From the NCBI GenBank assembly GCA_025363655.1, contig JANYDK010000025.1:1-64000 (forward strand): a DNA stretch of 64,000 bases. Reading direction: 5' to 3'. The notes under the pieces were generated by a model. The model was not told where the DNA came from, did no database searches, and saw only the letters and a program-made list of their open reading frames with translations. A program made the position numbers and the translations under genes. Origin of the DNA: Deltaproteobacteria bacterium. GTDB lineage: Bacteria; Myxococcota_A; Polyangia; Polyangiales; JADJMO01. Shown here one piece after another: positions 1-64,000 of the stretch (within the stretch, counting starts at the first letter, position 1; the number at the start of each line of letters is the position of its first letter).

Positions 1-1
1 G

Positions 2-553
2 CTCGCCCGGCTCGACGAGGCAGGCGCGCTGCGTCGATTGCCGATCGGCGATCTGCGTCCGTCGCTCGCCGGTCCCGAGGGCATGGTCGTCCTCCGCGGT
101 CTCGCGCGTCGCCTCCGTCCACGGGGCTACCGCGGTCACGGTCGCTTGGTGCTGGTCGGCTCGCCGGCGACGATTCGCCTCGCCCGCCAGGCGATTCCTC
201 GCCTCGCCGAGGCGATGCCGGTCGAAGCGACCTCGGAGGTCGCCGCCGATCGGATGGTCGAAATCACCGCCACGCTCCAACTCGGCGACACCGTCGGGCT
301 CGACATCGTGACCGTCGCCGATCGCCCCGATGCGGTGGCGGTGTTGCCGATGGTGCTCAACGGAGCGATCGGCGTCGTCGCGCTCGAACGTCCGAGCGCA
401 GCCTTCGCGCAGGTCGTCGAAGACCTCGAGGTGGCGCTCGTCGACGCCCGCAGCGTCGGAGAAGATCTCCCCTTCGGCGTGCTCGATCCGGGCGATCCGA
501 CCGCCATCGCCACCGTCGTGCGCGGCGCGCTCGAAGGCATGGGCGAGACCTGA
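2..553 (+). CDS. C-terminal part of an unrecognised protein (5' end outside window)
   Basis: The reading frame is open from the left edge to a TGA at 551-553, so this is the last roughly 183 residues of a longer gene. An internal TTG at 38 is unlikely to be the start because coding continues upstream of it. The segment alternates hydrophobic strands (LVLVG, LDIVTV, IGVVAL) with helices. This is compatible with a Rossmann-like or degenerate GTPase fold of the kind seen in myxobacterial MglA-like proteins, but no P-loop or other nucleotide-binding motif is visible. I do not assign a function. Coding is supported by strong third-position GC bias and a good stop. Confidence 0.5.
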   Translation, partial: LARLDEAGALRRLPIGDLRPSLAGPEGMVVLRGLARRLRPRGYRGHGRLVLVGSPATIRLARQAIPRLAEAMPVEATSEVAADRMVEITATLQLGDTVGLDIVTVADRPDAVAVLPMVLNGAIGVVALERPSAAFAQVVEDLEVALVDARSVGEDLPFGVLDPGDPTAIATVVRGALEGMGET

Positions 554-575
554 CTCCCACGCGCTCACGCATCAC

Positions 576-938
576 TCACACGCGCTTACGCATCGATCTC
601 GCGCGCTTCGGTGCAATTCCTGGAGCGCGCGGCGCAGGCGCAGCGAGGAGCGCACCGAGCTCGACTTCGAGGGTGCCGGCGAGCCGATGCGCGACGAAGA
701 GCGAGAGTCCGAGCTCACCACGTTCGACGCGCGCGACATAGTTCGCCGAGAGGCCGGCGGCCGTCGCCAATGCTGCTTGCGTCATTCCTCGTGCCACGCG
801 CAATGCACGCACCACGACCCCGACCTGCTCGGAGAATCGACGCAGCGCGCCGTCCTCGTCGAGCGTCGCCGCCCGCGTTCGCGCAGGTTTTGGCGCTGGA
901 TTTGGCGCTGGTTTTGGCGCTGCAATTCCCGTGGCCAT
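576..938 (-). CDS. XRE-family helix-turn-helix transcriptional regulator
   Basis: The protein has 120 residues from the ATG at 938; the frame is open further upstream but lacks family-like sequence there. An N-terminal Ala/Pro/Lys spacer (about residues 5-20) precedes a Cro/CI-type HTH at about 40-95. The HTH shows the family pattern 'LRVARGMTQAALATAAGLS' followed by 'NYVARVERGE', the recognition-helix region. The C-terminal tail is basic. It probably binds DNA as a dimer and represses a local target. It is convergent with the upstream gene and divergent from the lipoprotein at 1032, with about 93 bp between the starts, so that gap may hold its operator; no palindrome was identified there. 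Confidence 0.8.
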   Translation of the reverse strand: MATGIAAPKPAPNPAPKPARTRAATLDEDGALRRFSEQVGVVVRALRVARGMTQAALATAAGLSANYVARVERGELGLSLFVAHRLAGTLEVELGALLAAPAPRAPGIAPKRARSMRKRV

Positions 939-1031
939 GACGATGAGAATACAGCTCCCGCCCGTCGGCGTTGATTCGATACCATCCAAAGCCCAACGCT
1001 CGTCACCGATCGAGACCCTCGAGGTACATTG

Positions 1032-2792
1032 ATGCGACAACGGCCCCAGCTCGCTCCGATCGCGCTCGTCGCGAGCTTCGCTTTCTCGTGCAGCAACGGT
1101 CCGCCGCCGTCAGCGGCAAGTGCGCAGACCACGCCGCCGACGCCCACGAGCTCCACGACCGCGGCGGTCTCGCCTTCGTCGTCGACCTCCACCGCGGTCG
1201 TTCCTCCCTTGCCGGCGCCGGTGCCGAGCCCGCTGCACGTGGTGGCGATTCGCCCCGGCGAGATCAAGCTCGGTCACTTCGACGACGGCGCGATCTTCGC
1301 CACCGCCGACACCTCGTTCGCGATCGCCCGCGAGACCGGCGAGCTCACCTACGACGCCAAGTGGAGCCTCGGTCTCTCCACCCTCGGCGGTGGATGGCAC
1401 CCCGCCGAAATGAGCTTCGGCGGCCGTTTTCCCGAGAATGCGTGGGCGACCGACAACTGGAGCGGCTACGCGCGCGGCACGCCCGGCTTCTCGGTCTTCC
1501 ACTTCAAGGCGACGCGTTGGGAGAGCGTCAAGAACGTCGATGGACCGACCGCCTGGTTCTACGACAGCTTCGCCGCATGGAAAGACGGCGGCGATCTCGC
1601 GCTCCGGCTCGTCGGCTTGCCGATCGGTGCCAACCCCGAGAACCCGGACCAGGCCTACCTCGCGCCGAAGGTCGTCCCGCACTTCGAAGTGGTGGGCAAG
1701 AAGGGCGCGGCGGTCCCGATCCTCGCCAAGGGCGCTGCACCGTGGTCGTTCACCGCGCTGCGCTCTGGTGAAGTCCTCGCCGTGGTGGCGATCGGACCTT
1801 CCGACAAGAAGGTGACGAAGGTCCAGAGGTGGCCTGCGGGTGACATGCAAGGCGTGGTCGAGCCGTTGCCTGGTCTTGCCGCAGAGCTCGACGATCCGGT
1901 GGTGTCGATGTCGTCGGCGAGCAGCGCGTGGGTCGGCGGTGATGTCGACGACGTTGCGTATTTCGCCCATTTCGACGGCAAATCATGGACGAAACAGGAC
2001 GTACCGATGAAGGGCGGCGTCCTCTCGATGGCCGAAGCGAGCGACGGCACGCTCTGGGTGATCGCGAGCGCGACGCCCAAAGCCGTCCCCGAGCTCTGGA
2101 AGCGTGCGGCAGCAGGCACGACGTTCGAGCGCATTCCGCTCCCGATGGTCCGCTTCGCCGACGTCGGCGTCGATCGAATGGTCTTCAGCAGCATCGGGAC
2201 CTCGAGCTGGAGAACCGAGAAGGCCGACGCGAAGTCTGCCGCCACCGACTGGCGTCTCGCGCCACAGCACGTCGTCCTCGCCGTCGACGGGGAGCCCTTC
2301 GTCTCCGCCAACGCCGATGCACCGCGCTTCGAGGACGAAGATCGCTCGGTCCTCCTTCGTCTGAAGTCCGTGAGCACGCCGCTGATGCTCCCTTCGCTCG
2401 GCATGCTTCGATTGCTCGTCGCCGATTTCGACGACGCGACGGTGGCCACCGGGAGCAAGGCGGCGACTTCGTGCGGAGGAGTCCTCGTCACCGCCGGCGA
2501 CGTGCCCGAAGGTGCCGCAGCAGATTGGGATCCCGTCGAGCTCCGCGCCGCGGTGAAAGATCTTCCGCCAGCACCGAACCCGATCAGCGCCTACGAAATC
2601 ACCATGAAGGGCAAACGCCGCCTCGGCTTCTACGCGCCGAGCTGCGACAAGGACTGCGGCAAGTGGCTCGACGGCCTCGTCACCACCCTCGCCAAGAAGC
2701 TCCCCGCCGCCAAGCCGAAGGTCTACTGCCGCGCCCCGATCGCAACGCGCGAGCTTCCGTTCCAGATCCCGGGCGTGCCCGAAAAGAAGTAG
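1032..2792 (+). CDS. Putative lipoprotein, unknown function
   Basis: A 586-residue protein with a type II signal peptide: basic N-terminus, hydrophobic stretch and a lipobox ending at Cys20 (FAFSC). A Pro/Ser/Thr/Ala linker follows to about residue 60. The rest looks like a globular extracytoplasmic domain rich in beta strands and Trp, with recurring blocks such as 'LWVIAS' that would suit a propeller. Four Cys near the C-terminus (in CGKWL and YCRAP contexts) could form disulfides. The ATG at 1032 directly follows an in-frame TTG at 1029; ATG is preferred. No family is recognised. It is convergent with the membrane protein at 2802. Confidence 0.75.
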   Translation: MRQRPQLAPIALVASFAFSCSNGPPPSAASAQTTPPTPTSSTTAAVSPSSSTSTAVVPPLPAPVPSPLHVVAIRPGEIKLGHFDDGAIFATADTSFAIARETGELTYDAKWSLGLSTLGGGWHPAEMSFGGRFPENAWATDNWSGYARGTPGFSVFHFKATRWESVKNVDGPTAWFYDSFAAWKDGGDLALRLVGLPIGANPENPDQAYLAPKVVPHFEVVGKKGAAVPILAKGAAPWSFTALRSGEVLAVVAIGPSDKKVTKVQRWPAGDMQGVVEPLPGLAAELDDPVVSMSSASSAWVGGDVDDVAYFAHFDGKSWTKQDVPMKGGVLSMAEASDGTLWVIASATPKAVPELWKRAAAGTTFERIPLPMVRFADVGVDRMVFSSIGTSSWRTEKADAKSAATDWRLAPQHVVLAVDGEPFVSANADAPRFEDEDRSVLLRLKSVSTPLMLPSLGMLRLLVADFDDATVATGSKAATSCGGVLVTAGDVPEGAAADWDPVELRAAVKDLPPAPNPISAYEITMKGKRRLGFYAPSCDKDCGKWLDGLVTTLAKKLPAAKPKVYCRAPIATRELPFQIPGVPEKK

Positions 2793-2801
2793 CTCTCGCG
2801 A

Positions 2802-3482
2802 TCAGAAGCTGCCGCCGAACGAGAAGAGCGCGCCGCTGTTCGGGTGCTTCGCGTCGCCCGTCGGCGCGATTCCGAAACCGACGGTCGGCGTCGCCGGACG
2901 CGCCTTCGCCTGCGTGGTTCCTTCGACGTCTTCTCGCCAAGGCGTGGTCGCGAGGTCGATGATCCCGAGCGCGATCGGCGCGCAGAAGCCGAGCAAGAAC
3001 GGTCCTTGCCACTTGGTGCTCCCGTCATCGCCCCAGGGCACGAAAATGGCAGCCAACATCGAAGCACCGCGGAGCCCGGAATAGAGAAATCCCGTCGGGG
3101 TATCGCCGACGACGAAGCGCGGAAAGCTGGGCACGAAGGTGACGATCGTACTGTAGGCGACGAGCGCCCCACGCCCCGCCGCGTGATCGCATGTGACGAC
3201 GCCCGACCCACAATTGTCGGCCTGTGCGTGTTGCGAGAGGTAGGTCAGACCGGCAACGGCTGCGCCGACGCCGAAGCCGATGGAGGAGCCGATGAGGGCA
3301 GCGGTGCGATCGGTGTCGCGTGCGTGTTTGGGAGTGGGGGGAGGTGGCGGGTAGTAGTACGCGGGTGGGTAGTAGGAGGGCGCGGGTGCGGGCGCAGGCG
3401 CTTGGGCGAGTGCGCTCGTGGTCATCAGGATCGAAGTGATCGTGATGATCGCTCTGTTCGCGGCGAGGGGCGGAGCGTGCAC
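2802..3482 (-). CDS. Proline-rich exported or membrane protein, unknown function
   Basis: About 227 residues if translated from the GTG at 3482. That start gives a signal-like segment ending near 'SALAQ' followed by a Pro/Tyr tract (APAPAP, YYPP, PPPPP). The longer open frame reaches 3731 but would overlap the opposite-strand peptidase gene and is Arg-rich, so it is rejected. After the proline tract come about four hydrophobic segments (IGSSIGFGVGAAVAG, STIVTFVPSF, GASMLAAIFVPW, LGFCAPIALGIIDL), then a soluble tail ending in a Gly/Ser/Phe strand. It may be an envelope membrane protein. No family is recognised, and the start is uncertain. Confidence 0.55.
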   Translation of the reverse strand: MHAPPLAANRAIITITSILMTTSALAQAPAPAPAPSYYPPAYYYPPPPPTPKHARDTDRTAALIGSSIGFGVGAAVAGLTYLSQHAQADNCGSGVVTCDHAAGRGALVAYSTIVTFVPSFPRFVVGDTPTGFLYSGLRGASMLAAIFVPWGDDGSTKWQGPFLLGFCAPIALGIIDLATTPWREDVEGTTQAKARPATPTVGFGIAPTGDAKHPNSGALFSFGGSF

Positions 3483-3630
3483 TTTGCGGTGGGTAGCACA
3501 CCGCGTGCGGGAGGGGTGCTCACGGAGTAGTGTTAGACTGATCGCTCGCAAACAAGCTCGAATCGCCTGTGCGAGGCGGGCGCGTTGCGACGTACAACGA
3601 CGTACAACGAGGCCTCGCTTGACCCAAGAG

Positions 3631-4980
<1,350 letters not shown>

Positions 4981-4995
4981 TTTTCAGCGTGATTT

Positions 4996-5316
4996 TCAGC
5001 GCGTTCGAGCCAAGTCAGCCCTGACCCGGCCCTCGAGGGCGACACGTAGTCGTGCGTGGATCTGCTCGGTGACCTTCCCCGCACGCATCGCCGCGGCGAC
5101 GCCGATCGCGAGGAGCACGGCTGCCACGAGAAAAACCGGGACCGTGAAGACGGGCGGCGGGATGATCGTCCAGTAGAGGATCCGTCGCGCGAGGTAGAGC
5201 CCATCGAAGAGCCCGAGCGCGAGCCCGGCCACGACGTAGCGCGCGCATCGATTCTTCGAGGCGCGATGGAGATCGACGAGCTCTTCGTCGGTGTGTCGTT
5301 CGAGATCGGTGCTCAT
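4996..5316 (-). CDS. Small two-helix membrane protein, unknown function
   Basis: A 106-residue protein with a polar, charged N-terminus (residues 1-26), two hydrophobic segments (about 27-45 and 54-77, the second around 'FTVPVFLVAAVLLAIG'), and an Arg-rich amphipathic tail (80-106). It is probably an inner-membrane protein with both termini on the same side. It is convergent with pepP, with only 15 bp between the stops. No family is recognised. Confidence 0.6.
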   Translation of the reverse strand: MSTDLERHTDEELVDLHRASKNRCARYVVAGLALGLFDGLYLARRILYWTIIPPPVFTVPVFLVAAVLLAIGVAAAMRAGKVTEQIHARLRVALEGRVRADLARTR

Positions 5317-5473
5317 GAGAGCCCGACGTCAGCATCGACCATGCCACGCGCGGAAGACGTGCGAACGATTCGATCAAACCACGATTTCATCGGGTAACTC
5401 ACCGCGTGCCTTGTCGCCTGCAACTGCGACCTCGATGGCATGCAACGTTGTGTCACCGTGTTTCCGGCGCCCT

Positions 5474-6076
5474 TCAGCTCGCTGACAGCTCCGCCGCGAT
5501 CCGCTTGCGGAGCCGCAAGAGCCGCGTCTTCACCCGCGAGACGCCGAGGCCACGCGCGCGGCTGTACTCGACCACGCCCATCGGTCCGAGCACGCACTGC
5601 TCGAAGATGTCGAGGTCTTCCCCGCGCGAGCTCGCCAGCACTTTGCCGACGAGCGCCTGCGTCTCGGCGCCGATGAGCGCGTCCTCGGGATCGGGCTCCT
5701 CGGTCTCGACCTCCGGGGGGACGAGCATCGCTTCGAAGCGCGGTCCGACGTGGCGGGCGACGCGACGCACGTACATTCGGCAACAGTTGAGGAGGATGCT
5801 GAAGAGCCAGGTGGTGATCGCCGCGCGGTCCTCGAATCGATCGGCGTGGCAGGCCGCGAGGATCAGCGCCTCTTGCACGCACTCCTCGGCGTCGGCGTCG
5901 TTGCCGAGGAAGGCCCGCGCCTTGTCGTGCAGCCGACGGCGGAGGGCCGGATCGTCGATCGCGCGAAGCACGCGAGTTTTTCCGCTTCCGACGCTTCCGA
6001 CGCTGCGCCGACGCTCATGCGTCTCCGACACTTCGGAATCCGGTGAGTACTCACTCATTAAACGTTCGGTCAGCAT
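5474..6076 (-). CDS. ECF-type RNA polymerase sigma factor
   Basis: A 200-residue sigma-70-family factor. Region 2 lies at about residues 40-105 (ADAEECVQEALILAACHADRF and WLFSILLNCCRMYVRR). Region 4 is near the C-terminus (about 160-195; VVEYSRARGLGVSRVKTRLLRLRKR), with the DNA-contacting helix. The ATG at 6076 is chosen because GAGGAG lies about 8 nt upstream; the frame is open to 6199 but overlaps the end of tetR. No anti-sigma gene is adjacent. It lies 25 bp downstream of the TetR regulator on the same strand, probably in one operon. Codons 7-12 contain a palindrome almost identical to the one upstream of tetR. Confidence 0.85.
   Translation of the reverse strand: MLTERLMSEYSPDSEVSETHERRRSVGSVGSGKTRVLRAIDDPALRRRLHDKARAFLGNDADAEECVQEALILAACHADRFEDRAAITTWLFSILLNCCRMYVRRVARHVGPRFEAMLVPPEVETEEPDPEDALIGAETQALVGKVLASSRGEDLDIFEQCVLGPMGVVEYSRARGLGVSRVKTRLLRLRKRIAAELSAS
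6042..6059 (-). promoter_or_regulatory. Putative TetR operator copy inside the start of the sigma-factor gene
   Basis: On the minus strand this reads ATGAGTGAGTACTCAC, an inverted repeat with a 4-nt centre. It differs at one position from the 16-mer upstream of tetR at 6946-6961. It overlaps the first codons of the ECF sigma gene, where bound repressor could act as a roadblock or cover an internal promoter. That it is an operator is inferred from the match alone. Confidence 0.45.
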
Positions 6077-6101
6077 GGAAAGCTCCTCGCGTCGTCGCGA
6101 T

Positions 6102-6902
6102 TCAGCGCGAGCGTTTGGGATAGGGCGACGAGACGGGCACTTCAGGCGGCGACCGTCGCCTGGCAGCTGCCGGCAGCGTGTGCGCGGTGTGCGCGGCATG
6201 TGCGGCGTGCGCGGTGTGCGCGGTGTGCGCGGTGTGCGGGTTAGGCCGTGACTTCGACTCGAGCGGCTTGGTATTTCCTAGAGGCGTGAGCCCCTGGAGA
6301 AGTAGATGCACGAGCCCACGCACGAACGTGTCGCGCGGGAGAGGCAGCGGATCGACGTTGCCCATCGTCACCTCGAAGAACACGTACTGCCAGAGCGCAC
6401 CGGAGAAGGTACGGGCGACGATCTCCGGGTCGTGCCGCGAGATGCGGCCGAGGCGCATCTCGGCCTCGAGGTAGCCCGCGAACATTCGAATGCCGCGGAT
6501 GGCGTTGGGCGGCGGGCCACCACCGATGCGCGGCTGTTTTCCCGGCATGAACGGCCCGTTCGCCCCGTTCGAGTTCGCCCACACCATCATCATCTTGGGG
6601 ATGAGAATGAAGAACTTGTCGGTGAGGTGACGGCCGAGCTCGAGGAGCGTCTCTTCCACCGAAGCCTTACCGACGCGCGCGGCGAGGTCGATCGGGTCGG
6701 GCATGCCCTCTTCATCGTCGGGATCGCGCATGGCCGCGAGGAAGAGCTCTTCCTTGGAACGAAAGCGCTTGAAGAGCGTGCCCTCGGAAACGCCGGCGTG
6801 CTTGGCGATGTCGGCGGTGGTCGCGCGGATGCCCTGTTGGAGAAAAACCTCGCGAGCTGCAGCGAGCAGCTCCTCTTCTCGAATGTGGGCAGGGCGGGCC
6901 AT
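6102..6902 (-). CDS. TetR/AcrR-family transcriptional regulator
   Basis: A 266-residue protein. The N-terminal TetR HTH is at about residues 9-55 (REEELLAAAREVFLQQGIRA, then TTADIAKHAGVSEGTLFKRF and KEELFLAAM), and the ligand-binding helical domain follows to about residue 215. The ATG at 6902 places the HTH at the usual distance from the N-terminus; the GTG at 6935 is an alternative. The last 45 residues are unusual: a low-complexity His/Thr/Ala tract (HTAHTAHTAHAAHAAH) encoded by a GTGTGCGCG-type minisatellite, then an Arg/Pro-rich tail. It lies directly upstream of the ECF sigma gene. A perfect candidate operator lies about 44 bp upstream of its start, suggesting autoregulation. Confidence 0.88.
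   Translation of the reverse strand: MARPAHIREEELLAAAREVFLQQGIRATTADIAKHAGVSEGTLFKRFRSKEELFLAAMRDPDDEEGMPDPIDLAARVGKASVEETLLELGRHLTDKFFILIPKMMMVWANSNGANGPFMPGKQPRIGGGPPPNAIRGIRMFAGYLEAEMRLGRISRHDPEIVARTFSGALWQYVFFEVTMGNVDPLPLPRDTFVRGLVHLLLQGLTPLGNTKPLESKSRPNPHTAHTAHTAHAAHAAHTAHTLPAAARRRSPPEVPVSSPYPKRSR
6178..6240 (+). repeat. GC-rich 9-bp-type minisatellite in the tetR 3' end
   Basis: Degenerate tandem copies of GTGTGCGCG and GTGCGCGGC variants run for about 60 bp. They lie within the tetR coding region on the opposite strand and produce its His-Thr-Ala / His-Ala-Ala tract. The unit length is a multiple of three, so copy-number change keeps the frame. Confidence 0.7.
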
Positions 6903-6944
6903 GGCGGTTTCGGTTCTGAGCTCTAGGACACGCACGAGCGCATT

Positions 6945-6966
6945 TATGAGTGACTACTCACTTATA
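6945..6966. promoter_or_regulatory. Putative TetR operator upstream of tetR
   Basis: This is an inverted repeat: TATGAGTGA and TCACTTATA, 9-bp arms with one mismatch, separated by CTAC. It lies 43-64 bp upstream of the tetR start in the divergent region shared with the lipoprotein gene at 7068. Size and symmetry are typical of TetR-family operators. The core is repeated at 6042-6059. Confidence 0.6.
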
Positions 6967-7067
6967 CTTCCCAGACCCGATTCGTCAAGTCGGGCGGTGA
7001 TCGGGAGGGAGTCCCAAGGGAGTCCGAAGGGCTGAATGGCCAACCAGGCCAAGACACCAGACTTCGC

Positions 7068-7874
7068 GTGAATCGTTGGTGCATCGTGTTCGCCAGCGCG
7101 GTGCAGCTCTGCGTGCTCGGGTGCGGCTCGCAGATCAAGCCGCACGACCGATCGACGTCGCCGCTCGGTGCGGTCTGGGAGAACCGGAAGCCGGGCGTGG
7201 CCACCGTCGTCGTCGAGCGTGCCGATCAAGGGCTCACCGGCATCCTCGCGGTCGAGGCCGTCGTCGATGCGTCGACGCAAAAAGTCTTCGGGGGGACGGC
7301 GCAGCAGTTCGACGAGCTCGCCGATGGTGAGCACCTCCTCCTCGCGCGCGTGACCTACACGTTGCCGGGAAGCACGACCGCCGTCCACGTCGCCAGCCAC
7401 TTTCATTTCAGCACCGAGAAAGAGTGTCGCACCGAGCTGCACGTGAGCGTGACCACGACGAGCGCGGGCGCGCCGACACCGCAGTTCTCCGAGAAGCTCT
7501 CGTGCGAGACGCCGTGGGCGGTGATGCTCACGATCCCGACGCCGCGCGACCTTCCGACGCCCGAGGGGCTCGACGAGGCCGGGGCGATTCGCACGTGGAT
7601 TGGGGCCTGTGTCGAGCTGGCGAGCGACGCCAAGCGCTATGTGCAGCTCGCGCTCGACGGGGCGCGATCCCATAAAGACATAATGCTCTTGGTGGCGCTG
7701 AAAGAGAAGAAGGACCGCCTCGACGTCCTCGTCGACCTGCTCGGCGAGAAGGAAGTGCCGGCGACCGAGGGTGACCTCGACGCTCTCCACAAGTCGCTGA
7801 CGGTCGCACGCGCGATGTGCGCGAGCGTGCGCCAGGTGCAGCTCGAAGCGCGCACGTCGGTCGCATACGACTGA
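7068..7874 (+). CDS. Putative lipoprotein, unknown function
   Basis: A 268-residue protein from a GTG start. It has a type II signal peptide with a lipobox at Cys19 (LCVLGC). The mature part begins with a mixed alpha/beta domain of strands (VATVVVE, LLLARVTYTLP, ELHVSVTT), and ends with an amphipathic helical region (about 190-268; 'LALDGARSHKDIMLLVALKEKKDRLDVL' pattern, shown in pieces only). Two mature-domain Cys pairs may form disulfides. It is divergent from tetR across a 165-bp gap containing the operator, so TetR may also control it. No family is recognised. Confidence 0.7.
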   Translation: MNRWCIVFASAVQLCVLGCGSQIKPHDRSTSPLGAVWENRKPGVATVVVERADQGLTGILAVEAVVDASTQKVFGGTAQQFDELADGEHLLLARVTYTLPGSTTAVHVASHFHFSTEKECRTELHVSVTTTSAGAPTPQFSEKLSCETPWAVMLTIPTPRDLPTPEGLDEAGAIRTWIGACVELASDAKRYVQLALDGARSHKDIMLLVALKEKKDRLDVLVDLLGEKEVPATEGDLDALHKSLTVARAMCASVRQVQLEARTSVAYD

Positions 7875-7899
7875 CCGGTGGGCGTTCCCACGCGAGAAG

Positions 7900-8115
7900 C
7901 TACCGCATCTGTCGCATCACGCGGTCCCTGCGCGCGCGCGCGTCGTGCGACTCGGTTGCCGGAGCGTCGCGTTCGCTGACGCGCATCGGGGCGAAGCAGC
8001 GACGACACTGATAGACGTGTCCGCTCGCGGCCCGCGCGCGCGCTTGCACCTCGTGGCACGCCGGGCAGGTGATTCGCACGAGGCTGGCTCGAAAGGTCGC
8101 TCCGAAGATCGGCAT
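7900..8115 (-). CDS. Small zinc-ribbon protein
   Basis: A 71-residue protein with two CxxC knuckles (Cys17/Cys20 in CPAC and Cys37/Cys40 in CRRC) separated by 16 residues, a typical structural zinc ribbon. A basic, polar tail follows. It starts 4 bp after the stop of the antiporter gene on the same strand, so it is almost certainly co-transcribed with it. A GGAG motif lies about 10 nt upstream of the start. Function is unknown; nucleic-acid binding or a regulatory role is possible but not shown. Confidence 0.6.
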   Translation of the reverse strand: MPIFGATFRASLVRITCPACHEVQARARAASGHVYQCRRCFAPMRVSERDAPATESHDARARRDRVMRQMR

Positions 8116-8118
8116 TGC

Positions 8119-9903
8119 TCAACCTGCTCCTTGCGTCGCCATGGGACCGGACTCGTCACCGATACGTCTACCAGCAGGCTTGCCGGTGAGCTCGGCGCGC
8201 ACTCGCTCACGTGCGCGATCGAGCTGGTCGGGCGTAGCGCCGAAGCGCACGAGGAGGTGTTCGGCCATCGCCATCGCGACTTCTCCTTCGGCTGCGACCA
8301 CGATGTCGGCTCCCGCGGCGGTGACCGCTTCGAGCTCCGAGAGATAGGTCGTACGCGCGAGGACGGGAAGCCTCGGGCGCAGCTCCTTGGCGACGCGGAT
8401 GACGGCGTCGCTCGGACCGGAGGCGGCGAAGACGAGGCCGACCGCGTGCTCGATGCCGGCGCGGACGAGGATCTCCCGCTGCGTCGCGTCTCCGTGGAGC
8501 GCGTGCGTGCCCTCACCGAGGAGACGCCGCACGGTCAGGTGATTGAGATCGATGACGAACGGCTCGAGCCCATTGTCGCGAAGGAGCCCCACGAGCGTGC
8601 GACCGACCGGCCCGTGGCCGATGACGATCACGCGGTTTCCCGAGATGTCGGACGACGCGATGGACTCGAGGGAGAGCGACTGCTTCGCGCCTGTTGCGCC
8701 TGTTGCGCCTGTCACGCCTGCCGCGTGTTGACCGAACCGCTCGTAGAGCGTCGTCGCGAACGGGCTGGCGATGATCGTGACGAGCGAGACGCAGACGACG
8801 ACCTGCCCGGCGCGCGGCGGAAGGAGCCCGAGCTCGATGCCGAGGGTGGCGAGGATGAAAGAGAACTCACCGATCTGCGCGAGAGCTCCGGCCGAAATCG
8901 CGATCGCGCGCGGCGCCCCGCCGAAGAGGCGACCGGAGACGAGGATGGCCACCGGCGTGACGACGAGCACGACGAGGACCCCGGCGACGACGATCGGCAG
9001 CTGCGGGAGCACCTGGCGTGGATCGAGCAGCATGCCGGTGGAGACGAAGAAGAGGACCGCGAAGGAGTCGCGCATCGGGAGCGCTTCGGAGGCGGCGCGC
9101 GCGCTGAACTCGGAGCGTCCGACGACCAGCCCTGCGAGGAAGGCGCCGAGCGCCATCGAAGCGCCGAAGAGGAGCGACGAACCGACCGCGATGCCGAGCG
9201 CCAGCGCCAGCACACTGAGCGTGAAGAGCTCACGTGAACGCAGCCGCGCGACGAAGCCGAGGAGGCGCGGGATGAGCTTGCGCCCAGCGACGAGCGTGAA
9301 GACGACGAGCGCGGCCAGCTTGGCGAGCGCGAGGACGACGGTGACGAGCTTCTCTTCGACGCTCGGCACATGCCCGTCGTTTCCGCCGGCGAACATCGGA
9401 AGAAACACGAGCACGAGCACCGCGAGCAGATCGCCGACGACCAGATAGCCGACCGCCGTGTGACCAGCCGCGGTCGGCAACGCGCCGCGCTCGCCGAGCG
9501 TGCGGAGGGCGACGACGGTGCTCGCGAGCGCGAGACAGAGGCCGAAGATCAGCGAGCCGGCGAGACCGAAGCCGGCCCAGTGTCCGACGAGGGCACCGAC
9601 GAGCGTCGAGATCGCCACCTGCGCGATCGCGCTCGGCACGACGACGCGGCGCACCGAGAGAACCTGTTCGACGTGGAACTCCAACCCGACCCCGAACATC
9701 AGGAGAATTACGCCGATTTCGGCGAATTGGCCGGCGATCGCACCGTGGGCGACGAACCCTGGCGTAAAGGGCCCGACGAGGAGCCCGGCGAGGAGATATC
9801 CGACCACGGGGGAGAGGCGGAGCGCGCGCGCCCCGATGCCGAGGGCGAGCGCGCTGCCGAGCCCGAAGGTGAGCGTGAGGATGACGTCGAGCTGGTGCGT
9901 CAT
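8119..9903 (-). CDS. Kef/YbaL-type cation:proton antiporter with RCK (TrkA-N) domain
   Basis: A 594-residue CPA2-family transporter. An N-terminal domain of about 12 transmembrane helices (residues 5-385) includes the family signatures 'GYLLAGLLVGP' and 'ALASTVVALRTLGERG'. A cytoplasmic Rossmann RCK domain follows (from 'RVIVIGHGPVGRTLV', a GxGxxG nucleotide-binding loop), then a further helical region. It probably exchanges K+ or Na+ for H+ under control of a nucleotide bound to the RCK domain. The pattern is closer to YbaL/RosB than to glutathione-gated KefB/C, but that distinction is tentative. Just before the RCK domain, the linker contains Gly-Ala-Thr triplets encoded by a 9-bp repeat (8690-8718). 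It lies downstream of the membrane-protein gene at 9914, 10 bp away. Confidence 0.9.
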   Translation of the reverse strand: MTHQLDVILTLTFGLGSALALGIGARALRLSPVVGYLLAGLLVGPFTPGFVAHGAIAGQFAEIGVILLMFGVGLEFHVEQVLSVRRVVVPSAIAQVAISTLVGALVGHWAGFGLAGSLIFGLCLALASTVVALRTLGERGALPTAAGHTAVGYLVVGDLLAVLVLVFLPMFAGGNDGHVPSVEEKLVTVVLALAKLAALVVFTLVAGRKLIPRLLGFVARLRSRELFTLSVLALALGIAVGSSLLFGASMALGAFLAGLVVGRSEFSARAASEALPMRDSFAVLFFVSTGMLLDPRQVLPQLPIVVAGVLVVLVVTPVAILVSGRLFGGAPRAIAISAGALAQIGEFSFILATLGIELGLLPPRAGQVVVCVSLVTIIASPFATTLYERFGQHAAGVTGATGATGAKQSLSLESIASSDISGNRVIVIGHGPVGRTLVGLLRDNGLEPFVIDLNHLTVRRLLGEGTHALHGDATQREILVRAGIEHAVGLVFAASGPSDAVIRVAKELRPRLPVLARTTYLSELEAVTAAGADIVVAAEGEVAMAMAEHLLVRFGATPDQLDRARERVRAELTGKPAGRRIGDESGPMATQGAG

Positions 9904-9913
9904 GGGTCACTGC

Positions 9914-10285
9914 TCAATCGAGCCGAGGGAGGCGGGCGGGCGTCGAAGTTTCGTCGGTGGCCGCGTTCGCGATCACGATGGCCGTGAGGTCACGCGGAGT
10001 GCCGGCTTCGAGGAGCAGTCGCCAGCCAGTTGCCAGCGAGGCGAGCGCGGCCACGGAGAGGATTGCGCCCGCGAGGGGCCGCGGCGTGGCGTCGGACGCG
10101 AGGAACGCGCAGAGCGCGAGGGTCGAGAAGAAGAGACCGACGATGATCGCGGCGGTCCCGAGGGAAGAGCGTAGGTTCACGCGCAACTCCGTCTTGGGAG
10201 AGAAGGTCAGAGGACTGGCGAGGTCGGCACGCAGCGCGCGCACGACGGGTGTCGTCACCGCAGCGAAGAGATCGCATGCGGACAC
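9914..10285 (-). CDS. Small membrane protein, unknown function
   Basis: A 123-residue protein with a soluble N-terminus of about 40 residues, two adjacent hydrophobic helices (about 43-63, 'AAIIVGLFFSTLALCAFL', and 70-90), and a polar tail. It lies 10 bp upstream of the antiporter gene on the same strand and may be a co-transcribed accessory. No family is recognised. Confidence 0.55.
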   Translation of the reverse strand: MSACDLFAAVTTPVVRALRADLASPLTFSPKTELRVNLRSSLGTAAIIVGLFFSTLALCAFLASDATPRPLAGAILSVAALASLATGWRLLLEAGTPRDLTAIVIANAATDETSTPARLPRLD

Positions 10286-10287
10286 GA

Positions 10288-10338
10288 GGCGAGACCCAGG
10301 CGAGACCCAGGCGAGACTCAGGCGAGACTCAGGCGAGA
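10288..10338 (+). repeat. 11-bp tandem repeat, about 4.6 units
   Basis: Four consecutive copies of GGCGAGACYCA plus a partial fifth lie just upstream of the gene at 9914-10285 and downstream of the gene ending at 10355. The unit is not a multiple of three, so the tract is not coding. It lies in the short gap between two same-strand genes, where copy-number change could alter spacing. Confidence 0.8.
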
Positions 10339-10354
10339 GGAGAAGAACGCTTCG

Positions 10355-10786
10355 TCAGGCCGCGCGTGGTGGACCGCGTGAGCGCGGCTGCTCGCCTGCG
10401 ATCGCCTGCGCATGCACGACACCAGAAACGACGCGCGCGAGCTCGACGGGGGCTGCGAAGGCGACGCTCGGGCTGGCGTCGGCAGGAAGGAACGCATCGA
10501 ACGCGTCGAAGCGAAGATTCTGAAAAAATCCTTCGATCGAGGGACGAGGCTGCGCCTTGCCGAGTTGCGGCGCGGTGGGCTCGAGGGCGCGGCGCGCGAG
10601 GGCCACGTCGCCTACCAAGCCCGAGACGAGAGCCGAGACGGCGACGGGACCTTGCCCGCTTGCGTGTCCGAACGCATCGTCAGTGCGGGGAATTGCCGCG
10701 AGCGAGGTCGCCAACGTCAACGCCCACACGAGCACGAAGCCGAGGACGGCTCGTACGTGCGAGTGATGGACGTTCACGCGGCTCAT
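10355..10786 (-). CDS. Putative secreted protein, unknown function
   Basis: About 143 residues from the ATG at 10786. An N-terminal hydrophobic segment ('VLGFVLVWALTLATSLAAIP') looks like a signal peptide or anchor. The remainder is Ala-rich with no Cys and no recognisable domain. The alternative start at 10813 adds nine residues. It lies upstream of the 11-bp repeat and the 9914 gene on the same strand. Confidence 0.45.
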   Translation of the reverse strand: MSRVNVHHSHVRAVLGFVLVWALTLATSLAAIPRTDDAFGHASGQGPVAVSALVSGLVGDVALARRALEPTAPQLGKAQPRPSIEGFFQNLRFDAFDAFLPADASPSVAFAAPVELARVVSGVVHAQAIAGEQPRSRGPPRAA

Positions 10787-10861
10787 GCTCGAAAATGTAG
10801 GCACGCGATGCACATCGCGCCATGCGACAAGTTGCCCATCGCTTCGGGTACGCTGGGATCA

Positions 10862-12112
10862 ATGCGATCAACAGTCACGTTTCGCGCGCTCATCGCCTCA
10901 CTCGCCTCGCTCGCCTCACTCGTCGTCTCTTGCAGCTCTTCGAGTAACCCGGCCGCGAGCGCCGACAGCGGCATCGCGAGTGATGTCGCGAGTGATGTCG
11001 CGAATGATGGTGGCGCAGACACGCTCGACCCGCCGAAGACGGTGACCCCTGGGAGCTCGATCTACGAGCACGCCGGACCTGCGCCGGTCGGACACACGAC
11101 GTTCTCGCTGACCGACGCTGCGCGCAGTCGCACGCTTCGGGTCGAGGTTTGGTACCCCGCCGACGAATCGGCGCGCGCGGCGGCGACCACCGGCACCGCG
11201 TTGGAAGATCTCGAGCCCGCCGGGGCCAACCACGACGCGTTGAAGAAGCTCGTCGATGCTGCTCCCGCGACCTGCACGCGCAAACGCGTCGGCTCGGCCG
11301 CCGATGCCAAGCCCGCGGGCAGCGCACCCTTCCCCGTCGTCGTCTTTTCGCACTGTCACGACTGCATGCGCTTCTCGGCTGCGGCCATCGCCGAGCGCCT
11401 CGCCAGCCATGGCTTCGCCGTCATCGCCGCCGATCACACCGGCAACACACTTTACGATCGCCTCGCGGGCAAAGAGCTCCCCCTCGACGCCACCACGCTC
11501 GGCCTCCGCGTCGCCGACGTGCGCTTCGTGCTCGACAGCGTGCTCGACGGCTCGTCGACGGCGCCGACGGCGATTCCTGCGACGCTCAAAGGCCGATTCG
11601 ACGCCGCCAAGGTCGGCATGATGGGCCACAGCTTCGGCTCGGTGACGACCGGCGCGGTGCTCGCCAAGGACGCACGCTTCAAGGCCGGCTTCGCCATCGC
11701 CGCGCCCTTCGACTTCCTCGGCGACACCAAGCTCACCGACATCAAGGTGCCGACGTTCTTCCTCGTCGCGCAGGAAGACAACTCGATCAGCGAGATCGGC
11801 AACAACCTCATCCGCAACGACTTCAAGACCATCAGCGCGCCTGATTTCCTCGTCGAAATCGTCGATGCGGGGCATTGGAGCTTCTCCGACATCTGCGGCC
11901 TCGACACCGCGTTCATGCCCGGCTGCGGCCGCGCCCAACGTCAGACGGACTCTGCCTACGACCTCAACTACCTCGACAACGAAGGAGCGCGCGGAGTCGC
12001 CTCGTCGTATGCGGCAGCATTTTTTCTCGGCGAGCTCATGGGCGACGCGGCGGGGCTGACGTTCGCGAAGACGGCACACCCCGAGGGGATTGCGGTGTTG
12101 GGGAAGAAGTAA
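10862..12112 (+). CDS. Lipoprotein alpha/beta-hydrolase (PAF-acetylhydrolase/dienelactone hydrolase-like)
   Basis: A 416-residue protein. A type II signal peptide with lipobox Cys24 (SLVVSC) is followed by a Ser/Asp/Ala/Val linker built on SDVASDVAND repeats. The hydrolase domain (about 60-415) has the strand pattern 'FPVVVFSHCHDC', which would form the oxyanion hole. The nucleophile elbow is GHSFG with Ser257, and the likely acid and base are Asp in 'VAQEDNS' and His in 'DAGHWSF'. It probably hydrolyses esters or short-chain lipids at the cell surface. The ATG at 10862 is chosen because the signal peptide follows directly. The hydrophobic core of the signal is itself a repeat (LASLASLASL). 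Confidence 0.85.
   Translation: MRSTVTFRALIASLASLASLVVSCSSSSNPAASADSGIASDVASDVANDGGADTLDPPKTVTPGSSIYEHAGPAPVGHTTFSLTDAARSRTLRVEVWYPADESARAAATTGTALEDLEPAGANHDALKKLVDAAPATCTRKRVGSAADAKPAGSAPFPVVVFSHCHDCMRFSAAAIAERLASHGFAVIAADHTGNTLYDRLAGKELPLDATTLGLRVADVRFVLDSVLDGSSTAPTAIPATLKGRFDAAKVGMMGHSFGSVTTGAVLAKDARFKAGFAIAAPFDFLGDTKLTDIKVPTFFLVAQEDNSISEIGNNLIRNDFKTISAPDFLVEIVDAGHWSFSDICGLDTAFMPGCGRAQRQTDSAYDLNYLDNEGARGVASSYAAAFFLGELMGDAAGLTFAKTAHPEGIAVLGKK
10971..11006 (+). repeat. 12-bp tandem repeat in a lipoprotein linker
   Basis: About three copies of a GTCGCGAGTGAT unit encode Val-Ala-Ser-Asp repeats just after the lipidated cysteine of the hydrolase lipoprotein. The unit length preserves frame. 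Confidence 0.65.
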
Positions 12113-12137
12113 TCGACACCTGCCTTCGCCTCAGCGA

Positions 12138-13235
12138 CTAGCGACGACGCCGTCGCGCGATCACGAGACCCAAGATCCCCGCGATCGCGAAGTGGCCGAC
12201 CCCTGCCCCCGATCGCGATCGCGATCGCGATCGCGATCCACCGACCGCGCATCCGGCGCTCGACGACTCGGGCGTGGACGTCGCTGCATCCGGCGTCGCG
12301 TCGGTCGTCGCCGCATCCGCCGTCGACGTCGCATCGAGCCCCACATCCTCCGTCGGTCCCGCGTCTGCGCCCGTCGCCCACGCGGGCGGATCGACGCCCA
12401 ATCGAGTCGCCGAGGCGATCACTTCGGCGCGAAGAAATGCGGCGTGCGTGTCGAGGCGCTCGTAGATCATCGAGGTGCACGTCGCCTTGCTGCCGCGCGA
12501 CATGACGCCGATGACGAACCCTCGCGCATCGATCGCGGGGCTGCCCGAATCGCCCGCGCACGGCCCCGTGTCGGCGATCCATTCGCCATCGGTGGTGCTC
12601 GTCGAGACGCCGACCGAGCTCACGTGCAGCCCATCGCGCGAACGTCGGATTCCACTCGTCGTGTCGGGCCCGCCCGCAGATGCGCCGTAGCCGATGGCGG
12701 AGAAGGTCTCGGCGGCAGTCGGCGGCGCATCGACCCTCAGGGGATATGGCGTGATGCCGTCGAGCGGCTTGGCGAGCCGAAGCACCGCGACGTCGCTCCC
12801 ACAAATCGGCTTTCCGGTCGACCCGTCGAGCGTATGCACCTCGGCGACGCGCACGATCTTGGCAGCGCTGCCGAAGGCCGTCTCCAAATGCACGGTGAGG
12901 GTCGTCGCCGCCCAAGGCTCCGCAGGCGTCGTCGGTGCCGCATCGCCAGCATCGGCTTCACCACATCCACCACTCGGATTGTCGAGCGGCCCGACGCAGT
13001 GACGCGCCGTGAGCACGAGATCGCCGCCGATGACGAAACCACTGCAAAGCTCGGGATCGGTGTCACTCGCGTGATAGACGGCGACCACCCCGGTGTGCAC
13101 CTCGTCACGCACGCCATCGAGAACGGGCGATGAAAGATGTCGAGGAGAGTCGTCGGCACCACCGGCACATCCGACGGCGGAGAGACCGACGGCTGAGAGA
13201 AGGAGAGCGGCGGCGAAGACGCGAGAGCGAATCAT
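12138..13235 (-). CDS. Trypsin-like (S1) serine protease with MYXO-CTERM-like tail
   Basis: A 365-residue protein with a signal peptide whose lipobox-like end is at Cys23 (AVGC). A chymotrypsin-fold domain spans residues 45-285. The catalytic triad is His79 (LTARHC), Asp148 (GSDVAVLRL) and Ser230 (GDSGSP), with paired Cys for disulfides. An Ala/Thr/Asp linker leads to a C-terminal sorting tail (about 325-365): 'GCAVGG', then SRSRSRSR, a hydrophobic helix ('FAIAGILGLVIA') and five Arg, which fits a MYXO-CTERM signal. Carrying both an N-terminal lipobox and this tail is odd. The Ser-Arg block comes from a GATCGC hexamer repeat. Confidence 0.9.
   Translation of the reverse strand: MIRSRVFAAALLLSAVGLSAVGCAGGADDSPRHLSSPVLDGVRDEVHTGVVAVYHASDTDPELCSGFVIGGDLVLTARHCVGPLDNPSGGCGEADAGDAAPTTPAEPWAATTLTVHLETAFGSAAKIVRVAEVHTLDGSTGKPICGSDVAVLRLAKPLDGITPYPLRVDAPPTAAETFSAIGYGASAGGPDTTSGIRRSRDGLHVSSVGVSTSTTDGEWIADTGPCAGDSGSPAIDARGFVIGVMSRGSKATCTSMIYERLDTHAAFLRAEVIASATRLGVDPPAWATGADAGPTEDVGLDATSTADAATTDATPDAATSTPESSSAGCAVGGSRSRSRSRSGAGVGHFAIAGILGLVIARRRRR
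12211..12238 (+). repeat. GATCGC hexanucleotide tandem repeat
   Basis: About 4.7 copies of GATCGC lie within the C-terminal sorting tail of the protease gene on the opposite strand. They encode alternating Ser-Arg and insert between the invariant-looking GC motif and the transmembrane helix. Confidence 0.85.
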
Positions 13236-13420
13236 GGCGCTGCGCTAGGCAATGGTTGCGCCAGCGCGATTGTGCAGTGGAGCGTGATGAGGGGGAAATG
13301 CGCGTTAGGATCCGCACGCGGAGAGCTGGGGTCGAGGCACCAGGATTGCGCGAGCGCAAGTGCGGGCGCGGGCGCGGGGCGTGGACGGGGCGCAGGCGCA
13401 GGCGCGGTAAGCTCCCCGCA

Positions 13421-14902
13421 ATGTCCTACCCCACCCTCGAAAAACGCTTCGAGCGCATGTACCTCCTTCGCGACGCACTCACCGTCCTCGAGTGGGATGC
13501 CTCGACGCTGATGCCCGACGGTGGAGCGCAGGCGCGGGCCGATCAGATGGCCGTGTTGCGGGTGATGCGGCACGAGTTGGTGACGACGCCGGATCTCGGG
13601 GAGCTCTTGGCGAAGGCGGATGGTGAGTCGCTCGACGAGTGGCAGCGGGCGAATTTGGCGGAGATGCGGCGGGAGTGGGTGCGGGCGACGGTGGTGCCGG
13701 TGGAGCTCGTGGAGGCGCGATCGCAGGCGGTCTCCGAGTGCGAGATGCGCTGGCGGACGGCGCGCAAAGAGAACGATTTTGCCGGGCTGCAGCCGTCGTT
13801 CGAAGAAGTGCTGAAGCTCACGCGCGAGGTCGGCGAGGCGCAGGCGACTGCGCTCGGGTCGACGCCGTACGAGGCGTTGCTCGACGAGTGGGAGCCGGGA
13901 GCACGCACGCAGGAGATCGATCGCGTGTTCGGTGGGCTCGAGGCGTTCTTGCCGGAGCTCGTCGCGCGGGTCCTCGAGCACCAAGCGCAGACGCCGATGC
14001 CGCCGCAGCCGGAAGGGCCGTTTCCCGCGGCGAAACAGCTCGAATTGGGGCGCAACGTGATGGCGCTCCTCGGCTTCGATTTTCATCATGGTCGCATCGA
14101 CACCAGCGCGCATCCCTTCTGCGCGGGCGTTCCCGAGGACATTCGCATCACCACGCGCTGGGACGAGGACGACTTCACGAGCGGCCTCTTCGGCGTCATC
14201 CACGAGACCGGACACGCTCTCTACGAGCGTGGGTTGCCGGTGCGCTTCCGCAAGCAGCCGGTCGGGCAAGCGCGCGGTTCGAGCACCCACGAGAGCCAAT
14301 CACTCCTCTGGGAGATGCAGGCCGCGCGGACGCCCGAGCTCCTCGCGCGCATCGCCGAGCAGGCGCGCATCGCCTTCGGTGGCACCGGTCCCGCGTGGGA
14401 GACCGAAGCGATGCTCGCGCGCATGCTCCACGTCGAGCGCAGTCTCATTCGCGTGGAAGCCGACGAGGTCACCTATCCGCTGCACGTGATTCTCCGCTAT
14501 CGCCTCGAGCGCGCGATGATCGCCGGCGAGCTAGCGGTGAAAGATCTCCCCGGCGCCTTCGCCGACGGCATGGAGCGGCTGGTCGGCGTGCGACCCGCGA
14601 ACGTCGGCGAGGGTTGCTTGCAAGACATCCACTGGCCCGCCGGCCTCTGGGGTTACTTCCCGACGTACACGCTCGGCGCGCTCACCGCGGCGCAGTTCTT
14701 CGCTGCGGCGATCGAGGCGGTGCCGACCATTCCGGCGTCGCTCGCGCGTGGCGAGACTGCGCCGCTCCTCGGTTGGCTGGTGACGCACGTGCACTCGCAG
14801 GGAGCGCGCAGCACGGCCTCCGAGATCATCGAGAACGCCACGGGAAAGAAGCTCGATCCGGAGATCTTCCGCCGTCACCTCGAGCGTCGCTACCTCGGCT
14901 GA
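13421..14902 (+). CDS. M32-family thermostable carboxypeptidase (carboxypeptidase Taq type)
   Basis: A 493-residue protein, the full length for the family. The zinc-binding HEXXH is His261-Glu262-Thr-Gly-His265, with the third ligand Glu291 in the conserved HESQS block. The family motif 'HPFCAGVPEDIRITT' is at 231-245 (usually HPF-S/A-x-G). It removes C-terminal residues from peptides with broad specificity and is cytoplasmic because no signal is present. The ATG at 13421 gives the standard N-terminus. The 80 bp before the start are a GC-rich run of GGGCGC/GGCGCA near-repeats with no clear Shine-Dalgarno. It is convergent with the propeller gene at 14934. Confidence 0.93.
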   Translation: MSYPTLEKRFERMYLLRDALTVLEWDASTLMPDGGAQARADQMAVLRVMRHELVTTPDLGELLAKADGESLDEWQRANLAEMRREWVRATVVPVELVEARSQAVSECEMRWRTARKENDFAGLQPSFEEVLKLTREVGEAQATALGSTPYEALLDEWEPGARTQEIDRVFGGLEAFLPELVARVLEHQAQTPMPPQPEGPFPAAKQLELGRNVMALLGFDFHHGRIDTSAHPFCAGVPEDIRITTRWDEDDFTSGLFGVIHETGHALYERGLPVRFRKQPVGQARGSSTHESQSLLWEMQAARTPELLARIAEQARIAFGGTGPAWETEAMLARMLHVERSLIRVEADEVTYPLHVILRYRLERAMIAGELAVKDLPGAFADGMERLVGVRPANVGEGCLQDIHWPAGLWGYFPTYTLGALTAAQFFAAAIEAVPTIPASLARGETAPLLGWLVTHVHSQGARSTASEIIENATGKKLDPEIFRRHLERRYLG

Positions 14903-14933
14903 TCGGGTCGAGACGTCGCACGATCACTCGGGA

Positions 14934-16106
14934 TCACTTGGGGATGCCGAACTCGAGCACGTTCTGATCGGCCGTGGCCATCACGAAGATGTGGCCACGG
15001 TCGTCGAGCGCGAGGCTGCGGAGGCCGAAGTCGACCTCGGGCACGTCACGCACGAAGCCGCCGTCGGCGTCGTACACGCTCACCTTCGTGAAGTACGCGA
15101 CGTAGAGGTGGCCGCTCGGATCGAGGGCGAGGCCGTCGATCGAAGCGGTGCCGGAGTCTACCTTCACGGGGAATCGGTTCTGGTATTTCAGCTCGGCGTC
15201 GAAGACGTAGATCGTCCCCGAGGTCATGCTCGCGACGAAGAGGCGTCCAGTGCCATCGACGGCGATCGAGCACTCCACCGCCGCGTCTTTCTTGTTCACC
15301 TTGGTGATCAGATCGAGCCCGCGGTGGAGAACCTTTCCTTCGACGTCCCAGCGAACCACGCCGGGCCCGGTGCCTCCCCAGACGGCGCCGCTCGAATCGA
15401 CGGTGAGGCTGTCGATCCCCGTCCCGACGCCGGCGAACGTCTTCTCGACCGCGCCGGTCTTCGTCGAGAGGCGGAGCACGCCGCCGTTGCGGGCGACGAA
15501 GAGATGTCCCGCGCGATCGGCGGCGAGGGCCGAAATGTAGATGTTTCCGTTGGGGCTCTCGGGCGGCACTTGGATCGTGCGGACGAACTTTCCCTTCTTG
15601 TCGAACTCGAGGACGTGCCCGTCTTCGTACTCGGCGACCCAGACTTGTCCTTCGGTGCCGAGAGCGAGCGCGCGCCCGTCGGTCATGTGACCGGTGCCGG
15701 TGCCGTTGCCACCGAAGGTGACGAGCGGCGGCTTCTTCTTCGGCGTCAGCGGATCGTCCGGCTCTGCCGCGACGGGCGAAGGCGGACTGGGAACCGACGG
15801 GACACTTCTCTTCACCGTCATGAAGAGCGACACGCCGACGCCGACGAAGACGAGCAGCACCCCGACGACGATCGCGACCATGACTCCACAGCCGGCGCCC
15901 GTCGCGACCACCGTCTCGGGCTCCGTCGGCGGCCGAATCGGCGGATACATGTTGTAGGGATTCTGCGGCGGCGCGGCGATCACCTGCGCGGGGCGGAACA
16001 TCGCCGGCACCGGGACGCTCGTCTGGCAGAACGGGCACGTGATGGAGGGGACGTCGGCCACCGTGAGGTGATTGCCGCACGACGGACAGCGCAACGAAGG
16101 CTCCAT
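14934..16106 (-). CDS. Zinc-ribbon membrane protein with extracytoplasmic NHL-type beta-propeller
   Basis: A 390-residue protein. An N-terminal zinc ribbon (CPSC at 7-10, CPFC at 24-27) is followed by a Pro-rich stretch, one transmembrane helix (about 70-95, 'GVMVAIVVGVLLVFVGVGV') and a Pro/Lys linker. A propeller of five or six NHL-like blades spans about 130-390, with recurring units such as 'LAADRAGHLFVA', 'VDSSGAVWGG', 'LALDPSGHLYVAY' and 'LALDDRGHIFVMA'. With one helix after a cytoplasmic ribbon, the propeller should lie outside the membrane, suggesting a binding or scaffold role. The same ribbon-Pro-TM plan recurs with a beta-helix at 60275-61303. Ligand unknown. Confidence 0.75.
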   Translation of the reverse strand: MEPSLRCPSCGNHLTVADVPSITCPFCQTSVPVPAMFRPAQVIAAPPQNPYNMYPPIRPPTEPETVVATGAGCGVMVAIVVGVLLVFVGVGVSLFMTVKRSVPSVPSPPSPVAAEPDDPLTPKKKPPLVTFGGNGTGTGHMTDGRALALGTEGQVWVAEYEDGHVLEFDKKGKFVRTIQVPPESPNGNIYISALAADRAGHLFVARNGGVLRLSTKTGAVEKTFAGVGTGIDSLTVDSSGAVWGGTGPGVVRWDVEGKVLHRGLDLITKVNKKDAAVECSIAVDGTGRLFVASMTSGTIYVFDAELKYQNRFPVKVDSGTASIDGLALDPSGHLYVAYFTKVSVYDADGGFVRDVPEVDFGLRSLALDDRGHIFVMATADQNVLEFGIPK

Positions 16107-16231
16107 GCGAGCTCGATGCTAGCGCGCCTCCGTCGAGCTGGGCTCTTTTGGAGAAACGCGACTGTAAGGTCGCTGCGATGGCGCCGTTACGGCCTTCCGG
16201 TGGCTCCATCGTGGACCACTCAGGAGGCCTC

Positions 16232-17830
16232 ATGCCCTTTCTTTTTCGACCTCGCCTCATGGTCGGCTCGCTCGTGCGTCTCGTCGCCCTCGCCTCCGTC
16301 GCTGCAGCAGCGATCACCACCGTCGCGCCTCGCGAAGCGCACGCGTTTTGTGGCTTCTACGTCGCTCCCGACGGCGCGCCGCTGACCGCCGATGCGTCGA
16401 TCGTCGCCTTGATGCGCGAAGGCAGCCGCACGGTCATCTCGATGTCGAGCAACTACAAAGGCCCGGCCAAGGACTTCGCGATGGTCGTGCCGGTGCCGGT
16501 GGTGCTCCACGAAGAGGACGTGAAGACGCTGCCGAAGGAGATCTTCGCCGAGCTCGAAGCGATGAGCGCGCCGCGCCTCGTCGAGTACTGGGAGCAGGAT
16601 CCCTGTCGTCCGACGCCGTCCTACGACTACTCGGTGAACGCGCCCACGCCGTCGGTCACGATGAGCGATCAAGAAGCGGTCGTGACCAAGTCGGACGCCG
16701 ACTATGGCGTCAAGGTCGCCGCCAAGTTCTCGGTCGGCGAATACGACGTCGTCGTCCTCGACGCCAAGGCCTCCGACGGTCTCGAAGCGTGGCTCCACGA
16801 TCACAAGTACAAGATCCCGGAGGGCTCCGCCGACGCGCTCGCGCCGTACATCAAGGAGCAGCAGAAGTTCTTCGTCGCCAAGGTCGACGTGAAGAAGGTG
16901 CAAATGGACGCGCAGGGGGTGGCGGTGCTCTCGCCGCTCCGTTTCGCCTACGAATCAGCCGATTTTCGTCTGCCGGTGCGCCTCGGTCTGCTCAACGCGC
17001 CGACCGGCCAAACGAGTGACCAGAAGCAGGACCTGCTCGTTTTCCTCCTCTCGAAGGACAAGCGCTACGAGGTCGCCAACTATCCGAACGTCTACGCGCC
17101 GACCAACGTCGAGCTCACCGAAGCAGCGCGCGCCAAGTTCCCCTCCGTCTACGCCGCGGTCTTCGACGCCGCGGTCGACCGTTGGGGCGGCAAAGGCATC
17201 GTCACCGAGTACGCGTGGGACTCGCAGTGGCAACCTTGGCAAGGCGGCATGTCGGGCGGCGATCCGTGCACCGCGCCGCCGGTGGCGCCCGACTACCTCT
17301 CGAGCCTCGGCGGCGACGTCCTCTTCGGTGGGCAGATCACCTCGATGACGCTCACGCGACTGCACGCGCGCTACGACAAGACCACCCTCACCGACGACCT
17401 CGTCTTCCGCTCCGCCGAGCCGATCACCGGCGGCTTCGAGGGGGCCGATTACAAGCAGAACCCGAAGAGCGCGCAGCCGTCCTCGACCAACGCGTTTCAA
17501 GCGCGCTACGTCATTCGTCACCCGTGGACCGGGCCCGTCGAGTGCGAGAAACCGCAGCGCGGCATCTGGGGTGGGCCCCCGAACGGCTACACCGGCGAGA
17601 GCGGCGTCGCTCCCGCGATGAACCTCGCGGGCGCTTCTCGAAAGGGTATCGAGCTGCGCACGTACTTGCGCGATCCCTACATCGACTTCGTCATCGTGCC
17701 GCCGCGCCTCGAGACGCCACACGCCTGCGGGTGCTCGATTCCTGGTGGCGGCGTGGGCACGGGTGGAGCGACGGCGGCAGCGTTGACGCTCACCTTGGCG
17801 CTGGCGCGACGTCGCAAACGGCAGAAGTAG
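16232..17830 (+). CDS. DUF2330-family exported protein with MYXO-CTERM-like tail
   Basis: A 532-residue protein. The ATG at 16232 is preceded by AGGAGG four bases upstream, so the longer open frame (from 16148) is rejected. A signal peptide ends near AHA-F (about residue 38), just before 'FCGFYV', the usual start of DUF2330 domains. The DUF2330 region spans about 38-330 ('GPAKDFAMVVPVPVVLHEEDV' type block). The C-terminus has 'CGCSIPGGG', a hydrophobic helix and an Arg/Lys cluster (RRRKRQK), fitting a MYXO-CTERM surface-sorting signal. Function of the family is unknown; it is probably displayed on the outer surface. Confidence 0.85.
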   Translation: MPFLFRPRLMVGSLVRLVALASVAAAAITTVAPREAHAFCGFYVAPDGAPLTADASIVALMREGSRTVISMSSNYKGPAKDFAMVVPVPVVLHEEDVKTLPKEIFAELEAMSAPRLVEYWEQDPCRPTPSYDYSVNAPTPSVTMSDQEAVVTKSDADYGVKVAAKFSVGEYDVVVLDAKASDGLEAWLHDHKYKIPEGSADALAPYIKEQQKFFVAKVDVKKVQMDAQGVAVLSPLRFAYESADFRLPVRLGLLNAPTGQTSDQKQDLLVFLLSKDKRYEVANYPNVYAPTNVELTEAARAKFPSVYAAVFDAAVDRWGGKGIVTEYAWDSQWQPWQGGMSGGDPCTAPPVAPDYLSSLGGDVLFGGQITSMTLTRLHARYDKTTLTDDLVFRSAEPITGGFEGADYKQNPKSAQPSSTNAFQARYVIRHPWTGPVECEKPQRGIWGGPPNGYTGESGVAPAMNLAGASRKGIELRTYLRDPYIDFVIVPPRLETPHACGCSIPGGGVGTGGATAAALTLTLALARRRKRQK

Positions 17831-17850
17831 CGCAGCTCCGCGCCTAGGCA

Positions 17851-18339
17851 TCAGCCAGCCTCGCTCGACGCCTTCTCCTTCGACAGTCGGGCCTTCCGCT
17901 CCTGATACCGCTTCGAAATCGGATACGCGACGAGGCCGCAGGCGACTCCGAACGCGGGGGCGATCACCGCCGCGCCGACGAGCCAGACGCCGATCGCGTG
18001 CTTGGCGACCCGGAGGATCTCTCCCATCGACATGTGCAGATCGATCGGCGGAGGGGCGCGGGCGAGGATCAGCGAGCCGAGGCGAATTTCCCAGTAGTAG
18101 ACGACGATGACGAAGGGGACGAAGACGATGTGGCACGCGAGCACTGCCGTCAGGCGGTTGAGGCGGAAGATCCACGCGAGGAGCATCGCCAGCGGCATGC
18201 GCGCGCCGTAGGTGGGCGCTGCGCTGATGAAGGCGCCGACGGCGACGGCTCCAGCGAATTTTTTGGGGGAGGAGTTTTCTTCGAGGGCGCGACGCCAGAG
18301 GTTGCGGAGGCGGTCGACCTGGTTGCGGAGGAAGCTCAT
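17851..18339 (-). CDS. DUF2062-domain membrane protein
   Basis: A 162-residue protein covering a complete DUF2062 domain. It has an amphipathic N-terminus, the family pattern 'SPKKFAGAVAVGAFISAAP' followed by 'GARMPLAMLLAWIFRLNR', and about three to four transmembrane helices (roughly 28-47, 62-82 and 115-140). A basic/acidic tail ends the protein. Its molecular role is not established. It lies 13 bp downstream of the double-VWA gene on the same strand and could be read through from it. Confidence 0.8.
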   Translation of the reverse strand: MSFLRNQVDRLRNLWRRALEENSSPKKFAGAVAVGAFISAAPTYGARMPLAMLLAWIFRLNRLTAVLACHIVFVPFVIVVYYWEIRLGSLILARAPPPIDLHMSMGEILRVAKHAIGVWLVGAAVIAPAFGVACGLVAYPISKRYQERKARLSKEKASSEAG

Positions 18340-18352
18340 CGCGCGGAGCTCC

Positions 18353-21300
18353 TCACTCCTTCTTCTCGCGCTTCTTTCGCGCCAAATCCGCGAGCGAGCC
18401 GCCTTCGCTCGGGGCGTCCTTCTTTTTCTCCTTCGGCCGTTCGACGCGCGCGATCACGGGAGCGCTCGGCGCCGTCGGTTTCGCTGCCGCTGCGTCCTTT
18501 CGCTTCTGCGCGATGGCCGCGGCGACGCCGGAGGCCTTCGAAGTGCTGCCTTCGAACGCACGCTCGCGGACGACGACGGGGGACTTGTCGAGGGAGATGG
18601 GGGAGCCTGCGGTGCGGGTCGGGAGGGCGACGGCGGTGGGTGCGGCAGACCTTGGTTTCGAGCCTGGTTCGCGTCGATTGCCGACGCGGGCGTCGGTGCT
18701 GCGGCGGGTGAAGGGAGAGGCAAGGAAGGCGGCGAAGCGTTGGATGGGACGCGGGACGCCGAGGCGACGGGCGGCGACGCCGAGGAGCATCAGCGCGAGC
18801 GCGGCAGGGAGAAGATACGGAGCGAGCGGCAGCGCGGTCGGGCGGAGGCCCGTGCGGCGAAGGAAGACGTCGCCGAACGACGGACGCGCTCCTCCGGTCG
18901 CGGCGGCGTAGACGATTCCACCGGAGAGCTCGGCGATGCGTTCGAGAGCGCGACGATCGCTGCCTGTCGGTCGCAGCTCGTCGGAGCGCGACAGCACCGC
19001 GGCGGAGAGACCGGCCGAGATGGTGCCCTTGCCGTCGTCACCGACGTCGAGCGCGCGGACGACGTAGGCGCCAGGTGTCGAGATCGGCAGATCGGCGACG
19101 TAGGCGCCGGAGGGTGCGGGGAGCAGATCGACGTCGAAGCCGGTGCCATCGGGGGCCTCGACATGAGCCTTCAGGTGCATGAGACCCGAGAGCCCCGCGA
19201 GGCCCGTCGGCTCGGCGGTGATGTGGAGCATGCCGTCCTGCGCCTGCGTCTCCATGCGCAGACGCGCCTCGTCGGCCTTGCGACCGATCTCGCGCGCGAG
19301 CTGCGTCATCAGCGTCGCCGAGCGCGGCCAAGCGATCCATTTTTGGCCCCAAATATCGGTGTAATCGCTGGTGAACGCCGCCGTGTGACCGAGACCGAGG
19401 GGCCACTCCGCGAGCACCGGATCGCCGTCGACGCCGTCGAGGATGAGCTGCGCGCGCGGCTTCACCTGCGTCACGACGTAGCCGAGGAGAGGCGGCATCC
19501 CGCTGCCAGCGCCGAACGGAATGCCCTTGAGCGCGGCCGAGGTCGAGCGCACACGCGGGATGAAGTCTTCTTCGCGGATCGACGAACGCGCCGCGAGGAT
19601 GGTCTCCTGCGCGAAGACCGCCGGGAGCTTGCGCGCGTCGGTGATCAAGTAGAAGCGACCGCCGCCGAGCTTGGCCATCTCGGCGAGGCCTTCCACGTCG
19701 GGGCCTTCGCCGAGCGAGATGACGCTGGTGGTGATGCCCTTGCTCGCGGCCTCTTTGACGAGCTTCGGTGCGTCGTTGCGCTCCTCGGCGTCGGCGCCGT
19801 CGGAGAAGAGGAGCATGTGCCGCAGGTTCGACGACTCGCTCGGAGCGAGCAGGGCTTTGTAGCCCTCGCGCAGCGACAGATCGATGTAGATGCCGCCGCC
19901 GCCGGGGCCGACGCTGCGGATCTTCTTCTCGATGACGTCCTTGTCGCCGACCGGACCGATGGGGATGGTCTGTTTGACGTCGGTGTCGACGTGCCAAACG
20001 CCGAGTCGATCGCTCGGTCCGAGGAGACGCGCCGAGCGCGCGGCGGCCTCGTTGGCGAGGTCGATCTTCATCTTTCCGCCCTCGACCGGCGCCGCCATCG
20101 AGCCTGAGTAGTCGATGACGATGAGCTCGGTGAGCTGCACCTTCCGACGCTCTTTCGTGAGGTCGAACGTCACCGGCGAGATCTCTTCGATCGGCGTGTG
20201 TCCGTAGCCGCCGGGGCCCATCGTGTTCTCGCTGCCCATGAGCAGGAGACCGCCGCCGAGGTCTTTCACGTACTTCGCCATCGCCTCCATCTGCGCCGGA
20301 ATCAGGTCTTTGGCGTTGATGTCGGCGAGGACGACGAGGTCGTACGCCGCCAGCTCGGCGAGCTCGGTCGGCACCGCGAAGCGACCTTTGACGACGACGC
20401 GATATCCCTCCGCCTCGAGCGCGGTCTTCAGCGGCTTGGCCTTCGCCTCTTCCTTCTGCAGCACCAGCACCGTCGAGGGGCCACGCACGCGGACGAAGGT
20501 GGTGGCGAGGTTGTCGTCGACGCTGGCATCGACCGCGGCATCGAGCGGACGGACGTGGATTTCGTATTTGTGCAGTCCTGGATCGGGCGCGCGATCTTTG
20601 AAGCGAATCACGTCCTCGCCGGGCGAGACCTTGGTGAGGAACTTGGCGATCTCGGCGCCGTCGCGTTGGACGGTCACCTCGACGTCGATCGGATCTTTCG
20701 CCGGAGGCGTGTGGACGACGGCGCGAATTTCGATGGTCTCGCCTTCGTCGGCGAGCGACGGACCACGCGCGGCGACGACGGCGACGTCGGGGAGCGTCTG
20801 CTGTTCGAGGACGACGACGTCGATCGGAACCCCCAGCGCACGCGCGCGCGCCGCGGCAGCGAGGGCGTCTCCGCGATTGGAGACACCATCGCTGACGAGG
20901 ACGACGCGACCACCGCCGGCCGCGAGGACCTCGTCGACCGCGCGACGAATGCCCGCCTCGAGATCGGTGGCGTCGCGGCCAATCGTCGGCTCGGGCGAAG
21001 CGATCGCTTCTCCCTTCGGGTGAAGCGGTTCGGAGAGCGCGGCGGTGGCACCGAAGCGGACGACCCCCAGGCGATCGTCCTTCAACATCTTCTGCTCGGC
21101 GAGCGTCAAATCGTTGCGCAGGTCTCCCTCGGCGTCCTTCACGAGATCGATGCTGCGCGAGCGATCGGCGGCCACGACGACCGCCATCCGATCGGCAGGA
21201 CGCACCAGCTCGAGCTCTGAGGCGGCGAGCACCGCGAGAATCAACGCCAGCCAGCCGAGGATCGACGCGGCGATTTTTCGTGGGCGTGAGAGAGCGATCT

Positions 21301-21493
21301 CGGTCGTGAACAGTCGAACGAGGACGAGCAGCGCGACGACGCCGCCGAGGACCAGCACCCACAGATGACTGACGTGGAACGAATACTGGGTGATGCGCCA
21401 CCACGCGAACGTGCTCGGCGTCGTGGCCGGTGTCGGCGCGCCGAAGCCGAAGCTCGCGCCGCTCACGCCACTCATGAAGGAGGCGAGCGTCAT
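18353..21493 (-). CDS. Membrane protein with two VWA domains and a glutamine-amidotransferase-like domain
   Basis: A 1046-residue protein. Two transmembrane helices lie near the N-terminus (about 44-62 and 74-92). The first VWA-like domain has a MIDAS variant at 110-114 (DRSRS). A class I glutamine-amidotransferase-like alpha/beta segment spans about 341-450. The second VWA domain has a canonical MIDAS at 461-465 (DYSGS) and 'LLFSDGADAEE'. A beta-rich region, a C-terminal helix (LLPAALALMLLGVAA) and a Lys/Arg/Pro tail follow. The start ATG at 21493 overlaps the TGA of the upstream BatA-like gene in ATGA. It probably works with that partner in a metal-dependent membrane assembly. The cognate MoxR ATPase is not adjacent. 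Confidence 0.82.
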   Translation of the reverse strand: MTLASFMSGVSGASFGFGAPTPATTPSTFAWWRITQYSFHVSHLWVLVLGGVVALLVLVRLFTTEIALSRPRKIAASILGWLALILAVLAASELELVRPADRMAVVVAADRSRSIDLVKDAEGDLRNDLTLAEQKMLKDDRLGVVRFGATAALSEPLHPKGEAIASPEPTIGRDATDLEAGIRRAVDEVLAAGGGRVVLVSDGVSNRGDALAAAARARALGVPIDVVVLEQQTLPDVAVVAARGPSLADEGETIEIRAVVHTPPAKDPIDVEVTVQRDGAEIAKFLTKVSPGEDVIRFKDRAPDPGLHKYEIHVRPLDAAVDASVDDNLATTFVRVRGPSTVLVLQKEEAKAKPLKTALEAEGYRVVVKGRFAVPTELAELAAYDLVVLADINAKDLIPAQMEAMAKYVKDLGGGLLLMGSENTMGPGGYGHTPIEEISPVTFDLTKERRKVQLTELIVIDYSGSMAAPVEGGKMKIDLANEAAARSARLLGPSDRLGVWHVDTDVKQTIPIGPVGDKDVIEKKIRSVGPGGGGIYIDLSLREGYKALLAPSESSNLRHMLLFSDGADAEERNDAPKLVKEAASKGITTSVISLGEGPDVEGLAEMAKLGGGRFYLITDARKLPAVFAQETILAARSSIREEDFIPRVRSTSAALKGIPFGAGSGMPPLLGYVVTQVKPRAQLILDGVDGDPVLAEWPLGLGHTAAFTSDYTDIWGQKWIAWPRSATLMTQLAREIGRKADEARLRMETQAQDGMLHITAEPTGLAGLSGLMHLKAHVEAPDGTGFDVDLLPAPSGAYVADLPISTPGAYVVRALDVGDDGKGTISAGLSAAVLSRSDELRPTGSDRRALERIAELSGGIVYAAATGGARPSFGDVFLRRTGLRPTALPLAPYLLPAALALMLLGVAARRLGVPRPIQRFAAFLASPFTRRSTDARVGNRREPGSKPRSAAPTAVALPTRTAGSPISLDKSPVVVRERAFEGSTSKASGVAAAIAQKRKDAAAAKPTAPSAPVIARVERPKEKKKDAPSEGGSLADLARKKREKKE

Positions 21494-23571
21494 GCCTTCA
21501 CCGGTGGCTTCCCGATGCGGGTGAGGCGAGCGACGACGCGACGACCGCGCTTGGTGAGCCAGAGGGCATCGAAGGCGAGGAAGAGTGCGGCGACGGCGGC
21601 GACGATCCAACGCAAATCGGCGCGGGCGCGCTGGGCCTTCTGCGCCGAGTCGTCTTCCACTTTGGGCGCGTTGCCCATCGCCGCGATTTTGTGGCGCGTC
21701 GGCTCCACGAGGTGCTCGATGTCGCTCTCGTGCTCCGAGAGCAGCGAGACGGTGAGCGGCGCCCCGGTGGCCGCGCCTTCGAGCGCGTAAGGACCTGCCT
21801 TGTCGACACCTTCGAGGAGCGCGACGCCCTCGAGCACCGGCGCGCGGGCGACGATTTCCCCCGCCCCAGCGGCCCCGACGGCGACGAGACGTTTTGCTAC
21901 GATTTCCGTAGCGCCGGCGGCCGCGGTGATGCGCGCGGCGATGCCTGCGCGCGTGGTCGGTGCCCACGATCGATCACGACGTCCCCGCGCCACGTCGACG
22001 ATGTCGCGCACCATGAGCACGAAGGCGGCCTTGCGCGCGAGGTCGCCGTCTGCCGGATCGAAGCCCCAGATGGTGATGGTGCGATCGAGCGTCGAGGCGT
22101 CGGCCATCACCGAGAGCTGCTCGGCGCGCACCAGCGACGCGGGGCCGAGCGTGCCTGCGCCCGCCGTCGCGTCTCCTCCGAGCGGCGCGATCGGGACCAC
22201 GCGGCCGAGCTTCACCCCTTCGAGATCGACGTAGCGAAGGCGCGGATCGCTCGGGGACCATGAGGTGATCGGCGGCAATTGCGCGCCGCTGACCGCTTGT
22301 CCGACGGTGCGCCCCGCGCATGGTCCAGGCGGTGGATTGACGACGACGACGTCGCCTCCGCCCGGCACGACGGTGGGACAAGTGTCGGCGACGACGACGA
22401 GCGCCCAGGCTTCGATCGCGGTCCGCGCGAGATCGCCGGTGTTGACCTTGGTGAGCTTGACCTCGGGATCGGCGCCGAGTGCCTTGCCGATCCACGACGC
22501 GCCGCCGACGCCGAGCGAAGCGAGCACGACCGGCATGCGCCTCGAGGGCGGAACGACGATCTGCGCGGAGTCGTCGAGCGCGAGCCCATCGCTCGGATTG
22601 AGCTCGACGATCAGCGTCGCCAGCTCGTCGGAACCATCGGCGGCGGGCTTGAATCCAAGCGACGCGGCCGCCTTCCCCGAGGGACCAAGGTCGACCTTCT
22701 GCGCGTCGAGCGCCTCGGCGCGGTCGATGCGACGGAGCGTGACGTAGCGAATGCGCCCTTCCGCAGGATTGCCGAAGGCGGCGAGCACGACCCCGACGTC
22801 GACGCGATCGCCGAGCTCACTGGTCGACCGACGCACGTCGAGCCGAACGATGCCGATGTTGCCTTCGCGTGCACCGCCCGGCGGCGGCGGATCGATGGTC
22901 ACGATGTCGAGCACCGGACCGCCGTCTTCGTCGAGCCAGGTCGGCGTCTGCGCCAACGCTCCATCGGTGATCAAGACCACCCGCCGACGACCACCGCGGC
23001 TACGGAGCAGATCGCGCGCGACGTCGAGGGACGGCTCGAGATCGCCTTCGACGAGGCCGATGTCGAGCGCAGTGACCGCTTCCCTCGCCGAACGCGCGCC
23101 CCTCTGCAGAGGGCTCGTGACCCGCGCGTCCCGACCGGCGACGACGATCGCGATCTCGGTGCCGACGCCGAGCTGATCGATGAGCTTGTTCGCCTCTTCT
23201 TTGGCGCGCGTGAGGCGCGTCGGTGCGCTCCCGTCCTTGTCGGTCGAGATCGGCTTCACCCGCGCGCCCATCGAGGCCGAGCGATCGATGACGATGACCA
23301 CCGCGTCGGCGTCGATCGCCCCGCCCTTGCTCACCGGCCGCGCGAAGGCGAGCGCGAGGAGTATCAGCGCGAGCAGTTGGAGGAAGAGCGCCAGCTCGGG
23401 CACCAGGCGCTTCCACGGATCGCGGGCCGCGGCTTCCCGTCGCGCCAACTCGTACATCGCAGCGCTCGCGACCCTCACCTTCCGGCGGCGGGTCTTGAGG
23501 ATGTAGAGCAGGATGAGCGGCGCGGCTGCGGCGGCGATCCAGAGCGCCTTGGGGAGGAGCAAAGCGAACAT
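21490..23571 (-). CDS. BatA-domain/VWA membrane protein
   Basis: A 693-residue protein starting at ATG 23571. The N-terminus has the BatA (aerotolerance regulator N-terminal) plan: a first helix (about 5-24), 'LYILKTRRRKVRVASAAMY', 'DPWKRLVPELALFLQLLALI', and a second helix (58-77). A VWA domain with MIDAS at 96-100 (DRSAS) spans about 90-270. A long beta-sandwich and alpha/beta region follows, with a final helix near 665-685. Such proteins normally act with MoxR AAA+ ATPases in envelope or metal-related assembly. It is translationally coupled to the 18353-21493 gene by ATGA. Confidence 0.85.
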   Translation of the reverse strand: MFALLLPKALWIAAAAAPLILLYILKTRRRKVRVASAAMYELARREAAARDPWKRLVPELALFLQLLALILLALAFARPVSKGGAIDADAVVIVIDRSASMGARVKPISTDKDGSAPTRLTRAKEEANKLIDQLGVGTEIAIVVAGRDARVTSPLQRGARSAREAVTALDIGLVEGDLEPSLDVARDLLRSRGGRRRVVLITDGALAQTPTWLDEDGGPVLDIVTIDPPPPGGAREGNIGIVRLDVRRSTSELGDRVDVGVVLAAFGNPAEGRIRYVTLRRIDRAEALDAQKVDLGPSGKAAASLGFKPAADGSDELATLIVELNPSDGLALDDSAQIVVPPSRRMPVVLASLGVGGASWIGKALGADPEVKLTKVNTGDLARTAIEAWALVVVADTCPTVVPGGGDVVVVNPPPGPCAGRTVGQAVSGAQLPPITSWSPSDPRLRYVDLEGVKLGRVVPIAPLGGDATAGAGTLGPASLVRAEQLSVMADASTLDRTITIWGFDPADGDLARKAAFVLMVRDIVDVARGRRDRSWAPTTRAGIAARITAAAGATEIVAKRLVAVGAAGAGEIVARAPVLEGVALLEGVDKAGPYALEGAATGAPLTVSLLSEHESDIEHLVEPTRHKIAAMGNAPKVEDDSAQKAQRARADLRWIVAAVAALFLAFDALWLTKRGRRVVARLTRIGKPPVKA

Positions 23572-23646
23572 TGGGTCGCGGGGAGAGCCTACCACCTGGC
23601 AACGCACCGCCGCGGAAGCGTGTTCCGAGCGGTTCCCGGCCTCACC

Positions 23647-23682
23647 TTGACTTGCACCAACATTGAACACACATTGAACAAG
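23647..23682 (+). promoter_or_regulatory. Candidate photolyase promoter/operator region with direct repeat
   Basis: CATTGAACA occurs at 23661-23669 and again at 23672-23680, an 11-bp period that places both copies on one face of the helix, just upstream of the photolyase ATG (23685). A TTGACTT box lies at 23647-23653. The local AT content is well above the surroundings. An activator or repressor site is inferred; no known operator is matched. Confidence 0.35.
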
Positions 23683-23684
23683 CA

Positions 23685-25172
23685 ATGAGAACGCTCGTCT
23701 GGTTCCGCGGAAAAGATCTCCGCCTCGCCGACCACCCCGCCCTCGTCGCGGCGGCCTCTTCGGGCGAGGTCGTGCCGCTTTTCGTGCTCGATCCGTACTT
23801 CTTCGAGCCGGCGCGCGCGCGAGAGCTGCCGCACCGAATGCAGTTCCTCCTCGCCTCGCTCCGGTCCCTCGAAGACGGCCTCGCCTCGCTCGGCTCGAGG
23901 CTGCTGGTGGTGCGGGGCAAGAGCGTCGAGGTCGTCCCGTGCCTGGCCGAGGCGCTCCGGGTCGATCGGGTGGTCGCCCATCGATGGAGCGAGCCCTTCG
24001 CCCGCGAGCGAGATGACCGCGTCGCCAAGGCACTGAAGGTCCCCTTCGAGCTCTTCGAGTCCGAGACCCTGGCGCCTCCCGGCTCTCTGCGCACCGGCGC
24101 GGGCACGCCGTTCTCGGTCTTCAGCGCTTTCGCGCGTGCGTTCGCGGCCAACATCGAGCCAGGCAAGCCGCTCCCCGCGCCGCGCAGCCTGCCGCCTCTC
24201 CCGAAAGACGTCGTCGCGACGATCGAGAAAGCCATGGACCAAACGGCGTTCCCTGCCGTGATCCCGACGATGGCCTCGCTCGGCATTCCGACCAACACGC
24301 GTCTTCCCGAAGGTGGGGAGGTCGCAGCGCGCGCGCGGTTGGCGAAGTTTCTCGAAGGTCCGGCCGCCGAATACCCGACGCTCCGCGATCGAATGGATCT
24401 CGGAGGGACGAGTCGTCTCTCGGTCGATCTCAAGTTCGGCACCCTTTCGGTGCGCACCGTGTGGCACGCAGCGGCGCGCGCGCTCGGGGCCAAGGCGCCG
24501 GCCGCGCTCCGAACGTTCCACAGCGAGCTCCTGTGGCGCGAGTTCGCCCACGCCATGCTGTGGGATCGCCCCGAGCTCCTGAAGCGGCCTTTTCGTGCTG
24601 GTTTCGCGAAATTCCCTTGGTCGCGTGACGAGAGCCTCTTCGCGACCTTCGCTGGCGGACGCACCGGCTATCCGATCGTCGACGCCGCCGCGCGGCAGCT
24701 CCTCCTCGAAGGCTTCGTCCACAACCGCGCACGGATGATCGCCGCCAGCTTCATGACCAAGCACCTCCTGCTCGACTATCGCCTCGGCGAGCAGCACTAC
24801 ATGAAGCACCTCGTCGACGGTGACTGGGCGGCGAACAACATGGGCTGGCAGTGGTCGGCGGGCTGCGGCTGCGATGCGCAGCCTTATTTTCGCGTCTTCA
24901 ACCCGGTCACGCAGGGGGAGCGCTTCGACCCCGAAGGTAACTACGTACGACGCTGGATCCCCGAGCTGGCGAAGGTGCCGACCAAGTTCATCCATCAACC
25001 ATGGCGAGCGCCACCGCTCGAGCTCGCGAGCGCCGGCGTGCGCATCGGGGCCACCTACCCGGCGCCGATCGTCGAGCTCGCCGAAGGTCGCGAGCGCTTC
25101 CTCGCGATCGCCAAGGGCCACCTCGACGCAGGGGCGAGAGGAGCAAACGATGACCTCGTACGCGACGCCTGA
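23685..25172 (+). CDS. phrB: Deoxyribodipyrimidine photolyase (class I CPD photolyase)
   Basis: A 495-residue flavoprotein that splits UV-induced cyclobutane pyrimidine dimers using blue light. The N-terminal Rossmann antenna domain starts '[17 protein letters not shown]'. The C-terminal FAD domain contains the conserved '[12 protein letters not shown]', '[15 protein letters not shown]', '[19 protein letters not shown]' region, '[19 protein letters not shown]' region and '[12 protein letters not shown]' (described here in pieces). These include the DNA-binding and Trp electron-transfer positions. Length is normal. The gene overlaps the next one by 23 bp. A direct repeat sits just upstream of its start. 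Confidence 0.94.
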
Positions 25173-25545
25173 GCACGAATTCGAGGTGTTCTACGACGGC
25201 GCGTGCCCGCTTTGCATGCGCGAGATCCGCATGCTCCGGCGCCTCGATCGGCAAGGTCGCATCGTCTTCACCGACATCACCGATCCTTCGTTCGACGAGC
25301 GCGCGATCGGCGTCGATTGGCAGACGCTGATGGCTCGCATCCACGGACGACTCCCCGACGGAACGCTCGTCGAAGGCGTCGAGGTCTTCCGACGTCTCTA
25401 CGCGGCCGTCGGCTTTCGTCGTCTCGTCGCCATCACGCGCTGGCCGGGCCTCCGCCAGCTCTGCGAGCTCGGCTATCACCTCTTCGCGAAGAACCGCCTT
25501 CGTCTCACCGGTCGCTGCGTCGACGATCGTTGCGTCACGCGCTGA
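25150..25545 (+). CDS. DCC-family (DUF393) thiol-disulfide oxidoreductase-like protein
   Basis: A 131-residue protein with the family's hallmark 'FYDGACPLC' near the N-terminus, a CxxC redox-like motif (Cys19/Cys22), then a thioredoxin-like alpha/beta domain. The start ATG at 25150 lies inside the photolyase gene, 23 bp before its stop, with GAGGAG about 7 nt upstream, so the two are translationally coupled. A redox role linked to light or UV stress is plausible from context only. A C-terminal Cys pair (RCVDDRC) is additional. Confidence 0.85.
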
Positions 25546-25581
25546 ACGCCTGGCTCGCCTGAGTTGCGCTACGCTGGGTCG

Positions 25582-26550
25582 ATGTCCAACGCATCGAAAC
25601 AACGCGGTTCCGCCGCACTCTTCGTCCTCGTGCTGGCCGCGAGTGGCTGCAGCGGAAGCGGCGACGGCGCGACCGACGATGGCGGCAGCGGCACCGACGG
25701 TTCACCGGTCGACGACACCGCGAGTGGCACCGACACCGCTGGCGGCACCGACACTGGTGCCGACACGATCGGGGCCGACACGATCGGCACCGATACGATC
25801 GGCATCGACACCACGGCGCCCGACACGAAGACGACGACCGACAGCGGCGCGGGCATCGACACCGCCATCGACGGCGGTCCGACCTGCACCTTCACGCCCG
25901 ACACCGACGGCTTCTTCAAGCTCACCAGCCCCAAGTCCGACTACTGGGTGCGCCTGCCGCCGAAGTTCGACAAGACCAAGCCCGCGCGTCTCCTCTTCGG
26001 CATCCATGGCTGCGGCGACACTGCGCGCAACTTCGCCACCTGGGCCATCGTCCCCTACGCGCTGCGCGCGACGCAGGACTACATCGGCCTGTCCCTCGGC
26101 GGCCGCGAAGGCGCCTGCTGGACGATCTCGACCGACACCGCCGTCGCAGAGGCCGCGCTCGCCCACATCGCTTCGTGCTTCGCCATCGATCCGAAGAAGA
26201 CCGTCCTCGCCGGTTACTCGAGCGGCGGCGGCATGGCCTACTCGATGGGTCTGTCGAAGGCCGGAAATTACGCGGGGATCCTCATCGAGAACTCCGGCCT
26301 CTCGCAGGCGGTCGGCGGCGGCAACGTCACGAAGGTGCTCGGCGCTGCGGCTTGGAAGATCAACATCGCCCAATCGGCGCGCATCGGCGACGGCAGCTAC
26401 GCCATCGCCGGCATCCGCGCCGACCGCGACAAGATGATCGCGGCCGGATTTCCACTCCAATACCGCGAGCTCGACGGAACCCACGACGGAAGCACCGATG
26501 ACTGGGCGCTCTTCCTCATTCCGAAGATGAGCGCCTGGACCGCGCCATAG
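25582..26550 (+). CDS. Lipoprotein esterase of the polyhydroxybutyrate-depolymerase-like family
   Basis: A 322-residue protein. The signal peptide ends in a lipobox at Cys23 (LAASGC). A long linker rich in Thr-Asp and Ile-Gly-Ala-Asp (residues 24-100) comes from 15-bp repeats near 25755-25815. The hydrolase domain (about 105-322) shows 'LLFGIHGCGDTARNF' (oxyanion strand), nucleophile Ser213 in GYSSGGG, and a final 'ELDGTHDGSTDDW' with the likely His. It is related to feruloyl-esterase/PHB-depolymerase proteins; the substrate is not predicted. The ATG at 25582 puts the signal peptide at the N-terminus; the frame is open from 25564. Confidence 0.78.
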   Translation: MSNASKQRGSAALFVLVLAASGCSGSGDGATDDGGSGTDGSPVDDTASGTDTAGGTDTGADTIGADTIGTDTIGIDTTAPDTKTTTDSGAGIDTAIDGGPTCTFTPDTDGFFKLTSPKSDYWVRLPPKFDKTKPARLLFGIHGCGDTARNFATWAIVPYALRATQDYIGLSLGGREGACWTISTDTAVAEAALAHIASCFAIDPKKTVLAGYSSGGGMAYSMGLSKAGNYAGILIENSGLSQAVGGGNVTKVLGAAAWKINIAQSARIGDGSYAIAGIRADRDKMIAAGFPLQYRELDGTHDGSTDDWALFLIPKMSAWTAP

Positions 26551-26571
26551 CCACTGCCACTGGTTCGGTTC

Positions 26572-27651
26572 TCACCTGCGCGATCGGTCTCGCACCCTCG
26601 CTGCGCGCGCGAAGACCTTCCTCTGTCGGCGTGCCTCGGCGGCCACACGTGCGTCTTTTCGCTCGGCAAATGCAGCATTTTCGCGCTGCAACTTGTCCCA
26701 GCTGCGCCACCTTTCGATCGGAAGAGTGCCGTCGTCGAGGGCCGCGCGGACGGCGCATCCGGGTTCGCCTTCGTGCGCGCAGTCGGTGAAGCGACAACGT
26801 GCGGCGAGCTCGGCGAGATCGGCGAAGGCTTCGTCGAGTCCGTTGTCGGCGTCCCAGAGACGGAGCTCGCGCATGCCCGGCGTGTCGATGACGAGACCAC
26901 CACTCGGCACCACGATGAGCTCGCGATGCGTCGTCGTGTGTGCACCTCGGCCGTCGACGCCGAGACCACCCGTGCTCTGCTTGTCGACGCCGAGCAGACG
27001 ATTGACCAACGTCGACTTGCCAGCGCCCGAGCTGCCGACCAGCGCGAGCGTTCGTTGACCGGAAAAATAGGCTGAAATCTCCGCGACTCCTTCGCCGGTG
27101 AGGCTGGAGACGGGGTGGACTGCAGCCGCCGCGTTGCGCTCGATTTCAGCGAGCATCGCCGAGTCGAGGGGGTGGAGGTCGATCTTGGTGAGCGCGAGGA
27201 CGGGCTCGGCGCCGCACGCGCGTACGAGCGCGAGGTAGCGATCGAGTCGCCGCGCGTTGGCGTCGTTGGCGGCGCAGACCACCACCACGACGTCGACGTT
27301 GGCGGCGACGACTTGTGGCTCGGTCACGCCCCCGGCCACCGCACGAACGAACGCGCTGCGACGCGGCAAGACCTCGTGGACGATGCCGGGCGAGCTCGGT
27401 TGACGAAGATCGTCGCCGAGCACGAGCGAAACCCAGTCGCCGACGGCAGGAAGATCGACGCGAGAGACGGCTTCGTGACGAAGCCTTCCACTGGCTTCGG
27501 CGACCCGCTCACCGTGTTCGGTGAGGACGACGTAAGCACCGCGATGCTCGGCAGCGACGCGTGCGACGAGCGCGCCCGGGCGATCGAGCGCGCTGAAGGC
27601 GTCACGAAATGACTCGGAAAAACCCAGCTGATCGAGACTGTAGTTGGACAA
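26572..27651 (-). CDS. rsgA: Ribosome small-subunit-dependent GTPase RsgA
   Basis: A 359-residue circularly permuted GTPase that helps mature the 30S subunit. An OB-fold domain (about 25-105) is followed by the permuted G domain. G4 TKID (155-158) precedes the P-loop GSSGAGKST (206-214), and G3 DTPG is at 256-259. The zinc knuckle is Cys286, Cys291, His293 and Cys299. The TTG at 27651 is preferred because GGGAG lies nine bases upstream; the longer frame to 27699 is possible. A short ORF with a strong ribosome binding site lies about 100 bp upstream on the same strand. Confidence 0.92.
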   Translation of the reverse strand: MSNYSLDQLGFSESFRDAFSALDRPGALVARVAAEHRGAYVVLTEHGERVAEASGRLRHEAVSRVDLPAVGDWVSLVLGDDLRQPSSPGIVHEVLPRRSAFVRAVAGGVTEPQVVAANVDVVVVVCAANDANARRLDRYLALVRACGAEPVLALTKIDLHPLDSAMLAEIERNAAAAVHPVSSLTGEGVAEISAYFSGQRTLALVGSSGAGKSTLVNRLLGVDKQSTGGLGVDGRGAHTTTHRELIVVPSGGLVIDTPGMRELRLWDADNGLDEAFADLAELAARCRFTDCAHEGEPGCAVRAALDDGTLPIERWRSWDKLQRENAAFAERKDARVAAEARRQRKVFARAARVRDRSRR

Positions 27652-28066
27652 TGGTGTGCACTCCCGAAGCGGACGAATGAGATGCAACCTCGCACGCACG
27701 TGGGCACGCGAGGGACCTGGCGCGGGCCGTCGCGCCGTCCGGGGGAAGCTCGGTCAGACCGAGAACGCTGCGCGGAGGGCGACGGAAGAGACGGCAATGG
27801 GCTGGTTCATGTGCGTACTCCTTCCGTGCTTTCTCTGGGCGCACAGCTGCGCGACCGAGAACGTAGCGTGAATGCTGCTGCGCGCAAGCGGTCCTCCCAC
27901 CCACGCGGCAATTTGCCGCCACGCAGGATCGCCCCAACTCCATGAAATTCCAGCCCGTGAGCGGGTTCGGTGCCTCGGGCGGATCGTCACGTCTTCGAGA
28001 CGGTAGGAGGTCGACGCACAGGCTTGTCGTGCGCTAACACACCGCCTCGCTCGAAGGAGGATTCTC
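27652..28066. other. 415-bp gap between rsgA and a divergent lipoprotein gene
   Basis: This is the only gene-free stretch over 300 bases. It contains the 18-codon ORF on the minus strand (27754-27810) and must hold promoters for rsgA and for the gene at 28067. Longer open frames on both strands here are Arg-rich and lack supporting features. No tRNA or clear hairpin terminator was seen. Confidence 0.6.
27754..27810 (-). CDS. 18-residue ORF with perfect Shine-Dalgarno upstream of rsgA
   Basis: ATG at 27810, stop TGA at 27754. GGAAGGAG is placed seven bases before the ATG, among the strongest ribosome binding sites in the window. The peptide (MNQPIAVSSVALRAAFSV) has no Cys or regulatory codon run. 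It could be a leader peptide, a small protein, or an artefact of a promoter-proximal AGGAG. The stop is about 100 bp before the rsgA start. Confidence 0.35.
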   Translation of the reverse strand: MNQPIAVSSVALRAAFSV

Positions 28067-29467
28067 GTGAACAAAGTCTGGTTGGCCTCGGGTGTCTCGT
28101 GTCTCTCCGTACGCGTCGGCCTCGTCGGCCTCGTCAGCTGCGGTGGCAGCGTGTCCTCGAACGATCAGGCCGACAGCGGCACGCCGCTCGTCGACACTGG
28201 ATTCGTCGCTGAGGACGCGGGCCCTGCCCCCGACACGACGCCGCCGCCCGTGGCGGACGCCGCTCCTGCGGTCGACGCAGCGCCCCTCGATTACGGCGCG
28301 CCGAGCGACAAGTACCCGGCCTTCACGCCCGACATGCCGCAGATCGTCACGCAAGGTGACGGCGTCCTCCACGATCCGATCATCGTCTCGGTCACCTATC
28401 CCGGTGAGGTCAACGCCGACGCCTACGAGCAGTTCGGCGACAAGCTCGGCGACACTGCGTACTGGAAGACCGCGGTCTCCGAGTACGGCGTCGGCCCGAC
28501 CAAGAGCGGCCCGGCGAACCACGTGCGCATGACGACCGCGCTGCCGGCCGACATGTCCGACGGCGACATCGACAACTACATCGGCGAGCACGCGACCAAC
28601 TATGCGAAGTACGGCTGGCCGGCGCCGACCGACCAAACCATCTACACGCTCTACATGCCGAACACGACGTCCGTGTCGCTCGGCGGCATGGACGCCTGCT
28701 CGAACGGCATCGGCGGTTACCACACCAGCACCAACGCGGGCGACACCGTCGTCGCCTACGCGATCGTGTTGCAGTGCAGCTTCGGCGGTGGCGGCGGCGG
28801 CAAGGCGCGCGTGGCCACCGTCACGGCCACCCACGAAATCGCCGAAGCGGCGACCGATCCGCACCCCGAGTCGTCCACGCGCGGGTACATGGGCGTCGAC
28901 AACAACCACATCGCGTGGAACATCTTCATGTCGAACAACGTCGAGAACGGCGATCTCTGCGAGATTTACCGTGAATCGCGTTACTCCGACACCGTCGACG
29001 TCGGCTTCACCTACAACGTCCAGCGCCTCTGGTCGAACAGCAGCGCGAAGGCTGGCCACAACCCGTGCGTGCCGGCGCCGACCACCGAGCCGTACTACAA
29101 CGTCGTCGCGCTCGACCAGGTGAAGACCACCCTCAACGCCGTCGACTACTTCGGCACCGGCAAGCAGCCGACGATGGGCTATCACGCGGCCGTCGGTGAG
29201 ACGATCACCTTCCCGATCGGCTTCTGGAGCGACGCGGCGATGCCGGAGTGGACCGTCAAGGTCACCGAAGGCAGCCCGCTCTCCGCGACCGCGCCTGCCC
29301 GCCGCCTCAGCGTCTCGATCGACAAGACCTCGGGCAAGAACGGCCAGAAGGCCTACGTCACCGTCCGCGTCAACTCGCTCTCGCCGCAGAAGGCGTCGGT
29401 CGTGACGGTGGTCTCGTCGAACGGCGCCTCGCAGCACTACATGCCGATCATCATCAGCAGCCAGTAG
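28067..29467 (+). CDS. Putative lipoprotein with metallopeptidase-like HExxE motif
   Basis: A 466-residue protein from a GTG start with AAGGAGG six bases upstream. It has a type II signal peptide (lipobox Cys25, GLVSC) and an Ala/Pro/Asp linker. A central domain carries 'ATHEIAEAATDPHP' (His256, Glu257, Glu260), which resembles metal-binding sequences of exordium-like and some secreted peptidase families. The flanking glycine run is SFGGGGGGKAR. A C-terminal beta-sandwich region (about 360-466) looks Ig-like. Catalysis is not established because the motif is not a standard HEXXH. Repeat copy A follows the stop. Confidence 0.7.
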   Translation: MNKVWLASGVSCLSVRVGLVGLVSCGGSVSSNDQADSGTPLVDTGFVAEDAGPAPDTTPPPVADAAPAVDAAPLDYGAPSDKYPAFTPDMPQIVTQGDGVLHDPIIVSVTYPGEVNADAYEQFGDKLGDTAYWKTAVSEYGVGPTKSGPANHVRMTTALPADMSDGDIDNYIGEHATNYAKYGWPAPTDQTIYTLYMPNTTSVSLGGMDACSNGIGGYHTSTNAGDTVVAYAIVLQCSFGGGGGGKARVATVTATHEIAEAATDPHPESSTRGYMGVDNNHIAWNIFMSNNVENGDLCEIYRESRYSDTVDVGFTYNVQRLWSNSSAKAGHNPCVPAPTTEPYYNVVALDQVKTTLNAVDYFGTGKQPTMGYHAAVGETITFPIGFWSDAAMPEWTVKVTEGSPLSATAPARRLSVSIDKTSGKNGQKAYVTVRVNSLSPQKASVVTVVSSNGASQHYMPIIISSQ

Positions 29468-29472
29468 TCTCT

Positions 29473-29502
29473 TTTCGCCGAAGATTGCTTCGCGACTTTG
29501 GC
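29473..29502 (-). repeat. Two-hairpin repeat family, copy A (half element)
   Basis: This 30-bp element is identical to copy D at 33422-33451. It contains GCCGAAG (29477-29483) and CTTTGGC (29496-29502), which pair with one G-U wobble. It begins 5 bp after the stop of the 28067 gene. Only the second half of the full family element is present. Confidence 0.75.
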
Positions 29503-29580
29503 AGTCACCAAGCTCGGTGACGCTCGTCGGTCGAACGCTCCACGCGCGCGGCTCCTACCTCGCGCGCGGGGAGCACCTCG

Positions 29581-29928
29581 ATGCAATCGACCTACGTGTG
29601 CCTTCTCGTCGGCAGTCTCGTCGGCAGTCTCGTCGGACTGACTGCATGCAGCGCCGGCTACGCCTCCACATCAGCGGACAGCCCGGAAAACGAGCCCGAT
29701 CCGACGCTGGGTTGGCCGAAGGACGGCGCCGGGCTCCTCTCGCACCTCAACACCTGGAGCAAGGACTCGCTCGAGGCCTACGAGCGTCCCGACCTCGATC
29801 TGCAGAAGCACCTCGCAGCGCAATCGGGAGAGACCGGCGAGTGGGTGCGGCTGCACGAGGAGAAGCTGAAGGCGCTCGGCGTCACCGTGCGCTGGGATGC
29901 GAGCGCGCGCGTGTATCAAAAGCAGTGA
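29581..29928 (+). CDS. Small lipoprotein, unknown function
   Basis: A 115-residue protein with a lipobox at Cys23 (GLTAC). The hydrophobic core of the signal is a direct repeat (LVGSLVGSLVG) from a 12-bp DNA repeat at 29606-29637. The mature part is short, polar and helical, with three Trp and no Cys. A GGGGAG motif is about 8 nt upstream of the ATG. Repeat copy B begins three bases after its stop. Confidence 0.6.
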   Translation: MQSTYVCLLVGSLVGSLVGLTACSAGYASTSADSPENEPDPTLGWPKDGAGLLSHLNTWSKDSLEAYERPDLDLQKHLAAQSGETGEWVRLHEEKLKALGVTVRWDASARVYQKQ

Positions 29929-29931
29929 GCG

Positions 29932-29995
29932 GCTTCGGCAACCGAGCGGAGCGAGATTGACCGAAGCGGCCAAAGTTGCGCAGCAATCTTTGGCG
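29932..29995 (+). repeat. Two-hairpin repeat family, copy B (most complete)
   Basis: Stem 1 is GCTTCGG (29932-29938) with CCGAAGC (29961-29967), loop 22 nt. Stem 2 is GCCAAAG (29969-29975) with CTTTGGC (29988-29994), extended inside by TTGC/GCAA around a GCA loop. It starts three bases after the stop of the small lipoprotein gene. No T-run follows, so a simple intrinsic terminator is not certain. Confidence 0.8.
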
Positions 29996-30021
29996 CACCG
30001 AGACGGGTTACGCTCGCGGAG

Positions 30022-30795
30022 ATGTTCGACTTCTTCACCAAGCGGCGACGTGCAAAACTCCGCGAGCAGCCGTTCTCGGAAGAGTGGCGAGCGATCCTCG
30101 CGCGCAACGTGCCGATGGCGACCAAGCTCGACGAGGCCGAGCGGCGCCAGCTCGAAGGGCTCGTGCAGATCTTCCTCGCCGAGAAGTCGTTCGAAGGCTG
30201 CGGCGGGCTCGAAATGAACGACGAGGTGCGCGTCACCGTCGCCGGGCAGGCGTGCATTCTCCTGCTCCACATGCACCAGGCGGACGACGGCGATCTCTAT
30301 CCGAACCTCGACGTCATCCTCGTCTATCCGAGCGCGTTCCAGGCGAAGACCCGGCGCGTCGAGGGCGGCGTGGTGCTCGAAGGCGACGAGGCGCGGCTCG
30401 GCGAGTCGTGGCAACGCGGCGTCGTCGTCCTCGCCTGGGACAGCGTGCGGCGTGGCGCAGCGAACATCTACGACGGGCACAACGTCGTCCTCCACGAGTT
30501 CGCGCATCAGCTCGATTCGGAGGACGGCGGCATGGACGGCGCGCCCGAGCTGGGAACCCGTTCACGCTACAGCGCGTGGGCCCAGGTGCTCGGTCACGAG
30601 TTCGACGATCTGACGCGCAAGCTGCACGAAGGTCGGAAGGCCGACATCGATGCCTACGGCGCGCAGAGCCCGCCCGAGTTCTTCGCGGTCGTCACCGAGA
30701 TGTTCTTCGAGAAGCCGACGCAGCTGAAAAAGAAGCACCCCGAGCTCTACCAACAGCTCGTCGACTTCTACCGGCAAGATCCCGCGAGACGTTGA
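30022..30795 (+). CDS. mtfA: MtfA-like zinc peptidase (M90 family)
   Basis: A 257-residue protein covering the whole MtfA family. The HEXXH zinc motif is His158-Glu159-Phe-Ala-His162 (LHEFAHQLD), and the typical downstream acidic region 'PPEFFAVVTEMFFE' supplies the third ligand. In enterobacteria MtfA binds the Mlc repressor and has aminopeptidase activity; whether Mlc exists here is unknown. The start ATG gives the family N-terminus (MFDFF). It is convergent with the kinase gene. Confidence 0.9.
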   Translation: MFDFFTKRRRAKLREQPFSEEWRAILARNVPMATKLDEAERRQLEGLVQIFLAEKSFEGCGGLEMNDEVRVTVAGQACILLLHMHQADDGDLYPNLDVILVYPSAFQAKTRRVEGGVVLEGDEARLGESWQRGVVVLAWDSVRRGAANIYDGHNVVLHEFAHQLDSEDGGMDGAPELGTRSRYSAWAQVLGHEFDDLTRKLHEGRKADIDAYGAQSPPEFFAVVTEMFFEKPTQLKKKHPELYQQLVDFYRQDPARR

Positions 30796-30825
30796 ACGTC
30801 GCGGCCTCCGAGAGTCGGATGAAGC

Positions 30826-33357
30826 TCAGAGAGCGGCGAGCCTTTGCTGCGTGTGCTCGACGGTGATGCTTCGCGGGCGAGCTTGTCCCCAGCGCGCGAG
30901 CACGGTCTCGAAGGCGCGGCGGGCACCGTCGTGATCGCCCGACTCGGCGAGGACGACGCCGAGCCAGTACTGCGCGTGCACGTGCCGGAAGGGCTCGCGC
31001 GGATCGAGGCAGTGACGGGCTGCCGAGCGGAGGAGGGCACGCGCGCGGACGACGTCGCCGAGCGCCAAGAGCACGCGTCCCGCGTCGTAGCGATACATAC
31101 CGTATCTATGGAACCAGAACTTCTCCGGCGGAGGCAGGCGCGTCCGAGCTTCGACGAGCGCGTCGGGATCGTCGATGGCGACGGCGTAGGCGATGCCCCA
31201 GAAGATCGCCGGCGAGCCGTGACCGCGTTGCGAGAGCCACTCGAGCCTTCGTGAGCCGGCCTGCGCGGCGCTCAATTTTCCGGCGGCGCGACAGACGGCA
31301 GTGCAGAGCGGGGCGACGTCGCGTTGCAAGTAGTAGCCGGTCGTCCAACCCTCGCGTTTGGCCAGGTATTTCTCGGCGAGATCGAGGGCGTCTTCGCGGC
31401 GGCCTTCTTCGATCGCGAGGTTGACCAAGAGCTCGTAGGCGCGCCCCAGCACGTCGAAGCTCCAGTCTTCGCGCGACTCGCGAACGAGCCCGTCGAGACG
31501 GCCGCGCGCGGCGGCGAACTCGCCTTCGAGGATGGCGAGACGCGCCTCACCGAGGGCCTCTTCGACCTTCTCGCCGAGCGGGGAAATGGCCCACCAACGT
31601 CGCAGCACTTCGCGCGCCGAATCGGTCGGACGACCTTGCGCGAGGAGCGCGCCGGCACGAATCTGCAGCACCGCGCCCTGCTCGGGAGCGACGGCGAGCG
31701 CGCGCTTGGTCTCGGGGATGAGTTGATCGAGCTGCCCTGCCTCGGCGTAGACGATGACGCGCTCGTAGTAGCCGTCGCCACCCGAGGGGCTGAGCTCGAT
31801 GCAGCGATCGAGCGCGTCGAGCGCCTCGGCCGTGCGATCTTGACTGGCGAGCGCAGTGGCGAGCGTCTGGCAGGCGTCGGCGTATTCGGGATCGACGGCG
31901 ATGGCGCGACGCGCGTAACGCTCTTGCAACGCTGGATCTTCGCCGGCCGAGAGAAACCCGGCGATTTGCTGCAGCTCGGCGTCACCCGGGCGCGCGTCGG
32001 CGAGGGTGCCCATCCGCTTCCAGGTCTGTTCGACGTCGGGTGGATCGCTGAGGAAGAGCGGCTCGATGGCGTGGAGGAGGGCGCGATCGCGGGGAGAAAG
32101 ATCTTTGCGGACGGCGACCGCACGACGAAAGCCGGCGTTGGTCCCGGCCGACGTCAGGTGGGCGCCGAACGAGGCCGTGAGCACCCAACGCAGACGCGCG
32201 GCGGCCATGCGCGGATCGAGCTCGAGCGCGCGCTCGAAATGCGGGTGCGCGCCGTGCCAATCGGCGTCACGCATCGCCTCCAGCCCAGCCCGATACGCGA
32301 GGACCGCATCGCCGCTCGGTGACGCCGGCAGCGGCACGGAGAGCATCGGCAGCGGATGCGCGCCATCGTCGGCGGGAAGCGACAGCGGCGTCATCGGCGC
32401 CGACATCGGCGTCGAGAACGAGGGCACCGGCGTCGGCGGAATTTGTCCGCTGGTGAGCGAGACCGTCGCGGCGAGCGGCGCCACCGGTGGTTGGGAAGGG
32501 AGCGTGGCCATCGCGCGGCGAAGCGCATCGGCGAGCGCGTCCATGTCGGGGAAGCGCGCAGAGGGCTCTTTTTGCATCGCGCGGAGCACCACTGCGTCAA
32601 TGGTCTCGGAGACGTTCGCCCCTCGTTTGCTCGGCGGCGGCGGCAGCTCGGTGAGCACCGCGAGGAGCAGCGCGGGGAACTCTTGCGGCTTGCTCCACGG
32701 AAGAACGCCGGTGAGGAGCTCGTAGGCGAGGACGCCGAAGGAGAACTGATCGGCGCGACCGTCGAGCTCTTGCGAGCGCAGCTGCTCGGGCGCCATGTAC
32801 GCCGGAGTGCCCAAAATAGCGCCTGAAGTGTTGAGCGTGCCCATCTCGGCGGCGTTCGCCGAGTTGTTCCGCGCGATGCCGAAGTCGAGGACCTTGACCA
32901 TTCCGTCGTCGCGGACGACGACGTTGTCGGGCTTGATGTCGCGATGGACGAGGCCCGAGCGATGCGCGGCCGCGAGCGCGTGGGCGATGTCGAGGAGCCA
33001 ACCGAGTCGCTGTCCGACCGAGACGTCGGCGCGACCGAGGAGCGCACGCAACGATCGACCTGGCACGTACTCCATCACCAGGTACGAGACGCCGTTGGTC
33101 TCGCCGACGTCGTGCACCGCGACGACGTTGGGATGACTGAGCGCCGCCGCCGCACGTGCTTCTCGGAGGAGCCGTCGCACGTTGTCACCGGCAGTGCCGT
33201 CCTGCTGCGCCATGCTCGGATCGAGGTTCAACAGCTTGATGGCGACGGTGCGCTGCAGCTTCGGATCGTGCGCGCGGTAGACCTCACCCATGCCGCCGAC
33301 GCCGAGGAGCGCTTCGACGCGATAGCGATCGAACATCGCACCAGCAGGCAAGGGCAT
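30826..33357 (-). CDS. Ser/Thr protein kinase with C-terminal TPR region
   Basis: An 843-residue soluble kinase. The Hanks-type domain (about 11-280) has the Gly-rich loop GVGGMGEVY (19-27), invariant Lys41 (VAIK), catalytic HRDIKPDN (Asp140), DFG (158-160) and MAPE (188-191). A Pro/Ser/Thr linker (about 290-345) joins a long helical region with tetratricopeptide-like repeats (about 350-843, e.g. 'ALELDPRMAAARLRW', 'AIAVDPEYADACQTL', 'CIELSPSGGDGYYERV'). No transmembrane helix is visible. It probably phosphorylates proteins bound through the TPR part. The family is expanded in myxobacteria. Confidence 0.92.
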   Translation of the reverse strand: MPLPAGAMFDRYRVEALLGVGGMGEVYRAHDPKLQRTVAIKLLNLDPSMAQQDGTAGDNVRRLLREARAAAALSHPNVVAVHDVGETNGVSYLVMEYVPGRSLRALLGRADVSVGQRLGWLLDIAHALAAAHRSGLVHRDIKPDNVVVRDDGMVKVLDFGIARNNSANAAEMGTLNTSGAILGTPAYMAPEQLRSQELDGRADQFSFGVLAYELLTGVLPWSKPQEFPALLLAVLTELPPPPSKRGANVSETIDAVVLRAMQKEPSARFPDMDALADALRRAMATLPSQPPVAPLAATVSLTSGQIPPTPVPSFSTPMSAPMTPLSLPADDGAHPLPMLSVPLPASPSGDAVLAYRAGLEAMRDADWHGAHPHFERALELDPRMAAARLRWVLTASFGAHLTSAGTNAGFRRAVAVRKDLSPRDRALLHAIEPLFLSDPPDVEQTWKRMGTLADARPGDAELQQIAGFLSAGEDPALQERYARRAIAVDPEYADACQTLATALASQDRTAEALDALDRCIELSPSGGDGYYERVIVYAEAGQLDQLIPETKRALAVAPEQGAVLQIRAGALLAQGRPTDSAREVLRRWWAISPLGEKVEEALGEARLAILEGEFAAARGRLDGLVRESREDWSFDVLGRAYELLVNLAIEEGRREDALDLAEKYLAKREGWTTGYYLQRDVAPLCTAVCRAAGKLSAAQAGSRRLEWLSQRGHGSPAIFWGIAYAVAIDDPDALVEARTRLPPPEKFWFHRYGMYRYDAGRVLLALGDVVRARALLRSAARHCLDPREPFRHVHAQYWLGVVLAESGDHDGARRAFETVLARWGQARPRSITVEHTQQRLAAL

Positions 33358-33418
33358 GCGGCGAAGCGTAGTCGATTCCGCGTCGTCCCGGGAGCGCGCG
33401 AGCTCAGGTCTGGACGTC

Positions 33419-33685
33419 TCATTTCGCCGAAGATTGCTTCGCGACTTTGGCCGATTGCCTCTCGTCGGCGCGCGCCATGCGCTGGATCACGGCGTAGACC
33501 TCGTCGATCGAGACGTCGACGTATTCGCTGACGCGCCCGTAAATCTGGGCGATCGGCGCGCGCTTGCCGGGCCGCTCTTTTTCCAGCTGATGCATGACGA
33601 AGAGGACGACGCGCTCGATGCGCGTGAGCCCGTCGCGGACATCGGGAAGGCGATCGTAGGGACCGGGGCGGAGGCGGCCGTTCAT
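33419..33685 (-). CDS. Small helical protein whose C-terminus is encoded by a repeat element
   Basis: An 88-residue protein starting at ATG 33685, which overlaps the stop of the upstream gene as ATGA (33682-33685). The middle is helical ('VVLFVMHQLEKE', 'IYGRVSEYVDVSIDEVYAVI') and may be winged-helix-like, but no family is assigned. The last 11 residues (SAKVAKQSSAK) are translated from repeat copy D, so the element supplies the stop codon region. It belongs to the run of minus-strand genes 35146-33419. Confidence 0.55.
   Translation of the reverse strand: MNGRLRPGPYDRLPDVRDGLTRIERVVLFVMHQLEKERPGKRAPIAQIYGRVSEYVDVSIDEVYAVIQRMARADERQSAKVAKQSSAK
33422..33452 (-). repeat. Two-hairpin repeat family, copy D (half element, inside a gene)
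   Basis: The first 30 bp are identical to copy A. GCCGAAG is at 33426-33432 and CTTTGGC at 33445-33451. It overlaps the last codons of the 33419-33685 gene. In that gene's RNA a CGAAG/CUUCG tetraloop-like stem is also possible. Confidence 0.75.
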
Positions 33686-34449
33686 GATCCGAGCGTGATT
33701 TGCAGCGCGGTCGAGGTGCAAGCCCCGCCACCGGAGTCGGCGCGGATGGCGTAGGCGACGTCGAGCATGTGTTGGAAGGTGGTGCTCTCGGGCGTGACGG
33801 CGAGGAAGGCGCAAGGGATTTTCCCCTTCGGCAGAGCCTCGACGAGCCGCTGCGTGCACACCGTGAGCTCGCCGGGAGAGTCGGCCGGGCACTCGCGGCC
33901 GTCCGTCGATTTCACGATCGCCTCATCACCCGGCGAGGCTGCGACGACGAGGATGATTTGCTCTTCGGGCGTGTCGCCGCCTTCGGTCGGGTGGAGCACG
34001 CGCAGCCCCGACGAGGGCACGTCGACGACGATGAGAGGCCGTTTTTTCTCGAGTGAAAGCGAATACGCGAGCTGCGCCAAGCCGAGCATCGTCACCCGAC
34101 CATCGACGTGGATTTGCACCGCCGCGTCGGCGGCGCAGCTCTTCACCAACTCGGCGCGCAGCTGCGGTCTCGCCATCGCCGCCGCGGAGAGGCTCATCGG
34201 GAGGACGGGCGGCAAGTGCATGAGCGGCGCGTCGGCTTTGGCCAGCACCAGCTCGTCGACGCCGAGCCAGAGCTCGCAACCGCCGGGCGCAGCGAGCGCG
34301 ATCGTCGGACCCGTCGCTGCATAGTGCGCGTGCTCGAAGCCGCTCGGCATCGCCGGTGATGGCCCGGCGACGTTGGTCACGCCGGCTGAAGCGCAGCCGA
34401 CGAATGCGACGAGCCCGCACGAGAACGTGAGCGACAACCGCGAGCGCAT
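33682..34449 (-). CDS. Putative lipoprotein, unknown function
   Basis: A 255-residue protein with a lipobox at Cys19 (AFVGC). The mature domain is alpha/beta with 'AAVQIHVDGRVTMLGLAQL' and 'RPLIVVDVPSSGL', reminiscent of small periplasmic alpha/beta modules such as ExbD-like domains, but not close enough to assign. Four Cys in the C-terminal half could pair. It lies 22 bp after the 34472 gene and is translationally coupled to the 33419 gene. Confidence 0.6.
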   Translation of the reverse strand: MRSRLSLTFSCGLVAFVGCASAGVTNVAGPSPAMPSGFEHAHYAATGPTIALAAPGGCELWLGVDELVLAKADAPLMHLPPVLPMSLSAAAMARPQLRAELVKSCAADAAVQIHVDGRVTMLGLAQLAYSLSLEKKRPLIVVDVPSSGLRVLHPTEGGDTPEEQIILVVAASPGDEAIVKSTDGRECPADSPGELTVCTQRLVEALPKGKIPCAFLAVTPESTTFQHMLDVAYAIRADSGGGACTSTALQITLGS

Positions 34450-34471
34450 TGCATGATCAATGTAGTCCCGC

Positions 34472-35146
34472 TCAGCCGCTCTTCATCTCGGGAAAGTGCT
34501 GCACCCCGATGGAGTCGAAATAGAGCAGCCGATCGAGCACCTGCGCAGCGTCGAGCGGACATGGGGCATACGTGCGGGCGAGGGCGACGAGCGACGCCTC
34601 GGCCTCGAGCGTGGCGCGCGCGAACCAGTCGAGCATCTCGAGGAAGCGCGACGTCGGTCCATCGTCGGCCTGTGGAGGGCGCGGACCGAGCGCGAATTGC
34701 ACGCTCTCGGCTGGCATCAGCGGCACGCTCTCGGGCGCGAGGAGCGCCAGCACCTTGCTCACCGCCTCGTCGAGATCGGTGACCTCCCGCGCAAGCAACG
34801 CGGTCAACGCCTCGCGCACCACCGCGCGCGGGTCGACGGCGGCGAGCCAGTATTCCGGCCCGCCCTTCACCGCTTCGGCGAGCGCGATCCAAGTGTCGAG
34901 GAGCGGCGGCTCAGACCAACGACGCATCACCGAGGATGACGCAGCGCAATTGACCATCCAGCTCCCGGGGAGCGCGAGGACGAAGCGCTCTTCCATCGAC
35001 ATGCCGTTCGCCTCGGCGACACGCAACGAGTGAGCGACGCGATCGTAGACGAACGCGCCGGGCAGACGCGCGCGGAGCAGCAACTTCTCCGCCGCACGTT
35101 CGATGCGCCACGGTGCGCCGGGTCGGGACACGAGGATCAGCGTCAC
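34472..35146 (-). CDS. Conserved-looking protein of unknown function
   Basis: A 224-residue protein, soluble, without signal peptide. It begins 'LILVSRPGAPWRIERAA' and is mostly helical (about 75-205), with few Cys. It is the first gene of a three-gene run with the lipoprotein (33682) and the small helical protein (33419). It is divergent from the radical SAM gene across 61 bp. No domain is recognised. Confidence 0.55.
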   Translation of the reverse strand: MTLILVSRPGAPWRIERAAEKLLLRARLPGAFVYDRVAHSLRVAEANGMSMEERFVLALPGSWMVNCAASSSVMRRWSEPPLLDTWIALAEAVKGGPEYWLAAVDPRAVVREALTALLAREVTDLDEAVSKVLALLAPESVPLMPAESVQFALGPRPPQADDGPTSRFLEMLDWFARATLEAEASLVALARTYAPCPLDAAQVLDRLLYFDSIGVQHFPEMKSG

Positions 35147-35207
35147 GACGAAGCAATTACCGCGGGAAGCAGCGCGTTGCTACTTGGTCCGAGATTGGCA
35201 TAGCGTC

Positions 35208-36518
35208 ATGCAGATGGGCGCACCGTTCGATCCTCTGACGCCCGAAGAGCGGGCCGCCGAACTCGCGCGGAGTCGTCCGCGGTTGCTCCCGATCGCGCCG
35301 CACGCCGGTCCGTCGCTGCGTCGTCTGCCCCTCGCCGAAGAGTCGCGCGCCATCGACAAGAAGACCCGACCCATCTACGCGGTGTGGGAAATCACGCTCC
35401 GTTGTGATCTCGCGTGTCGTCATTGCGGCTCCCGCGCCGGTCACGAGCGGCCCGAGGAGCTGACCACCGCCGAGTGCCTCGACCTCGTCGATCAGATGGC
35501 CGACCTCGGGGTCAAAGAGGTCACGCTCATCGGCGGCGAGGCCTACCTGCGCGAAGATTGGCTCGAGATCGTCCGCGCGATTCGTCGCCGAGGGATGGCC
35601 GCTACCACCACCTCGGGCGGTCGTGGGCTCACCCGTGAACGCATCGCCGCCGCGAAGGAAGCCGGCCTACAAGGCGCGAGCATCTCGATCGACGGCGACG
35701 AAATCGTGCACGATCGTCTCCGCGGCGTGCCTGGCTCGTATCGCGCCGCCGTCGACGCGATGCGCTTCCTCCGCGAGGCCGGTCTTCGCGTCTCGTGCAA
35801 CAGCCAAATCAATCGCCTGTCCATCCCGCACCTCCCCCACATCCTCGAGATGATGGGAGAAAATGGCGTCAAAGCCTGGCAAATTCAGCTCACGGTGCCG
35901 ATGGGGCGCGCCGCCGACGAGCCCGACATCCTCGTTCAACCGTACGACCTGCTCGACGTCTTCCCGATGCTCGTGAAGCTGCGTGAGCGCTGCACCGAGC
36001 TCGGCATTCGCATGTTCCCCGGCAACAACGTCGGTTACTTCGGGCCCCACGAGAGCCTCCTTCGCGGTCATCACTACCGTGGTCACGGCGGCTCGTGCGG
36101 GGCCGGACGTGCGACGCTCGGCATCGAGGCCGACGGCGCGATCAAGGGCTGCCCTTCGCTGCCGACCGCGGCGTGGACCGGCGGCAACATCCGCGACGCC
36201 AAGCTCGTCGACATTTGGGAGCGCGCCGAGCCGCTTCGTTACACGCGCGATCGCACGCGCGAAGATCTCTGGGGCTACTGCAAGACTTGCTACTACGCCG
36301 ACGAGTGCCAGGCGGGGTGCACGTGGACGAGCTTCGTCTACTTCGGCAAGGCCGGAAACAACCCCTTCTGTCATCACCGCGCGCTCGAAATGCAGCGCGC
36401 CGGCAAGCGCGAGCGCGTGCACCGCGTGCAAGCCGCGCCCGGTCAGCCGTTCGACTTCGGGCTCTTCGAGATTGTGGTGGAAGACGCGAAAGACGCGAAC
36501 GAGGAGAAAGGCGCTTAA
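35208..36518 (+). CDS. Radical SAM/SPASM-domain enzyme (candidate peptide maturase)
   Basis: A 436-residue protein from the ATG at 35208. The radical SAM cluster motif is Cys66, Cys70, Cys73 (CDLACRHC), followed by the SAM-binding GGEAYLRED at 109-117. The C-terminal SPASM domain has Cys297, Cys315, Cys358, Cys361, Cys367, Cys371 and Cys388. The spacing CX2CX5CX3CX16C fits the auxiliary Fe-S cluster signature of peptide-modifying enzymes. Two small paralogous genes follow at 4 bp and 10 bp spacing and are its likely partners or substrates. No RRE/PqqD-like domain is visible in it. The reaction is not predicted. The frame is open to 35103, but that part lies across the divergent promoter region. 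Confidence 0.85.
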   Translation: MQMGAPFDPLTPEERAAELARSRPRLLPIAPHAGPSLRRLPLAEESRAIDKKTRPIYAVWEITLRCDLACRHCGSRAGHERPEELTTAECLDLVDQMADLGVKEVTLIGGEAYLREDWLEIVRAIRRRGMAATTTSGGRGLTRERIAAAKEAGLQGASISIDGDEIVHDRLRGVPGSYRAAVDAMRFLREAGLRVSCNSQINRLSIPHLPHILEMMGENGVKAWQIQLTVPMGRAADEPDILVQPYDLLDVFPMLVKLRERCTELGIRMFPGNNVGYFGPHESLLRGHHYRGHGGSCGAGRATLGIEADGAIKGCPSLPTAAWTGGNIRDAKLVDIWERAEPLRYTRDRTREDLWGYCKTCYYADECQAGCTWTSFVYFGKAGNNPFCHHRALEMQRAGKRERVHRVQAAPGQPFDFGLFEIVVEDAKDANEEKGA

Positions 36519-36521
36519 GCG

Positions 36522-36971
36522 ATGAAGGCTCACTTTGCACCCTGTGAATCGTGTGGACGACACATCCGCGTCTCCGAGGGCAAGTGCCCGTTCTGCGACG
36601 CGACGACGTCGATGTCATTTCGGTCGGCCGCGGCACCTCTGCCGCCGAGCAAGCGACTGAGTCGTGCTGCGCTGCTCGTCTTCGGTGCGGCGGCCGCATC
36701 GACGAGCGCGTGCTCATCGTCATCGGACACCACCGGCTCGACCACCGACACTGGCGTCGACACTGGATTTCCCGTCGTCGATGCAGCGTACGGCGGACCT
36801 CCCGACACCGGCGTGAAAGACATCGGGCCCGCCGATACCGGGATTCCCAGCGTCGATGCGGCGTACGGCGGACCTCCCGACACGGGGACTCCCGACAGCG
36901 GGCCTGGCGACACCGCCGACACTTCACCGACGCCGGCCTATGGTCTCCCGCCGAGCGACACAGGAGGCTGA
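36522..36971 (+). CDS. Zinc-ribbon small lipoprotein-like protein with YGGPPDTG repeats (candidate radical SAM substrate 1)
   Basis: A 149-residue protein starting 4 bp after the radical SAM stop. A zinc ribbon (Cys8, Cys11, Cys22, Cys25) is followed by a hydrophobic segment (about 48-62) ending in a lipobox-like TSAC (Cys64) and SSSSDT. The C-terminal half is Thr/Asp/Gly/Pro-rich with three motifs: VDAAYGGPPDTG at about 86-97 and 111-122, and AYGLPPSDTGG at 139-149. It is paralogous to the next gene. An N-terminal ribbon before a lipoprotein-type signal is unusual. It may be a modified, membrane-anchored peptide; a purely structural lipoprotein is the alternative. Confidence 0.7.
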   Translation: MKAHFAPCESCGRHIRVSEGKCPFCDATTSMSFRSAAAPLPPSKRLSRAALLVFGAAAASTSACSSSSDTTGSTTDTGVDTGFPVVDAAYGGPPDTGVKDIGPADTGIPSVDAAYGGPPDTGTPDSGPGDTADTSPTPAYGLPPSDTGG

Positions 36972-36980
36972 GACAGAACC

Positions 36981-37373
36981 ATGAAACCGCACTTCGCGCC
37001 TTGTGAAGGTTGTGGACGACACATCCGCGTCTCCGAAGGAGCGTGCCCCTTCTGCGACGTCGCGACGTCCGCTGAATTCAGGGCGACGGCTCCGCCCACG
37101 CCGCTTCCTCGCGGTCTGAGCCGCGCGGCGATCTTTGCGATCGGCGCTGCGGCGACGGTCGCTGGCGTCGCTTGCAGCAGCTCGTCGGACACGACCTCCA
37201 CGCCTGTCTATGGAGCGCCGGTGATGGACACCGGCACTGCCGAGACCACCGACACCGCAGCACCCAGCGACGGCGGCGTCGATGGCGACACGCTCGACAC
37301 CGGCGGCTCGATGCCGCTCTACGGCGGACCGTTCGACACCGGTTCGACTCCCGACACCAGCCATGGCGGCTGA
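36981..37373 (+). CDS. Zinc-ribbon small lipoprotein-like protein, paralogue (candidate radical SAM substrate 2)
   Basis: A 130-residue protein starting 10 bp after the stop of its paralogue. The first 26 residues are nearly identical to it (MKPHFAPCEGCGRHIRVSEG against MKAHFAPCESCGRHIRVSEG), with Cys8, Cys11, Cys22 and Cys25. A hydrophobic segment ends at GVAC (Cys65) and SSSSDTT. The tail differs but keeps two related motifs, VYGAPVMDTG (76-85) and LYGGPFDTG (113-121). The leader is therefore more conserved than the tail, as expected for precursor peptides sharing one enzyme. Function is inferred from context only. Confidence 0.68.
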   Translation: MKPHFAPCEGCGRHIRVSEGACPFCDVATSAEFRATAPPTPLPRGLSRAAIFAIGAAATVAGVACSSSSDTTSTPVYGAPVMDTGTAETTDTAAPSDGGVDGDTLDTGGSMPLYGGPFDTGSTPDTSHGG

Positions 37374-37501
37374 GCGCGGCTGAGCGCGTGGTCGATCGCG
37401 CCATGTCGCGCGCGTATCGCACCGGAACCTACCACACCTCCGCAGCCCTTCGGCGTGATCGCGTGGATCGTGATCGCTATGCTGAGCTGCGGAGGTTCTC
37501 C

Positions 37502-38638
37502 ATGTCGCGACGCACGTCGAGCTCGAGGGCTCTGGGCTGCATCCTCTTCGTGAGCGTCGCAGCATGCAGCAGCGGTAGCTCCAGCGGCGACGGCGCCGAC
37601 GGCGGGGGCAGCAGCGACACCGGCAGCGCGCCTGCCGACACCACGCCTCTGCCCGATCCCGCAGCCGGCCCCGCAGCGGGAAATCCCGATGGAAAGTGCG
37701 AGGTGCCGGCCGACGCGCAGCCCGAGGACGTCTCGGCGCCGCGCACCGTCGTCGGCACCGGCACGCCTACGAGTTGCACTGGCGATGCCTTCGTCGCCGC
37801 GGTCGCCAAGGGTGGCGTCATCACGTTCGACTGCGGTCCTGACCCAGTCACCATCACGCTCACGCAGACGGCGAAGATCGTGAACGACACCGGCCCCAAG
37901 ATCGTCATCGACGGCGGCAACAAGGTGACGCTGAGCGGCGGCGGGAAGGTACGCATCCTCTACCAGAACACCTGCGACGAAAAACAGAAGTGGACCACGT
38001 CGCACTGCAACAACCAGGACACGCCGGCGTTGACGGTGCAGAACCTCACGTTCAGCGGCGGCAGCTCGAAGGGCGAGAAGGCGGACGGCGGCGGAGGCGG
38101 AGCGATCTTCGTTCGCGGCGGACGCTTCAAGGTCCTCAACAGTCGCTTCTTCGACAACGTCTGCGACGACGCCGGGCCCGACGTCGGTGGCGCAGCGGTG
38201 CGCGTGCTCGATCAGTCGAACGGCGCGCCCGTCTACGTCGTGCACAGCACCTTCGGCGGCAAGCCCGGCTATGGCAACGTCTGCTCCAACGGCGGCGGGC
38301 TCAGCAGCATCGGCGTTTCGTACAGCGTCATCAACAGCCTCTTCACCGACAACCAGGCCATCGGTCACGGCGCCAACCCGGCCAAGTCGGGCACCACCGG
38401 CGGCGGCAGCGGCGGCGCGATCTACAACGACGGCAACACGTTCACGCTCACGCTCTGCGGCGATCGTCTCGAGAACAACCATGCCAATGAAGGCGGCGGA
38501 GCAATCTTTTTCGTCAGCAACGATCGCTCGGGGAGCCTCGTCATCAAAGACTCGGTGCTCACCAACAACAAAGCGACGGCTTCGAAACCAAGGGATTTCC
38601 CGGGATTTTCGTGCAAGCGAAGGGGGATCCGACGGTGA
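37502..38638 (+). CDS. Parallel-beta-helix lipoprotein, probably frameshifted near its C-terminus
   Basis: A lipoprotein with lipobox Cys22 (SVAAC) and a Gly/Ser/Asp linker. A right-handed beta-helix-like domain (about 75-355) has repeats rich in Asn, Gly and 'GGAIF', 'GGAIY' and 'GGAIFFV' turns. The current frame ends at 38638 in an Arg-rich tail (FSCKRRGIRR). The +1 frame from about 38580 reads GFETKGFPGIFVQAKGDP and stops at 38656-38658, a much better C-terminus. One G appears to be missing in the GG at 38578-38579. It is either a sequencing/assembly error or a real mutation. Confidence 0.7.
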   Translation: MSRRTSSSRALGCILFVSVAACSSGSSSGDGADGGGSSDTGSAPADTTPLPDPAAGPAAGNPDGKCEVPADAQPEDVSAPRTVVGTGTPTSCTGDAFVAAVAKGGVITFDCGPDPVTITLTQTAKIVNDTGPKIVIDGGNKVTLSGGGKVRILYQNTCDEKQKWTTSHCNNQDTPALTVQNLTFSGGSSKGEKADGGGGGAIFVRGGRFKVLNSRFFDNVCDDAGPDVGGAAVRVLDQSNGAPVYVVHSTFGGKPGYGNVCSNGGGLSSIGVSYSVINSLFTDNQAIGHGANPAKSGTTGGGSGGAIYNDGNTFTLTLCGDRLENNHANEGGGAIFFVSNDRSGSLVIKDSVLTNNKATASKPRDFPGFSCKRRGIRR

Positions 38639-38659
38639 CTGGCTCGACGTTGAAGTGAG

Positions 38660-38725
38660 GCTTCGGCGACCGAGCGGAGGAGATCGACCGAAGTGGCCAA
38701 AGTCGCGCAGCAATCTTTGGCGAAA
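38660..38725 (+). repeat. Two-hairpin repeat family, copy C (complete)
   Basis: Stem 1: GCTTCGG (38660-38666) with CCGAAGT (38688-38694). Stem 2: GCCAAAG (38696-38702) with CTTTGGC (38715-38721). It starts one base after the restored stop of the beta-helix gene (38658), which supports that frame as the ancestral one. Confidence 0.8.
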
Positions 38726-38733
38726 CGAGAAGG

Positions 38734-39570
38734 TCACTCCCCGCGCCCAGCGATGAAGATGGCGCCGAAGAAGGCGAGCAAGATGAGCGCGGCGAGGGCG
38801 TAGGCGGTGCGCTGCAAGCGCGTCTTCGCCTTCGGCACCTTGCGGCTCATGTAACGCACTTCGACCAAATCGCCGGCGGTGCTGAGGAGGGCGATGACCA
38901 CGCCGGAGGCGGCGATGCGCGCGAGGATCGCTCGTTCGGGCTCGTTGGTGCCGACCCGCGCGGCCATCACGCCGATCACCGCGGCGATGGCGGCGCCGAC
39001 CCACAGCGGCAAGAGAGCGAGGCGCGGTTGTTTTTGCCGTGGCGTCAGGCGCTGTTGCGGCTCTTCGCGGGCGAACTCGGCTTCGACCTCACGCATCGCC
39101 ACGCGGGCGACGTCGTCACCGGCGCCGATGGTCGGACCTCGACCGCCGCGTGCGCCCTTCGGAGCGGCGACGGCGCGTGGACGCATGAGGACGACGCCGA
39201 CAGCGGCCCAGGCGATGGCGCCGACGAAGATCTCGAGCGGCTCGGAGAGCGCGGTGGCCGATTCGCGCCCCAAAAACCAGGTCAGTGCGCAAGGGAAGAC
39301 GAAGGCGGCGAGGATGACGGCGACGACGTGCCGTGAGCGACGTCCGATGGTGAGCGCGGCGAAGGCGACCCCAGCGAGGGCGCTGCTGGCGACGATGCGC
39401 GTCGGCCAAGTGCCGACGAGTCCGAAGGCGGCGGGACGCACCGTCGTCCACCAAGCGATGATCGCGCCGAGCACGAAGGGGGCGATGTCGCCGAGGACGT
39501 CACGGCCTTCGATCGCGGTCTCGCGCACGTCGGTGCCGTTGCCACGGACGCGCTCGAGGATTCCCGCCAC
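38734..39570 (-). CDS. Polytopic membrane protein, unknown function
   Basis: A 278-residue protein with about six to seven hydrophobic helices (e.g. near 28-44, 60-76, 82-98, 110-128, 186-205, 218-236 and 255-273). A cytoplasmic basic/acidic loop spans about 130-180. The N-terminus is polar (ILERVRGNGTDVRETA). It lies 24 bp upstream of ttcA on the same strand order (ttcA follows at 39595, transcribed toward it). No family is recognised. Confidence 0.65.
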   Translation of the reverse strand: MAGILERVRGNGTDVRETAIEGRDVLGDIAPFVLGAIIAWWTTVRPAAFGLVGTWPTRIVASSALAGVAFAALTIGRRSRHVVAVILAAFVFPCALTWFLGRESATALSEPLEIFVGAIAWAAVGVVLMRPRAVAAPKGARGGRGPTIGAGDDVARVAMREVEAEFAREEPQQRLTPRQKQPRLALLPLWVGAAIAAVIGVMAARVGTNEPERAILARIAASGVVIALLSTAGDLVEVRYMSRKVPKAKTRLQRTAYALAALILLAFFGAIFIAGRGE

Positions 39571-39594
39571 GAAGCGAGGTTATCACTTCATCGG

Positions 39595-40482
39595 TCAACG
39601 CGTGAGGCGCTCGAGCGGGATCGTCGGCGCGCCATTCGAGGCGCCTTCGGCAGCAGCGGCCGCGTCTTCGTCGATGGGCGCGCGCACGTGCGTGAGGCCG
39701 AGCCGCTTCCACAACCCGGCGTCGAGCAGATGCGTCGGACGCACGTTGCGCAGGGCCGCCAACATCGAGGCCTTGGTCCCCGGGTTCTGCGCGTCCATCG
39801 AGTCGAGGAGCCGCTGCATCTGCTTGCGCTGCAGGTTCTCTTGCGAGCCGCAGAGATCGCAGGGGAGAATCGGAAAGCCCTGGAGCTCGGAAAAACGTGC
39901 GATTTGCGTCTCGGCGGCGAAGATGAGCGGACGGATGACGATGTTCTTCCCGTCGTCCGAGAGCAGCTTCGGCGGCATGGCCTTGAGCTGACCGGCGAAG
40001 ACGAGGTTCAGCATCAGCGTCGCCAGCGCGTCGTCGCGATGATGGCCGAGCGCGATCTTGGTGCAGCCCATCTCTTGGGCCAACGTGTAGAGGATGCCGC
40101 GACGAAGACGGGAGCAGAGCGAGCAGTACGTCTTGCCTTCGGGGATCTTCTCTTTGACGATGCTGTAGGTGTCCTCGTGGACGATGCGGTGCTCGACACC
40201 TTCGCCCACGAGGTAATTGCGCAGCGTCTCGACGGGATAGCCCGGGTGACCTTGATCGAGGTTGACCGCGATGAGCTCGACACGGATCGGCGCGCTCTTG
40301 GCGAAGCGGCGGAGCAAGTGCAGCATCGTGTAGCTGTCTTTGCCGCCGCTGATCGCGACCATCACCCGATCACCGTCCTCGAGGAGCTTGAAGTCGGCGA
40401 CGGCGCGGCCGAGATCGCGCGCGAGGCGACGCTCGAGGTGATCGCGTTCTTCGGCCGGCGAGGCGGGGGACTGCCCGGACAT
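39595..40482 (-). CDS. ttcA: tRNA 2-thiocytidine(32) synthetase TtcA
   Basis: A 295-residue protein. The PP-loop ATP-binding motif SGGKDS is at 45-50 and the catalytic CxxC is Cys120/Cys123 (CSLCSR). The second pair, Cys208/Cys211 (CDLCG), completes the Fe-S site of TtcA. It transfers sulfur to C32 of certain tRNAs using ATP and an iron-sulfur cluster. Length and motif order are normal. The tail beyond about 265 is Ala-rich and variable. Confidence 0.94.
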   Translation of the reverse strand: MSGQSPASPAEERDHLERRLARDLGRAVADFKLLEDGDRVMVAISGGKDSYTMLHLLRRFAKSAPIRVELIAVNLDQGHPGYPVETLRNYLVGEGVEHRIVHEDTYSIVKEKIPEGKTYCSLCSRLRRGILYTLAQEMGCTKIALGHHRDDALATLMLNLVFAGQLKAMPPKLLSDDGKNIVIRPLIFAAETQIARFSELQGFPILPCDLCGSQENLQRKQMQRLLDSMDAQNPGTKASMLAALRNVRPTHLLDAGLWKRLGLTHVRAPIDEDAAAAAEGASNGAPTIPLERLTR

Positions 40483-40544
40483 GAGGCCGCGAGGTGTAGC
40501 ACCGAAGTCAGCGCGGGCGAGAGAGGGTCATTTCACACGAGAAA

Positions 40545-41333
40545 TCATGGCAATTTCTCCAATGCGGCGAGCGTGGCGGCGCCGGCAGCGAGCGCCTCTC
40601 TGATCAGCTCGCGCTCGTAGTCGTCTGCGGCCGTCTTGGCGGCGACGCGAGTGACCCAGCGCTGCACGCTCGCCTCCGCCGACTTGTCCCCGAGCTGCCC
40701 GAGCACCTGCACGATGCGCGTCTCGAGGTGGATCGGCTGATCGCCGACGTCGAGGGTGGCGATGAGTGGCGCGGCCGCTTCCTTCGACTTCGTGTCACCG
40801 AGCGCATCGACGAGGATCGAGACGTTGCCACGCGCGTCGGGCGTCTTGCGCGCGTTCTCTTGCGAAAGCCAGCGCGCGAGGGTGGCGATCGCTCGCAAGC
40901 GATCGGCTTCGGGCGCGAGGGGCGCGAGCGTCGCGACGGCGGAGATGGCCGACGCGGCGACGTATCCGTTTTTGGTCAGATCGACGACCTCGAGCACCGG
41001 GAGTGCCGAAATGTCCTTGCGGGCAAGCGCAGATTCGATCGCATCGCGATCCGCGCTCCACGCGCCGCCGAGCACCAGACCGGCTGCGGCATCGACGGGT
41101 GGCGGGGTGCTGGAGGGAATCGGAGGCATCGACGCCATCGCCGCCACACTCGCGTCCGACGACGCGATCGACGTCGTCGATGGGACAGCCGTGACGAGCG
41201 CTGACGATGATGATGACGATGATGACGAGCCCGTCGAACCGCGCTTGTCGGCCGTCGCGATGAGGAGGAGCAACATCGCGCCGATGGCGACGAACGCAGC
41301 CATCACCACCGCGCGCACCTGACGCGGCGTCAC
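40545..41333 (-). CDS. Membrane-anchored or exported helical-repeat protein, unknown function
   Basis: A 262-residue protein. One N-terminal hydrophobic helix (about 8-26) is followed by a poly-Ser run of nine residues encoded by a GAT/GAC triplet repeat (41202-41232 on the plus strand), then a Ser/Pro linker to about 85. The remainder (90-262) is helical with HEAT-like periodicity ('YVAASAISAVATLAP', 'APLIATLDVG', 'TRIVQVLGQLGDKSAE'). It probably forms an extracytoplasmic scaffold. No family is assigned. Confidence 0.6.
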   Translation of the reverse strand: MTPRQVRAVVMAAFVAIGAMLLLLIATADKRGSTGSSSSSSSSSALVTAVPSTTSIASSDASVAAMASMPPIPSSTPPPVDAAAGLVLGGAWSADRDAIESALARKDISALPVLEVVDLTKNGYVAASAISAVATLAPLAPEADRLRAIATLARWLSQENARKTPDARGNVSILVDALGDTKSKEAAAPLIATLDVGDQPIHLETRIVQVLGQLGDKSAEASVQRWVTRVAAKTAADDYERELIREALAAGAATLAALEKLP

Positions 41334-41346
41334 CAGGCGCCTCGAA

Positions 41347-41410
41347 GCTTCGGCGACCGGCCGCAGCGAGATCGACCGAAGCGGCCAAAGCTGCGAGCCA
41401 TCGTCCGCAA
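41347..41410 (+). repeat. Two-hairpin repeat family, copy E (second half degenerate)
   Basis: GCTTCGG (41347-41353) pairs with CCGAAGC (41376-41382) over the 22-nt loop typical of the family. The following GCCAAAG is present but its partner has drifted. It lies between two minus-strand genes: downstream of the lysozyme gene (stop at 41422) and upstream of the 40545 gene. Confidence 0.7.
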
Positions 41411-41421
41411 AATGAGAACCT

Positions 41422-42300
41422 TCAGCAACCGGCGAGCTTGCAGTACTCGGCGCGCACTTGCGACTGCGTCTTGCTCGGCTGTCCGTATCGACCGGGCGGG
41501 AGCGACGCCCACTCGTAGGAGATCTTGTCCATCAAGTTGGCGAGCTCGGTCGCGGTCATCGGCCTGTCGGCGGGGATGGTCGCCTTGCGCCAGCTGATGA
41601 GCGTCATCGCACCGGTCGTCTGGCTTTCGGGGCGGAAATTGGGGAGCTTGAGGCCGTTCCACGTGGTGTCGAGGAACTGATAGCGACCCGCCGCGGTGGA
41701 GCAAAGCCCGCCGGAGCAGATGGTGGTGTTGGGATGTGCCTCGCAGTTGGTGATCGTGCGACCGGTGAAGAGCACGTTGTAGCCGTCTTCGCTGACGCCC
41801 TTGGTGCCCTCGCAGTACGCGATGGTGTCGAGGAGAGCTTTGCGAGGCGCCGAGACGACACCGACCGCGCGGACCGGGTTGCACGAATCGGTGGTTCCGC
41901 CGCCACCGCTGCCACCACTACCGCCGCTGCTCGTCTTGTCGAGGTAAACGCCGTACGACCAGCCGTTTCGGCCGTTGTGCGAGACGTTGTACCAGCCGTT
42001 CTTCGGCGTGCCGCTGACGACCGTGACGTGCGTGCCCTTCGCCAACACTTCGTAGATGGTCGCGCTCGTCGAGGGAGACGCGCGGAAGTTCACCCCGGTG
42101 TTGGTCGTGAGCGTCGTGCCCGGCGACACCGAGCCCATCAGCGATTCGGTCTCGCGCACGTCGGTTCCGTCGTCGGGTTCCTGCGCGCCGGTCACGGTCT
42201 CGGTCGCGTCACCGCCGGTGGCCGCGCAACCGGCGAGCGCGAGGGTGGCGACGCTGGCAACGACCGCCAGCCGACGAAGCGAGCGAGCGAGATCGATCAT
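41422..42300 (-). CDS. Lipoprotein with SH3b domain and GH104-like lysozyme/transglycosylase domain
   Basis: A 292-residue protein from the ATG at 42300, preceded by GAAGGA about 8 nt upstream; a GTG at 42306 is also possible. It has a lipobox at Cys25 (LALAGC). A bacterial SH3 domain (about 58-108; 'VNFRASPSTSATIYEVLAKG') is followed by a Gly/Ser linker. The catalytic-type domain resembles lambda-R endolysin (GH104): 'LLDTIAYCEGTKG', 'GYNVLFTGRTI', 'STAAGRYQFLDTTW'. The Glu in AYCEGT is the expected catalytic acid. Likely substrate is peptidoglycan, in self-remodelling or attack on prey. Confidence 0.86.
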   Translation of the reverse strand: MIDLARSLRRLAVVASVATLALAGCAATGGDATETVTGAQEPDDGTDVRETESLMGSVSPGTTLTTNTGVNFRASPSTSATIYEVLAKGTHVTVVSGTPKNGWYNVSHNGRNGWSYGVYLDKTSSGGSGGSGGGGTTDSCNPVRAVGVVSAPRKALLDTIAYCEGTKGVSEDGYNVLFTGRTITNCEAHPNTTICSGGLCSTAAGRYQFLDTTWNGLKLPNFRPESQTTGAMTLISWRKATIPADRPMTATELANLMDKISYEWASLPPGRYGQPSKTQSQVRAEYCKLAGC

Positions 42301-42436
42301 GAGCACGGTCCTTCACAAGACCCGTACCAACAAGGGCGATTTGCGCATTTCTCGAGCGTTGCGCGGGTACGACATTGGCGCCTTCATGCGCGTCGCGTGC
42401 ACGTGTTGATGACGGACGTCTCTTGCGCGTGACGGC

Positions 42437-43486
42437 TCACAAGCCAAGGCGAACCCCCGCCGCCGCAAGGAGCTCGGGAGCAGGTGCGATGGCGTTCTCT
42501 CGCAACACGGCCGCCGCGAGCTTGATGTCGTGATCGTCGTCGCTGGCGATCGCCGCGGCGCGCACGGCCTCCGCGCTCGGCGCTCCATGCTCGCGCAAAG
42601 GCCACGAGCCTTCGCCGATGACGTGCCGCGAAGTCGGTTCGCCGTGCGTCGCATGCAACGCGGCTACTGCGTGGAAGACGGCGGCGAAGGCCTGCCGACG
42701 TGCGTCTCCCCCGAGCACCGGCCAGACGAGGCGAAGCGCACTCGTGGCGGTGATCGCGTGCAGATAGATGAAGCGCTGCGAAGGGGTCGCGAGAAAGAGT
42801 CGCGCCGCGGCCCGGGCGAGCGCGCTGATGGAGTCTTCGAGCGGCGCGGCGTCGAAATCGACCGATTCGATGGCGGCGACGAAGCCCACGACCTCGGCGA
42901 TTTGATCGACGCGGTCGACGATCAGCGAGGCCTCGCGACGTGCTTCGAGCGGAAGGAGCGGCACCTCGGCGAGCGCGCTCGTGACATCGAGGCCTCGCCT
43001 CGGACGAAGCCCCGGTGATCCTGGAAGAGCTTGAAAACGTGCCCCCCACGACGCCAACCCGAACGCCAACTCCGCCCGACGCACGGGCGTGTCGTGGGCG
43101 GTGAGCGCGCGAATCGCGTGCGCCGTTCGCAACCAACCGTGGGCCGCGCCAGAGACGGCCGCGGGCAAGAGCTCGTCGAGCACGCGGGCGAGCGGACGAC
43201 GCCAATCACCGCGCATGAAAACTGCCCGATAGTGATCGACGAACGCGCGCGCCGAAGTCGGGTCACCGAGCGTTGGTGCACGATCGTCAGGTAAAGGAAG
43301 CGGGCGCAAGCGACGCTCGTAACGCGCCAAGAAGGGCTCGATGCGCGCTTCGCCGCCGAGCTCGAGGAGCGACTCGACGGCCATCGGACCGTGGTTCGAG
43401 AGCCCATCGGTCGAGCCGCTGGCATATTCGACGTCGGTGAGGTGGAGGCGGGCGAATGCGTTGTCGAGCGTGTCGAGTGTGTCCAT
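42437..43486 (-). CDS. Questin-oxidase-like family protein
   Basis: A 349-residue protein from the ATG at 43486; the open frame to 43699 is rejected because it overlaps the opposite-strand gene and lacks family features. The N-terminal 'NHGPMAVESLLELG' and 'HGWLRTAHAIRAL' match the questin oxidase-like family, named after a fungal anthraquinone-cleaving Baeyer-Villiger enzyme. Histidines are frequent and may bind metal, but no flavin motif is seen. The substrate in this bacterium is unknown. It is divergent from the FGE-fold lipoprotein at 43651. Confidence 0.78.
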   Translation of the reverse strand: MDTLDTLDNAFARLHLTDVEYASGSTDGLSNHGPMAVESLLELGGEARIEPFLARYERRLRPLPLPDDRAPTLGDPTSARAFVDHYRAVFMRGDWRRPLARVLDELLPAAVSGAAHGWLRTAHAIRALTAHDTPVRRAELAFGLASWGARFQALPGSPGLRPRRGLDVTSALAEVPLLPLEARREASLIVDRVDQIAEVVGFVAAIESVDFDAAPLEDSISALARAAARLFLATPSQRFIYLHAITATSALRLVWPVLGGDARRQAFAAVFHAVAALHATHGEPTSRHVIGEGSWPLREHGAPSAEAVRAAAIASDDDHDIKLAAAVLRENAIAPAPELLAAAGVRLGL

Positions 43487-43650
43487 CGCAACTGGATGCC
43501 GGGAGGCGAGAAGAGCGCCGAGCGGCGTCGATAGATGAGCAGACTTCCGAACGATTGGCGCGTAGAGCGCATATCGCAGCGCAAGGCAGGGCGCAGATGC
43601 GTCTTGCGTGATGCTGTTGCGAGACCCATCGTGCTTGCTCGGAGGAAGTC

Positions 43651-44628
43651 GTGAGCCGGTCGAACATCTTCGGTCTCGTGCAGATCGCGCGATTCGCATG
43701 GTCTGCAGCGCTTTTCACGACGCTCGGGTGTCGCGGAGGCATCGTCGGCGATGCAGCCAAGGCCGACAGCGAGCCGAGTGATACGAGTGATACGAGCGAT
43801 GCGAGCGATGCGAGTGATGCGAGCGATGCGAGCGTCGCGCCCGATACGGCAGGCGACACCACGAGCTCGCCGCCGGACACCATCGACTCCGCGGTCACGC
43901 CCGACAGCAAGAGCGCCGACAGCGCCGACAGCACCGACAGCGATGCCGCCGCCGTGTGCGTCAAGGCGCACGGCGGGCCGATGGTGCACATCGAGGCTCC
44001 GGCGGGCTCGTACTGCATCGACGTGCGCGAGGTGACGACCGAAGAGTTCAACGAGTTCATCATCGCGCCCGGCGCCCCCTACGACGCTCCGCCCTTCTGC
44101 GACAGCGCCAAGAGCGCGCGGCCCGTCCGCGTCGACGACCCCGCGCAGCAGAAGCTCCCGATCGCCGGGCACGGAAACTTCTTCTGCTACGCGCACGCGT
44201 ACTGCAAATGGGCCGGAAAACGGCTGTGCGGAACGATCGGCGGTGGCCGGGCGCCAGACGGCAACACCGACCCGAAGAGTGAGTGGTTCTTCGCGTGCGC
44301 CGATGGCACGTTCAACCACCGCTATCCGTACGGCGCGACCTTCGACGGCACCAAGTGCAACACCTCGGCGAGCGATCGAGAAGTCCCCGCCACGCACGCA
44401 GGGTGTCACGGCGCCGACGCGCCCTACTCGTCGATCTTCGACATGTCGGGCAACGCGGCCGAGTTCGACGATTGGTACCTCGCGGGCGACGGAGCGACCG
44501 GCGGCACGGTCCGCGCCCGCGGGGGAAGCTGGCGCGCGGACGACGACGCGAGCTGCGAGGCGTACAAGTCGTTCGGTTCCGACAGCGAGTATCCGCCGGC
44601 CGGCTTTCGCTGCTGCGCCGATCTTTAA
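43651..44628 (+). CDS. Formylglycine-generating-enzyme-fold (SUMF1-like) lipoprotein 1
   Basis: A 325-residue protein from a GTG start with GGAGGAA just upstream. It has a lipobox at Cys27 (TTLGC) and a linker of SDTSDASDAS repeats (9-bp DNA repeats, 43782-43842). The FGE-sulfatase domain (about 105-325) has 'GSYCIDVREVTTEEFNEFI', 'YCKWAGKRLCG', 'RYPYGATFDGTKCN', 'IFDMSGNAAEFDDW', 'RARGGSWRADDD' and 'AGFRCCADL'. The two active-site Cys of true FGE are not both present in the RGGSW region (one remains in ASCEAY). It may be a non-catalytic binding protein. Paralogue at 50231. Confidence 0.84.
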   Translation: MSRSNIFGLVQIARFAWSAALFTTLGCRGGIVGDAAKADSEPSDTSDTSDASDASDASDASVAPDTAGDTTSSPPDTIDSAVTPDSKSADSADSTDSDAAAVCVKAHGGPMVHIEAPAGSYCIDVREVTTEEFNEFIIAPGAPYDAPPFCDSAKSARPVRVDDPAQQKLPIAGHGNFFCYAHAYCKWAGKRLCGTIGGGRAPDGNTDPKSEWFFACADGTFNHRYPYGATFDGTKCNTSASDREVPATHAGCHGADAPYSSIFDMSGNAAEFDDWYLAGDGATGGTVRARGGSWRADDDASCEAYKSFGSDSEYPPAGFRCCADL

Positions 44629-44819
44629 TGGGCGTCTTCGCGCAGGTCTCGAGGTCGCGCAAGTCGCGCAAGTTGGTCGGTGGGCCGTAGCCCGTCGCTT
44701 GCGCATGACGTGCGACGATCTTCCCTTGCGCGCAGTCACGTGCGCAGGACGCGGCGCAATTTCCAGCAGATTTCGTCGCCAGCGCCGCGGGCGGATCGGC
44801 ACGTGCAACGGACGAATGC

Positions 44820-46004
44820 ATGTCGACGCGTACGGTCATCTCATGTTTCGCCGCATTGACCTTGCTCGCCTGCAGCGCGAGCAAGGGGAGCGGTGACGAG
44901 CCCGACGAGGCGCTCGACGCCGATCCGGGCGATCGCGATCCAGGTAGCGGCTTCGATGCAGCCTTCGACACCAGGCACCCGCCAGTGGGCGAAGACTCGG
45001 GTGGCCTCCATCCGACGCTCCCGGACACCGGACCGCAGGACACCAACTGCGCGACCTCGACGGTGACGGCGACGGCAGTGCCGCTCGACATCTTCATCAT
45101 GCAGGACCAGTCGGGCTCGATGAAGGACACCACCGGTACCGGCGAGACGAAGTGGAACGCGGTCAAGAGCGCCTTCAAGACCTTCATGGCCGATCCGGCG
45201 TCGGCCGGTCTCGGCGTCGGGCTCCAGTATTTCGGGCAGAGCGGGTTCTTCTCGGGAGGCGCCTCGACGTGCGACGTCGCCGTCTACGCCAAGGCCGACG
45301 TCGAGATCGCGCCGCTGCCCGGCGTCGGCTCGGCGATCAACACCTCCCTGACGTTGCACACGCCCTTCACCGACACGCCCACCGGGCCGGCGTTGCAGGG
45401 TGCGTTGCAACACGCGCGCGCGTGGCAGAAGACGCATCCGGGTCACGTGGTCAACGTCGTCCTCGCGACCGATGGCCTACCGACTGCGTGCACGCCCCTC
45501 GACATCCCCGCGATCGCTGCCCTCGCGACCGCCGCGATGGCGGAAAAACCGCCGATTCGTACGTACGTGATCGGCGTCCTCAGCTCCGACGATCTCGCCA
45601 AAGGCGGAGGCGACAACCTCAACCAGATCTCGATGGCGGGGAACGGCGCCAACGCGTTCGTCATCGACACGTCCACCGACGTCAGCAAATCGTTCCTCGA
45701 CGCGCTCGCGAAAATTCGCGGGACCTCACTCGCGTGCGAGTACGTCGTCCCCACCGGGACCGGCGTCGACTACGGCAAGGTCAACGTCCTCGTCACCGTC
45801 GGCGGCTCGAGCGCGACGATTCCTTACGTCGGCAGCAAGGCGAAGTGCGACGCCAAGACCGGCGGTTGGTACTACGACATCCCGCCAGAGTCGGGGACGC
45901 CGACGAAAATCCTCACGTGCGACGCCACCTGCAGCGCGCTTTCGCTCGACAGCGGCGGCAAGATCGACATCCAGGTCGGCTGCGCGACGGTGCGCCCGAA
46001 GTGA
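44820..46004 (+). CDS. VWA-domain lipoprotein
   Basis: A 394-residue protein. The lipobox ends at Cys18 (LTLLAC), followed by an Asp/Gly-rich linker. A von Willebrand A domain (about 88-285) has MIDAS at 96-100 (DQSGS) plus the later 'LATDGLPTACT' metal-site strand. A C-terminal beta-rich part with several Cys completes it. It is probably an adhesion or ligand-binding protein at the cell surface. The 190-bp gap before it holds GTCGCGCAA repeats. Repeat copy F is shared by its 3' end and that of pfkA. Confidence 0.85.
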   Translation: MSTRTVISCFAALTLLACSASKGSGDEPDEALDADPGDRDPGSGFDAAFDTRHPPVGEDSGGLHPTLPDTGPQDTNCATSTVTATAVPLDIFIMQDQSGSMKDTTGTGETKWNAVKSAFKTFMADPASAGLGVGLQYFGQSGFFSGGASTCDVAVYAKADVEIAPLPGVGSAINTSLTLHTPFTDTPTGPALQGALQHARAWQKTHPGHVVNVVLATDGLPTACTPLDIPAIAALATAAMAEKPPIRTYVIGVLSSDDLAKGGGDNLNQISMAGNGANAFVIDTSTDVSKSFLDALAKIRGTSLACEYVVPTGTGVDYGKVNVLVTVGGSSATIPYVGSKAKCDAKTGGWYYDIPPESGTPTKILTCDATCSALSLDSGGKIDIQVGCATVRPK

Positions 46005-46009
46005 ACGCA

Positions 46010-46049
46010 GGCCGCTTCGGTCAATCTCGCTCTCCGAGGTTGCCGAAGC
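46010..46049 (-). repeat. Two-hairpin repeat family, copy F (first half)
   Basis: On the minus strand GCTTCGG (46049-46043) pairs with CCGAAGC (46020-46014), 22-nt loop. The element starts at the base next to the pfkA stop codon (46050-46052) and ends 5 bp from the stop of the convergent VWA lipoprotein. It could serve as a bidirectional terminator. Confidence 0.75.
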
Positions 46050-47369
46050 TCAGACGAACCGAGGTTGACCGGTCGTCTCCGTGACCGCGAGCCAGAGCTG
46101 GCCGTCGGGGTCGACGCGCTTCTTCTCGGAGGTGGCGAGGCCGATCGGCACGTGGATGAAGACGCGGTGGAGGCGACCGAGGACGAGATCGGTCTTGCCG
46201 GCCATCGCCGCGTGCACCGCGTTGCGCGCGAGGCTGTCGCAGAAGACGGCGTCGGTGGCGTTGGCGCGGACGCTCCGCACCATGTAGCTGGGGTCGATGT
46301 ACTTGACGTTGATCGGCAGATTTCGCGCTTGGAAATGGCCGATGATCGCGTCGCGGAGCACGGGGCCGACGTCGAAGCCTCCGCTCGCATAGCGAACGTT
46401 GCCCGAAGCATCGCGGAGTCCGTCGCTTTCGTCCGCGCCTGCGAGCGACGCGGCGCACCCTTCGGCGATGACGACGACGGCGTGACTGCGTAGAGCGAGG
46501 CGCTTCTCGAGCGAGGCGAGGAGGCCGTGCTCACCGTGGAGCGCGAAGGGGACCTCGGGCAGTAGGCAGTAGTTGACCTCGGCGCTGGCGAGCGTCGCCG
46601 TCGCGGCGATGAAGCCGGAGTCGCGCCCCATCAGCTTGACGATGGAGACGCCGTTGCGCGCGCCGATCGCCTCGGTGTGCGCGGCGTCGATGGCGAGCCT
46701 GGCGACCTCGACGGCGGTTTCGAAGCCGAACGTCTTGTCGACGAAGGCGATGTCGTTGTCGATGGTCTTGGGGACTCCGACGATGGCGAGCTTCAAGCCT
46801 CGTTTCTTCGCTTCTTCGGCGATCACGTGCGCGCCGCGCAAGGTGCCGTCACCGCCGATCGTGAAGAGGATGTCGACGCGATCACGCACCAGCGCATCGA
46901 CCATCGCCACCGGGGACTGCTTGCCGCGCGAGAGTCCGAGGAAGCTGCCGCCGTAGCCATGGACGTTGCGCACGGCGTCGGGATCGAGCCGAATCGGAGG
47001 CAGATCGGCGCTGACGATGCCTTCGAAGCCGTAGCGATACCCGAGCACCTCGTGGACGCCGTACTTGTGGTGCAGCTCGAGGACGATCGCGCGGACGACG
47101 TTGTTGATGCCCGGGCAGAGCCCGCCACACGTGACGATGGCGGCGCGCGTCGTCTTCGGATCGAAGAAGATCCGTTCGCGCGGACCGGCCTTCTCGAAGA
47201 AGCGCGTGACCAGCGGCTCGCCCGAGCGGCACTCGATGTCGGCAGCGACGCGCGCGTCGTCGGGCACGTAGTCGGCGATGCCGTCTCCCTTCGTCGTCGA
47301 CAGCTCGAGCGGGGAGGCGACGGTCCGTGCGCCGAGATTTTCGACGTCGATTTCGCGAGATTCAGTCAT
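46050..47369 (-). CDS. pfkA: 6-phosphofructokinase (ATP-type plant/protist-like subgroup)
   Basis: A 439-residue PFK, longer than the classic 320-residue bacterial enzyme because of about 70 extra N-terminal residues. The phosphate-donor loop is GGDGT (172-176), with Gly175 the residue associated with ATP use. The substrate loop is PKTIDND (200-206), with Lys201 as in PPi-type and plant/protist ATP enzymes. This mixed pattern is known for the long ATP-dependent group. It converts fructose-6-phosphate to the 1,6-bisphosphate in glycolysis. It lies 15 bp downstream of the 47385 lipoprotein gene. Confidence 0.92.
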   Translation of the reverse strand: MTESREIDVENLGARTVASPLELSTTKGDGIADYVPDDARVAADIECRSGEPLVTRFFEKAGPRERIFFDPKTTRAAIVTCGGLCPGINNVVRAIVLELHHKYGVHEVLGYRYGFEGIVSADLPPIRLDPDAVRNVHGYGGSFLGLSRGKQSPVAMVDALVRDRVDILFTIGGDGTLRGAHVIAEEAKKRGLKLAIVGVPKTIDNDIAFVDKTFGFETAVEVARLAIDAAHTEAIGARNGVSIVKLMGRDSGFIAATATLASAEVNYCLLPEVPFALHGEHGLLASLEKRLALRSHAVVVIAEGCAASLAGADESDGLRDASGNVRYASGGFDVGPVLRDAIIGHFQARNLPINVKYIDPSYMVRSVRANATDAVFCDSLARNAVHAAMAGKTDLVLGRLHRVFIHVPIGLATSEKKRVDPDGQLWLAVTETTGQPRFV

Positions 47370-47384
47370 GAACTTGTTCCCGAG

Positions 47385-47996
47385 TCAGTCGCAGGCCAAT
47401 CCGACGACTTCACGCCAGGCGACCCATCCCGAGGCTGCAGTGGTGCTGACGCGAAGCGCGCGGGCGGAGAAGGGCTTGTCGACGCGAATCTCGTAGGCGT
47501 GACCGGTCTGCATGTCGTCCTCGACGATGAAGATGCTCCGCCACGTGTGCGCATCGTCCGACGCTTCGATGACGTGACGCATCGGACCACTGGTGTCGAT
47601 CGCCGGGATCAGCACGACCGCCGTGACGAGCTTGTCCATGCCGTAGTCCTGCGCGACGTAGCGAGGCGCGGGACCGCCTGCTTTCCAGGTCGTGCAGACG
47701 TCACCGTCGAAGGCCTCGGTCGTAGGCGGCGTGCCTCCACCACTGTTCAGCGCCGAACCGCTGAGACGTCGACAGGCGCCGGGCGAGACCTTCGCGAGGG
47801 CCTCGGGACCGCAGCTCGTCTCGGCGACGAGGCCGAGGTCTTTGGCGTGGACGAGCGCGCCGCCGGGCGCGACCACGGGCTCGAACGACGTCGCGTTCTT
47901 CCCCGTCGTCGTCGTGCCGGGACCACAAGCCAGCAGCGCCGCGGAGAGTGCGACCGACGAGACCGCGAAGAGTACGTGAACGCAAGTCGTTGCCAT
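47385..47996 (-). CDS. Lipoprotein with discoidin (F5/8 type C)-like domain
   Basis: A 203-residue protein from the ATG at 47996; the longer frame to 48044 overlaps the opposite start region. Lipobox at Cys24 (ALLAC). The mature part from about 75 shows 'AFDGDVCTTWKAGGPAPRY', 'TAVVLIPAIDTSGPMRHV', 'DDAHTWRSI' and 'FSARALRVSTT', the pattern of a galactose-binding/discoidin fold. A carbohydrate- or surface-binding role is likely. It is in line with pfkA, 15 bp upstream, although the functional link is unclear. Confidence 0.7.
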   Translation of the reverse strand: MATTCVHVLFAVSSVALSAALLACGPGTTTTGKNATSFEPVVAPGGALVHAKDLGLVAETSCGPEALAKVSPGACRRLSGSALNSGGGTPPTTEAFDGDVCTTWKAGGPAPRYVAQDYGMDKLVTAVVLIPAIDTSGPMRHVIEASDDAHTWRSIFIVEDDMQTGHAYEIRVDKPFSARALRVSTTAASGWVAWREVVGLACD

Positions 47997-48062
47997 ACCA
48001 GCACCGAAGCACGCTCTCGACGCGTGATGCAACCCAGCATTCACGTCGGCTACCCTCTCCCG

Positions 48063-49082
48063 ATGCCACGGCCCGCGCGATCACGTCTGCGATCGACGAG
48101 GGGCGTCGTCGCCTTCGTCCTCGCCTTCGTCCTCGCCTTCGTCGTCTCCGCGTGCAGCGGTTCCGGGCCGTTGGTGCCGACGTCGCGTGCTCCGCCGTGC
48201 GCAGCTTTTGCCGCCGAACAGCGAATCCTCGTGCGAGCAGCGCGCGCCCGGTATGGAGACGACGTCCCCTTCCCGACCTCGTTCGGAGCCTGTTTTTCCG
48301 CAGGATCAGGCGCCTTTGGTATCTCCGTCGACGCCGTCGAGGACGCTCCCACGCTCTCGGGTCGATGGTCGCTGGTGCACCTCGATGCCGCCGGTCAGCG
48401 CGTCGCCATCGGTCCTCATGTCCCCTCCGTGATCGAGCTCGTGCGTCCGGAAGCCGTCGCCGAGAGCACCAAGGCGGAGATGAACCTGCGTCGCGGCGTG
48501 GTGCTCGATCCACCGACGCTCGCCGATCTCGATGGTGATGGCGCGCCCGAGATCTTCCTCCGCATCTCGCTGACGTTTCCTTCCGGCGAGGTGTGGGCGA
48601 GCGGGCGCATCTGGACCTTCCGCGCCGGCGCCATCGCTCGCTACGCCGACCTCACGGGCGAGGTGATGCGCGACGTCGACGGCGACGGTCGGCTCGATCT
48701 CCTCACCCACGGCGCCTTCGTCGGGCTCGGCCGGCTCGACTCACCAGGGACGGGTTTTCAAAGGCTGCACGGTCCGCTCTTCCTCGCGCACGGTGACGCC
48801 GTCGGCGGCTTTCATCTCGATGACGCGGTCGCGCGGGCGTTCGCGCTCACTGCTTGTCCGACCAAGCCCAACGCCTTGCTCACTTGGGTCGGTGCCATGC
48901 CCGCGTCCGTCGACGATGCCCGCACGGCGACCAACATCGCCTGTGCGCGGACGTGGGGGATGAGCTCCGAGGCCGCGCGCCAAGTCGTCGAGGAGGGATG
49001 CCGGAAGGCTGCCGATCCGTGCATGAACGTCGAGCGCTTTGGCGCTTTCGCCAATGGGGCTCCCCCGCTCGGGCTGCCGTGA
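48063..49082 (+). CDS. Lipoprotein with FG-GAP/VCBS-like repeats
   Basis: A 339-residue protein from the ATG at 48063; an in-frame ATG at 48027 would add 12 residues. Lipobox at Cys31 (FVVSAC). The signal hydrophobic core is a repeat (FVLAFVLAFVV) from 12-bp units at 48112-48148. The body includes two Asp-rich calcium-loop motifs, 'LADLDGDGAPEIF' and 'DVDGDGRLDLL', as in integrin-like FG-GAP repeats. The C-terminus has paired Cys. Probably a surface protein of unknown binding partner. Confidence 0.7.
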   Translation: MPRPARSRLRSTRGVVAFVLAFVLAFVVSACSGSGPLVPTSRAPPCAAFAAEQRILVRAARARYGDDVPFPTSFGACFSAGSGAFGISVDAVEDAPTLSGRWSLVHLDAAGQRVAIGPHVPSVIELVRPEAVAESTKAEMNLRRGVVLDPPTLADLDGDGAPEIFLRISLTFPSGEVWASGRIWTFRAGAIARYADLTGEVMRDVDGDGRLDLLTHGAFVGLGRLDSPGTGFQRLHGPLFLAHGDAVGGFHLDDAVARAFALTACPTKPNALLTWVGAMPASVDDARTATNIACARTWGMSSEAARQVVEEGCRKAADPCMNVERFGAFANGAPPLGLP

Positions 49083-49108
49083 CGAGCGCGCGGCGCCTGC
49101 CGTGCGAG

Positions 49109-50179
49109 ATGCGCTCCGACACGCAGCAGAGTAATGGTGAGCGCGTGCACGCGCGTTCGCTCCGCTCTCACTCGGCTCTTCGTCCCCAGCCACTTCTCGG
49201 CATGCTCGGCATCCTCGTCATGCTCCTTATGCTCGGCACGACGGCGTGCCCCCGAAGGGCCGAAGAGCAAGTCTCGGCGGTGACGACCGAAGAGAAGAGC
49301 TCCGCCTCCTCGAGCGCGAGCGCAGTGGCGGCGCCGAGCGTGGCTGCGAAGGCGGCTCCCTCGGCGAGCGCGGAGCCGAGCGGCAAGTTGGTGCCTGAAA
49401 TCACGCTCGCCGGCGTCGACACGACCTCGCTCACGAAGTCCGAAAAGCAGACCTTCTCCCGCATCGTCGACGGCTACCTCTCGCCGTGCGGCGATCCTTC
49501 GACGATCGCGACCTGCGTGACCGACGGCAAGCCGTGCAAGAAGTGCCTCCCCGCGGCCAAGTCGGTCGCGTACCTCGTCGCTGCCGGCGGCGACGAAGTC
49601 GGCATTCGCGACTGGCTCGACGCGCGCTTCGATCCCAAGAAGGTGAAGACGATCCCGGTCACCGGAGCGCCGACCCTCGGGGTCGCCACGGCGAAGGTGC
49701 GCATCGTCGAGTTCATCGATTTCGAGTGCCCGCACTGCGCGATGATGGCGCCGATCATCGAAGGCCTCGTCGCCGATCCAGCGTACAAATCGACCGTCTC
49801 GCTGACGGTGAAGAACTTCCCGCTCAACGGCCACGTGCACTCGGTGCCCGCTGCCTGCGCCGCCGTCGCCGCCCAGGCGCAGGGAAAGTTCTTCCCGATG
49901 TACGACGCGCTCTTCAAGAACCAAGAGAAGCTCGAGAACGCCGACCTCGAAGGCTATGCGCGTGCCATCTCGCTCGACGTCCCACGCTTCAAGCTCGACT
50001 GCATGGCGCCGGCGACGAAGACGCGGGTCGATGCCGACAAGAAGGACGGCGAGCTCCTCGGCATCGAAGGGACGCCCTCGATCTTCATCGAAGGCCGCAA
50101 ATTCAAGCCCGCTGGCGCCGAGCCGATGGAGAAGCAGCTCCGCGCCTGGATCGACCTCGAACTCGCGCTGCTGCCCTGA
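49109..50179 (+). CDS. DsbA-like thioredoxin-domain lipoprotein 1
   Basis: A 356-residue protein. Lipobox at Cys47 (GTTAC), which is far from the chosen ATG at 49109, so a later GTG start is possible. An Ala/Ser linker leads to a Cys-containing segment (about 110-165: 'SPCGDPSTIATC', 'PCKKCLPAAKSV') and then a DsbA-type thioredoxin domain (175-350) with CPHC at Cys207-Cys210 (FECPHC) and the cis-Pro loop 'GTPSIF'. It probably performs disulfide exchange or reduction in the envelope. It has a clear paralogue at 53152-54138. Confidence 0.85.
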   Translation: MRSDTQQSNGERVHARSLRSHSALRPQPLLGMLGILVMLLMLGTTACPRRAEEQVSAVTTEEKSSASSSASAVAAPSVAAKAAPSASAEPSGKLVPEITLAGVDTTSLTKSEKQTFSRIVDGYLSPCGDPSTIATCVTDGKPCKKCLPAAKSVAYLVAAGGDEVGIRDWLDARFDPKKVKTIPVTGAPTLGVATAKVRIVEFIDFECPHCAMMAPIIEGLVADPAYKSTVSLTVKNFPLNGHVHSVPAACAAVAAQAQGKFFPMYDALFKNQEKLENADLEGYARAISLDVPRFKLDCMAPATKTRVDADKKDGELLGIEGTPSIFIEGRKFKPAGAEPMEKQLRAWIDLELALLP

Positions 50180-50230
50180 CGCAACGACCGAAATCAAGGT
50201 CGCGCCCGGCTGTCGAACTCCGGCGAATCC

Positions 50231-51208
50231 ATGTCACGATGTGGCTCCATGCCAGGCCGGCCGCTGTGTTGGACTCTGCTCTCGCCCTTCGTGCTCGTGC
50301 TCGCGCCGCTGGTGGGATGTCACGCCAGCTCGGTCGGCGACTCCGCCGGCAGCGACGCCGGCAGTGACACCACCAGCACCGTCGATGGCCTCGTCGACAC
50401 GCACGTCGATCCGGGAGACACGCGCGACGAGATGGGTTCCGGTGACGTCAGCATCGGTGGCGACATCGGCGATCCCGACGGACGCCCTCCGGCGGATGCG
50501 ACGCCGATCGACGCCGGCGGATGCGGCACCATCTTCGGCGGACCGGCGATGGTCGACGTCGGTGGCTACTGCATGGACGTCAGCGAGGTGACGAACAAGC
50601 AGTACAACGCGTTCCTCACCGCCAAGGTGCCGCCGCAGAGCGTCTCACTGACGCCGTCGTACTGCGCGTTCAACAAGTCGTACGGGTTCCCCGTCAACGA
50701 GCCCGAGTCGGCCGAGCTCCCGCGAACGACGGTCGATTGGTGCGACGCGCACGCCTTCTGCGCGTGGTCGGGCAAGCGCCTCTGCGGGAAAATCGGCGGA
50801 GGAGACAACGATCCGACCGACGCCGCCGATGCCACCAAGAGCGAGTGGTACGCGGCCTGTATCGGCGGCGATGCATCGGCGATCTATCCGTACGGCGCCG
50901 TCTTCGACGTCACGAGGTGCAACGTCGGTTCCTCCAATCCGCTCGTCGCCTATGGGACGACGTACGACAAGTGTCACGCGCCCAAAGCACCGTGGAGCTC
51001 CATCTACGATCTCGCGGGAAGCGTCCTCGAGTGGGAGAGCTCTTGCGCGGGAGCCACCGGCGGCGCCGATTCCTGCCAGCTGCGCGGCGGCGCCGTCGGC
51101 TTCCCGGACGCGAAATATTCGACCTGCAACGACAACTACTCGCGCAATCGCAACAACGAGAACCTCGATCTCAGCGTCGGCATCCGTTGCTGCAAAAATC
51201 GCATTTGA
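50231..51208 (+). CDS. Formylglycine-generating-enzyme-fold (SUMF1-like) lipoprotein 2
   Basis: A 325-residue protein with lipobox Cys30 (PLVGC) and an Asp/Gly/Ser/Thr linker. The FGE domain has 'GGYCMDVSEVTNKQYNAFL', 'FCAWSGKRLCGKIGGG', 'IYPYGAVFDVTRCN', 'IYDLAGSVLEWE', 'LRGGAVGF' and 'GIRCC'. In the region that normally holds the C-x(4)-C copper site it has STCNDNYS, so the second Cys is Ser. It shares length and plan with the 43651 gene, so the two probably arose by duplication. It is likely a binding protein rather than an FGE. Confidence 0.84.
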   Translation: MSRCGSMPGRPLCWTLLSPFVLVLAPLVGCHASSVGDSAGSDAGSDTTSTVDGLVDTHVDPGDTRDEMGSGDVSIGGDIGDPDGRPPADATPIDAGGCGTIFGGPAMVDVGGYCMDVSEVTNKQYNAFLTAKVPPQSVSLTPSYCAFNKSYGFPVNEPESAELPRTTVDWCDAHAFCAWSGKRLCGKIGGGDNDPTDAADATKSEWYAACIGGDASAIYPYGAVFDVTRCNVGSSNPLVAYGTTYDKCHAPKAPWSSIYDLAGSVLEWESSCAGATGGADSCQLRGGAVGFPDAKYSTCNDNYSRNRNNENLDLSVGIRCCKNRI

Positions 51209-51250
51209 TTCGAAGCTCGACGGTCACATCCCCGGCCGTCGCCGGGGCCC

Positions 51251-53128
51251 CTATTTCTTCTTCCGCGGCACCCAGGTGAAGTGGTCGACGAGCACCGGCG
51301 GCTCCTTGTCGCGGAGCGGGCTCGTGAGGCCGATGCACCAGGCGTCGATCGCGCTCCCGTCACGCCGCACCCGCATGCGAAGAAAATGCTTGAAGCCGGG
51401 GTGACCGAGCGCGGTGAAGGCCTGCGTGTTCTCGAGGCCGAGGTACGTGAGGAGCGCGAGGTAGGCGCCGTAGAGGAAGGTGCCGATGAACGACGCGAGG
51501 ACGAGGATGAGCCCGGCATAGAGACGCGGACCGGTGTGCTCGCCGAAGCGCCAGAGAATCATCGAAATCGCCGTCGAGGCGGCGACCGGCAAGACGCCCA
51601 CGAGCGCGCCGATTCCCAAGGAAAGAAGGGCGATTTTCCATCGCTTCTTTCCCTTGGTGCGGTTGACCCCGCCGACGAGTGAGCAGACCACCGCCACGAG
51701 GAGGCCGGCGACGAGCGCCGACGCGATGATGGTGCCGCGACCCGTGCGACTGGCGTACTCGACGCCGACGGTGAGCGTGGGCGCGAAGCAGGCGATGAGG
51801 AGCACGTGGGGGATGAACCCCGAGCGCCCGACCGCGACCTGCCAAGGCACTTGCCGGAGGAGCGCGGCCGAGGCCTTGGCGTCGGGCCACTCGGCCTGCG
51901 GAGGCGCGAACCCGTCGCGGGCGATGCGCGCCGGATGAAGGAAGGCACCACCCCCGCCGGCGATGACGTGCAGCGACGCATCGATCTGACGACGCGAATA
52001 GTGGTGCGAGTCACCGGTGAGCACGAAATGCGGCTTGCGCATCAAATCGAGCTCGAGCGCGTTGGCCATCGCCATGCCGGTCACGCTCTCTTCGAGGTGC
52101 GCATAGACCGGGTCGGGCATGAGCACGCAGAGGCGATTCTGCGGTGATTGCTCCCGGCGGGCAGCGAAGTATTTGCGCTGCCGAAAGTCGATGGAGCGGA
52201 GCTGACGATCGACCGCGAAGAGATCGAGCCCGGGGGCGAGCGGCAAGACGAAGTAGCTGGCGTGTTGCAGCGGCACGTAGCCATCGAAGACCAGCGCCTT
52301 GCGCTTGCTCACCACCTTGCCGGCGACGAACTGCTCGACGAAATCGATGGCGTGCTCGAAGCGGCTCTCGCGATCTTTGTGGAGGCTCGGCACCGCGTCG
52401 GACTCCGGCGGCGCTTCGATCGAGAGCTCACCGATGCGGCGGCGGAAGGTGCGCGCGAAGCCGTCGAGCCCGTCGTACCAATCGTGGTTGCCGGGGATGC
52501 CGAGGAGCACGCGCCGACGACCATCGCGCTTGTCGACGAAGGCGCGGTTGAACGGGACGATGACGCGGTCGTGAATTTCGCCGGCAGTGGCGACCGGATA
52601 CGCGGTGTCGCCGCCGAAGAGCAGCAGGTCACCCCGCGGGGTCGAGAGGAATTCGCCTTCTTTTTCCGGGTCGGGAAGCTCGTAAGGTGCCGCAACCAAG
52701 CGGCCCATCGCCTCGCTCACGGACGAGTCGTCGCCTGTGTCGGCGATGAAATCGATCCACAGCTCACGACCGATGCCCTCGGTGACGGTGGTGACTTGGC
52801 CGCTCGCGGGCGCGGTCTCACCGGAGCCCGTCGAGATGAGGCGCGCCACCTGCTCGGCGAGGCGCTCGGGAGGATCGGCGTGCATCCAGTCGCGTGAGTC
52901 GATGTTCTCGCTGGCGATGGCGCTGGCGATGAAGTGCTGCAGGTGACCCCAGAACGAACGGATGCCGAACCAGGCGATGGCGACCGGCGCCTTGCGGCCA
53001 CGCGTGAACCAGCGCGGGATCATCGCCGCGGTCGCAGGCCCGGGCCGGTAGATTCCTGCCCGGTCGCTCAGCGGCGCCGTCGCCATCTCGGACGGGGGCG
53101 GAGCGCTCTCCACGCGTCTCTCCTGCAC
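51251..53128 (-). CDS. Metallophosphoesterase with C-terminal membrane domain
   Basis: A 625-residue protein. The calcineurin-like phosphoesterase domain carries 'DFIADTGDD', 'LLFGGDTAYP', 'GIPGNHDWYDG' (GNHD/E motif) and 'LTGDSHHYSR', which supply the dimetal ligands, spread over about residues 120-395. About five transmembrane helices follow (roughly 435-560; e.g. 'VLLIACFAPTLTVGVEY', 'IIASALVAGLLVAVVCSLVGG'), then a basic soluble tail. It probably acts on a phosphoester at the membrane; the substrate is unknown. The 5' end is near the divergent DsbA-like gene at 53152, with 23 bp between starts. Confidence 0.82.
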   Translation of the reverse strand: MQERRVESAPPPSEMATAPLSDRAGIYRPGPATAAMIPRWFTRGRKAPVAIAWFGIRSFWGHLQHFIASAIASENIDSRDWMHADPPERLAEQVARLISTGSGETAPASGQVTTVTEGIGRELWIDFIADTGDDSSVSEAMGRLVAAPYELPDPEKEGEFLSTPRGDLLLFGGDTAYPVATAGEIHDRVIVPFNRAFVDKRDGRRRVLLGIPGNHDWYDGLDGFARTFRRRIGELSIEAPPESDAVPSLHKDRESRFEHAIDFVEQFVAGKVVSKRKALVFDGYVPLQHASYFVLPLAPGLDLFAVDRQLRSIDFRQRKYFAARREQSPQNRLCVLMPDPVYAHLEESVTGMAMANALELDLMRKPHFVLTGDSHHYSRRQIDASLHVIAGGGGAFLHPARIARDGFAPPQAEWPDAKASAALLRQVPWQVAVGRSGFIPHVLLIACFAPTLTVGVEYASRTGRGTIIASALVAGLLVAVVCSLVGGVNRTKGKKRWKIALLSLGIGALVGVLPVAASTAISMILWRFGEHTGPRLYAGLILVLASFIGTFLYGAYLALLTYLGLENTQAFTALGHPGFKHFLRMRVRRDGSAIDAWCIGLTSPLRDKEPPVLVDHFTWVPRKKK

Positions 53129-53151
53129 GGCGCTATAGTGTCACACATCCC

Positions 53152-54138
53152 ATGCGCCGCGGTCGGTCTCTCCTCGCCATTTCCCTCGTTTCACTGCTCG
53201 CCTGCGGGACGGAGCTCGACGGGATGCCGCCTCCCAAATACAGCGGTGATGGGCCGAACGGCGGAAGCAGCGCCGCGACGGGAACTTCGACCACCGGCAC
53301 CGGCACCGGCTCGCCGACCAACCTTGCGCCCCCCGAGCCTCCGCCGACCAAAATCGTCGAGCTCCCAGGCGCGAGCGACGACCTCGCCCCCAGCGAGAAG
53401 GCCTACCTCACGGAAATCGCCGAGAGCTTCAACTCGCCGTGCGGGGAGCCGATCACGCTCGAGACGTGCATCCTCGAACAGCGCCCGTGCAAGCTCTGCG
53501 GGCCGGCGGCGAGCACGGCCGCGAGGCTGGTGAAACAAGGCGAATACAAGTCAGACATTCGCAAGTGGCTCGAGCTTCGGTTCACCGACGCCGCGCTCGT
53601 CGAGGCTTTTCCGCCTTCGCCGAGCCCCGTCTTCGGCGGCATCAAAGCGCCGATCGAGATCGTCGAGTTCGCCGACTTCGAGTGTCCGCACTGCGGCAAG
53701 GTCGCGCCGATGGTCCATGCGCTCGCCGAGAAGGGCCCGATCGCCGGGAAAATTCGCATCGTCTTCAAGAACATGCCGCTGAAGATGCACCCGCACGCCG
53801 AGCCCGCCGCGCGCGCCGCGTGGGCCGCGCACCAACAAGGTCGCTTCTGGCCGATGCACGATCTCTTGTTCGGCAACCAAGACGCGCTCGGCGAAGACGA
53901 CCTCGAGGGCTACGCGAAGAAGCTCGGCCTCGACCTCGCGAAGTGGAAAGCCGATTTCACGTCGCAAGCCGCGAAGGACGCGATCGCCAAAGATTACGCG
54001 CTCGGCGAACGCAGCGGGGTCACGGGAACTCCGTCGCTCTTCATCAACCGACGACGCTTCGTCCCGCTCGGCAGCGACGACTTCCAGGTGCAGCTCGAGA
54101 CCTGGGTCAAGACCGAGCTGCTGAAGACGCCGGGCTAG
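53152..54138 (+). CDS. DsbA-like thioredoxin-domain lipoprotein 2
   Basis: A 328-residue protein with lipobox Cys18 (SLLAC) and a Gly/Ser/Thr linker. It repeats the plan of the 49109 gene: a Cys segment (SPCGEPITLETC, then PCKLCGPAA) before a thioredoxin domain with CPHC at Cys178-Cys181 (FECPHC), and cis-Pro 'GTPSLFI'. The shared extra Cys segment distinguishes the pair from ordinary DsbA. Its 3' end overlaps the convergent GT87-like gene by 32 bp. Confidence 0.85.
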   Translation: MRRGRSLLAISLVSLLACGTELDGMPPPKYSGDGPNGGSSAATGTSTTGTGTGSPTNLAPPEPPPTKIVELPGASDDLAPSEKAYLTEIAESFNSPCGEPITLETCILEQRPCKLCGPAASTAARLVKQGEYKSDIRKWLELRFTDAALVEAFPPSPSPVFGGIKAPIEIVEFADFECPHCGKVAPMVHALAEKGPIAGKIRIVFKNMPLKMHPHAEPAARAAWAAHQQGRFWPMHDLLFGNQDALGEDDLEGYAKKLGLDLAKWKADFTSQAAKDAIAKDYALGERSGVTGTPSLFINRRRFVPLGSDDFQVQLETWVKTELLKTPG

Positions 54139-55402
54139 CTGGCGCCGAGTCGCCTTCCCGCTCATCGGCGCGAGGCACTCGATGCGACGTCAGCGCCACC
54201 AGATAGAGCACCACCAGCGGCACCAGCTTGGGCGTGCAGGAGAGCGCTCTCCAGACGAGGAGCATCTTCCCATCGGGGAGCGCGAACGAGCCTTCGGGCT
54301 CGGTGAGGAGCGCGAGCGAGAGGAGAAGCACGGCGACGGCGAGCGGATGCAACTGCCGACGCGCGAGGAGCACGAGGAGGGCGGCGATGGCGATCGCGCT
54401 GAAGGCGACGTGGTGCTCGAAGGCGTACGTCGGCGCGATGATCATGACGACGATCAGCGACGCAACGCGCGCTTCGACGGACATCGCGCGGAAGACGCCG
54501 ACTCCCCAGGCGAGGATCAGCAAGGCGATGACGACGAGCTGCATCACCACCGCTTCCTTCGAGAGGTGGAGATGATCGACCGATCGCTGGTGATCGAATA
54601 GCCAGAAGGCGAAGGCGCCGATCGAGTGGTTGCCGGGGACGTCGACCGGCACGGTGAGCCCGTGGTACGCGTGGCCGGGCACGAAGCTGAAGAGCACGTC
54701 GTGAAGGAATCCGAGGCCGCGTCGTCCGAGGATGGCGCACGATCCGAGGACCAAGACGCCCGCCGACGCGGCGGCGACGATCGACTCGCGCACACGACGC
54801 TGCGAGAGCGGGATCAAGACGAGGAGGAGCGGGCTCATCTTGATCGCCGCGGCCGCACCGAGCGCGAGGCCCGCCCACTTCCAGCGATCGCGCTCCGTCC
54901 ACCAGACCACCAGCAGGAGGAGCACGATGCCGTTGACCTGCGCCATCCACTGACTCGCGCGAATCGGCCAGAACATGCACATGACGATGGCGAACACCGT
55001 GCGCGCGGTGTCGAGCGCCGGCGCTCCGGCGAGCACGCGCACGAGCCAACGATCGAGGAGCGCCATCGACGCGCAGAAGGCCGCGACCGTGAGCACGTGC
55101 CAGACGAGCCGCGCCGGAAACACGCTCAGCGTCGTCATCGGCACCAGCAGCTCGGCGAGAAACGGCGGATAGAAATAGGGGTGAAGCGACCCGAGCTGCG
55201 TCGCCTCGGCCGCCTTCGCGAGGTCTTCGGGGCGATACGGATCGAGCCCGGCGCGGATGGCGTAGGCCGCCGCGTGAAAGCTCCCGTAGTCGTTGATGCT
55301 GCGGGCGCGCAGGATCTCGAGCGTGTCGAAGAGCACGAGCCGCGTGGCGAAGGCGAGCCACGCAATCCAACGCGCGAAGGGGAGCAGCCTCGTCTGATCC
55401 AA
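54107..55402 (-). CDS. GT87-like polytopic membrane glycosyltransferase family protein
   Basis: A 431-residue membrane protein with about ten to eleven transmembrane helices. The N-terminal motif 'NDYGSFHAAAYAIRAGLDPYRPE' followed by 'LHPYFYPPFLAELL' matches the DUF2029/GT87 family, polyprenyl-phosphate-mannose-dependent alpha-mannosyltransferases in actinobacteria. The first-loop Asp (DYGSF) is the expected catalytic site. The sugar and acceptor here are not predicted. The C-terminal tail (EGDSAPASPASSAARS) is low-complexity. Confidence 0.82.
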   Translation of the reverse strand: MDQTRLLPFARWIAWLAFATRLVLFDTLEILRARSINDYGSFHAAAYAIRAGLDPYRPEDLAKAAEATQLGSLHPYFYPPFLAELLVPMTTLSVFPARLVWHVLTVAAFCASMALLDRWLVRVLAGAPALDTARTVFAIVMCMFWPIRASQWMAQVNGIVLLLLVVWWTERDRWKWAGLALGAAAAIKMSPLLLVLIPLSQRRVRESIVAAASAGVLVLGSCAILGRRGLGFLHDVLFSFVPGHAYHGLTVPVDVPGNHSIGAFAFWLFDHQRSVDHLHLSKEAVVMQLVVIALLILAWGVGVFRAMSVEARVASLIVVMIIAPTYAFEHHVAFSAIAIAALLVLLARRQLHPLAVAVLLLSLALLTEPEGSFALPDGKMLLVWRALSCTPKLVPLVVLYLVALTSHRVPRADEREGDSAPASPASSAARS

Positions 55403-55573
55403 GACGCGAGGTGAATAGCAGATCTCGGGCCGCGGCGAGGGCGACGATCAGGCGAGATTTTTCGATGAAAACGCTCGCCGACGGCGGCTCAAGGTGGCAC
55501 TTCGAGATCGGGTGATCGCTACGCGCGGGCGACGAGGCGATTCCGCCGGCGGCCGCGGGCGTTCAGGACGACC

Positions 55574-56536
55574 TCACTTCTTCAAATGCAGCTCGGGAAA
55601 CTTCTCCCGATGCCGCACGATCATCGCCCGCGCCAGCTGACGAAACCTCTCTCGCTCGCTCTCCTCGGGGTGAACCGTCGCGCGCTTCTCGATGGCGCGA
55701 GCCGCAGCATCGGCTCCGTCGAGGGCGATCGATCCGAACCATCCGCCGAGTTGCAGCGCCATCTCGAGGCGTTCGGGCGAAGGATCCGCGCCGAGGAGGG
55801 GCGCGATGTAATCCATCATTCGCGCCGCCTCGGCGTTCTCGCCGTCTTCACCTTCGTCGTCGACCTCTTCGTCACCCTCTTCGTCGTCGAGCTCGGCGTC
55901 GTAGCGGTCGTCGTAGCTGCGCCCGCCCCCGGCCACGAGCTCGTACCCGTCGGGGCCGACGCGCGCGGCGAGCTTCGCGGTGATCGCGCGAACGTCGTCG
56001 TCCGGACCGGAGATGTAGATTGGCTTCGGCGCCCGACACCACGGCGTCTCGAGCAGCACCTCGGGTCTCGGACCGAAGAGCGCCGCGGGAAAATCGGGGT
56101 GCGGTGAAAATCCGAGCGCGGCTGCGTAGTCGATGGCGTGGAAGACCACCGAGCGCAAGAACTCGGGGGTCACCTCTTCGAGCCCCTGATGCACCGTCTT
56201 CAAGCTGTCGAGCATCTGCTTCAGCTCGGATTTCTCGAGCGCGCGCATCGAGTAACCGTCCTTCACGCCGAGGCAGGTGCGATCGACGAGGGCGACGCTG
56301 ACGTGGACGCGACCGTCGGGCATGTCGCGCACGAGGAGCGCGCTGAGGAGGCTGGCGATGCCCTCGTCGCGGAGGTCGCCGGCGATGAACGCCGAGGCGA
56401 TGGGCCACTTCATGGCGGCGCGCTCGAGGGAGGCGATCGACGTCGGCAGGTCGGGCCCGCGCGCATTTTTCTGCGCGATCGCCCGGTTCTTCTTCCGCTT
56501 CGCCAGCTTCTTCTGTCGTGCGCGCTCGTTCCCCAT
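55574..56536 (-). CDS. Soluble protein of unknown function with acidic insert
   Basis: A 320-residue protein without signal peptide. The N-terminus is strongly basic (ERARQKKLAKRKKNR), suggesting nucleic-acid or ribosome contact. The middle is alpha/beta. A long acidic run (about 210-240: ELDDEEGDEEVDDEGEDGE) splits the C-terminal helical region. No family is assigned. The ATG at 56536 is the only sensible start. Confidence 0.65.
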   Translation of the reverse strand: MGNERARQKKLAKRKKNRAIAQKNARGPDLPTSIASLERAAMKWPIASAFIAGDLRDEGIASLLSALLVRDMPDGRVHVSVALVDRTCLGVKDGYSMRALEKSELKQMLDSLKTVHQGLEEVTPEFLRSVVFHAIDYAAALGFSPHPDFPAALFGPRPEVLLETPWCRAPKPIYISGPDDDVRAITAKLAARVGPDGYELVAGGGRSYDDRYDAELDDEEGDEEVDDEGEDGENAEAARMMDYIAPLLGADPSPERLEMALQLGGWFGSIALDGADAAARAIEKRATVHPEESERERFRQLARAMIVRHREKFPELHLKK

Positions 56537-56590
56537 CGCCGCCTATTGACACGGCTTCGCGCGACACGCGAGCGCGAAGCGAGACTCGGC

Positions 56591-57415
56591 TCAGCCCTTC
56601 GTCTTCGGGTGCTCGACGTCGAACGTGACCTCCCCCGGCGGGCTCGCGTTGCCCGCCGAATCGACGGCACGGACCCGCAGCTTGAGCACTTTGGGGCCTG
56701 TTTTTCCAGTCTTTGGGAAGTCGAGCTCGAGCGGGCGACAGACGTCGGTGCTGCCGAGGACGACCTCGCCATCCTCGCGTGGCCAGACGATGGCGCGCAA
56801 CGTCGAGGCGTCGAGCGTGGTGGCGACGTCGTGCACTTCGAAGTGGAGCGGCAACGTCTCGACGTCGCTCACGGAGGCGAACTTCATCCGCGCCACCGGG
56901 CCGGACTTCTGCTTGTACTCGGGCTTGTCGAGCACCGCGAACGTCGCCGTCACCAGCTTGCCGAGCGTCGGCGCATGCTCGTCGCGCGCATTGCCGGTGA
57001 CGAAGCGCGCGACCACGACGGCCGGCGTCCCTTTCGATTGCGCGGACACGCGATAGTGCGTGAAGGGCGCGAGCTCGGCCTTCGGTCGGAGGACGAAGGT
57101 GGGAAGGCGCGTCTTCGGCATCCGCTCGACGGTCGCAGGAGTGACGACCGGCGAGCTGCCCTCGCGCGCGAGCGTGAAGGTGACGTCGCTCGCCTGAAGG
57201 TTGGCCTCGCTGACGACGACCGAGCTGCCGTCCTCGGGGTGTTCGTAGGCGGTGACGCTCTCGTCGTCGAACACGATCCACACCTCGGCGTCGAGCGGGA
57301 GAAAGCCTTGCGCTGGCAGGAGCACGTGCAGAGAGGGGCCTGCACAGGCGTAGGCATGCACACGTCCGGCGATGACGCTCGCGAGCAGACCGGCGACGAG
57401 AACGAGGCGACGCAC
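56591..57415 (-). CDS. Secreted beta-sandwich protein, unknown function
   Basis: A 274-residue protein with a cleavable signal peptide ending near VHA-Y (about 21). The body has alternating beta strands in two Ig-like modules; the second includes 'VLKLRVRAVDSAGNASPPGEV', a fibronectin/Ig-like ending. The pattern 'PFTHYRVSAQSKG' is the sort seen in bacterial Ig-like domains. Probably extracellular or periplasmic. It is divergent from the GMC oxidoreductase with 25 bp between starts. Confidence 0.6.
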   Translation of the reverse strand: MRRLVLVAGLLASVIAGRVHAYACAGPSLHVLLPAQGFLPLDAEVWIVFDDESVTAYEHPEDGSSVVVSEANLQASDVTFTLAREGSSPVVTPATVERMPKTRLPTFVLRPKAELAPFTHYRVSAQSKGTPAVVVARFVTGNARDEHAPTLGKLVTATFAVLDKPEYKQKSGPVARMKFASVSDVETLPLHFEVHDVATTLDASTLRAIVWPREDGEVVLGSTDVCRPLELDFPKTGKTGPKVLKLRVRAVDSAGNASPPGEVTFDVEHPKTKG

Positions 57416-57440
57416 ACCGAGAGCTTAGCGCTGTGGCACA

Positions 57441-59171
57441 ATGCGTCGCATGTCCAGCGCTGCATTCGACGTCGATTTCGCGATCGTGGGCTCCGGTTTC
57501 GGCGGCTCGGTCTCCGCCCTGCGCCTCGCCGAGAAGGGGTACTCGGTCACCGTCCTCGAACGCGGCCCGCGCTACCGACAAGAAGATTTTCCCAAGACCA
57601 ATTGGGACATGAAAAAATCGATCTGGGCCCCTGCCCTCGGCTTCTTCGGCATCTTGCGTCTCTCGGTCTTCTCGGACGCGTTCATCCTCTCGGGCGCCGG
57701 CGTCGGCGGTGGATCGCTCGTCTACGCGAACACGCTCTACGTGCCGCCGGACGCGTTCTTCGAGGCGCCGCAGTGGGCCCACCTCGGCGATTGGAAGAAG
57801 ACGCTGATGCCGTTCTATCGCGTTGCGCAGTTCATGCTCGGCGTGACGCAGAACACCTTCGAAGGTGAACCCGATCGCGAGCTCGCGGCGGTGGCCGACG
57901 AGCTGGGCAAGGGCCACACGTTCGTGCGCACGCCGGTGGGCGTGTACTTCGGCAAGCCAGGGCGCACCGATCCCGATCCGTACTTCGACGGCGTCGGCCC
58001 CGAGCGCACCGGCTGCACACTGTGTGGCGGGTGCATGGTCGGCTGTCGTCACGGCGCGAAGAACACTCTCGACAAAAACTACCTTTATTTCGCGGAAAAA
58101 CTGGGCGCGAAGGTCGAGGAGATGCGCACGGTCGTCGAGGTGCGCGCGCTCCCCGAGGCCGAAGGCGGCGGCTACGCAATCACGCACGAGCGCAGCGACG
58201 GTCGAATCCGCAAGGATCGCAGAGTGCTGCGCGCGAAGAACGTGGTGCTCGCCGCGGGCGTCCTCGGCACGATGCAAATCTTGCTCGAAGCACAGGCCAG
58301 CGGCGCGCTGCCGAACCTCTCGAAGCGGCTCGGGCATCAAGTGCGCACCAACAGCGAGGCCATCCTCGGCGTCATCAGCAAGCGGAGCGACGTCAACTAC
58401 TCCAAGGGCATCGCCATCACCTCGTCGATCCACCCGACCGACGACACGCACGTCGAGGTGGTGCGCTACAGCGAAGGGAGCGACGCGCTGGCACCGCTCG
58501 CGACGCTGCTCACCGATGGCGGCTCGGGCGCACCGAGGCCCCTCAAGTATCTCGCGAACATCCTGAAAAACCCGGCCGATTTCGCGCGCACGCTCTGGCC
58601 CTTCGGCAGCGCCAAGCGCGGCGTCTTCTTGCTCGTCATGCAGACGCTCGACAACTCCATCTCGTTCAAGCTGCGGCGCCGCTGGTTCCGCCTGTTCCAA
58701 GAATCGATCGACACCGATCGTGGCGACGGCGCCCCGAACCCCACGTACATCCCGCTCGGCAACCAAATCGCGCGCATCTTCGCCCAGCGGGTGAATGGCA
58801 CGCCGATGTCGTCGATCTTCGAAGTGCTCCTCGACATCCCCACCACCGCGCACATCCTCGGCGGAGCACCGATCGGCGAAGGACCGGAGCACGGCGTCAT
58901 CGGCACCGATCACCAAGTGTTCGGCCACCGCGGCCTCTACGTGTGCGACGGCTCGGCGATGCCAGCCAACCTCGGCGTCAACCCGAGCCTCACCATCATG
59001 GCGCTGACCGAGCACGCGATGAGCCAGCTCCCCGTGAAACAAGGCAAATCGCTGAAGCCGGCGATCGATCCGAAGCACGTCGAAAGGCGCGTCGCCGAGC
59101 TCGACGCGATGGCGAAGGCGTACGGGAGCGACAGCTTGCAGAAGAAGGGGAGACTGCCGGTCGTGGCCTGA
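57441..59171 (+). CDS. GMC-family oxidoreductase (cholesterol-oxidase-like subgroup)
   Basis: A 576-residue flavoenzyme. An N-terminal FAD-binding Rossmann motif, VGSGFGGSVSALRLAEKG, is at about 16-33, and 'GAGVGGGSLVYANTL' is at 85-99. A Cys cluster at 192, 195, 198 and 202 (CTLCGGCMVGC), resembling a ferredoxin site, is typical of this subgroup. The C-terminal GMC ending is 'HILGGAPIG', 'GLYVCDGSAMPANLGVNPSLT'. It probably oxidises a sterol-like or alcohol substrate. ATGs at 57441 and 57450 are both possible starts. The MoxR gene follows 41 bp after its stop. Confidence 0.88.
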   Translation: MRRMSSAAFDVDFAIVGSGFGGSVSALRLAEKGYSVTVLERGPRYRQEDFPKTNWDMKKSIWAPALGFFGILRLSVFSDAFILSGAGVGGGSLVYANTLYVPPDAFFEAPQWAHLGDWKKTLMPFYRVAQFMLGVTQNTFEGEPDRELAAVADELGKGHTFVRTPVGVYFGKPGRTDPDPYFDGVGPERTGCTLCGGCMVGCRHGAKNTLDKNYLYFAEKLGAKVEEMRTVVEVRALPEAEGGGYAITHERSDGRIRKDRRVLRAKNVVLAAGVLGTMQILLEAQASGALPNLSKRLGHQVRTNSEAILGVISKRSDVNYSKGIAITSSIHPTDDTHVEVVRYSEGSDALAPLATLLTDGGSGAPRPLKYLANILKNPADFARTLWPFGSAKRGVFLLVMQTLDNSISFKLRRRWFRLFQESIDTDRGDGAPNPTYIPLGNQIARIFAQRVNGTPMSSIFEVLLDIPTTAHILGGAPIGEGPEHGVIGTDHQVFGHRGLYVCDGSAMPANLGVNPSLTIMALTEHAMSQLPVKQGKSLKPAIDPKHVERRVAELDAMAKAYGSDSLQKKGRLPVVA

Positions 59172-59212
59172 GGGCGAATGCCGCTGAACTCCCACGCGTT
59201 TCCCCTGATACG

Positions 59213-60265
59213 ATGACCTCCGTGACCACCGACGACGAAACCAAGCGCCTCGATCCCGCCCAAGCCGCCGAGACCGTGAAGAAGATTCGCGCTGCCGTGG
59301 GGCGGGTGCTCGTCGGTCAGGACGTGGTGGTCGAGCAAGTGATGTGGGCGATGGTCGGTGGCGGGCACGTGCTGCTCGAAGGCGCACCGGGCCTCGGCAA
59401 GACGCTGCTCGTGCGAGCGCTTAGCTCGGCGGTCGATCTCAAGTTCTCGCGCATCCAGTTCACGCCCGACCTGATGCCGAGCGACGTCACCGGCACGCAC
59501 ATTCTCGTCGAAGGTCAAGGCGGCGGCGGCCGCCGTTTCCAGCTGCAAAAAGGGCCTATTTTCGCGCAGGTGGTGCTCGCGGACGAGATCAACCGCGCGA
59601 CGCCGAAGACGCAATCTGCGCTCCTCGAGGCAATGCAAGAGCACTCGGTCACGCTCGCGGGCGAACGTCACGTCCTCGACGAGCCGTTCTACGTCCTCGC
59701 GACCGAGAACCCCATCGAGATGGAGGGCACGTATCCGCTGCCCGAGGCGCAGCTCGATCGTTTCCTCTTCAAGGTGATGGTCCCCTCGCCCACCGAAGAC
59801 GAGCTGGTCGCGGTGCTCGGTCGCACCACCGGTCAAGAGTCGAGCATGCCGAAGCCCGTCGTCGGCCGCGACGAGCTGATGGCGCTCCGGCGCACCTGCC
59901 GTGACGTCGCCGTCGCGGAGCCGATTCTCCGCTATGCGGCGCGCCTCGTTCGCGCCTGCGATCCGGCGATGAGCGAGGCCCCGTCGATCGTCAAACGCGC
60001 GATTCGCGTCGGCGCTGGAGTTCGCGCAGCGCAGGCGTTGGTGCTCGGCGCCAAGGCGGCGGCGCTCTCGACCGCGCGCATGCAGGCGAGCTTCGAAGAC
60101 ATCCAGCGCGTCGCCAAGCCGGCCCTTCGTCACCGCATGATTCGCTCGTTCGAGGGCGAGGCCGACGGCATCACCACCGACGCGGTCGTCGAGGCGGTGC
60201 TGGCGCACGTTCCGGCGCGGCCGACCGACGTCTCGCGCGAAGTGGCGGCCTCGCGCGCGTCCTGA
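59213..60265 (+). CDS. MoxR-type AAA+ ATPase
   Basis: A 350-residue chaperone-like ATPase. Walker A GAPGLGKT is at 57-64, Walker B VVLADE at 120-125 with 'INRATPKTQSALLEAMQE', sensor 'FYVLATENPIEMEGTYPLPEAQLDRF', and the C-terminal lid domain follows. These proteins act with VWA-domain partners (BatA-like) to insert or mature cofactors. Here the VWA/BatA pair is 36 kb away, so a direct link is only a hypothesis. The adjacent downstream genes are on the other strand, then an ABC locus. Confidence 0.92.
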   Translation: MTSVTTDDETKRLDPAQAAETVKKIRAAVGRVLVGQDVVVEQVMWAMVGGGHVLLEGAPGLGKTLLVRALSSAVDLKFSRIQFTPDLMPSDVTGTHILVEGQGGGGRRFQLQKGPIFAQVVLADEINRATPKTQSALLEAMQEHSVTLAGERHVLDEPFYVLATENPIEMEGTYPLPEAQLDRFLFKVMVPSPTEDELVAVLGRTTGQESSMPKPVVGRDELMALRRTCRDVAVAEPILRYAARLVRACDPAMSEAPSIVKRAIRVGAGVRAAQALVLGAKAAALSTARMQASFEDIQRVAKPALRHRMIRSFEGEADGITTDAVVEAVLAHVPARPTDVSREVAASRAS

Positions 60266-60274
60266 CCTCGCGGC

Positions 60275-61303
60275 TCAGTTTTCGTCGACCTTGACGCCGT
60301 CGCCGAGCTTCTTGGCGCCGTGGAGCTTCGCTTTGCGCAGCGTCAGCTTGCTGCCGTACTCGGTGAGATCGATGCACGCCTCTTTGCCGCGCACCTCGGA
60401 GTCGCGAATGGTGACCTCGCTGCTGGATCCGAGCTTGATGCCGGTGATCCCCGCGCGCACCTCGCTGCTCCCGAGGATTTCGACCTTCGCATTCGATCCG
60501 CCGACGATGGCGTTGCGATCGCTTTTCACGCTCGATTTTCCGTCGATTTGAACCTTGAGCCCGCTCGCGTCGATGGCGCCCTCGTCGCCCTCGATCGAGC
60601 TCCCGTCCATCGTCACGTCGGCGCCGTAGCCGCACGAGAACGCCTTTTGGTTCGCCTTGATCTTCGAGCCGTTCGTCATCTCCAGCTTGGCGTTCGACTC
60701 GGCGGCGATCGCCGATCGTTTGGCTTCGATCTTCGAGTTGTCCATCGTCACGACGAGGTTCACGCCGCCCTCGATGGCGGTCTTCGTCGCCTCGAAGGTG
60801 GTGTTCTCGAGGTGAATCTCGACGTTGGGGCCGGACACTTTGACGATGGTCGGGCCCTTCAACTTGCTGTTCTTGATGGTGACGTGGCAGTTCACTTCGG
60901 CGACGATGAGCGGCCCGTCCTTCATGTCGCCGGTCTTGCCGTCGAGCTCGATGTGCTCGTTGAGGCCGCAGGTGAGCGGGAAGGGATTCTTCGAGAAGAG
61001 CGTCTTGATGGAGCAGCCTCGCTGCCCGCCGATGATGACGAGCGGCACGAGCGCCGGCACGAGGACGCCGAAGAGAATCATGAGGCCCATCCAACTGCTG
61101 CCCGTTCGCACCACCACCGGCGTCGGTGGGCGCACGACGAACATCGGCTGGTTGGCGAACGGATTGGCTGCCGGGCGCAGCAGCGGCTCGACGAGGATGT
61201 TGTGCTGGCAATACCGGCACGGCACGTTGAACGGCTTTTCGGCCGGCGGCGGCAACTCGACGAGCGCGCCGCAATTGGGGCACTTGCTCGCAGGCTGGGT
61301 CAT
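60275..61303 (-). CDS. Zinc-ribbon membrane protein with extracytoplasmic beta-helix
   Basis: A 342-residue protein. An N-terminal zinc ribbon (CPNC at 8-11, CRYC at 29-32) is followed by a Pro-rich stretch, then one transmembrane helix (about 71-91, 'GLMILFGVLVPALVPLVIIGG'). The remainder forms a parallel beta-helix-like repeat: 'HVTIKNSKLKGPTI', 'VEIHLENTTFEATKTAI', 'VVTMDNSKIEAKRSAI', 'VTMDGSSIEGDEGAI' and so on. The plan matches the ribbon-propeller protein at 14934. The stop is 10 bp from the convergent MoxR stop. Role unknown. Confidence 0.72.
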   Translation of the reverse strand: MTQPASKCPNCGALVELPPPAEKPFNVPCRYCQHNILVEPLLRPAANPFANQPMFVVRPPTPVVVRTGSSWMGLMILFGVLVPALVPLVIIGGQRGCSIKTLFSKNPFPLTCGLNEHIELDGKTGDMKDGPLIVAEVNCHVTIKNSKLKGPTIVKVSGPNVEIHLENTTFEATKTAIEGGVNLVVTMDNSKIEAKRSAIAAESNAKLEMTNGSKIKANQKAFSCGYGADVTMDGSSIEGDEGAIDASGLKVQIDGKSSVKSDRNAIVGGSNAKVEILGSSEVRAGITGIKLGSSSEVTIRDSEVRGKEACIDLTEYGSKLTLRKAKLHGAKKLGDGVKVDEN

Positions 61304-61361
61304 GGGTGGCTAACGTATCGGACTTCTCGATTCCCCTGGTAGACTCGCCGCGATCCTCGAC

Positions 61362-63410
61362 ATGTTGCGAATGACGACGCGCACGCGCACACGCCTCGCT
61401 TCCCTCGTCTCCGTCGCGAGCGTCGCGGCGTCGTCGCTCTTCGCCAGCGCTGCCTCGGCCCGCCCCAACGTCCTCGTGACGCACGTCCTCGGCCCGGGCG
61501 CGACGTGGGTGGCCGGATGGAACGAGGCCATCGTCACCCTCGACAACAAAGATCTTCCCGCGTGGCGCGGCGAGGTGCTCGTCGATCCGACCTACGATCA
61601 CCGCAGCATCGAGCACCCCTCGGTCCGCGTGCCGGTAACGCTGGCCGCCGGTGAGAGCGCGCGCGTCGTCCTCCCCTTCTACCTCCGGGGCGGCAGCTTC
61701 CCCACCGTCTTCCTCGCCGAACAAGGCAAGAGCGTCGGTGGCGAAGTCGCGCTGACACAGGCCAACCCGCTCGACTTGGTGCACGAGGTCGTCGAAGTGC
61801 AGGGCAACCTCGCGCGCGGCGAGCACTTGATGACGTTGCCGACGCCTGGCGGAGGTGCTCCCGGTACGCCCGGACCGACCTTCGAAGGAGAAATTCCCGG
61901 CGCGCCGACGACCTCGAAAACGAGCGCGTATTCGTCGCCGTCGCGGGTGACGACGGTGCAGTTCGCGCGCGAGACGGGCGATCCGATCCTCCCCGATCTC
62001 GGCGTCGGTTGGTCGGGCGCCGAGCTCGTCGTCATCCCCAGCGACATCCTCTCGCGACTCACCGGTCGTCAGCACGACGCGCTCGAAGCGTGGGTGCTCT
62101 CCGGCGGCACGCTGGCGGTCTCGGTGGTCCGCGAAGAAGATCTCCGCAGCAAGAACCTGCAAGAGTACGTCGGCGAGGCGCGCTCGCTCGGCATCGACTC
62201 CGGCAAGCAGACGTTCACCGGCACCTCGCTCACCAAGGCCTCTCTCGCCGGCGGAAGCGACGAGGGCGAGGTCGCGCACTACGGCCTCGGCGACGTCTGG
62301 CTCCTCCGCCGCGATCCTTGGGCCCGCACGCCCGATCCGCTCGCCGGCAAAGACATCTACACGCTCTCGGCGCGCGCCCGCGAGAGGCGACGCGAGCTGA
62401 TCTCGCTCCCCTTCGGCCGCGGCGTGCCTTGGGTCGACGACGACACGGTGCGCTCGTTCATCGATCCGAACCACGCCTTCCGCCCGCCCATCGGCATCGC
62501 CGCGGTGCTCGTCGTCCTCTACGCGTTCCTCGTCGGTCCGGTGCTCTTCGCCCGTGCGCGCAAGTCGGGCAAACCGCTCGCCGTCCTCCGCTTCGCGCCG
62601 CTCCTCGCGCTCGCGCTCTTCGGCGTCCTCATCGGCCTCGGCAAAATCGGCAAGGGCCTCCGCGGGCGCGTGCGCAAGCTCGAGATGATGGACGTCGCGG
62701 GCGGAGCCCAGCGCGGACCGGTGACCGCCTTCCACGCTTTCTACGTCGGCGATCCCGCGCAGGTCGAGCTCACCGCCTCACGCCCCGAGAGCGCCGTCCA
62801 CCTCGTCGATCCTTTCCAAGACAGCGTGCCGATCGATCTCGATCGCGACGCTATCGCCGTCCGCAGCGTGCGCACGCACCCGTGGCAGACGGTCGTCATC
62901 GAGGAAGAGACGACGCGCGATCTCGACGGCGGAACGCTCGTCCTCGAAGGAAGCGGCAACCGCCTCAGCCTCACCAACAAGACCCCGTGGACGCTCGAGC
63001 ACGTCGTCTTGCACCCCGACTCGGTGATCGCTCCCTCACGCTACTTCCGCACCGTCGCGCCTGGCGCCACCATCGTCGCCCGCGACGGCGTCGAGGTCGA
63101 GAGGCGCCTCTTCATCCAGGGTAAGAGCGAAGTGATCAAGCTCGGTGACACCGTCGGCGATCGCAGCAAGTCGATCTTCGGCGCCGTCGAGACGCTCGCC
63201 CGCGCCACCTTCATGTTCGGGGGCGGCACTCCGCTCCCGCTCGCCGAACCCTTCGCCACCGGCATCGTCCACCTCGCGGCCAAACCAGAGGCAGGCATCG
63301 CCGTCGACGACGACGTCCTCTTCGTCCGCGTCGTCGGCCTCGGGGGCGGCAAGGGCAAGGGCGAGATCGACAATCCGCTGGAAAAGAAGGGGAAGGAGGA
63401 GGAGCTGTGA
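61362..63410 (+). CDS. Exported membrane protein coupled to an ABC ATPase
   Basis: A 682-residue protein with an N-terminal signal peptide (SVASVAASSLFASAASARP). A large extracytoplasmic region of beta-rich and glutamine-amidotransferase-like alpha/beta character ('WSGAELVVIPSDILSRL', 'QHDALEAWVLSGGTL') is followed by two helices (about 380-396 and 406-425), then a basic linker and a second beta-rich domain. The GTGA overlap with the next gene shows translational coupling to an ABC-type ATPase. It may be an export or envelope component; no family name is assigned. Confidence 0.7.
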   Translation: MLRMTTRTRTRLASLVSVASVAASSLFASAASARPNVLVTHVLGPGATWVAGWNEAIVTLDNKDLPAWRGEVLVDPTYDHRSIEHPSVRVPVTLAAGESARVVLPFYLRGGSFPTVFLAEQGKSVGGEVALTQANPLDLVHEVVEVQGNLARGEHLMTLPTPGGGAPGTPGPTFEGEIPGAPTTSKTSAYSSPSRVTTVQFARETGDPILPDLGVGWSGAELVVIPSDILSRLTGRQHDALEAWVLSGGTLAVSVVREEDLRSKNLQEYVGEARSLGIDSGKQTFTGTSLTKASLAGGSDEGEVAHYGLGDVWLLRRDPWARTPDPLAGKDIYTLSARARERRRELISLPFGRGVPWVDDDTVRSFIDPNHAFRPPIGIAAVLVVLYAFLVGPVLFARARKSGKPLAVLRFAPLLALALFGVLIGLGKIGKGLRGRVRKLEMMDVAGGAQRGPVTAFHAFYVGDPAQVELTASRPESAVHLVDPFQDSVPIDLDRDAIAVRSVRTHPWQTVVIEEETTRDLDGGTLVLEGSGNRLSLTNKTPWTLEHVVLHPDSVIAPSRYFRTVAPGATIVARDGVEVERRLFIQGKSEVIKLGDTVGDRSKSIFGAVETLARATFMFGGGTPLPLAEPFATGIVHLAAKPEAGIAVDDDVLFVRVVGLGGGKGKGEIDNPLEKKGKEEEL

Positions 63411-64000
63411 TCAACGTGAGGCACCTCACCCACCGCTTCGGCGATCGCACCGTGGTGCGCGACGTCTCCTTCCACGTGCGCAAGGGAGAGATCTTCGGCT
63501 TCATCGGCCCCAACGGCGCCGGCAAGACGACGACCATCCGCGTGATGTCGACGCTCCTCGAACCGACCAGCGGGCGCGTCGAAATCGACGGCATCGACGT
63601 CGAGGTCGATCCCGAAGCCGTGCGTCGACGCATCGGCTACATGGCCGATCACCCCGGCGTCTACGAGCGCATCTCCGTCGGCGAATACCTCGATTTCTTC
63701 GCTGCCGCCTATCGAGTGCCGCTCTCCGAACGCACCTCGACGGTCGCCGCCGTCATCGAGCTCACCGACCTCGGAACGCTCCGCGATCGTCTGGTGGCCG
63801 AGCTCTCCAAGGGCATGAAGCAGCGCATCCAACTGGCGCGCACGCTCTTGCACGATCCGAAGGTGCTCATCCTCGACGAGCCGGCGAGCGATCTCGATCC
63901 CCGCGCCCGCATCGAGATGCGCGATCTCCTGATGGAGCTGCGCCGGATGGGGAAGACCATCTTCCTCTCGTCGCACATCCTCGCCGAGCTCGCCGACATG
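63407..64000 (+). CDS. ABC transporter ATP-binding protein (3' end outside window)
   Basis: Partial, 198 residues visible from a GTG start at 63407 that overlaps the previous stop as GTGA. Walker A GPNGAGKTT is at 34-42, signature LSKGMKQR ('ELSKGMKQRIQLARTL'), Walker B VLILDEPASDLD, and the H-loop His in 'FLSSHILAEL' near the edge. AGGAGG precedes the start. The pattern suits ABC-2-type export ATPases, such as those linked to GldA/CcmA-like systems. It works with the upstream membrane protein. The gene continues beyond 64000. Confidence 0.9.
   Translation, partial: MINVRHLTHRFGDRTVVRDVSFHVRKGEIFGFIGPNGAGKTTTIRVMSTLLEPTSGRVEIDGIDVEVDPEAVRRRIGYMADHPGVYERISVGEYLDFFAAAYRVPLSERTSTVAAVIELTDLGTLRDRLVAELSKGMKQRIQLARTLLHDPKVLILDEPASDLDPRARIEMRDLLMELRRMGKTIFLSSHILAELADM

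Follow-up and report, generated by a model that had tools for sequence, protein, structure and literature searches.

Two copies of one predicted TetR operator appear to tie a TetR-family regulator to the ECF-type sigma factor encoded directly behind it in the genome of a Deltaproteobacteria bacterium (GCA_025363655.1). One copy, O1, overlaps the putative tetR promoter, and the other, O2, spans the start of the sigma factor gene. Comparison with related loci marks O2 as a conserved, predicted start-codon operator, and the output of the TetR protein appears to have been rewired from an export pump to a sigma factor. The analysis covered positions 1-64,000 of contig JANYDK010000025.1 (the window, 64 kb) and, for genome-wide counts, the complete draft assembly of 9,035,041 bp in 150 contigs.

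The tetR gene begins with the ATG at 6902 on the minus strand and is followed in the same direction by the sigma factor gene, with 25 bp between the two (Table 1). An earlier note made from the letters of this DNA had read these genes as tetR and an ECF sigma factor gene, and both assignments are borne out by Pfam and by the sigma70-ECF profile (TIGR02937), which matches the sigma protein with 48.7 bits over residues 47-196 and thus exceeds its cut-off of 42.9. Sigma region 4 has no separate Pfam match at E 0.1, and the span of the TIGR02937 match takes that region in. Translation of the sigma factor may start at 6076, preceded by a likely ribosome-binding site, or at 6058 inside O2, and O2 is coding in either case. 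No anti-sigma gene was recognized adjoining the sigma gene; the next gene downstream encodes a putative membrane protein, which may be a partner of the sigma factor or one of its targets. The recognition-helix region of the TetR protein is well conserved among the 71 relatives introduced below (E40 in 69, F44 in 70, R46 in 68, and K50 in 69 of them). With its 266 residues, the protein is longer than most relatives, which end at ca. 200-230 aa, and the 3' end of the gene contains a nine-base tandem repeat, GTGTGCGCG (6.8 copies, 6178-6238), that yields an HTA-repeat tail.

Table 1. Features of the tetR-sigma locus, with positions in the window.
Feature	Position	Strand	Basis
tetR, TetR-family regulator, 266 aa	6102..6902	-	PF00440 TetR_N, 2.6e-17, residues 12-57
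ECF-type sigma factor gene, 200 aa	5474..6076	-	PF04542 Sigma70_r2, 9.6e-12; TIGR02937
O1, predicted TetR operator, 20 bp, overlaps tetR promoter	6946..6965	.	top motif site in window, 30.8 bits
O2, second predicted operator, spans start of sigma gene	6039..6058	.	second-ranked separate motif site of window
Putative tetR -35 box TTGACG	6983..6988	-	read by eye
Putative tetR -10 box TATAAG, overlaps O1, 16-nt spacer	6961..6966	-	read by eye
GAGGAG, likely ribosome-binding site for sigma start 6076	6083..6088	-	read from sequence, 6-nt spacing
Alternative sigma start: in-frame ATG formed by the first bases of O2 (MSEYSP)	6056..6058	-	usable start at same operator base in 17 of 28 relatives
Putative membrane protein gene, 106 aa, two-helix-like, downstream of sigma	4996-5316		FtsX at E 0.04, weak and short of the cut-off

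The 16-mer of O1, ATGAGTGACTACTCAC, occupies 6946-6961 on the plus strand as part of an inverted repeat in which 18 of 20 positions are symmetrical, 43 bp before the tetR start. Its counterpart in O2, ATGAGTGAGTACTCAC, lies on the minus strand at 6043-6058, 43 bp past the tetR stop, and would form sigma codons 7-12 if translation starts at 6076. The two differ at one position in 16, as the earlier note had observed, though its interval for the second copy (6042-6059) was one base too wide on each side. O2 retains a perfect 12-bp core, GTGAGTACTCAC, at 6043-6054, and its outer right arm is degenerate. The putative tetR promoter, TTGACG-N16-TATAAG, is unlisted by the automatic promoter scan because that scan demands a T at the last -10 position.

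With up to three mismatches allowed, the 16-mer has four matches in the window (two of which are O1 counted on both strands) against 0.28 expected, and none of 100 shuffled sequences reached four. The earlier note had suggested looking for further copies in the genome, and the core pattern TGAGTGANTANTCAC turned up at exactly two places, O1 and O2, with none for a reversed control pattern; likewise, no place besides these two matches the 20-mer with three or fewer mismatches. A genome search for further regulon sites with two mismatches gave seven places compared to four for the reversed control, which is no evidence for a wider regulon, and the best-scoring genome site other than O1 and O2 (15.8 bits) lies within a 507-aa reading frame.

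The operator motif itself was learned from relatives. When 144 genomes of the order were searched by protein, 37 related TetR proteins besides our own were obtained from 36 other genomes (set 1), and a class-level search of 317 genomes added 34 further loci among the matches listed (set 2). Palindromic expectation maximization (EM) used the 37 upstream regions of set 1 alone, with our own genome excluded, after which the motif was frozen and applied at a threshold of 12 bits. By this motif, O1 and O2 are the two best separate sites of the window, in that order; O2 reaches 15.2 bits when the register is moved by 4 bases and 12.8 bits in the conserved register. The next separate site reaches 9.6 bits at 9902-9921, at the start of a transporter gene (8119-9903), and was taken as a chance match since a 64-kb stretch is expected to contain 1.17 sites of this strength.

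Counterparts of O1 are found upstream of tetR at 31 of the 37 loci of set 1 and at 26 of the 34 loci of set 2, which had no part in the training (57/71 in total). At 19 and 9 loci, respectively (28/71), a second site follows tetR within 250 bp, and none reaches the threshold at the other 43; all of these counts overstate independence because many related loci form close, in some cases near-identical, pairs. Outside the two zones, the motif matches 7 times in 458,173 bases of set 1 (own locus counted in) and 3 times in 329,187 bases of set 2. Few second sites are as weak as O2, given that those of relatives score between 12.8 and 27.6 bits. At three loci (L070, L071, and L073), tetR is followed by second operators in tandem, two or three in number, several of which contain in-frame copies of MSKRSH or MSKPSH. 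The predicted binding of TetR to O1 and O2 is strongly supported by this comparative evidence, and the proposal of the earlier note that TetR controls its own promoter gains support from the position of O1 and its recurrence.

The second sites of relatives share a further property, i.e., their placement on the start of the next gene. Of the 28 relatives with a second operator, 23 have a usable in-frame start codon inside it, whereas 6.3 would be expected from other positions in the same stretches, and 17 of the 28 have one at operator base 1 compared to 0.39 expected (own locus excluded from both counts). When our own locus is included, 21 of 29 second operators share their frame relative to the next gene, mostly with ATG or TTG at base 1. 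The proteins starting there in relatives begin with MSERSRI, MSMRSLI, LSMQSLI, MSVRSTI, MREYSPI, MSKRSHI, MSNDSLT, or LSKRSII, and the corresponding start here would give MSEYSP. In several cases with a different frame, a GTG or TTG at operator base 5 or 9 can serve as start and the palindrome is kept nevertheless, which argues for a constraint at the level of DNA. The sequence TTGAC occurs in the 40 nt upstream of 39 of 58 O1 sites (own included) and of none of the 29 second sites, compared to 207 of 14,400 random windows. Without such a -35 element, the second site looks like an internal operator rather than a promoter operator. The earlier note had placed the control of the sigma gene at an intragenic site; the recurrence of a second site behind tetR agrees with such control, but the word intragenic misses the start-codon position.

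What follows the second operator differs between this locus and its relatives. Pfam analysis of ten proteins from four relatives identified an outer-membrane efflux protein, FtsX/MacB permease, ABC ATPase, HlyD, and AcrB. Homologues of these export genes lie downstream on the same strand in 56 of 71 relatives (within up to 7 kb, with little sequence available at some of the remaining loci); among the 28 relatives that carry a second site, 25 have them. The same two sites thus precede export genes of MacAB type or RND type in relatives. At our locus, none was found in the 6.1 kb downstream of tetR, and a search for relocated export genes with an FtsX query (L064) gave a single match in the genome (28%, E 5.4e-6). 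Conversely, none of the 71 related tetR loci carries the tetR-sigma pair, which is known from one genome; the one weak sigma match among them (L109, E 7e-5, 11024-11464) is several kb away from its tetR. The simplest history would be that the sigma gene took the place of export genes behind the operator; the reverse order is less likely, the export arrangement being by far the more frequent one.

We consider it fairly probable that tetR and the sigma gene form an operon read from O1, that TetR blocks O1 and O2 until a ligand releases it, and that the sigma gene replaced export genes within an inherited two-site arrangement. Both genes would be co-transcribed from a single promoter at O1, where a TetR dimer would cover the -10 box and the start site and thereby repress its own operon. 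On O2, TetR would act as a second block on the sigma gene, most likely as a roadblock that halts elongation of any transcripts getting past O1. Both sites would be freed, and the sigma factor made, in the presence of a small molecule that probably resembles what relatives export; the link to an effector made in the earlier note would fit this step.

A roadblock, a second promoter, and looping at O2 would look alike in sequence, and the roadblock is the most likely of the three. Were O2 to govern a second promoter immediately before the sigma gene, within the end of tetR, then O1 and O2 would both be ordinary promoter operators. The sigma gene does have a good ribosome-binding site of its own, and myxobacterial promoters frequently deviate from consensus. 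However, the lack of a TTGAC upstream of second sites speaks against this explanation, as does the automatic scan, which, demanding the final -10 T, found no sigma-70-like promoter between 5950 and 7150, and we regard it as rather doubtful.

O2 could also be a relic, with a sigma gene that landed behind an old start-codon operator, export genes that were lost, a TetR that acts there weakly or not at all, and control of the sigma gene through read-through from O1. The loss of outer bases in the right arm and the low score of O2 speak for such a relic. However, its 16-mer core still agrees with O1 at 15 of 16 positions even though the N-terminus of the sigma factor is under no evident protein constraint there (the sigma paralogues differ across the stretch that overlaps O2), and we hold this explanation to be unlikely. 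It is very improbable that O2 works in RNA as a hairpin masking the start codon: the palindrome could pair, but we rejected this candidate on its folding z-score of 0.75, with 155 of 200 shuffled sequences folding equally well and no stable fold at O2, and the same motif is present at the tetR promoter. Least likely is a chance origin of the second copy: simulated 64-kb sequences do contain 0.26 sites per window at or above the score of O2 (12.75), but only ca. 0.001 would be expected in the 280-bp stretch after tetR in which the related loci lead one to expect a site, and the core pattern occurs nowhere else in 9 Mb.

Two paralogues of the sigma factor are encoded in this genome, with 63% and 56% identity across the aligned portion. 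Among 306 class genomes, the clade of this sigma factor was found in the genome studied here (these three copies), in two others of the same family, and in one that is more distant. A scan of genome contigs with TetR gave no matches, and one with the sigma alignment gave distant sigma factors only, one of them from a genome of the same family. The 63% paralogue (L077, 6970-7593; own genome, G000:C116:18000-33000) is divergent from the gene for a TetR protein of another subfamily, TetR_C_11, and the two form a second candidate TetR-ECF pair (6082-7593). Two copies of TCGCAAC-N5-GTTGCNA lie between them (6785-6803 and 6830-6848) and nowhere else in the 9-Mb genome. Taken together with the main locus, two of the three sigma paralogues thus appear to be wired to unrelated TetR proteins; around the third (L078), no TetR was noticed among surrounding reading frames of at least 150 aa. 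L077 also has two copies of the palindrome GGAATGAATATTCACTCC (9165-9184 and 9934-9953), each preceded by TTGACG, of which the first includes the ATG that starts a third TetR-type gene (MNIHST) and would be another start-codon operator in this genome. In two genomes of the same family (L135 and L136), sigma homologues with 33-35% identity lie beside a histidine kinase gene (Pfam on L135) rather than a TetR gene and also adjoin a gene whose product looks like a LytTR response regulator.

Among TetR-family repressors, those of the MexZ-mexXY, AcrR, and MtrR type control export operons. The locus described here has in common with them the TetR protein, a palindromic 20-bp operator, predicted autoregulation, and, in relatives, the neighboring export operon. 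It differs in that the predicted output is a sigma factor, with a second operator across its start codon, and export genes next to the operator are absent from our locus. A second operator downstream of the promoter, within the early part of the gene under control, is also known from the lac system, where O2 lies inside lacZ. However, LacI is a tetramer that loops DNA, whereas looping by TetR between O1 and O2, ca. 900 bp apart, would be hypothetical.

MexZ also figures as a TetR-type repressor of an export operon in PMC9736018. In the same paper, the TetR-type LuxR of Vibrio alginolyticus is described as having sites that may lie on start codons or fall inside reading frames. LuxR is a global quorum-sensing regulator of ca. 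280 genes, in contrast to the two sites at one locus seen here (PMC9736018). For the sigma factor group ECF203, which is among the transcriptionally controlled ECF sigma factors, PMC8999054 proposes control by neighboring TetR repressors, worded as "possibly", from conserved gene neighborhood. Like our locus, ECF203 has an ECF sigma gene beside a TetR gene and no recognized anti-sigma gene, but the TetR link there is based on gene neighborhood, while matching operators are seen here (PMC8999054). Our literature search found no description of this operator or arrangement, and six 14- or 15-letter forms of the operator had no occurrence in it. TetR-controlled ECF factors as such have therefore been proposed earlier, and what is new is the operator arrangement, not the kind.

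We would give an even chance to a broader reading in which a two-operator cassette is found across the Polyangia, with a second operator that provides the start and first codons (MSxxS) of its target, has no -35 element of its own, is portable, and was re-used here for an ECF sigma factor instead of a pump. With an operator that recurs at related loci and also supplies the first codons of its target, rewiring of the output is easy to imagine because any gene joined behind it would come under control. The locus would offer a concrete case of a one-component sensor placed before an ECF sigma factor, a link called possible for ECF203 in PMC8999054 on the basis of conserved neighborhoods. If the broader reading is true, the ligand of a drug-sensing repressor would open a whole regulon.

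Follow-up and report, generated by a model that had tools for sequence, protein, structure and literature searches.

The three genes at positions 35208-37373 of the window, i.e., the whole 64,000-nucleotide stretch of DNA that was analyzed, most probably constitute a splicease-type protein-editing system. Judging from sequence comparisons, two small proteins would dock on a radical SAM/SPASM enzyme through their zinc ribbons, lose tyramine at Tyr-Gly (YG) motifs in their tails, and be exported as lipoproteins. The original prediction had regarded the trio as a candidate new peptide-modification system. With regard to the chemistry, this was not upheld because the enzyme is grouped with maturases of the PlpX/nif11_3 and GDL-motif types and XYG, the splicease motif, is present in the tails; if confirmed, the chemistry is already known. 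The features of the trio are listed below.

35208-36518, + strand: radical SAM/SPASM maturase, 436 aa, predicted to be splicease-like (Pfam/NCBIfam, cysteine alignment, tree, and AlphaFold model)
36502-36506, + strand: AGGAG, likely ribosome site for small gene 1 (sequence)
36522-36971, + strand: small protein 1, 149 aa, with zinc ribbon, signal-like stretch, and Asp/Gly/Ser tail containing three YG
36543-36596, + strand: zinc ribbon of protein 1 (Cys8, 11, 22, 25), CESCGRHIRVSEGKCPFC, predicted docking leader
36711-36713, + strand: lipobox-like Cys64 of protein 1 (STSAC)
36789-36794, + strand: YG site 1 of protein 1 (VDAAYGGPPD), motif conserved in the family
36864-36869, + strand: YG site 2 of protein 1 (VDAAYGGPPD)
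36939-36944, + strand: YG site 3 of protein 1 (PTPAYGLPPS)
36962-36967, + strand: AGGAGG, likely ribosome site for small gene 2 (sequence)
36981-37373, + strand: small protein 2 of 130 aa, a paralogue of protein 1 carrying two YG
37002-37055, + strand: zinc ribbon of protein 2 (alignment), CEGCGRHIRVSEGACPFC
37173-37175, + strand: lipobox-like Cys65 of protein 2 (AGVAC)
37209-37214, + strand: YG site 1 of protein 2 (STPVYGAPVM)
37320-37325, + strand: YG site 2 of protein 2 (SMPLYGGPFD)

The 436-residue enzyme contained the CX3CX2C motif (Cys66/70/73) and seven SPASM cysteines (Cys 297, 315, 358, 361, 367, 371, and 388), as originally described with the right coordinates, and all 3 + 7 cysteines were invariant when 26 homologues were aligned. 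Pfam matches were obtained for Radical_SAM (E 1.7e-21) and SPASM (E 1.2e-6). The top NCBIfam models were TIGR04103 (nif11-class maturase 3, which we take to be the same as IPR026482) with 520 bits and TIGR03913 (GDL-motif maturase) with 471 bits. Since the cut-offs of these families are 725 and 592 bits, respectively, the enzyme is near both families and a member of neither. The NCBIfam models of PQQ- and mycofactocin-like enzymes scored far lower, and chemistry of that kind was rejected. The AlphaFold model of the enzyme had a mean pLDDT of 81.6, and its best solved matches were SkfB, PqqE, SuiB, and anSME. Structure searches returned generic SPASM relatives only, and matching by sequence led to no splicease structure. 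The genome from which the window was taken carried 6 such enzymes and 14 small-protein matches, the window trio included.

The two small genes lie directly behind the enzyme gene on the same strand, preceded by 3 (gene 1) and 9 (gene 2) untranslated bases, and each has an AGGAG-type ribosome site. Their products were 56% identical overall and 66% identical across the zinc-ribbon halves, which agrees with the paralogous pair described originally. The ribbon had likewise been singled out as the conserved N-terminus, and its four Cys, His14, and Pro23 were invariant in 26 homologues. In Pfam, both small proteins gave weak zinc-ribbon matches only. Neither a Nif11 or nitrile-hydratase-like leader nor DUF1843 was matched, and an Azospirillum control peptide did match DUF1843. 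In the lipoboxes of the window proteins (TSAC and GVAC), position -3 is not occupied by the usual Leu/Ile/Val, and the hydrophobic stretch is preceded by an unusually long n-region of approximately 45 residues. Neither protein has a Cys beyond the lipobox Cys; maturation of the sactipeptide or ranthipeptide type was rejected because the tails are devoid of core Cys. Near the trio, a separate lipoprotein-like gene with a Ser/Asp/Gly-rich N-terminus and no Pfam match lies just behind it (37502-38635, + strand) and is probably unrelated. At 30826-33357 (- strand), the sequence reads as a serine/threonine kinase-like protein whose C-terminal half is TPR-like; such kinase-TPR proteins are common in Myxococcota.

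Glycine followed 5/5 tail tyrosines of the window proteins, a signature that the original prediction had overlooked. In protein 1, the YG tyrosines (Y90, Y115, and Y140) were spaced by exactly 25 residues. For comparison across the family, 91 distinct zinc-ribbon small proteins were gathered from loci around related enzymes and around paralogues. They followed the pattern C-x2-C-x-RH-x(n)-CPFC, then a hydrophobic stretch, a Cys (89/91, mostly [GA]C), and a variable tail, which would fit the lipoprotein-like anchor suggested before; by a loose pattern, 67/91 were lipobox-like. At least one YG was present in 90/91 of the small proteins, with the site consensus [PA]-x-Y-G-[AGL]-P-P. Glycine followed 211 of the 229 tail tyrosines, while shuffled tails gave a mean of 37 and a maximum of 57 over 2000 rounds. 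YG is thus nearly the sole use of Tyr in the tails, in line with the earlier proposal that the tail is the part predicted to be modified. In a comparison set of 56 further lipoprotein-like ORFs from these loci, YG accounted for 19% of Tyr; this value is an upper bound because the set is rough and still contains a few family members whose frames start at an internal Met. Moreover, YG was kept in the Pro/Gln-rich and otherwise unlike tails of paralogues located far from any enzyme gene. That the 91 homologues share the ribbon, YG, and a hydrophobic stretch terminated by [GAS]C is more than chance.

To place the enzyme, a tree of 114 enzymes was built with FastTree, and the named loci were taken from one scan of genome contigs. 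Clade A was nif11_3-like and contained enzymes of cyanobacteria, Thiothrix, Frankia, Eremiobacterota, Acanthopleuribacter, and one Archangium. Clade B contained the myxobacterial zinc-ribbon systems, including the window enzyme, and the GDL maturases. The two clades were sisters with a local support of 91 each, and the relative order of A and B has no more than 91% local support. Among the named loci, the one nearest to the window enzyme, with 77% identity, was that of an uncultured Myxococcales bin (L171). A Nostoc control enzyme scored 853 bits against TIGR04103, and the window enzyme was 54% identical to it. The Nostoc enzyme has a Nif11 precursor ending in ALYGLPPELF. In cyanobacterial Nif11-type cores, YG was present in 57/60 and involved 95/145 tyrosines (shuffle mean, 11). 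Accordingly, the motif of the window tails is also the motif of clade A substrates.

PlpX (IPR026482) and PlpY excise tyramine from Xaa-Tyr-Gly (loss of C8H9NO) and rejoin the chain as an alpha-keto amide (PMC11002830, PMC10533398). The computed monoisotopic mass of C8H9NO was 135.068, and the published figure is 135.0757. Splice tags including PIRPLYGLPI are functional, the RiPP leader being dispensable there (PMC10533398), several splice sites in a single precursor are possible (PMC10373908), and spliceotide products have been described as protease inhibitors (PMC11117315). The window trio shares with the PlpXY systems a SPASM radical SAM enzyme (approximately 53-54% identical to members of TIGR04103 / IPR026482), substrates with several x-Y-G-[LVGA]-P motifs, and one to three precursor genes adjoining the enzyme gene. 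However, it differs in that the enzyme scores under the family cut-off and is not accompanied by PlpY. PlpY-like genes occurred in 51 clade A loci, of which practically all were from cyanobacteria, whereas 20 other clade A loci lacked them; no PlpY homologue was detected near the trio, in any clade B locus, or in the non-cyanobacterial clade A loci. In addition, the predicted leader of the window proteins is a zinc ribbon with a signal peptide instead of a Nif11 or nitrile-hydratase-like domain, and the substrates of the window family are predicted lipoproteins, many of them unlinked, with up to 27 per genome and CYG in one subclade.

At clade A loci of Eremiobacterota, Frankia, and Armatimonadetes, putative precursors were noted that carry tandem PVYGAPMPSNPF or APVYGGPP motifs and have no evident leader of the Nif11 type (L146 3401-3940; L153 350-718; L164 3216-3992; L156 983-1534). 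Thus, leader types vary widely across the enzyme family. In Archangium violaceum, a clade A enzyme was accompanied by a 60-residue GG-type precursor carrying ADYGLPPP (L154 3759-3941).

The co-occurrence of enzyme and small proteins was determined at two levels. Among 57 genomes of the order, where enzyme presence was defined as a strong match (E below 1e-110) and small proteins were detected by profile, the small-protein profile was found in 31/34 enzyme-bearing and 0/23 enzyme-free genomes (Fisher p 5e-13). Across the phylum (189 genomes), small proteins were present in 45/66 genomes with the enzyme and 1/123 without it (p 5e-26), the sole enzyme-free case being a weak match. These p-values overstate independence because the genomes are related; the absence of small proteins from enzyme-free genomes is not inflated. 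The pairing of enzyme and substrate proposed originally is supported by this co-occurrence. Small proteins lacking a radical SAM neighbour, which had been named as evidence against the pairing, were frequent at the locus level, with many unlinked paralogues, but not at the genome level. As many as 27, 26, and 23 small proteins were counted in single genomes, most of them unlinked to the enzyme gene, and the unlinked paralogues look like substrates acted on in trans. No third conserved neighbour gene was found in the loci, where the only candidates were chance links and reading frames shadowing the small genes; this fits leader removal via the house-keeping lipoprotein pathway.

The zinc ribbon was also found on enzymes. 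In the GDL maturases of Azospirillum and Aureibacter (L090, L091, and L093), a ribbon of the same kind, CRACNQYVWPHETDCPHC, is located at the C-terminus of the enzyme, and in the Tropicibacter enzyme (L092), a ribbon, CPDCGRHVLLRDQVEDTRCPFC, is located at the N-terminus. The GDL maturases (TIGR03913, with DUF1843 peptides) belong to clade B, and the DUF1843 peptides of Azospirillum and Aureibacter have YG, YM, or YA near the N-terminus, several GDL peptides having YG (MLYGGAM and KPYGVAI). In contrast to the window branch, where the ribbon is on the substrate, it is fused to the enzyme in these systems; the DUF1843 substrates have no lipobox, some GDL peptides have Tyr without Gly, and the window enzyme falls under the TIGR03913 cut-off (471 < 592). 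From these sequences, we infer that the ribbon may be a docking module standing in for the function of PlpY or an RRE.

In one group of ribbon proteins, encoded beside branches of clade B, YG follows the lipobox Cys directly or after one residue (CYG), as in LSACYGVAGPP, LAACYGLPYED, and LMACYGGPPRP. Such proteins are encoded at L038, L043, and L065, at most loci of L070-L082, and at L180, which is unlinked. In these proteins, the same chemistry, if it applies, would edit the lipid-bearing Cys itself. The CYG placement is the strangest part of the data. The CYG proteins are otherwise unlike one another and adjoin a separate enzyme branch, and some have MopE-like DLDGDGYC repeats.

Other explanations of the trio were also weighed. 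It is unlikely that the enzyme performs another radical reaction at the YG tyrosine, such as formation of a Tyr-based cyclophane or an ether cross-link, oxidation, or backbone cleavage without rejoining. SPASM enzymes carry out many Tyr-directed reactions (PQQ and mycofactocin), the nearest solved structures given above include no splicease, and we know of no clade B enzyme that has been experimentally assayed. On the other hand, an invariant Gly at +1 combined with a free -1 residue is what characterizes splicease sites, and PlpX-type enzymes are among the members of the sister clade, in which the same motif occurs. Triceptide maturases are likewise SPASM radical SAM enzymes working on aromatic residues in repeated short motifs; however, a three-residue cyclophane (Y-G-x) needs the beta carbon of the third residue, and in the window family this residue (+2) was Gly at a quarter of the sites (53/211). 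Triceptide (cyclophane) maturation was thus rejected.

A modification of the zinc ribbon itself, e.g., of its Cys, or a role of the small proteins as partners of the enzyme, with YG serving something else, was considered very improbable. Conservation within the small proteins is highest in the ribbon, and the fusion of such a ribbon to the GDL maturases indicates that it can be an enzyme accessory, but neither point explains why YG persists in otherwise unrelated tails, including those of unlinked paralogues and of the CYG subclade. The least probable explanation is that ordinary lipoproteins adjoin a radical SAM gene by chance and are not modified. Asp/Gly/Ser-rich lipoproteins are common in Myxococcota and many paralogues are not adjacent to the enzyme, both of which would agree with chance; the genome-level tie to the enzyme (31/34 vs 0/23 and 45/66 vs 1/123) argues against it.

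Under the preferred splicease-type reading, the pre-lipoprotein would dock on the radical SAM/SPASM enzyme with its N-terminal zinc ribbon as the leader, and tyramine would be cut out at each YG, leaving ketoamides at the three sites of protein 1 and the two of protein 2. The edited protein would then be exported by Sec, and signal peptidase II would cleave before the lipobox Cys, thereby discarding the zinc-ribbon leader. The tail bearing the ketoamides would stay anchored in the membrane, and the same enzyme would also serve the unlinked paralogues in trans. As in bacterial lipoproteins processed by Lgt/LspA, a hydrophobic stretch is followed by [GAS]C in this family (89/91); the differences are the long zinc-ribbon n-region and the predicted backbone editing before export. 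Against this reading speak the missing PlpY, the scores under both family cut-offs, the atypical lipoboxes with their long n-region, and the 91% support for the order of the clades. Given the XYG in the tails and the grouping of the enzyme with the GDL and PlpX/nif11_3 maturases, the expected shift is -135.07 Da for each of the three YG sites of protein 1 and the two of protein 2, and not the -2 Da named originally. This prediction is sharp and cheaply testable. By analogy with the protease inhibition by spliceotides, one guess for the function is a surface-bound protease inhibitor or a reactive cross-linker.

On a wider scale, the chances appear evenly balanced that such editing operates throughout Myxococcota, where one or a few ribbon-guided spliceases would convert x-Tyr-Gly to ketoamide in up to approximately 27 lipoproteins per genome, signal peptidase II would act as the leader peptidase, and the lipidated Cys of CYG would be edited in one subclade. 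If true, backbone splicing would modify many membrane-anchored proteins in a phylum, beyond small secreted peptides, and the ordinary lipoprotein pathway would take over export and leader removal. Reactive ketoamides displayed on the envelope could inhibit proteases or cross-link. Moreover, the zinc ribbon, which myxobacteria have on the substrate and GDL systems on the enzyme, would act in place of PlpY as a portable recognition module and be useful for labelling tags.

No description of this class of substrates, of the docking module, of so many unlinked substrates, or of CYG was found, and a literature search on zinc-ribbon or lipoprotein substrates, or on GDL peptides, gave nothing relevant; Scott et al. 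2022 may cover part of this. The title of that main splicease survey (Chem) reportedly speaks of peptides and proteins. According to PMC10533398, the survey lists 939 predicted systems.

Stray YG tags were also observed at one locus (L088, genome G027). The enzyme itself (4202-5530) ends in ...AEKYGAPPMRK, resembling a small-protein tail in a sister genome, and an unrelated neighbouring frame (5751-6035) also ends in KYGAPPMRK, with nearly the same DNA. From the sequence, this looks like deletion or recombination fusing a YG tag onto other genes.
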